IMG/VR virus record: IMGVR_UViG_3300033571_011074
Coordinates: 1-20,435 of that record
DNA: 20,435 nt
Direction: 5' to 3' (one strand)
Origin: a virus
Of the stretch, positions 1-20,435 are shown piece after piece. The notes beneath the pieces were generated by a model. It saw only the letters and a program-made list of their open reading frames with translations, had not been told where the DNA came from and searched no databases. The translations under genes were made by a program, and so were the position numbers. The stretch's first letter is position 1; each line of letters begins with the position of its first letter.

Positions 1-116
1 AATGCATAGTTGCCTGTGCTGATCCAATCTGTAGGATCGTTAAAACCAATGCTAAGACCTTCAATACTCTTAGTAATTGTTTTTCTAAACTTACTAACAT
101 CAAATGGTTTAGTCAT
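1..116 (-). CDS. uvsX: UvsX-like recombinase, 5' fragment
   Basis: Only the first 38 codons are inside the window; the gene continues past the left edge. The ATG at 114-116 is preceded by AAGGGA in the end of the upstream gene. The N-terminus includes DVSKFRKTITKS and GFNDPTDWISTGNY, which I recognise from the start of UvsX/RecA-type recombinases of marine T4-like phages, just before the Walker A region (not visible here). UvsX is the phage strand-exchange protein that works with gp32 and UvsY in recombination-dependent replication and repair. Its place downstream of gp32 in the same unit fits that role. The identification rests on a short N-terminus, so another RecA-fold phage protein is possible but less likely. 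Confidence 0.72.
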   Translation of the reverse strand, partial: MTKPFDVSKFRKTITKSIEGLSIGFNDPTDWISTGNYA

Positions 117-117
117 A

Positions 118-330
118 TTAGTCCCTTTCCATTTCGCTAGCTTCTTGAATTAATGCAGTTAGTTCTTCGATAGTTCCAACTAAAATTTTTGCATTAGCCC
201 AATCATCATTTTGATTTCGACCGCCGATTTCCAGCATATAGCCGTTGTCGTACATATTGATCGTAAACGAGTCGCTGACTTTTTTCAACTTGTCACTGAT
301 TTTTTTCACTGAGGTTTTCTTGTTCGCCAT
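118..330 (-). CDS. Conserved small protein between gp32 and uvsX, unknown function
   Basis: This 70-aa protein has a lysine-rich amphipathic N-terminus (about residues 1-20), then a compact predicted beta segment (SFTINMYDNGYMLEIGGR) and an acidic C-terminal helix (EELTALIQEASEME). It has no Cys, signal peptide or membrane segment. The ATG at 328-330 has a good AAGGA Shine-Dalgarno. That site lies inside the end of the upstream gene, giving a 38-nt overlap. Its stop lies 1 nt before the uvsX ATG, so the two are probably translationally coupled. It resembles small conserved hypotheticals near recombination genes in aquatic T4-like phages. A recombination accessory role is inference from position only. 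Confidence 0.75.
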   Translation of the reverse strand: MANKKTSVKKISDKLKKVSDSFTINMYDNGYMLEIGGRNQNDDWANAKILVGTIEELTALIQEASEMERD

Positions 331-586
331 TTTGTTCTTCCTTTTGTTCTTTGTCGTATACCATAAACATCCTGGTCACTGGTTCCATACGCTCTTGAAA
401 TACTTCCGGAGCGGCAGTTGATGCTCTTTGCATATCCCAACTGCTTGGATAATGCCTCAGAATACTATATGCTTCTCGGCGCACAGCTTTTGATATACGA
501 GGATATTTTGTTCTATCGTGGGCAAGTTCTCTTAAGAATCTTTCGGCCCACATCACAGCACGATATCGTTCGTCTGGTAGTGTCAT
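293..586 (-). CDS. BPSL0761-family-like small protein
   Basis: The protein is about 97 aa from the ATG at 584-586. Its N-terminus (MTLPDERYRAVMWAERFL) and the RRxAYSxLRHYPSSWDM segment are what I know from the uncharacterised BPSL0761 family of proteobacterial chromosomes. That family starts with M-T-x-P-x-E-R-x-R-A-V, which is why I prefer this start. An in-frame ATG at 626-628 would add 14 residues but lies a few bases from the gp32 hairpin and has no Shine-Dalgarno. The last 20 or so residues are Glu/Gln-rich and overlap the next gene by 38 nt; they look like a phage-specific extension. Function is unknown. Its place between gp32 and uvsX suggests early/middle expression. Confidence 0.7.
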   Translation of the reverse strand: MTLPDERYRAVMWAERFLRELAHDRTKYPRISKAVRREAYSILRHYPSSWDMQRASTAAPEVFQERMEPVTRMFMVYDKEQKEEQNGEQENLSEKNQ

Positions 587-634
587 TGGATACTCTCTGC
601 TTTTAGCTAGTAATCGTTTTTTAAACATAAGTCA

Positions 635-656
635 AACAAGGGCCGAAGCCCTTGTT
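635..656 (-). terminator. C(UUCG)G hairpin after gp32
   Basis: On the minus strand a perfect 9-bp stem, AACAAGGGC/GCCCTTGTT, closes a TTCG loop as C(UUCG)G. It starts 1 nt after the gp32 stop. Such exceptionally stable tetraloop hairpins are known between T4 cistrons, including around gene 32. The downstream T-tract (TTGTTTGACTT) is interrupted, so it may act as a partial terminator or as a 3' stabiliser of an abundant gp32 mRNA. Confidence 0.82.
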
Positions 657-657
657 A

Positions 658-1647
658 TTAAGCCTGTTTACGACTACGAATCATGTTTAAGAGATCGTCT
701 ACACTGGGCTTACCAGTGCCGCCGGTAGTTACGCTGGCAGTTTCAACTGGTGCTTGTGGTGCAGGTGCAGGTGCCATCGGAGCAGGAGCAGGACGGCTAG
801 CTACTACTGGTGTATCTTCATCCATGTCGTCTGTGTTAGCAGTAGTTCCGCTACCAGTACTAAAGCCTGCGGGCTTATAGAAATTAGCCCAACGACTTGG
901 ATCGTATAGCTCGCCTTCAACAGATGCTTCAAACATTTCATAGATAGCATTTAGTTCTTCTGCGGTTGGCTTCTTGGGCATAAAGTCGTTTAAGTTGTAC
1001 AAACCAAACTGCGCGATAGCGCCTAGTTCGGTTTCATTCAAGCTACGTTCTTTACGTGCCCACGAGCTAGTGCTGTAGTCTGCGTATTGACCTTTAGTAG
1101 TTTTGGCAAGGCGGAAGTCTGTACCTTGCACATAGTCTGTAGGAAGTTCAACCATTTCAGGATCCATTAGCGCGGTCTTGATAATGTTGAAAATACTAGA
1201 GTTGATGACAAAACGTCGAATTGGATTGTCAGGCAAGCTGTCTTCAGCCAACGGGCTGTTAACAACAAAACCTTGGAACAAGTAACTACGCTTTTTCCAA
1301 TACTTACGTGCTGTTTCTTCCATACGCTTGTCTTTGAACCATGGGCGAATTGCCGCATGAACCGGACAAGTTTCGTTCCACATTTCAACACAAGGTACAG
1401 TTACAGTTACTTGCTTGTTTGTTTCTCCGCCTTTGATACCAGCAAAGCCAATACGAATCATTTGACGCTCACGCCAAAAGAATGTGTTGCTTTCGTCTAA
1501 ATCTGGTAAGAAACGAAGTGTTGCGGTCGAACCTTCTGGGATGTTCCAGAACGGATAAATTGCATTATCCATACCGCCTCGGCTGTTGCCTTTAGATTTG
1601 CTTTCTTCTTGAAGAAGTCTTGCGCGAATGTCTGCCAATGATGCCAT
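658..1647 (-). CDS. 32: gp32-like single-stranded DNA-binding protein
   Basis: This 329-aa protein is close in size to T4 gp32 (301 aa). gp32 coats single-stranded DNA cooperatively in replication, recombination and repair. The N-terminal basic segment (about 1-25, ADIRARLLQEESKSKG) matches the cooperativity (LAST) region. The core spans about 30-260 with the characteristic YPFWNIPEGSTATLRFLPD start. C86, C94 and H97 (CVEMWNETCPVH) sit where T4 gp32 has its zinc-binding subdomain, but the T4 CxxC pair is CxxH here. After residue 262 comes a Ser/Thr/Gly stretch, a short acidic patch (DDMDED, about 273-278), a Pro/Ala linker (285-300) and a conserved-looking tip, SVDDLLNMIRSRK. The start has a strong AAGGAG and an upstream sigma70 promoter. 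First gene of the recombination unit. Confidence 0.95.
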   Translation of the reverse strand: MASLADIRARLLQEESKSKGNSRGGMDNAIYPFWNIPEGSTATLRFLPDLDESNTFFWRERQMIRIGFAGIKGGETNKQVTVTVPCVEMWNETCPVHAAIRPWFKDKRMEETARKYWKKRSYLFQGFVVNSPLAEDSLPDNPIRRFVINSSIFNIIKTALMDPEMVELPTDYVQGTDFRLAKTTKGQYADYSTSSWARKERSLNETELGAIAQFGLYNLNDFMPKKPTAEELNAIYEMFEASVEGELYDPSRWANFYKPAGFSTGSGTTANTDDMDEDTPVVASRPAPAPMAPAPAPQAPVETASVTTGGTGKPSVDDLLNMIRSRKQA

Positions 1648-1694
1648 AATTTTTCTCCTTAATGTGCCATTGTTTGCCTAGAGAGGCTTACTTT

Positions 1695-1736
1695 ATGTAA
1701 GTCTCACGATTATAACTGTCCTACTCAATGTAAGTC
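1695..1736. repeat. 9-bp direct repeat bracketing the gp32 promoter
   Basis: ATGTAAGTC occurs at 1695-1703 and again at 1728-1736, exactly 33 bp apart (about three helical turns). One copy overlaps the -35 element and the other covers the predicted start site. This is the geometry of an operator pair. No regulator gene is identified. Confidence 0.6.
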
Positions 1737-1738
1737 AA
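1709..1738 (-). promoter_or_regulatory. Sigma70-type promoter of gp32
   Basis: On the minus strand, TTGACT (1733-1738) and a perfect TATAAT (1709-1714) are separated by 18 bp. Transcription would start near 1702, giving a leader of about 55 nt to the gp32 ATG. This is a host-RNA-polymerase (early-type) promoter, unlike the TAAATA late motifs of the structural genes. Confidence 0.82.
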
Positions 1739-1746
1739 GTTATTTT

Positions 1747-3036
1747 TTATTTGGTTAAAACAGATTTTACCGAATACTTTTGGCTTATGCCGCGTACCAA
1801 ATCAAAAACTGATTCATCCAAACTACGTGTTTCCACGTGTTCTTTATTTACGCTTTTAGATTTTCTAATCAGATTTCTAATTGCGTCATGAAATTGATTC
1901 TTGCTGTCAGTGTCCATACTAACATAGTGTTCAGCTGCCGAATCGATTACATTCTTTTCTTCAGTGTCTGCTAAGTGATCACTGATGTAACGTGCCAAGT
2001 GTTTAAGTTTAGCATCGTGGTCAGTAAATGTCAAATTAATTGGATTATCTGGATCATGTTCATCCAAATCCCTAATGTCAAATTTTGGTTTACTGTCCAC
2101 TAAATCTACTAGGTCCCTTAACGCTTTTTGGCTGACTTCTACTTGTTCTCTTTCTTTTACCATGCTGTAAAGGAAAGGAGCCGCACTTTCAACTGCTTGA
2201 CTAACTGTATGTCTAGTAAATTTATTTGTAATTTCACTGACATCATCTGTTTCGCTTAATTGAACAGGTTGATATTTAATAGCTTCAAAATTATTTGTTC
2301 GAATAGCACGTAGAATTTCTTCACTGCGTGTATTGGCCATTTCAACTAGGTCGCTGGTTTCTTCGTTAATAAAACCTTGACCGTTAGCATGTCGTACAAA
2401 CTTACGCAAACTAGCGTATTGTTCGCATAGGCCTAAAATCATTTGCCCACGTTCATCGTGCGGGTAGCCGCCTTCAGCAATATGGCGGGCCATACTACGT
2501 GCGCCAGTTAGCCAGCGCATAGGAAATTGAAAACGTTCGCCTATTGCATTTTCAATGTAAATTGCTTTGATACTGCGACTACGTGAGCCACGAATTTCTT
2601 CGTTGACTGGTTTACTGTGTCTAATTATTAGTCGTGCAGAACCTGTATTTTGATAACTGCTACGACTAGTGCCTGACATAGGGCTAAAACTTTCATCTAC
2701 TTGTTCAACGTTCATAAATGCAAAATTCTTAGGTTCTAATTTTTTGCCGAAGTTTTTAACTGTAAAACCTAGCATATAATGTTCAGCTGTATTTTTCACA
2801 GCATTTTTTAACTGGTCGATTGCATCTGGATCAGCGTGATTGCTAGCACTTAGCTCGACTTTTCCATTGGCTTGATCTACAAAAATTAAAGAATGTAAAT
2901 CCTCAACATAAAATCTCACTGCTTCATTTGGGTTTAGAGTTTTCTTTGCAGAATCGTCGCCCATAATAAACTTGCGATCTGTGCCTGTTAACAGATCAAA
3001 TATTCTTTTACTAACGTTTTTGTAATTTACAGTCAT
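1747..3036 (-). CDS. Conserved T4-like phage protein downstream of gp17, unknown
   Basis: This protein is about 429 aa from the ATG at 3034-3036. An extension to TTG at 3061-3063 would add 9 residues and overlap gp17, but neither start has a clear Shine-Dalgarno. It is soluble, with no membrane segment or known catalytic motif. The central block (SARLIIRHSKPVNEE, RSRSIKAIYIEN, GERFQFPMRWLTGARSMARH) is of a kind I recall from conserved hypotheticals of marine T4-like phages. The C-terminal half is mainly predicted helix and strongly charged (about 290-429). It is the last gene of the packaging cassette, right after the large terminase. A virion or late role is likely from position; function is unknown. 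Confidence 0.8.
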   Translation of the reverse strand: MTVNYKNVSKRIFDLLTGTDRKFIMGDDSAKKTLNPNEAVRFYVEDLHSLIFVDQANGKVELSASNHADPDAIDQLKNAVKNTAEHYMLGFTVKNFGKKLEPKNFAFMNVEQVDESFSPMSGTSRSSYQNTGSARLIIRHSKPVNEEIRGSRSRSIKAIYIENAIGERFQFPMRWLTGARSMARHIAEGGYPHDERGQMILGLCEQYASLRKFVRHANGQGFINEETSDLVEMANTRSEEILRAIRTNNFEAIKYQPVQLSETDDVSEITNKFTRHTVSQAVESAAPFLYSMVKEREQVEVSQKALRDLVDLVDSKPKFDIRDLDEHDPDNPINLTFTDHDAKLKHLARYISDHLADTEEKNVIDSAAEHYVSMDTDSKNQFHDAIRNLIRKSKSVNKEHVETRSLDESVFDLVRGISQKYSVKSVLTK

Positions 3037-3041
3037 GCTTT

Positions 3042-3049
3042 TATTTATC
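3042..3049 (-). promoter_or_regulatory. Late-promoter-like GATAAATA at the 438-aa-gene start
   Basis: GATAAATA lies on the minus strand 5 nt before the ATG at 3036 and just after the gp17 stop. It matches the T4 late consensus TATAAATA at 7 of 8 positions. If functional, transcription would begin at or near the ATG and leave almost no leader. A chance match in AT-rich sequence is possible. Confidence 0.4.
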
Positions 3050-4606
3050 TTAAAGGACACCAATTGGCATGGGCATAATTATGTCTGGATTTAGCCCAGA
3101 TTTATCAGTTAAAGCATTAAACAATTTTTCATCATAATTACTTAGATATTGAATTACTCTAGTTGTTAATAATAGAGCACTTACTAAATCGTCTGTTTCT
3201 CCTTCTTTAGCTTCAAAACTAGCTCCTTTAGCAACAAATGTTTTTAACTCCCTGACTAGGTTTTTGCTTTTGGGTATTAATTTGTCGCTTTCGATCCAAT
3301 GTTTTAATTTAGCACAAGCCGCAATTTTGCTTTTGTTTGTAGTAGTAAAACCTCTGCGCTTGTTACCGGGTTCGCTGACAAATGTTCCAGCAATAGTTTC
3401 TTCCCCAAATTCACTAATAGCCATTAGCGCGGCTTCGCCCAGTGTATTGTTTTCTACACTCCAAAATATTTCTGATTTTTTACTGCTTTTCTTAACTTCG
3501 TGGTCTATATAGCCAAGAATACTTTGAACTATTCGCAACTGTCCTCTGATATCTGTTTTATTATGTTGCCATTCTGCTACCTGTAACATTGTAGGTAACT
3601 CAATAACTTGTATGGCTGCATTATCGCCGCCTGTGCCTAAACTAGGATCCCATCCTAGTATATAACTGCAACTAGAATCTATGTTTTTATAATAGCGTAC
3701 TTGTCCTGCTTTAAGCAAAGGATCCTCACCGTACATAGTAAACAATTTAAGACTGTTAATAAGAGTTTCGTCGTAGACAACAAACTCGCATAAATGTTCA
3801 CGACGGAAACGCTCTTCTCCAATCTTAGAACGTTCTGCGTCGGCCCATGCTTGATCTCGCTCTGGATGTGCATTCCATATAAATTTAATGCTTTTAAAAC
3901 CGTTAGCACCAATGCCAGTATCGTTGCCGTACTCGTCGGTTGTTTTGCAGGCTTGGCGCCAAATTTGTGCAAATTGGTCGTCGTCTTGGTTTGGGGTACT
4001 GGTAATAATACACTTACCGCCGGTGCTTAGTGTAGGGCTCAACGAAGTCCAAAATTCGCTGGCAATGCGTGGTGGTACGAATGCAAACTCGTCTAAGTAA
4101 ACTAGTGTCAATGACATACCACGACCGGTATTTTCTGTTGTTGTGGCACTGACAATACGGCTACCATTGTCAAATTCAATACTGCCTTTGTTATAACTAG
4201 TTGCACCAGCCCTCAGATAATTAGGCAAACTTTCATACATGAAACGAATACGTTGCATAATTTCCTGACTGCCAGTATGTTTGTGTGCGGCGATTAAAAT
4301 CGTACTGTCTGGTTTAAACATTGCAAACCATAATAAGTAGCCGCCAGCACAAGTTGACTTACCCATTTGACGTCCCAGCATATTAATGCTGTAACGATTT
4401 TCGTGATAACAGTTAATTAGCTCTACTTGATAGTCAAATAAATCAAATTTAACACGACCTTTTGTGGGGTGTTGAATGTATGCATGTGTAGTCAAAAAGT
4501 ACACAGGATCATTGGCGCACTTAATAAGTTCTTCGATTTGTTCGTGCGTGTACTGTTCTTGTTGATAAGGTTTTTTGACTAATATATTTTCTTGAAGGTG
4601 TGCCAT
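3050..4606 (-). CDS. 17: Large terminase subunit (gp17-like)
   Basis: This 518-aa protein is the DNA-packaging motor ATPase and headful nuclease that docks on the portal. N-terminal ATPase: Q-motif-like FDLFDYQ (54-60), Walker A GRQMGKST (78-85), Walker B LVYLDEF with D172 and catalytic E173, and coupling motif STP (203-205). C-terminal RNase-H-fold nuclease: D320 (ILGWDPSLG), E385 (SVENNTLG) and D472/D473 (ETDDLVSA), the expected acidic triad. The length fits marine T4-like gp17; T4's own is 610 aa. The ATG has no obvious Shine-Dalgarno. A hairpin and a TAAATA motif lie just upstream. The small subunit gp16 is two genes upstream in the same direction, separated by two unknown genes, whereas T4 has 16 and 17 adjacent. 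Confidence 0.97.
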   Translation of the reverse strand: MAHLQENILVKKPYQQEQYTHEQIEELIKCANDPVYFLTTHAYIQHPTKGRVKFDLFDYQVELINCYHENRYSINMLGRQMGKSTCAGGYLLWFAMFKPDSTILIAAHKHTGSQEIMQRIRFMYESLPNYLRAGATSYNKGSIEFDNGSRIVSATTTENTGRGMSLTLVYLDEFAFVPPRIASEFWTSLSPTLSTGGKCIITSTPNQDDDQFAQIWRQACKTTDEYGNDTGIGANGFKSIKFIWNAHPERDQAWADAERSKIGEERFRREHLCEFVVYDETLINSLKLFTMYGEDPLLKAGQVRYYKNIDSSCSYILGWDPSLGTGGDNAAIQVIELPTMLQVAEWQHNKTDIRGQLRIVQSILGYIDHEVKKSSKKSEIFWSVENNTLGEAALMAISEFGEETIAGTFVSEPGNKRRGFTTTNKSKIAACAKLKHWIESDKLIPKSKNLVRELKTFVAKGASFEAKEGETDDLVSALLLTTRVIQYLSNYDEKLFNALTDKSGLNPDIIMPMPIGVL

Positions 4607-4614
4607 TATGTAAG

Positions 4615-4622
4615 TATTTAAC
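4615..4622 (-). promoter_or_regulatory. Late-promoter-like GTTAAATA before gp17
   Basis: GTTAAATA lies on the minus strand 8 nt before the gp17 ATG and downstream of a terminator hairpin. It shares the TAAATA core with the other late motifs in this window but matches the T4 consensus less well. Confidence 0.4.
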
Positions 4623-4637
4623 CTTTTTCACAGATAA

Positions 4638-4660
4638 GAAAAGGTGCTGAGCACCTTTTC
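4638..4660 (-). terminator. Hairpin terminator between the 393-aa gene and gp17
   Basis: A perfect 9-bp stem, GAAAAGGTG/CACCTTTTC, has a 5-nt loop. On the minus strand the 3' arm runs into CTTTTCTTAT, so it resembles an intrinsic terminator ending the transcript from the upstream cassette. A second GAAAAAGGT nearer gp17 could pair with the same 3' arm instead (see findings). Confidence 0.7.
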
Positions 4661-4675
4661 CATGTTTTAGTTAAT

Positions 4676-5857
4676 TTACTTTAAGCCTGCTAGTTTACGC
4701 ATGTATGCCAATTGTTCTGCTGATTCGTTAGTTTTCTTATCTTCTTCTTTGTCCTGGGGAACTTGTCCTGAGAGCCCATTCTTTGATTTGCCTGTCGGCT
4801 TCAATAGACTATGTTGACTTACTTTTGCCTGAGGAGCCTTCATGTCTTTGGCTGCTTTTTTCATTGGTTCTTTTTTGTCGCCATCTTTATCAACGTCTAG
4901 GAAGTCGGGCTTGGCCGCTTCTTTGACTTTATACTTTTTGCCGTCGACTTCGAACTCTTCTTTACCGCTGGCTTTAGCTTTCGCTAATTCACCGGAGAAT
5001 TCGTTGCCTTCTTCCATGTCTGCTTCGTTAGTTTTGCCTTTTGGTAAACGAGGACTGCTCCAAACTTTGGCACCAGACTTGTCGTTTAGTTTATCTATTT
5101 CTTTTTGTGCTACTTCTTGACTTTTGCCTTTAGCTTTTCTAATGTATGCAGGGATCTTATCCATATCTGCACTTTCTGCCTTGAATTGTTTATAACTTTC
5201 CATCATTGATTCATAGGCCAATGGATTGTCTCCTTGACCTGGGGCCTTATTTTGTCCATAAGTTTTGTTGCCTTCGCCTGTGCCAGCCGCACTTTGATCA
5301 GCGATATCGCCATGACTGCGTTGCTGGCCATCAGAGCCTGCAGGGGTATTGGCCCAGTCAGCAGACTCTTCTTTCATTTCATCTTCATCGTCTTCGGCTT
5401 CTTCATCGCCTTCGTCACCTTCTTCGTCACTGCCCATATCCATGTCGCCGTGCTCTTCTTCGCCTTCTTCGTCACCCATGTCACTTAATACATCAATCTG
5501 TACAGGGATACCTTCGGCTGCTGGTTCTCCGGACATGCCTGGAAGTCCTAGGCCTGTTAGTTCTCCTGAGCCAAATCCAATATCAGCAACTGGTGCTGGG
5601 GCAACTGTATGACTGCCAACATCCATACCGCCTAGCTTCATTAAATGAATAATGTCTTCGGGATTGGTTGTATTAACTGTAACAGTTTTGTCTTTGGTTG
5701 TGATTGTTAGATTGTAACGATCTTCTTGTTGTTGATCTAAAGGAGCTTGCCAATCCATACCGCATTCTTTTAGTGCGGATTCATTGAACTTTACTTTAGC
5801 TAGACGTAGGATGTTAGATACTTCTTCGCCTACTGTTTTGTTATCTTTAAATGCCAT
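4676..5857 (-). CDS. Acidic low-complexity phage protein, unknown
   Basis: This protein has 393 aa. Residues 1-80 form an ordered-looking domain (EEVSNILRLAKVKFNESALKE, then NLTITTKDKTVTVNTTNPED). Residues about 125-165 are almost all Asp/Glu/Gly/Met, and the rest is charged and probably disordered, with Lys/Ala-rich segments. The last residues, QLAYMRKLAGLK, echo a short terminal motif seen in aquatic T4-like phage proteins. The ATG at 5855-5857 has AGGA nine bases upstream, and the gene starts 3 nt after the previous stop. The acidic, disordered composition would suit a prohead core (gp22-like) or DNA-mimicking protein, but no homology supports either, so function is unknown. Confidence 0.8.
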   Translation of the reverse strand: MAFKDNKTVGEEVSNILRLAKVKFNESALKECGMDWQAPLDQQQEDRYNLTITTKDKTVTVNTTNPEDIIHLMKLGGMDVGSHTVAPAPVADIGFGSGELTGLGLPGMSGEPAAEGIPVQIDVLSDMGDEEGEEEHGDMDMGSDEEGDEGDEEAEDDEDEMKEESADWANTPAGSDGQQRSHGDIADQSAAGTGEGNKTYGQNKAPGQGDNPLAYESMMESYKQFKAESADMDKIPAYIRKAKGKSQEVAQKEIDKLNDKSGAKVWSSPRLPKGKTNEADMEEGNEFSGELAKAKASGKEEFEVDGKKYKVKEAAKPDFLDVDKDGDKKEPMKKAAKDMKAPQAKVSQHSLLKPTGKSKNGLSGQVPQDKEEDKKTNESAEQLAYMRKLAGLK

Positions 5858-5860
5858 GGT

Positions 5861-6460
5861 TTATTTTCCTATCTTCATTGGATCAGGGATAGTATTTCTT
5901 CCGCTGATCGGACTTAAGGATTTCTCTGCTTTGAGAGGCTTAGAAGGTTTAACGTCGGGACGTTTAGCAAACTCTTGCTTGCGCTTTTGCCCAGCTAAGT
6001 CTTTTAGAAAACTTGCATTAAAGTCATCGCCAAATGCAGGCTTTGTTTTTGTTTGTTCTATTTCAGAATATTTTTCATCTGTTAGTCTAGGTACATACTC
6101 TTCTTCTTTGGCTTCTTCTTGGTCTACTTCTTCTTCACGTGGAGCGTCAGGATTACGTACTTTAATTTGACTAGGATCTACACATAATAAATCACAAATT
6201 TCTTGCTTTAAAGAATCATAACTAACAGGCAATGCTGTTACTGCATCTACCAAATAAATTTCGTATCCTTTATAGTCGGGAAAATCTGTTGGTTGGCTTT
6301 GTAGCATTAGTCGTGCTACATTACTAACGTCTTTAACGTCATACTTTTTAAGGTGACGCTCTAAGGTTGCCATTTGATCTTTACTGGGCTCAAAAGCAAA
6401 TTTTAAGCGAATTTTATAATCTTTTTGGTTAGCTTCTATGTATTCTAATAGGGTCTTCAT
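5861..6460 (-). CDS. Conserved phage protein between gp16 and the acidic protein, unknown
   Basis: This 199-aa protein has an N-terminal alpha/beta domain of about 105 residues (DYKIRLKFAFEPSKDQM, then a helix, then GYEIYLVDAVTALPVS and a second helix). Two strand-helix units there look ferredoxin-like, but that is a guess from pattern. Residues 105-199 are charged, with an Asp/Glu-rich patch (EEEVDQEEAKEEEY) and Lys/Pro-rich end, probably disordered. It starts behind its own GATAAATA motif and a GGAG Shine-Dalgarno. The similarly bipartite acidic 393-aa protein follows 3 nt later, so the two may act together. No function can be assigned. Confidence 0.8.
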   Translation of the reverse strand: MKTLLEYIEANQKDYKIRLKFAFEPSKDQMATLERHLKKYDVKDVSNVARLMLQSQPTDFPDYKGYEIYLVDAVTALPVSYDSLKQEICDLLCVDPSQIKVRNPDAPREEEVDQEEAKEEEYVPRLTDEKYSEIEQTKTKPAFGDDFNASFLKDLAGQKRKQEFAKRPDVKPSKPLKAEKSLSPISGRNTIPDPMKIGK

Positions 6461-6478
6461 TGCATAGTCTCCGATGTG

Positions 6479-7033
6479 TTATTTATCGTTTTTGATTTTA
6501 TTAACTATGCCTTGAAGTAGGGCATTTCGATCTGTTACTATATAGCCTTCGCCTTCTACTATATCCCCTGCACCTGGGGTTTTGCCGCTTTGAAACTTGT
6601 CTTTGTCTAACTGCAACTTGCTGGCTTTTAGCTGTAGTTCAATTCTGCGTAATTTTGCATCTAGTTTGCTGTTTTTGGCTGTAATTGCGTTTGACATCAT
6701 TTTACTGGCAACATCGAATATCATGCCTGCATTTCTGTCATCTACATTCATCCCCAAATCAACTAGCCTATCATAAGTTTCCATGGCTTTTTTAGCATAT
6801 TCGTCTAAGTCGGCGTCGGTGCTATCAACATCTCTAACTTGAGGCAATGCACGTTCAATTTTTTCAGCTAAATCTAAAGTTGCTTTCAATTGTTCCGGTG
6901 GCACAACGTCGGTACCTGTTACTTCTTTTTCAACGTCTGCATCTTGATTTGCAAGATCCCATTCCGGATCTTGCTGATTAATTGTAGAATCATTGGGTGG
7001 CAACCCAAACAATTCTTCTAATTTACGTGTCAT
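6479..7033 (-). CDS. 16: Small terminase subunit (gp16-like)
   Basis: This 184-aa protein compares with 164 aa in T4. The small terminase recognises phage DNA and stimulates gp17. The N-terminal 60 residues are acidic and probably flexible. A helical core (about 60-150) has the layout of T4-type gp16: a helix with AKKAMETYDRLVDLGM, then IFDVASKMMSNAITAKNSKLDAKLRRIELQLK as a coiled-coil helix. A short C-terminal tail (YIVTDRNALLQGIVNKIKND) resembles the gp16 end that contacts gp17. The ATG overlaps the gp4 stop by 4 nt (ATGA), so translation is coupled. The identification is from helical pattern, size and cassette context; sequence identity in this family is low. Confidence 0.75.
   Translation of the reverse strand: MTRKLEELFGLPPNDSTINQQDPEWDLANQDADVEKEVTGTDVVPPEQLKATLDLAEKIERALPQVRDVDSTDADLDEYAKKAMETYDRLVDLGMNVDDRNAGMIFDVASKMMSNAITAKNSKLDAKLRRIELQLKASKLQLDKDKFQSGKTPGAGDIVEGEGYIVTDRNALLQGIVNKIKNDK
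6480..6487 (-). promoter_or_regulatory. Late promoter motif GATAAATA before the 199-aa gene
   Basis: GATAAATA (7 of 8 to the T4 late consensus) lies on the minus strand 19 nt before the ATG at 6460. It shares bases with the gp16 stop codon. Position and spacing suit a gp55-type late promoter inside the cassette. Confidence 0.6.
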
Positions 7034-7473
7034 TTTTTCTTCTGTCCCATTCTGTTGTAAATGTCTTCCTCTGTGACTACTCTGAAAACTGCACCGTGTT
7101 TTTTACACCACGCTTTGCAGGCTTCCCACTTAGCCATATTTAATACCACTGCCGCCTTTTGTTGTTGACTACGTGCTTCTTCTAATCTGGCTTGTCCACG
7201 AGGTTTAACTTCAATTACTTCTGTCATTTTTTGACCTTGTTTATTTTGATACATTATAACAAAGTCAGGAACATAAAATGTTTGTTTACCTGTAAAGGGA
7301 TTTATATAAGGTATACGCAAACTTTCACTGGCCCAATTGATAACCCCCGGATGGTTATCGCAAAATCGCATAAACGTCAATTCCCAACCACTACGATATT
7401 TTGGCGTACTGTTGCCGATATACTTGTCTGGGTTTAGTACAGTATATCTTCCCTGTCTATAATTTGATGCCAT
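7030..7473 (-). CDS. 4: gp4-like head completion protein (TnsA-type nuclease fold)
   Basis: The 147 aa match T4 gp4 (150 aa) in length and layout: YRSGWELTFMRFCDNHPGVINWASE corresponds to the YRSNWEKFFFEWLDKNPEIIAWGSE region of T4. A PD-(D/E)XK / TnsA-like active site can be read as E31, D70 (YVPDF) and E88-x-K90 (IEVKP). The C-terminal part (KWEACKAWCKKHGAVFRVVTEEDI) also matches. gp4 acts after packaging in head completion, before tail joining. All expected catalytic residues are present, so a nuclease activity is plausible but not shown by sequence. Its ATG overlaps the previous stop by one base (TAATG), and its TGA overlaps the gp16 ATG. Confidence 0.93.
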   Translation of the reverse strand: MASNYRQGRYTVLNPDKYIGNSTPKYRSGWELTFMRFCDNHPGVINWASESLRIPYINPFTGKQTFYVPDFVIMYQNKQGQKMTEVIEVKPRGQARLEEARSQQQKAAVVLNMAKWEACKAWCKKHGAVFRVVTEEDIYNRMGQKKK

Positions 7474-7787
7474 TAGACTATTGCACGAGAAATAAACTTA
7501 TTAGTCTTAGCTAAATTCTCGACTCCTAATTTGTTGCCGGCGCCGCGTAATAAATTCAGCTGGTCAATAAATTCTTGGTCTATATTCAATCCGTTTGATG
7601 AAATCTTAGATAATATTGCATTGTAAGGCTGTTCTGTAATTTTAGAAATAAGCAAAATTTCGTAAGCCAATACTCTGGCCATCGGAGCAGTAATTCCTTT
7701 TCTTTCTAAATTCGCTACAACCAAATCATAAGTTTGCTGATTAATAGCATAATTTTGTGGATTGTCGCCAGCTATTGTAGTTAACAT
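7473..7787 (-). CDS. Small helical protein before gp4, unknown
   Basis: This 104-aa, mostly helical protein contains MARVLAYEILLISKITEQPYNAI and INQQTYDLVVANLERKGI. It has no Cys or membrane segment. It is coupled on both sides: its ATG follows the tube-fold gene's TGA by one base (TGATATG), and its TAA shares a base with the gp4 ATG. Aquatic T4-like phages often carry a small gene in this neighbourhood. A baseplate or tail assembly role is possible from its place between a tube-fold protein and gp4, but nothing in the sequence proves it. Confidence 0.75.
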   Translation of the reverse strand: MLTTIAGDNPQNYAINQQTYDLVVANLERKGITAPMARVLAYEILLISKITEQPYNAILSKISSNGLNIDQEFIDQLNLLRGAGNKLGVENLAKTNKFISRAIV

Positions 7788-7788
7788 A

Positions 7789-9264
7789 TCAACCTAACTT
7801 TATAAATTTTTGCAATGAACTTAGATTAGCCATGTTAGTTATAGAACTAACGTTTTTCCCTGAAGCCGCCGCTAAGTCTAACGCGGCCTGTTCATATACG
7901 CTTGCTTGTTTATTAATTTTGCCGTCGGTTAGTCCGCCGAATGAATTGCCGCCGCCAAGTTTAGTGCCACCTAGTGCAGGTAGTTGTTTTGCTACTGCTA
8001 CAGCGATTCCAGCGGCCGCAACTGGATTCTTAATAATGCCTTGTACGCCGTTTCGTTTGACCATAGCTACCAAGCTCAATGCTCCTGCTATAGTAGTGGG
8101 ATTAATAGCTTTACCTACTCCAATATTTCCGCCACTTATTTTATCTAAGAATTGACCGCCTTGTTGTGTAATATTTTTGTTTAACTGACTTAACTTGTCG
8201 CCTATTTGTTCTGCTAAGTTTGCAGGAGGTTTATTACCTAAATTAGGAGTTGTTACTGCGCCACCTGGACTTATAACTCCAGCTACTGCCGCTGTTCCTG
8301 CTATAACAGTAGCAGTAGTTTGTGCTATCGCCGCGGCTGCACGAGCTTGAATAGGAGTTGGACCTGTTATAAGATCGCCGGCGCCACCAGTGGTCCATCC
8401 GGGCTCTTGTTCAGTCAGGCCTGGTTCTGGATCATCGGGCCATTCATCTTCGGGAGGGAAGCCGCTAGGATCGTCGTTACTGACATCTGGCATTTCTCCG
8501 CCTTGTTCGTTGGCCGCGCTATTAGCAGAACTATATTTCTTTTGATCTTCGTGTTCTGTAGAAGGACGAAATACCACTGACTCATACTGTAGTGTAATAG
8601 TCCAAGTAAGTGTACTTCCAGCATCTGTATAGTCTAATGTATCGTGTTGTACTGCTGTAATCTTAGGATTGATCAATAATGTTTGGTCGACCCAACCACC
8701 GTACTCCCTATTAACAACCATAGTGATAAAGAAGTTATTATTTGCATCATTGATACTGGCTAAACCGTATTCGCCTTTAAAACCTAATTTAAGTTGATCT
8801 GGTTGCATGGCATTGAAGCCAACATCATTAAAGTTGTTAGGGAAATAATATTCCATGTAGGCCGTCAACAACGCTTGAAAGGCATTGTCAACAGTATCGA
8901 GGAATTTTACTTGTACTTGTTGCCAATCAACACGAGTATGAACGTGTCTCTGTTTATTATATTGATTTAAAGTTTGTGTAGTTATATTCCAAGTTGGCAA
9001 GTCTACACTTTGCGCTCTAAGAGTTAATTCACTTAATAATTGATCAACTCTATCTGATCCTATTTTTTTAGACAAAAGCTGAGTAGCACCCGGACTTAGC
9101 TCAAAGCCAACTGTCCAGTTATGTTTAAGTCTAGGAATCCTACTAAATTTAACCCAGTTGGTTGTAGCAAGGTCTTTGTCACGGGATTCCGGGGGTTTGT
9201 TATTCCCCGGAATATAATAACCAAATGCGTAGTGAGGATCCTGTTTAAGCTCAAAATCAGCCAT
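7789..9264 (-). CDS. Long tail-tube-fold structural protein (gp19/gp48/gp54-like N-terminus)
   Basis: This 491-aa protein has three parts. Residues 1-235 look like a tail-tube domain: FLDTVDNAFQALLTAYMEYY, GLASINDANNNFFITMVVN, then STLTWTITLQYESVVF, the same terminal strand pattern as gp19 (AMTIQMTVQYDAADY). Residues 240-300 are an acidic Pro-rich linker. Residues 300-491 are Ala/Gly-rich with hydrophobic stretches (AAAIAQTTATVIAGTAAVAG at 310-329 and AAAGIAVAVAKQLPALGG at 416-433). The gene overlaps gp19 by 8 nt. T4 gp48 and gp54 are baseplate proteins with tube-like folds that start the tail tube, so this is a candidate initiator or terminator. Which of the two, or a new type, cannot be settled here. 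No Shine-Dalgarno, so probably coupled to gp19. Confidence 0.82.
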   Translation of the reverse strand: MADFELKQDPHYAFGYYIPGNNKPPESRDKDLATTNWVKFSRIPRLKHNWTVGFELSPGATQLLSKKIGSDRVDQLLSELTLRAQSVDLPTWNITTQTLNQYNKQRHVHTRVDWQQVQVKFLDTVDNAFQALLTAYMEYYFPNNFNDVGFNAMQPDQLKLGFKGEYGLASINDANNNFFITMVVNREYGGWVDQTLLINPKITAVQHDTLDYTDAGSTLTWTITLQYESVVFRPSTEHEDQKKYSSANSAANEQGGEMPDVSNDDPSGFPPEDEWPDDPEPGLTEQEPGWTTGGAGDLITGPTPIQARAAAAIAQTTATVIAGTAAVAGVISPGGAVTTPNLGNKPPANLAEQIGDKLSQLNKNITQQGGQFLDKISGGNIGVGKAINPTTIAGALSLVAMVKRNGVQGIIKNPVAAAGIAVAVAKQLPALGGTKLGGGNSFGGLTDGKINKQASVYEQAALDLAAASGKNVSSITNMANLSSLQKFIKLG

Positions 9265-9889
9265 TTGTTGCAGAAGAACCTGTAGTACGTAGCGATGGGC
9301 CTAAGCCTAGTTCGCCTAGCTGACCAGGTAGATTTGGAACAACTGCGTTACCAATCTGATAGTCTGCGGCATCGTACTGAACAGTCATCTGAATCGTCAT
9401 AGCATCACTAGAACTGTAGTCCATGTCGCCAAACTGAACGTCTTGCAAGAAGCAACCGTTTAAGCTCCATGTATCGATTACGCCAGTTACATCGTCTTGA
9501 CTGCCGTCTAGACTTTGAATTAACAAACCAAATTTATAGTTAGCGCCTGCTAATGGACCGCTTTGATTTGCGTGATCCATCTGACGACCTAACTGTGCAG
9601 AGATTAAACTAGTTACGCTGTTGCTGACATCATCACGAACAGTAATGCTAATTGGGCTCCATGTGTGCTTACCGGCTACATAGATTTTACTGTTGTAAAC
9701 GTCTAGTTCAACTGCTTGGTGCTGTAGTTGTGGACGACCGACACTTACGATTTGACTAGTAAATGTGTTTGCGCCTGGCATTAAGCCATTACCTGCACCA
9801 ATAAAGACTACACGAAATCTATATTTTAGCTTGGGCATTAGGAGAGGTGAATCGCCACCAGGAACTCCGAATTTTGATAATTGTGCCAT
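9257..9889 (-). CDS. 19: Tail tube protein (gp19-like)
   Basis: This 210-aa protein forms the inner tube of the contractile tail; T4 gp19 has 163 aa. Diagnostic features are an early strand KLKYRFRVVFIG, the segment FTSQIVSVGRPQLQHQAVELDVYNSKIYVAGKHTW (about 43-77), a helical part with SVTSLISAQLGRQMDH, and the final strands FLQDVQFGDMDYSSSDAMTIQMTVQYD. About 25 extra C-terminal residues are Gly/Pro/Ser-rich. The ATG at 9887-9889 has a strong AAGGAG and a late motif 30 nt upstream. It follows the sheath gene, as in T4 (18 then 19), but a strong terminator lies between them, so the two can be expressed separately. Confidence 0.95.
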   Translation of the reverse strand: MAQLSKFGVPGGDSPLLMPKLKYRFRVVFIGAGNGLMPGANTFTSQIVSVGRPQLQHQAVELDVYNSKIYVAGKHTWSPISITVRDDVSNSVTSLISAQLGRQMDHANQSGPLAGANYKFGLLIQSLDGSQDDVTGVIDTWSLNGCFLQDVQFGDMDYSSSDAMTIQMTVQYDAADYQIGNAVVPNLPGQLGELGLGPSLRTTGSSATNG

Positions 9890-9919
9890 GTTATAATAAC
9901 TCCTTTACGGACATACATT

Positions 9920-9927
9920 TATTTAGC
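9920..9927 (-). promoter_or_regulatory. Late promoter motif GCTAAATA before gp19
   Basis: GCTAAATA lies on the minus strand 30 nt upstream of the gp19 ATG and downstream of the sheath terminator. It shares the TAAATA core of the other late motifs here and would allow tube transcription independent of the sheath. Confidence 0.58.
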
Positions 9928-9960
9928 CAAAACCTCAGCAGAAAATTATGTACATATAGA

Positions 9961-9986
9961 AAAAGCCAGGATTTCTCCTGGCTTTT
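9961..9986 (-). terminator. Intrinsic terminator after the sheath gene
   Basis: A perfect 11-bp stem, AAAAGCCAGGA/TCCTGGCTTTT, closes a GAAA tetraloop on the minus strand and runs into CTTTTTCT. It is a textbook rho-independent terminator 44 nt after the sheath stop. A smaller 5-bp hairpin (GCCTA/TAGGC, 9990-10003) precedes it. Confidence 0.88.
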
Positions 9987-10029
9987 AATGCCTATTGCTA
10001 GGCTTCTTCCCATCCCACGGGTTTTGCTT

Positions 10030-12417
10030 TTATGATAATGCGCCTGTATTAACGATACGTACTGGGATATAGATAAATTCAGCGGCCTTGGTAGGCTCAA
10101 TTGCAATATCAATCCATAGTTCATTAGCATCAATACGTGATGGGGTGTTATTTGTTGTATCGCAGACTACTAAGAAGTCATAGACACCACGCTTGGTTAA
10201 AATGTCTCCTAAGAAGCCATCAAACAGAGTTTTAACGTTTGCTCTTGTAGCTGTGTCGTTAGGTTCAAAGATAAACGGACGAGCTAGTGGATCAAAACGT
10301 TCACGCAAGTAAGCAACTAAGCGGGCTACATTAATGCGATCTAGTGCGCTGGCAATAGGACTTAGAGTCTTTTGACCAAATATTACTAGGCCTGTACCAG
10401 GGAAGTTAACCATTGGGTTAATCTTGTTAGCATACAATGTATCACGTTGGCCGTTGTTTAGTGCCAATGGCATAAACTCGCCTTCACCGTTGATATAACC
10501 AAAGTTAGAACAGTTAGTTACAACACCGCGTGTTAGACCAGCTGGGGCGAACCATGGATAACTAATGCTGTCGTTGTAAGCATAGGTACGCAATACTGCA
10601 TGGCTAGCAGGAGCAACTACATCATAACCGTTCAAGTCTGTGGTCAATACACTTGGATAGTACACAGCGGCTTCGCTAGATTTAGTAACAATACCGTCTT
10701 CGCCGTTTGTTCCAGCATTAGTACCGTTTACCCATTCAACCCAACCCGATGCATCAGGTCCTAATCTCAATGGACTGTCGCAGATAACAAATGCTGTTTC
10801 TTTACGGTCAACATTTAATGTTAACATTTCATCTAACAATTCAGGATAGCCAGGAGCCGCAATCAATGTAAATGCCATTGTTTCTTCACGGATCTGTTGG
10901 TTCTCAGTAATAGCTTTTTGCATAGCACGTACTACAACTTGACGTTGTGCTTTACGTCCCATGTAAGGTGCGCCGGCCTTAGGACCTGCGCTAATGTTAC
11001 CACTGACAGTATGCCATTGACCTTCGGCTGCATTGTACTGTTTAACATTATAAGTAGATACCATGCTGTTCCATAGTAACATGCCATCTGGATGTGTTAA
11101 TGGATCTGGTGTATCTTCTTCGCTGTATGGAGTTGCTCCAAAGCCCATCATGCTATTGTCAGCAGGAGTAGCTGTTAAGTCAGCAAATACTACACCATCA
11201 GGAGTTGTTTGGTCAGCATTGTTACGCAATTGCCATGCACTACCATCATATACTTTAATTTGTGGATAGTTTTCTAAATCGTTAGTATCAACCCAAATGT
11301 CAGCTACTTGTGCATTTTCTGGTTCAGCTGTATCAATAGTTACACTATTACCATTTTGAACAACGCTTCTCCACTGGCCATTGGCTTTAACATAAATGTC
11401 AGCTACTAGTTCAGTATTATACCATAGTGTGCCGTCTGCTGTTGGGCCAACTGGTTCTGTAGCTTTTGCTTCGTATACTAGTGTATCCCATACACCGGCA
11501 CTATAACGACGTAGTTCAAACTGAGCATTGTTTGCTGTAGATCTAGCATAAACACTACCTGTTTGTAATCCTGTACCAAATGCTGTTTCGGCTGCATTGT
11601 CATTGTCATAAACGCTAACAGGCACACTGGCAAACTGACCAGTAGTGCTACTGTAACGCTTAACTGCTGGAGAGAAACCTTTGTTAGGTGTTGTAGTTTT
11701 AAACCATACATCACCTTCATTGGCTGCACTAGGAACATTATAGTGAGGAGCAACGGTAACTGTTGTGAAAATGCCTCTAGCAGTTGTTAGGGCACCGCTG
11801 TTAACGTCAAACCATGCACCGTTGATTTTCTTAAAATAGTTGTTGGCTGTGGTAGTTACTACAACACCATAGTCACCGTTTACCCCTAAGTTGCTTAAAG
11901 GTACATTGTTATTTGTAACTTGGCCTGCGCCGAATACTGTAATGTCTTTTGCTATCCATTTGTCATCAGACGCTTCGAATAGGCCCCAAACTGTATCGGC
12001 TGTGTCTAACCAGTAAGTGCCGTTAGCTGGTAATCCTGCGGGTTCAGTTGCTGTAGCTTCTAATTGTGCTAGGTCTACGTCTGCACGTAATACATAAGCA
12101 CGGTTTGCTAGACCTAAATAGCTGTAAGTTGCTAATAGACCATATTCGTTTAATTCACTACCATGCAATGGTGTGCCATTTAAACTCTTGAATTCTGGGG
12201 CGCCGAATAATTGCGCTAGTTCGCGTTGACTAGTTAAAAGTACAGGTTGTGCTGCCGCACTCTTAAGTGTTTTTGCGGCTAGTCCTGTTCCGCCAGGTAC
12301 CGATTTATTTTCCGCTGTAGCCAGGATAATAAGTGGAACTGTTCCTTGACCTGCGCTTGCATACGCACTTTCGTCAATAACACTTACCGCTACGCCTGGA
12401 GAAACTAATGTTGCCAT
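10030..12417 (-). CDS. 18: Tail sheath protein (gp18-like) with inserted repeat modules
   Basis: This 795-aa protein (T4 gp18: 659) is the contractile outer sheath. The start is the ATG at 12415-12417, with AGAGGA nine bases upstream and the typical MATLVSPGVAVSVID; an ATG 27 nt further upstream has no such support. Residues 1-120 and about 485-795 are sheath-like, ending in the conserved part LARPFIFEPNDTATRANV, GVYDFLVVCD, ELWIDIAIEPTKAAEFIYI. Between them, about 124-471, lie some seven short modules of the form GD/T-x-W/Y-hydrophobic ... G-x-W, for example DGTLWYNTELVADIYVKANG (329-348) and the segments around 235, 288, 371 and 444. These resemble fibre decorations and would sit on the tail surface. 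Three late motifs precede the gene; a strong terminator follows. Confidence 0.96.
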   Translation of the reverse strand: MATLVSPGVAVSVIDESAYASAGQGTVPLIILATAENKSVPGGTGLAAKTLKSAAAQPVLLTSQRELAQLFGAPEFKSLNGTPLHGSELNEYGLLATYSYLGLANRAYVLRADVDLAQLEATATEPAGLPANGTYWLDTADTVWGLFEASDDKWIAKDITVFGAGQVTNNNVPLSNLGVNGDYGVVVTTTANNYFKKINGAWFDVNSGALTTARGIFTTVTVAPHYNVPSAANEGDVWFKTTTPNKGFSPAVKRYSSTTGQFASVPVSVYDNDNAAETAFGTGLQTGSVYARSTANNAQFELRRYSAGVWDTLVYEAKATEPVGPTADGTLWYNTELVADIYVKANGQWRSVVQNGNSVTIDTAEPENAQVADIWVDTNDLENYPQIKVYDGSAWQLRNNADQTTPDGVVFADLTATPADNSMMGFGATPYSEEDTPDPLTHPDGMLLWNSMVSTYNVKQYNAAEGQWHTVSGNISAGPKAGAPYMGRKAQRQVVVRAMQKAITENQQIREETMAFTLIAAPGYPELLDEMLTLNVDRKETAFVICDSPLRLGPDASGWVEWVNGTNAGTNGEDGIVTKSSEAAVYYPSVLTTDLNGYDVVAPASHAVLRTYAYNDSISYPWFAPAGLTRGVVTNCSNFGYINGEGEFMPLALNNGQRDTLYANKINPMVNFPGTGLVIFGQKTLSPIASALDRINVARLVAYLRERFDPLARPFIFEPNDTATRANVKTLFDGFLGDILTKRGVYDFLVVCDTTNNTPSRIDANELWIDIAIEPTKAAEFIYIPVRIVNTGALS

Positions 12418-12431
12418 ATTGTGTTTTCCTC

Positions 12432-12439
12432 TATTTAGG
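12432..12439 (-). promoter_or_regulatory. Sheath late motif 1, CCTAAATA
   Basis: CCTAAATA on the minus strand, 14 nt from the sheath ATG and directly before its Shine-Dalgarno. It is the proximal member of a three-motif array with exact 30-bp steps. Confidence 0.45.
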
Positions 12440-12461
12440 TCCAAATACTTGGATGTCCAAA

Positions 12462-12469
12462 TATTTATC
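12462..12469 (-). promoter_or_regulatory. Sheath late motif 2, GATAAATA
   Basis: GATAAATA on the minus strand, 44 nt from the sheath ATG, 7 of 8 to the T4 late consensus. It is the best match of the array and the likeliest main sheath promoter. A direct repeat, GTCCAAATA (12439-12447 and 12455-12463), lies between motifs 1 and 2. Confidence 0.62.
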
Positions 12470-12491
12470 GCTACCTAGCGGAAAACCGGGT

Positions 12492-12499
12492 TATTTAGC
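12492..12499 (-). promoter_or_regulatory. Sheath late motif 3, GCTAAATA
   Basis: GCTAAATA on the minus strand, 74 nt from the sheath ATG and about 20 nt after the dNMP kinase stop. It is identical to the motif before gp19. Confidence 0.5.
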
Positions 12500-12519
12500 T
12501 AAACATAGGTTTTTTAGAA

Positions 12520-13161
12520 TTATGCCTGCATCGTATCTAGGGCTAATTCTACTTGATCGTATAAACTACTTAGCGTCGAGTTGTTATCAAACACAAAATC
12601 AAACTCCGTACCAACCCAAGAATATTCGCTGGCATGAACGTTTAATTGCTGTAATCTACCCCTGCTCAGAGCCCAAGTCATATTTGACCATTCGCCTTTG
12701 TTGTAGCTAAGGGCCGCATCGTACCACTCGGGTTCTTCGCCTCTTTTTACTCTAACTATATATCCGCCAGCAGATTTTATACTTTTAATTTCGTTAGGGA
12801 ATCTACAGTCGGTGATAACAACATTGTCTTGGCTCTGTCTAATTTTATTTTCTAAACTAGCAATCCAAATGTCGTCATGAAAACTTTTACGGCAAACTTC
12901 TGTGCCCCAGTACTGTAATACCCACCTGGGTGTAATTTCTCGTCCTAGACGTTTACTCCACCATTCGTCGGGCTGTTCTCTCCATTCACGGGCCTGTTTA
13001 GTTCGTCCTTCTAATAACGTCCTATCCCAGTTAAACACAGAACTAACTGCATCTTTAAGAGTGTTAGCAAAACTTTCTCGTCTGAATTCGTGTGTGTTAA
13101 CTAGATAATCTGCAATAGTATCTTTACCGCTACCAATAAAACCGCAAATTCCGATAATCAT
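12520..13161 (-). CDS. 1: Deoxynucleoside monophosphate kinase (T4 gene 1 type)
   Basis: This 213-aa protein compares with 241 aa in T4. It phosphorylates dNMPs to dNDPs in the cytoplasm to feed phage DNA synthesis. The P-loop GFIGSGKDT (7-15) matches the family's G-x-x-G-S-G-K-D-T. Further family features are ADYL, FANTLKDAVSSVF, RWVLQYWGTEVCRKSFHDDIW and NVVITDCRFPNEIKSIKSAGG, the last close to the T4 region with PDTRQDHEMDAARAMGA. The lid/substrate region is shorter than in T4. The gene lies among late structural genes. Its ATG follows a six-T run of a possible terminator hairpin, so its expression may depend on read-through from the neck gene. No clear promoter of its own is seen. Confidence 0.92.
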   Translation of the reverse strand: MIIGICGFIGSGKDTIADYLVNTHEFRRESFANTLKDAVSSVFNWDRTLLEGRTKQAREWREQPDEWWSKRLGREITPRWVLQYWGTEVCRKSFHDDIWIASLENKIRQSQDNVVITDCRFPNEIKSIKSAGGYIVRVKRGEEPEWYDAALSYNKGEWSNMTWALSRGRLQQLNVHASEYSWVGTEFDFVFDNNSTLSSLYDQVELALDTMQA

Positions 13162-13200
13162 AAAAAACCCCAGTATGAATAATATATTTTAGCACCGGGG
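13162..13200 (-). terminator. Possible terminator hairpin touching the dNMP kinase start
   Basis: On the minus strand CCCCGGT pairs with ACTGGGG (one G-T pair) across a long 25-nt AT-rich loop, followed at once by TTTTTT and the kinase ATG. It would end the neck-gene transcript. The 3' arm GGGG is also the only Shine-Dalgarno-like sequence for the kinase. The long loop makes it a weak call. Confidence 0.5.
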
Positions 13201-13222
13201 TCAATTTCCTACAAGAACAAGT

Positions 13223-13960
13223 TTAACCAATAATAAATGTATATGGTGTTCCGCCTTCGATGTATTGGGTTAGTTCGGTTTCTAACTTTTCGATTTCGGC
13301 TTGAGCTTCGGTTTTTAGTGCATCGCCGTTAAGTGTGGTGCCACCGCCGGGTCCAGCAACTTGTGCAAATTTACTACGAGCTTGTCCTAATATCATTTTA
13401 CAATGTGCAAGTGCATAGTCTTTGATCCATGGAGCACCGTATGGATCGTCTAGCAAATATTCTTCTGGACGATGCATATAAACATGTAAAATTACGCTGT
13501 CGTCTGCTCTAATATTTCTATGAATTAGTAAGGTATGGCGCTGTGGGTACCAATTAAAAATAACATGGGCGCCAAACATACGTCCTACTAGTTCTCGATA
13601 TTGACTGTAAAGTTCGAAAGTTAAAAGGCCGCCGGCTCGTGCGCTGTTAAGCAAATATGTATTCAAAAAGCCAGCTTCAAAAGGCTCGATATCTTGTCCT
13701 GCTGTGGCCAAGCCACCCGCAACCCTTCGATATATTACCCTTACTTCCATAACTTCAGTAGGTAAAATATATTCGCTTTTACCTTGTTCTAAATCTAAAA
13801 CAAGATAAGCTTCTTCCACTGCTCGGCTGGAACGTTGACGAAATTTTGAGAGAGCTTTATCTATACACAAATCATAGTCTTCTCGGTCTAGTTCAACGTC
13901 GACCATGCTACCGCCTAAACGGCGTTCTAATTCGTCAATTACTTTATCTCTTTGAGCCAT
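13223..13960 (-). CDS. Neck-type virion protein (gp13-like candidate)
   Basis: This 245-aa protein begins with a helical N-terminal domain (VIDELERRLGGSMVDVELDREDYDLCIDKALSKFRQRS, about 7-44). Beta-rich segments follow (YILPTEVMEVRVIYRRV; TLLIHRN; VILHVYMHRP). It ends with a helix and a tail (LNGDALKTEAQAEIEKLETEL ... YTFIIG) of a kind seen in head-tail adaptor proteins. This layout matches a conserved virion protein of aquatic T4-like phages. gp13 and gp14 form the T4 neck, and a gp14 homolog is close by on the other strand, so a gp13 role is the best inference, not a proven homology. It has the only perfect TATAAATA late promoter in the window. Confidence 0.8.
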   Translation of the reverse strand: MAQRDKVIDELERRLGGSMVDVELDREDYDLCIDKALSKFRQRSSRAVEEAYLVLDLEQGKSEYILPTEVMEVRVIYRRVAGGLATAGQDIEPFEAGFLNTYLLNSARAGGLLTFELYSQYRELVGRMFGAHVIFNWYPQRHTLLIHRNIRADDSVILHVYMHRPEEYLLDDPYGAPWIKDYALAHCKMILGQARSKFAQVAGPGGGTTLNGDALKTEAQAEIEKLETELTQYIEGGTPYTFIIG

Positions 13961-13978
13961 AATATAGTCCTTATTGAC

Positions 13979-13986
13979 TATTTATA
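13979..13986 (-). promoter_or_regulatory. Perfect T4 late promoter TATAAATA
   Basis: TATAAATA on the minus strand, exactly the T4 gp55 late consensus, 18 nt upstream of the neck-protein ATG. An AAGGA Shine-Dalgarno lies between them. It anchors the interpretation of the other TAAATA motifs in this window. Confidence 0.85.
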
Positions 13987-13999
13987 GCTCTTGGAGTCG

Positions 14000-15148
14000 T
14001 TACTTGAATGCGCGGAGAATTAGAATATCTTCGTTCATTCTGCCGTTAAGTTTTGTGTCTACGCTACGTACACCTTTAAGCCATTTTCTAGCACCGGCTT
14101 TGGTCATACCCATAAACTCCTTAACTTGTTCTACGGGCTTACGCATAGTTTTTTGAATGCTAGAAGCTGTATCAAAACCAGTAATGCTAGTACCTTTGAC
14201 TCCCAACGGCCCCGTGATGCTGTCTGCTACGTATACACCTAGTTTGCGTGTTTTGGTATTGAATACCCATACTTCGCTGGCCCCAATAATTTGAGTTGGC
14301 TGTGCCGATACTACCTTAAGTGCAGTATCTTCTTTCTTGAACTTAATTTTAGCTGTGAGTTTTTCCGCGCTCTTGGGCTTGGCCAAGCGAGGCTTTCTTG
14401 TTACTTTTTTGGTATTGACGTAACTTTCAATATCTTTAACAATTAGTCCGTAGGCTTTAAGCAGGGCCTTGAGCTGTACCTTAGTAAAGTTACTGTAGCC
14501 TTCTACTAGTTGTTTGTCTTTGCCTTCGAGAGTTTCTGCAATTTCAGCAATTCTAGGAGTAAACATAGTCAGCATTTTATTTGCCTGGACCTGTGGCAAA
14601 TTGTGCTGTTTTAAAATAGCAAATGCCCTAATGTTATCTTCTTTACAACCGCTGAGCACAAAGTCATCAATGCCACCTTCAATGTCCCCTGCACATTCGT
14701 GCATCATTTCTCGCAAGCGGTCTTGAATATTGGGCTTGTAAGTTTCTACTTCAGTTTTCTTTTCTACTTTTTTAACTGTCTCGGGGGTAGCGGCAGAAAT
14801 TGCTTTAACTAGTCGTTTTGACTCAGTCAGCGTAGGTTTCCAACCCATACGAATCATACGGGCTAGCCAGCCGAACGTAGTAGGAATACTGCCGTTGGCT
14901 TTAAAATAATCTGCTTGTTTTTTGCGCTTAGGATATTGCGCTAGAAACTGATAGACAAATTCGTTGGCCTGTTTGCTGTCGCAGTTATAATTATACCAAT
15001 TTAATGCTCGTAGCAATCCGGATTGACGATTAAAGGGCATTTCGTGCCATACTGGTTCGTCGCCTACAAATTTGGCTTCTCCTGTTCTAGCATGAACTTG
15101 TTTTGGAAAATGTTTGGTATTAGGGTCTACAGACTTACGAGTTGCCAT
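14000..15148 (-). CDS. Unknown 382-aa protein with its own sigma70 promoter
   Basis: I do not recognise this protein. Residues 1-105 hold a folded-looking region rich in Trp/Tyr (LLRALNWYNYNCDSKQANEF, FGWLARMIRMGW). Residues 140-245 are helical, with an acidic stretch (HECAGDIEGGIDDFVLSGC) and LKALLKAYGLIVKDIESYV. A strongly basic linker follows (247-272). The C-terminal domain is beta-like (SEVWVFNTKTRKLGVYVADS) and then basic (MTKAGARKWLKGVRSVDTKL). No nuclease, kinase or membrane motif is visible. The ATG has a GGAG Shine-Dalgarno and a TTGACA-17-TATAAT promoter, so it is probably transcribed early by host polymerase, unlike the late genes around it. The basic segments could bind nucleic acid; this is inference. 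Confidence 0.82.
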   Translation of the reverse strand: MATRKSVDPNTKHFPKQVHARTGEAKFVGDEPVWHEMPFNRQSGLLRALNWYNYNCDSKQANEFVYQFLAQYPKRKKQADYFKANGSIPTTFGWLARMIRMGWKPTLTESKRLVKAISAATPETVKKVEKKTEVETYKPNIQDRLREMMHECAGDIEGGIDDFVLSGCKEDNIRAFAILKQHNLPQVQANKMLTMFTPRIAEIAETLEGKDKQLVEGYSNFTKVQLKALLKAYGLIVKDIESYVNTKKVTRKPRLAKPKSAEKLTAKIKFKKEDTALKVVSAQPTQIIGASEVWVFNTKTRKLGVYVADSITGPLGVKGTSITGFDTASSIQKTMRKPVEQVKEFMGMTKAGARKWLKGVRSVDTKLNGRMNEDILILRAFK

Positions 15149-15170
15149 TCAGGTCTCCGGTAAAAGTAGT

Positions 15171-15199
15171 ATTATATAGTCAAAATAAGTTTTTGTCAA
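15171..15199 (-). promoter_or_regulatory. Consensus sigma70 promoter of the 382-aa gene
   Basis: A perfect TTGACA (15194-15199) and a perfect TATAAT (15171-15176) are separated by 17 bp on the minus strand. Transcription would start near 15164, 16 nt before the ATG. It is the strongest promoter in the window by consensus. The -35 begins 1 nt after the upstream gene's stop. Confidence 0.88.
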
Positions 15200-15457
15200 T
15201 TACTTGTAAAGTGCCGCTAGCATTAGTATCATTTCTACTTCGGCAATTTCTTCGTTAATTTTGGATACTAAACTGTGATAGTTTGACGGGATTTTTTTGG
15301 TTCTACGGATTTCAACTTCCAAATTACTTATTACACGCACAAGGTCATCCAAATGTTTTAACATTTTGTTAAATTTTGGATCGGATCCGACTGCACTAGC
15401 GTTTTCTCGCAATTTTGCACTTACGCTGGCCCAATCTAAGCTGGTATTGATTTCCAT
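15200..15457 (-). CDS. Small helical protein, unknown; probably leaderless
   Basis: This protein is about 85 aa from the ATG at 15455-15457. Residues 10-85 are nearly all predicted helix: ASVSAKLRENASAV, then FNKMLKHLDDLVRVISNLEVEIRRTK, then a helix ending in LMLAALYK. The layout could be a helical hairpin or coiled-coil dimer. An ATG 18 nt upstream (15475) would lie inside the promoter itself, so the inner ATG is preferred. No Shine-Dalgarno precedes it, and the predicted transcription start coincides with the ATG. No function is recognised. It is followed by the 382-aa gene, which has a separate early-type promoter. Confidence 0.68.
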   Translation of the reverse strand: MEINTSLDWASVSAKLRENASAVGSDPKFNKMLKHLDDLVRVISNLEVEIRRTKKIPSNYHSLVSKINEEIAEVEMILMLAALYK

Positions 15458-15463
15458 TTTGCT

Positions 15464-15492
15464 ATTATAACGCATACTTTTATTAAAGTCAA
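15464..15492 (-). promoter_or_regulatory. Sigma70 promoter of the 85-91-aa gene
   Basis: TTGACT (15487-15492) and a perfect TATAAT (15464-15469) are 17 bp apart on the minus strand. Only AGCAAA separates the -10 box from the ATG, so the transcript would begin at or beside the start codon. Confidence 0.85.
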
Positions 15493-15496
15493 TTTA

Positions 15497-15504
15497 GGTA
15501 AATA
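15497..15504 (+). promoter_or_regulatory. Late-promoter-like GGTAAATA before gp14
   Basis: GGTAAATA on the plus strand, 18 nt before the gp14 ATG. It shares the TAAATA core of the other late motifs. It lies 4 nt beyond the -35 box of the divergent early promoter, so the two would compete or exclude each other. Confidence 0.5.
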
Positions 15505-15522
15505 TTGCTATTAGGACAAGAA

Positions 15523-16530
15523 ATGGCACGTTTATCGCTTTGGAGAAACTATAAAAGTAAGGACTATTATTTCATTGATAGTGCCGTAAAAAATCAGTTT
15601 GAAATAGGTGGTACTGGTGTTTATGTACACAAGTACTTGGGCCCCGATGTCAGCGATCAAAAGATAAAAAACAAAGACATCCCTGAAATTACTATTCAAG
15701 ACGTTATTTTCATGGAAAACAGGGACCGCAAGTATGAACAGGATATCTATGAGCTTAGGGGTGTTTACCAAGTAAGCGATGCTGATTTTGACCTTAGCCA
15801 GTTTGGATTATTTTTACAAACTGATACAATTTTTATTACTTTTCATATCAACGACATGATAGCTCGCATGGGCAGAAAACTCATGGCAGGTGATGTACTA
15901 GAGCTACCACATCAAATTGATGATACAGCATTAGATACTACCAAAGCGCCTATGCGTAAGTTTTACGTTGTGCAAGATGCGGCCAAAGGTCAAGAGGGAT
16001 ATAGTCCTACTTGGTGGCCGCATATTTGGCGTGTTAAATGTGTACCGTTAACAGACAGTCAAGAATACAAACAAATTTTAGGCGATCCTAATGATCCCGA
16101 TAGTATTACTGCTAATCAAGGAACACTAAACACTTTATTGGATATTACAGATGCTATTGTTGCTGAAGCGGAATCTAATAGTCCGACAGTAACTCCATTG
16201 ACTCAGCATTTAGTAAACTATGCAGATGAAACTCCTGGATGGGAGCCTGGCCAACCGGTGCCCATTGGCGACAGCTTTCCGTTAGATCCTAATCAAGGTG
16301 ACTTGTATATTCGCAATGACTTTAAACCGCATCGTTTATTCCAATTCAGAGGTAAACGCTGGCATAGAATGTACGACAATATTGATACTAGTACATGGAC
16401 CAGTAAAACAATTAATGCCGGTGGATTTATTAATAACGAAAATCTTACAGCCATTGGCAAACGCGAGTTTGAAGAAAGACAAGCCCTTAGTAAGATTGTT
16501 ACCAGTAGAAAACCTAAGGCGGACAACTAA
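15523..16530 (+). CDS. 14: Neck protein (gp14-like) with an added C-terminal module
   Basis: The protein has 335 aa; T4 gp14 has 256. gp14 is a neck/tail-connector protein that closes the filled head and joins it to the tail. The start is the ATG at 15523 with AGGAC eight bases upstream; the in-frame TTG at 15505 overlaps the promoter. The family region covers about 1-185: SAVKNQFEIGGTGVYVHKYL, the segment with MENRDRKYEQDIYELRGVY, FGLFLQTDTIFITFHINDM, then GDVLELPHQ and WRVKCVPL. These parallel T4 gp14 order. Residues about 245-285 hold an extra fibre-like module (NQGDLYIRNDFKPHRLFQFR, then W280). It is the first gene of the plus-strand unit, and its TAA overlaps the gp15 ATG by one base. 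Confidence 0.88.
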   Translation: MARLSLWRNYKSKDYYFIDSAVKNQFEIGGTGVYVHKYLGPDVSDQKIKNKDIPEITIQDVIFMENRDRKYEQDIYELRGVYQVSDADFDLSQFGLFLQTDTIFITFHINDMIARMGRKLMAGDVLELPHQIDDTALDTTKAPMRKFYVVQDAAKGQEGYSPTWWPHIWRVKCVPLTDSQEYKQILGDPNDPDSITANQGTLNTLLDITDAIVAEAESNSPTVTPLTQHLVNYADETPGWEPGQPVPIGDSFPLDPNQGDLYIRNDFKPHRLFQFRGKRWHRMYDNIDTSTWTSKTINAGGFINNENLTAIGKREFEERQALSKIVTSRKPKADN

Positions 16531-17879
16531 TGCAACAGTTTTTTTATGATCAGCAGATAAAAAGATATCTAGAACAATTTATGCGCCTGTTTGCAGGACT
16601 AAGTGTTCGCATGGGTGTAGATAAAAATGGCACAGAAATTTTTCAACGAGTTCCTGTGCGTTACGGTGACACTAGTCGAATGGTAGCACATATATTGTCC
16701 AATAACAGTGAAAATGCATTGAATACTGTGCCCATGATCAGTGTTCATATTCAATCATTTAGTATGAATTCGGCTCGCAGAAACAATCCTACTTATCAAG
16801 ACAAAGTACAAGTCTACGAAAAAACTTACAATAAAAATCTCGGAGTATATGAAAGCAGTACCGGTGACACTTATACAGTTGAACGCTATATGCCAGTACC
16901 TTATGATTTAGAAGTTGTTTGCGACATTTGTACCAGTAATACTGACCAAAAAATGCAGATCTTAGAGCAATTGGCAGTGGCATTTAATCCTGGTGTTAAT
17001 ATTCGCAGTAGCGGAAACGTGTTTGATTGGAGTGCTTTAACTTACGTTGAAATGACTAATGTGCAATGGAGTAATCGTAGTTTACCAGTAGGCAATGACG
17101 AGCAACTAGATTTTGCTACAGTAACTTTTATAATGCCAATTTGGATCAATCCTCCTGCTAAAGTTAAACGTCAAGTTCTTATCTATAACATTATAGGTAG
17201 CATTCAAACTGCTACTAGCGGATATGATTTAGATACTTTTCCAGAAACTTTTACCACCGACGAACCAACTACTAAATCATATCTGGTATTGACTTATGAA
17301 AATCGCAAAATAGAAGTAGAAGGCAATAAAGTATATCTGTTAAACAGCACAGGACAAAATGTTGGCTTAGAATGGTTAAACGAAATTAAACCGTACGGAG
17401 AACTTCGTCCTGGAGTTAGTCAACTTAGACTAAGGCCCAGCGAATCTCCAAATCCAGGATTCAAAGATACAGATATCATTGGCACTATAGCCTATGACAG
17501 TGATCCTACTAGACTACATTTTACTATTGACCAAAATACTATGCCAAACGACACACTAGACTTAGTCAATGGTATTATTGATCCTAGTAAAAATGCACCC
17601 GGTACTGGTAATTTGCCTAACGCGGCTATAGGACAACGTTACTTGTTAGTTGCAGATACTCCTAATATTCCTCAGTGGAATAATGTAGGAGCTAAGGCCA
17701 ATGATATCATCGAGTTCAATGGAACTAACTGGTATGTTGCATTTAACAGTCAAACAGAACAGGAACTAAATATTGTTACTAATGCTAACACAATGTTAAA
17801 ATACAAATGGGTTGGCGGCGAATGGATCGATGTTTATCAAGGCATTTATAAAGAAGGTTACTGGAGACTGTATTTGTGA
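16530..17879 (+). CDS. 15: Tail sheath stabiliser/completion protein (gp15-like), C-terminally extended
   Basis: The protein has 449 aa; T4 gp15 has 272. gp15 caps the finished tail and holds the sheath in register at the neck. The N-terminal 215 residues follow T4 gp15: FFYDQQIKRYLEQFMRLFAGLSV, IFQRVPVRYGDTSRM, VPMISVHIQSFSMN, YMPVPYDLEVVCDI, MQILEQLAVAFNPGVNI and the final strand with FIMPIWINPPAKVKR. Residues about 240-449 are additional and include GQRYLLVAD ... FNGTNWYVAF (368-405) and KWVGGEWIDVYQ (426-437), modules like those inserted in the sheath. The ATG overlaps the gp14 TAA; its own TGA overlaps the next gene's GTG by 4 nt. Confidence 0.88.
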   Translation: MQQFFYDQQIKRYLEQFMRLFAGLSVRMGVDKNGTEIFQRVPVRYGDTSRMVAHILSNNSENALNTVPMISVHIQSFSMNSARRNNPTYQDKVQVYEKTYNKNLGVYESSTGDTYTVERYMPVPYDLEVVCDICTSNTDQKMQILEQLAVAFNPGVNIRSSGNVFDWSALTYVEMTNVQWSNRSLPVGNDEQLDFATVTFIMPIWINPPAKVKRQVLIYNIIGSIQTATSGYDLDTFPETFTTDEPTTKSYLVLTYENRKIEVEGNKVYLLNSTGQNVGLEWLNEIKPYGELRPGVSQLRLRPSESPNPGFKDTDIIGTIAYDSDPTRLHFTIDQNTMPNDTLDLVNGIIDPSKNAPGTGNLPNAAIGQRYLLVADTPNIPQWNNVGAKANDIIEFNGTNWYVAFNSQTEQELNIVTNANTMLKYKWVGGEWIDVYQGIYKEGYWRLYL

Positions 17880-18367
17880 AAACTATTAGCGCAACTGGTG
17901 CAATCTTTTATAGCATAGACACTAACAGAGTGTTAATGCAGTTGCGTAGTACAGATTCTAGTTTTCCTTTAACATGGAGCCTATGGGGCGGTAAAAGAGA
18001 AAAAGGTGAGCGACCCATTCAAACACTAATGAGAGAAATTCAAGAAGAAGTTGGTTTTGTTCCCGACTTAATCAAAGTATATCCATTGCATCAATATAAA
18101 AGCAAAGACGGCGGATTTGTTTATGACAGTTTTTGTTGTGTAGTTCAAGAAGAATTCATTCCAAATATTAATCACGAAAGTGCAGGTTACTGCTGGATTA
18201 ATTTAGGTCAATGGCCCAAACCATTGCATCAGGGTGCTAGAAATTTATTGCTGAGTAAAAGTTTTAGAAACAAATTAGATGCAATGATCAAACATATAAG
18301 AACAAAAGATTATGACAGCGAAAGTAATACCATTCCCTATTACGCCGCCCGCTCAGCCGCAGTATAA
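17876..18367 (+). CDS. Nudix hydrolase
   Basis: This 163-aa protein has a complete Nudix box at 39-61: G39, E45, R53-E54, E57-E58, G60, matching G-x5-E-x7-R-E-U-x-E-E-x-G-U. The metal-binding glutamates are all present. Nudix enzymes hydrolyse nucleoside diphosphates linked to another moiety (oxidised nucleotides, ADP-ribose, dinucleotides or RNA caps); the substrate cannot be read from the sequence. The start is GTG at 17876 with GGAG upstream, and GTGA overlaps the gp15 stop. It is unusual in being translationally coupled to a structural gene and so probably made late. Several T4-like phages encode Nudix proteins (T4 has NudE), but this gene neighbourhood is not one I know. Confidence 0.93.
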   Translation: MKTISATGAIFYSIDTNRVLMQLRSTDSSFPLTWSLWGGKREKGERPIQTLMREIQEEVGFVPDLIKVYPLHQYKSKDGGFVYDSFCCVVQEEFIPNINHESAGYCWINLGQWPKPLHQGARNLLLSKSFRNKLDAMIKHIRTKDYDSESNTIPYYAARSAAV

Positions 18368-18707
18368 ACTAGTCGAATTTAGAAGTATAGATCTTCTTCA
18401 TTGTTGGTCTAAACAATTTTTTAATCCTTATCTTAATCGACTTTACCGGGACAATGTCAGTTATGTTCAAAGATGGTACTTTGAAGTATCTCATTGCTTT
18501 AATATAGAAAATCCTACAGCAGTATCAAAGCAACTAATTTATGATCACGACTTCAGAGAAAGTTTAATTCGTGCCTGTGACTTAGACATGAGCAGGTGTC
18601 AATATTATTCCCAATATGAAGAATACGAGCCAGCGGCTTTATATTGGATGCCGAAGTTAAAACGCTGGAAAGGCAAGTTTGTAGCTTGCCGATCACTGGC
18701 CGCGTAA
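18312..18707 (+). CDS. Unknown 131-aa protein overlapping the Nudix gene
   Basis: I do not recognise this protein. It has many aromatic residues (RDNVSYVQRWYFEVSHCF, CQYYSQYEEYEPAALYW) and basic ends (KLKRWKGKFVACR), with four cysteines (C31, C62, C88, C96 approximately) and a helical middle. It has no membrane segment. The ATG at 18312 lies 56 nt inside the Nudix gene in another frame, and its Shine-Dalgarno is weak (AAAAGA). The open frame runs on for 340 nt beyond the Nudix stop with phage-like codon use, which is the main support for it being real. Its 3' end overlaps the convergent fibre gene by 15 nt. Confidence 0.72.
   Translation: MTAKVIPFPITPPAQPQYKLVEFRSIDLLHCWSKQFFNPYLNRLYRDNVSYVQRWYFEVSHCFNIENPTAVSKQLIYDHDFRESLIRACDLDMSRCQYYSQYEEYEPAALYWMPKLKRWKGKFVACRSLAA
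18672..18690 (-). terminator. Weak hairpin after the tail-fibre stop
   Basis: GGCAAG/CTTGCC forms a 6-bp stem with a 7-nt loop, 2 nt beyond the fibre stop on the minus strand, followed by only TTT. It lies inside the convergent 131-aa gene. It is a possible weak terminator for the fibre transcript. Confidence 0.35.
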
Positions 18708-20435
18708 TTCTGCTAATTCTGCTTTTACAGCATCTAGTTCTGCTTTAAGGTCTTTGATACTTTCAATCAATAGACCTACCATGCTTCCGTAGTTAACAGT
18801 TAGAATATCATCTTCATGTCCAACCTTAACTGCTTCTGGTAATACCTTTTGTACTTCCTGAGCAATTACACCAGTGCCATGTGTTTTAGTGTCAATACGA
18901 GTAAATGTTACACCACGAAGTTGAAGGACTTTGTTTAGAGCATCTGGAATTAACTGAATATTTTCTTTTAGTCTAACATCCGAATAAGCAGTAACTTCGC
19001 CTGTAGCAGTAATGCCGCCACGAACATCTAGTTCACCGTGGCGCATAGCTGTATAACCAGAGCCTGCACTCCAGCCATATGTGCTGAACCAGTTATCGGT
19101 GTCTAAACCAAAGTGAGCACCGTATACGCCTTCTCTATGGAAACTGATGTTACATGCTCCGCTACCTGCGTTGTTAATTTCAAGTTGACTACTGTTGCCT
19201 GAGGCCAATGACACACCTGTCATACGCGGTGTAATTTTTGCAGTTGTGCCTAGGCCAGCAAAGTTACTATAGCCTGCTCCAATACCGCCACTGACTACTA
19301 AAGCACCAGTAGTTGTACCTGAGCTACCTGTTGTATTAGTAATACTGATTGCACTACCTGTACTATTGCCGCGGCCAGTTACGCTACTTAATGTATCTGC
19401 TTCTGTTGCTGTAATAGTTACTGACTTATTGGTACTATTAAAACTTACACTAGCAATGCCGCCTCCTGCAAATCTTAGATTGTCGCTGTTTGATCCTGCA
19501 CTGAATTGTACTGTGCCGCCACTATCCGCAATATTTTTAAAAATACTTTGACTGCTACCCTTGTCAGTGTTAGTTACACGTAAAGCAACGTTAGCAGTAT
19601 CTACGTCAACGTCAATACCAGTACCGCTGACTACACGGAGGTTAGTTCCAACTGCGCTGGTTCCAGTTGAGCTCCATGAATATCCACTATCACTATCGAC
19701 TGCTTGTACTGTTTGTAGTGCGCTTAATGTCGTTGTACTTAGACTTGTAATATGTCCAGTAGCGTTAACTGCAATAACTGGAATAGCATTACCAGCTCCG
19801 TATGTTCCACTAACAGCACCGCTGTTTGCGTGGCTTAGTGCAACACCGCCTGTGCTGGCACTGGCCACAATTGGACTTGTAGCAGATATACTAGTTACGC
19901 CTGTGTTGGTAATTGTAACAGCGCCAGTTGCTCCACTTACGCTAATACCTGTACCTGCTACGTTGCTGGTTACACCTGCGTTAGTAACAGTAACAGTAGC
20001 ATTGCTTGCTCCGCTACCGCTAATTGTAATACCTGTTCCTGCGGATACTGCGGCCACATAATTTCCAGATGTTTCTGTACTCAAACTGATAGTTGCTGAA
20101 CCAAAACGGATATCGTAATAGTTTGTTCCGTCATTGGTAATTTGCCACTTACCGCTGGTTCCATTTTCTAACCAACGAATTGCAGTGGTAGCTTGTGCGC
20201 CACGTTTAACTTCAATACCTGCATTTTCAGTAGGTGTACCGCTGGTAAAATCGCTGTTTAAAGTTATAAGATTATCGGCAATGTTTAAATTAGCTGTGTT
20301 AATAGTAGTTGTAGTGCCGGATACAATTAAGTTTCCACCTACGTATAAGTTTTTGGCTACACCTAATCCACCAGAAATAACAACCGACCCTGTGCTTGTG
20401 CTGGTCGAATCAGTAGCATCTGTAAATGTACTAGG
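18693..20435 (-). CDS. Tail fibre with C-terminal S74 intramolecular chaperone, 5' end missing
   Basis: The frame is open to the right edge; 580 C-terminal residues are visible. They begin with the SGGLGVAKNLYVGGNLIVSG repeat type (21-40) and a module with AIRWLENGTSGKWQITNDGT (85-104), both typical of aquatic myovirus fibres. Three GTGI...TxTN repeats (about 134-157, 161-182, 271-294) and a second SGGIGAG copy (383-389) suggest a long trimeric beta fibre. The last 96 residues are an S74-type chaperone with the Ser485-Lys490 dyad (SDVRLKEN), GVIAQEVQKVLPEAV and a C-terminal coiled coil (IKDLKAELDAVKAELAELRG). In this family the chaperone trimerises the fibre, then cuts itself off just before the serine. 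The fibre probably binds host receptors. An in-frame TTG at 20082-20084 is internal, not the start. Confidence 0.93.
   Translation of the reverse strand, partial: PSTFTDATDSTSTSTGSVVISGGLGVAKNLYVGGNLIVSGTTTTINTANLNIADNLITLNSDFTSGTPTENAGIEVKRGAQATTAIRWLENGTSGKWQITNDGTNYYDIRFGSATISLSTETSGNYVAAVSAGTGITISGSGASNATVTVTNAGVTSNVAGTGISVSGATGAVTITNTGVTSISATSPIVASASTGGVALSHANSGAVSGTYGAGNAIPVIAVNATGHITSLSTTTLSALQTVQAVDSDSGYSWSSTGTSAVGTNLRVVSGTGIDVDVDTANVALRVTNTDKGSSQSIFKNIADSGGTVQFSAGSNSDNLRFAGGGIASVSFNSTNKSVTITATEADTLSSVTGRGNSTGSAISITNTTGSSGTTTGALVVSGGIGAGYSNFAGLGTTAKITPRMTGVSLASGNSSQLEINNAGSGACNISFHREGVYGAHFGLDTDNWFSTYGWSAGSGYTAMRHGELDVRGGITATGEVTAYSDVRLKENIQLIPDALNKVLQLRGVTFTRIDTKTHGTGVIAQEVQKVLPEAVKVGHEDDILTVNYGSMVGLLIESIKDLKAELDAVKAELAELRGQ

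Follow-up and report, generated by a model that had tools for sequence, protein, structure and literature searches.

Does the tail sheath protein encoded in this viral DNA truly carry an array of fiber-like repeats, and what might such an array do on a phage tail? We addressed this question in the window, the whole 20,435-nucleotide stretch that was analyzed (IMG/VR record IMGVR_UViG_3300033571_011074). The open reading frame, which starts MATLVSPGVAV, encodes a contractile tail sheath protein of the T4 gp18 family. Its C-terminal part matches Pfam Phage_sheath_1C above the cutoff (E 1.5e-10), the best-matching PHROG of the whole protein is phrog_10581, tail sheath (E 1e-235), hhalign against T4 gp18 gave a probability of 100, and a PDB search retrieved T4 gp18 and other T4-type sheath chains (E 1e-25 to 1e-27). 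According to Pfam and PHROG, the flanking genes encode tube proteins, a gp15-type sheath stabilizer, the head-tail adaptor Ad2, and a terminase, and the order of tail genes around the sheath is identical in the Pseudomonas jumbo phage PA5oct. A 90%-identical sheath was found on a 231-kb contig, so the window very likely represents part of a jumbo-phage genome. Two adjoining minus-strand proteins (9257-9889 and 7789-9264) each match tail tube PHROGs, the second bearing a long Gly/Ala-rich C-terminal extension, and a fiber or spike protein fragment at 18693-20435 (minus strand) terminates in a Peptidase_S74 intramolecular chaperone.

Profile alignment to T4-type sheaths runs continuously through both the N-terminal and the C-terminal core and sets the modules against T4 residues ~90 to 345, a stretch inside which the alignment itself is not meaningful. 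In T4 gp18, domain II comprises residues 88 to 97 and 189 to 345 and domain I comprises residues 98 to 188; domain I is a protruding domain that is free of sheath-sheath contacts and to which the retracted long tail fibers bind (PMC3004832). The chain of the window sheath exits and reenters the core where T4 domain II starts and stops. Because the modules lie opposite domains I and II, the array, as judged by this alignment, takes the place of these domains, which would be compatible with either replacement of or descent from them. A first-pass annotation of this DNA had placed the modules between conserved core segments, at the T4 surface domains, and the alignment agrees with it. Its term "inserted" is loose in that the array sits at the position of domains I and II and is not added to them. 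We consider it sound to infer, by analogy, that the outer domain would be surface exposed, because T4 domains I and II are outer and because published models place the additional domains of other sheaths away from the tube (PMC9230969).

TABLE 1 Features of the sheath gene and its product, in window positions
Feature	Residues	Position	Strand	Basis
Tail sheath protein gene (T4 gp18 homologue), 795 aa		10033..12417	minus	Pfam, PHROG, hhalign
N-terminal conserved sheath core	1-117	12067..12417	minus	72% mean pairwise identity, 31 relatives
Outer domain, seven predicted beta-meander modules, at the place of T4 gp18 domains I+II	118-478	10984..12066	minus	AF2; 53% mean pairwise identity
Module M1 (EPAGLPANGTYWLDT..W)	124-160	11938..12048	minus	HMM, AF2, profile-profile
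Module M2	171-208	11794..11907	minus	HMM, AF2, profile-profile
Module M3 (GDVWFKT..)	227-268	11614..11739	minus	HMM, AF2, profile-profile
Module M4 (GSVYARS..W)	277-316	11470..11589	minus	Conservation and segment profiles in relatives
Module M5 (GTLWYNT..W)	320-356	11350..11460	minus	HMM, AF2, profile-profile
Module M6 (ADIWVDT..W)	362-402	11212..11334	minus	AF2, profile-profile
Nonrepeat loop DQTTPxGVVFADLT, after M6	402-416	11170..11214	minus	82% mean pairwise identity
Module M7 (GMLLWNS..W)	437-473	10999..11109	minus	HMM, AF2, profile-profile
C-terminal sheath core, includes Phage_sheath_1C	479-795	10033..10983	minus	Residues 596-795: 79% mean pairwise identity

Shuffles, core controls, and structure prediction confirmed the internal repeats that the first-pass annotation had claimed and rule out a chance likeness of W/G-rich sequence. 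Where that annotation had described about seven G..W modules over residues 124 to 471 (11000-12060), we found exactly seven GxW modules of ~35 residues, M1 to M7, over residues 124 to 473 (10999-12048), and its span was essentially correct. With module boundaries that we picked ourselves, leave-one-out hidden Markov models (HMMs) that were each built from one copy scored M3, M5, and M7 above 1,000 of 1,000 shuffles, while the module score was reached by 33, 38, 26, and 89 of 1,000 shuffles for M1, M2, M4, and M6, respectively. Comparison of single-module family profiles (31 relatives), with the same boundaries, gave probabilities of 95% for M4-M6, 94% for M1-M6, 93% for M1-M5, 90% for M3-M6, and 87% for M3-M7, and 13 of the 21 module pairs outscored the best of 308 controls in which modules were compared with 40-residue windows of the sheath core. 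M2 and M4 each resemble most other copies weakly. By sequence, M2 is the weakest of the seven, yet it is clear in the predicted model; M4 is the least conserved module, and most larger relatives have no confident counterpart of it. Because both tests depend on the boundaries chosen, and because the iterated module profile was built with the window's own sheath included, the core controls and the absence of modules from T4-type sheaths are the fairer tests: the iterated profile had no match in the sheaths of T4, P-SSM2, P-RSM4, ACG-2014f, and Cr30. Elsewhere in the window, the gp15 homologue and its neighbor (15505-17879, plus strand) have C-terminal W-rich motifs that look module-like by eye. 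Homology of these motifs to the modules was not supported; the module profile gave a best E value of 0.04 against the gp15 homologue and the 15505-16530 protein in a seven-protein search.

Structure prediction, which the first-pass annotation had suggested as a check, was run on the outer region alone with 33 relatives in the alignment. AF2 (pLDDT 90.2, pTM 0.73) predicted a strand-strand-strand unit, a three-stranded beta-meander, repeated seven times, once per module, and not one single gp18 domain; a first full-length model had an overall pLDDT of 51 and was unusable in the core. A Foldseek search of the outer region against the PDB gave no match at an E of ≤0.001, and T4 gp18 was not among the 50 matches listed. 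A single ordinary gp18 domain is ruled out by the seven predicted meanders together with this lack of a Foldseek match. No known domain could be assigned either, as Pfam, PDB, and Foldseek searches returned no significant match: Big_14 matched weakly in 2 of the 33 outer-domain members (E 0.19), and carbohydrate-binding families gave no Pfam or PDB match. Thoeris anti-defense 1 was hit weakly by phmmer (E 0.09) but not by the profile searches, and we took this hit as chance. Among predicted viral proteins, Foldseek ranked another sheath protein first (E 4e-32); next came local matches to phage and giant-virus proteins of the tail fiber, collar, and collagen-like types.

We also searched 16 genomes or records with a profile of 44 modules. 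Most matches fell in the sheath gene, and five lay off the sheath. Three of the five were in a Phosso collagen-like protein, a cyanophage P-RSM4 protein rich in Gly, and a fiber-like protein on a 608-kb contig; the other two, in adjoining Phosso hypothetical proteins, were weak (E 0.002 and 0.007). T4 had no match to this profile. The fiber-type GxW module pattern, P..G.xW.DT...(Y)DG.xW, and its local fold are thus present by profile matches and by Foldseek viral matches, and both lines, few as the off-sheath cases are, support the earlier description of the modules as fiber-like.

Conservation of the array was assessed in a compact clade of 31 nonredundant sheaths of 782 to 811 aa; loci were found using compact-clade sheaths as queries, and other clades were partially sampled. 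All seven modules occur in order in 31 of 31 compact-clade sheaths, and the rapid gain or loss of modules that the first-pass annotation had anticipated among relatives is rejected within this clade. Divergence within the protein is greatest in the outer region, where the mean identity in the clade is 53%, compared with 72% for the N-terminal core and 64 to 79% for the C-terminal core. The nonrepeat loop at residues 402 to 416 is more conserved than the modules and is possibly a contact site. Window M5 is 41 to 72% identical to M5 of other phages and at most 28% identical to its own paralogues. At the level of sequence, then, modules are closer to their orthologues than to their neighbors (M5 examined), which suggests that the duplications are old and predate the clade.

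With segment profiles, M1, M3, and M6-7 were detected in order in most larger sheaths (878 to 1,180 aa), M2 and M5 more weakly, and M4 mostly not. Module matches are weak in the RaK2/121Q/GAP32 group, and single-copy match counts in larger relatives are threshold dependent and are not exact module numbers. These larger relatives carry additional segments in the M2-M3 and M3-M5 intervals; sheath size varies by whole extra segments at two sites and not by module number. An insert unchanged in all relatives, which the first-pass annotation would have counted against its reading, was therefore half observed: the architecture is constant within the clade, but large segment insertions separate clades. 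The 905-aa L102 sheath groups with the compact L012 and L014 in a tree built from the C-terminal core, so that two changes or more are required to explain the compact form; segments would thus come and go slowly. The nesting of L102 beside these two sheaths (784 to 788 aa) suggests independent loss or regain of a segment. The XacN1 sheath has no modules and forms a long, unsure branch in the same tree. An extra segment of the Atu_ph07 sheath (L083, residues 172 to 435) passes the Pfam cutoff for Flagellin_IN (E 9.5e-5), and one of L025 (residues 218 to 334) weakly matches FlgK D3 (E 0.015). Extra segments of L113 and L205 likewise resemble flagellin or hook-protein outer domains by eye.

Starting from the repeats, predicted fold, chain position, and in-order conservation documented above, we regard the outer domain as probably a fixed, surface-facing beta-repeat scaffold or platform that forms the outward part of the sheath subunit. 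We infer an origin by tandem duplication. Repeated duplication, in an ancestor of this jumbo-phage lineage, of a three-stranded G-x-x-W beta-meander of ~35 residues would have given the outer domain; phage fiber and collagen-like virion proteins contain this unit as well. Each module would then have become specialized for its place in the array, yielding a fixed scaffold that forms the tail's outer shell and displays its variable loops outward, together with the entire extra domains that larger relatives have at the two junctions. The constancy of the modules is compatible with a binding role, and glycan binding or fiber docking by the outer domain is possible.

An adhesive coat, in which the modules bind host glycans or particles weakly and make the whole tail shaft sticky, was the idea of the first-pass annotation. 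Homologous modules in fiber and collagen-like proteins, the greater divergence of the outer region than of the core (53% versus 64 to 79%), and the adhesion already proposed for additional sheath domains (PMC9230969) are all in line with it, but the region matches no known carbohydrate-binding family or solved structure and lacks the module turnover expected of a receptor-binding array, and we find a sticky shaft rather doubtful. The fixed number and order of modules and the strong conservation of loop 402-416 could instead reflect a purely mechanical role, in which modules interlock adjoining subunits and stabilize the heavy jumbo-phage tail or tune its contraction; a sheath-stabilizing extra domain suggested for phage 812, as cited in PMC9230969, points the same way. 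However, T4 domain I makes no intersubunit contacts at the same position (PMC3004832), and the outer region is the protein's most divergent part, so a mechanical role alone seems unlikely to us.

The domain could also offer tail whiskers or retracted fibers a place to dock, as T4 domain I does for retracted long tail fibers (PMC3004832). Hairs on the tail or capsid are carried by relatives with a sheath of the same family: CBB has tail whiskers, phAPEC6 has fibers at three sheath rings, and Atu_ph07 has mainly capsid whiskers (PMC5259590, PMC7247149, PMC6102473). The phAPEC6 fibers occupy only those three annular positions, yet the domain is on every subunit, and docking appears very improbable. 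Our confidence in the scaffold overlaps with that in these alternatives, since binding or interlocking could be additional properties of a scaffold. A bolder reading, which we judge quite unlikely, is that the sheath itself, beyond the baseplate fibers, is a multivalent adhesin whose specificity arises from loop variation and flagellin-like domain swaps at the two junctions; if so, seven modules per subunit would amount to about a thousand per tail at a T4-like subunit number. Should the outer domain only stabilize the tail, it would be a structural footnote. The favored reading, a fiber-related repeat scaffold with two extra-domain junctions, would supply a concrete architecture for the "additional domains" of one large jumbo-phage sheath family, and its defined modules make the role of the giant-phage outer sheath testable by deletion.

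Enlargement of the sheath exterior is a known habit of big phages, to which our analysis adds detail and a lineage-wide fixed feature. Evseev et al. (2022) described the sheaths of Atu_ph07, SCTP-2, and RaK2 as multidomain, type 3, with additional domains proposed for adhesion, stability, or appendage formation (PMC9230969), and the window sheath has the same arrangement of N- and C-terminal core with additional domains between. Type 3 additional domains are often Ig-like beta-sandwiches (typical, not obligatory); here, repeated three-stranded meanders are predicted. The word "repeat" is absent from the main text of that paper, and a search for literature on sheath repeat modules or extra domains found only it and morphology papers. 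Multidomain jumbo-phage sheaths with proposed adhesion are thus already published, while the repeat architecture appears to be undescribed. T4 gp18 has a domain I beta-barrel inserted in a domain II beta-sandwich and no GxW modules; in it and in this sheath, with its seven predicted meanders, the outer part sits at the same point of the chain, flanked by domain III segments. Phosso XYS97361.1 and P-RSM4 ADO98430.1, of the fiber/collar/collagen-like class, match the sheath modules in module profile and local fold, but such proteins have single modules beside collagen, Gly-rich, or fiber sequence, in contrast to the seven-fold array of the sheath. The phrog_10581 sheaths, matched by 33 of 33 outer-domain sequences, share homology with the window sheath that spans the core and a large part of the outer domain. 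In PA5oct, which shares the gene order of the window, and in 121Q, RaK2, GAP32, Atu_ph07, Phosso, and SCTP-2, the core is homologous (~38 to 47% identity over matched parts) and the outer domain lies in the same place with 2 to 6 detectable modules; these sheaths are longer (879 to 1,091 aa), with fewer recognizable modules and additional domains. The compact form of 782 to 811 aa, in contrast, has its seven modules nearly back-to-back, without the ~100- to 210-aa extra segments of its larger relatives.
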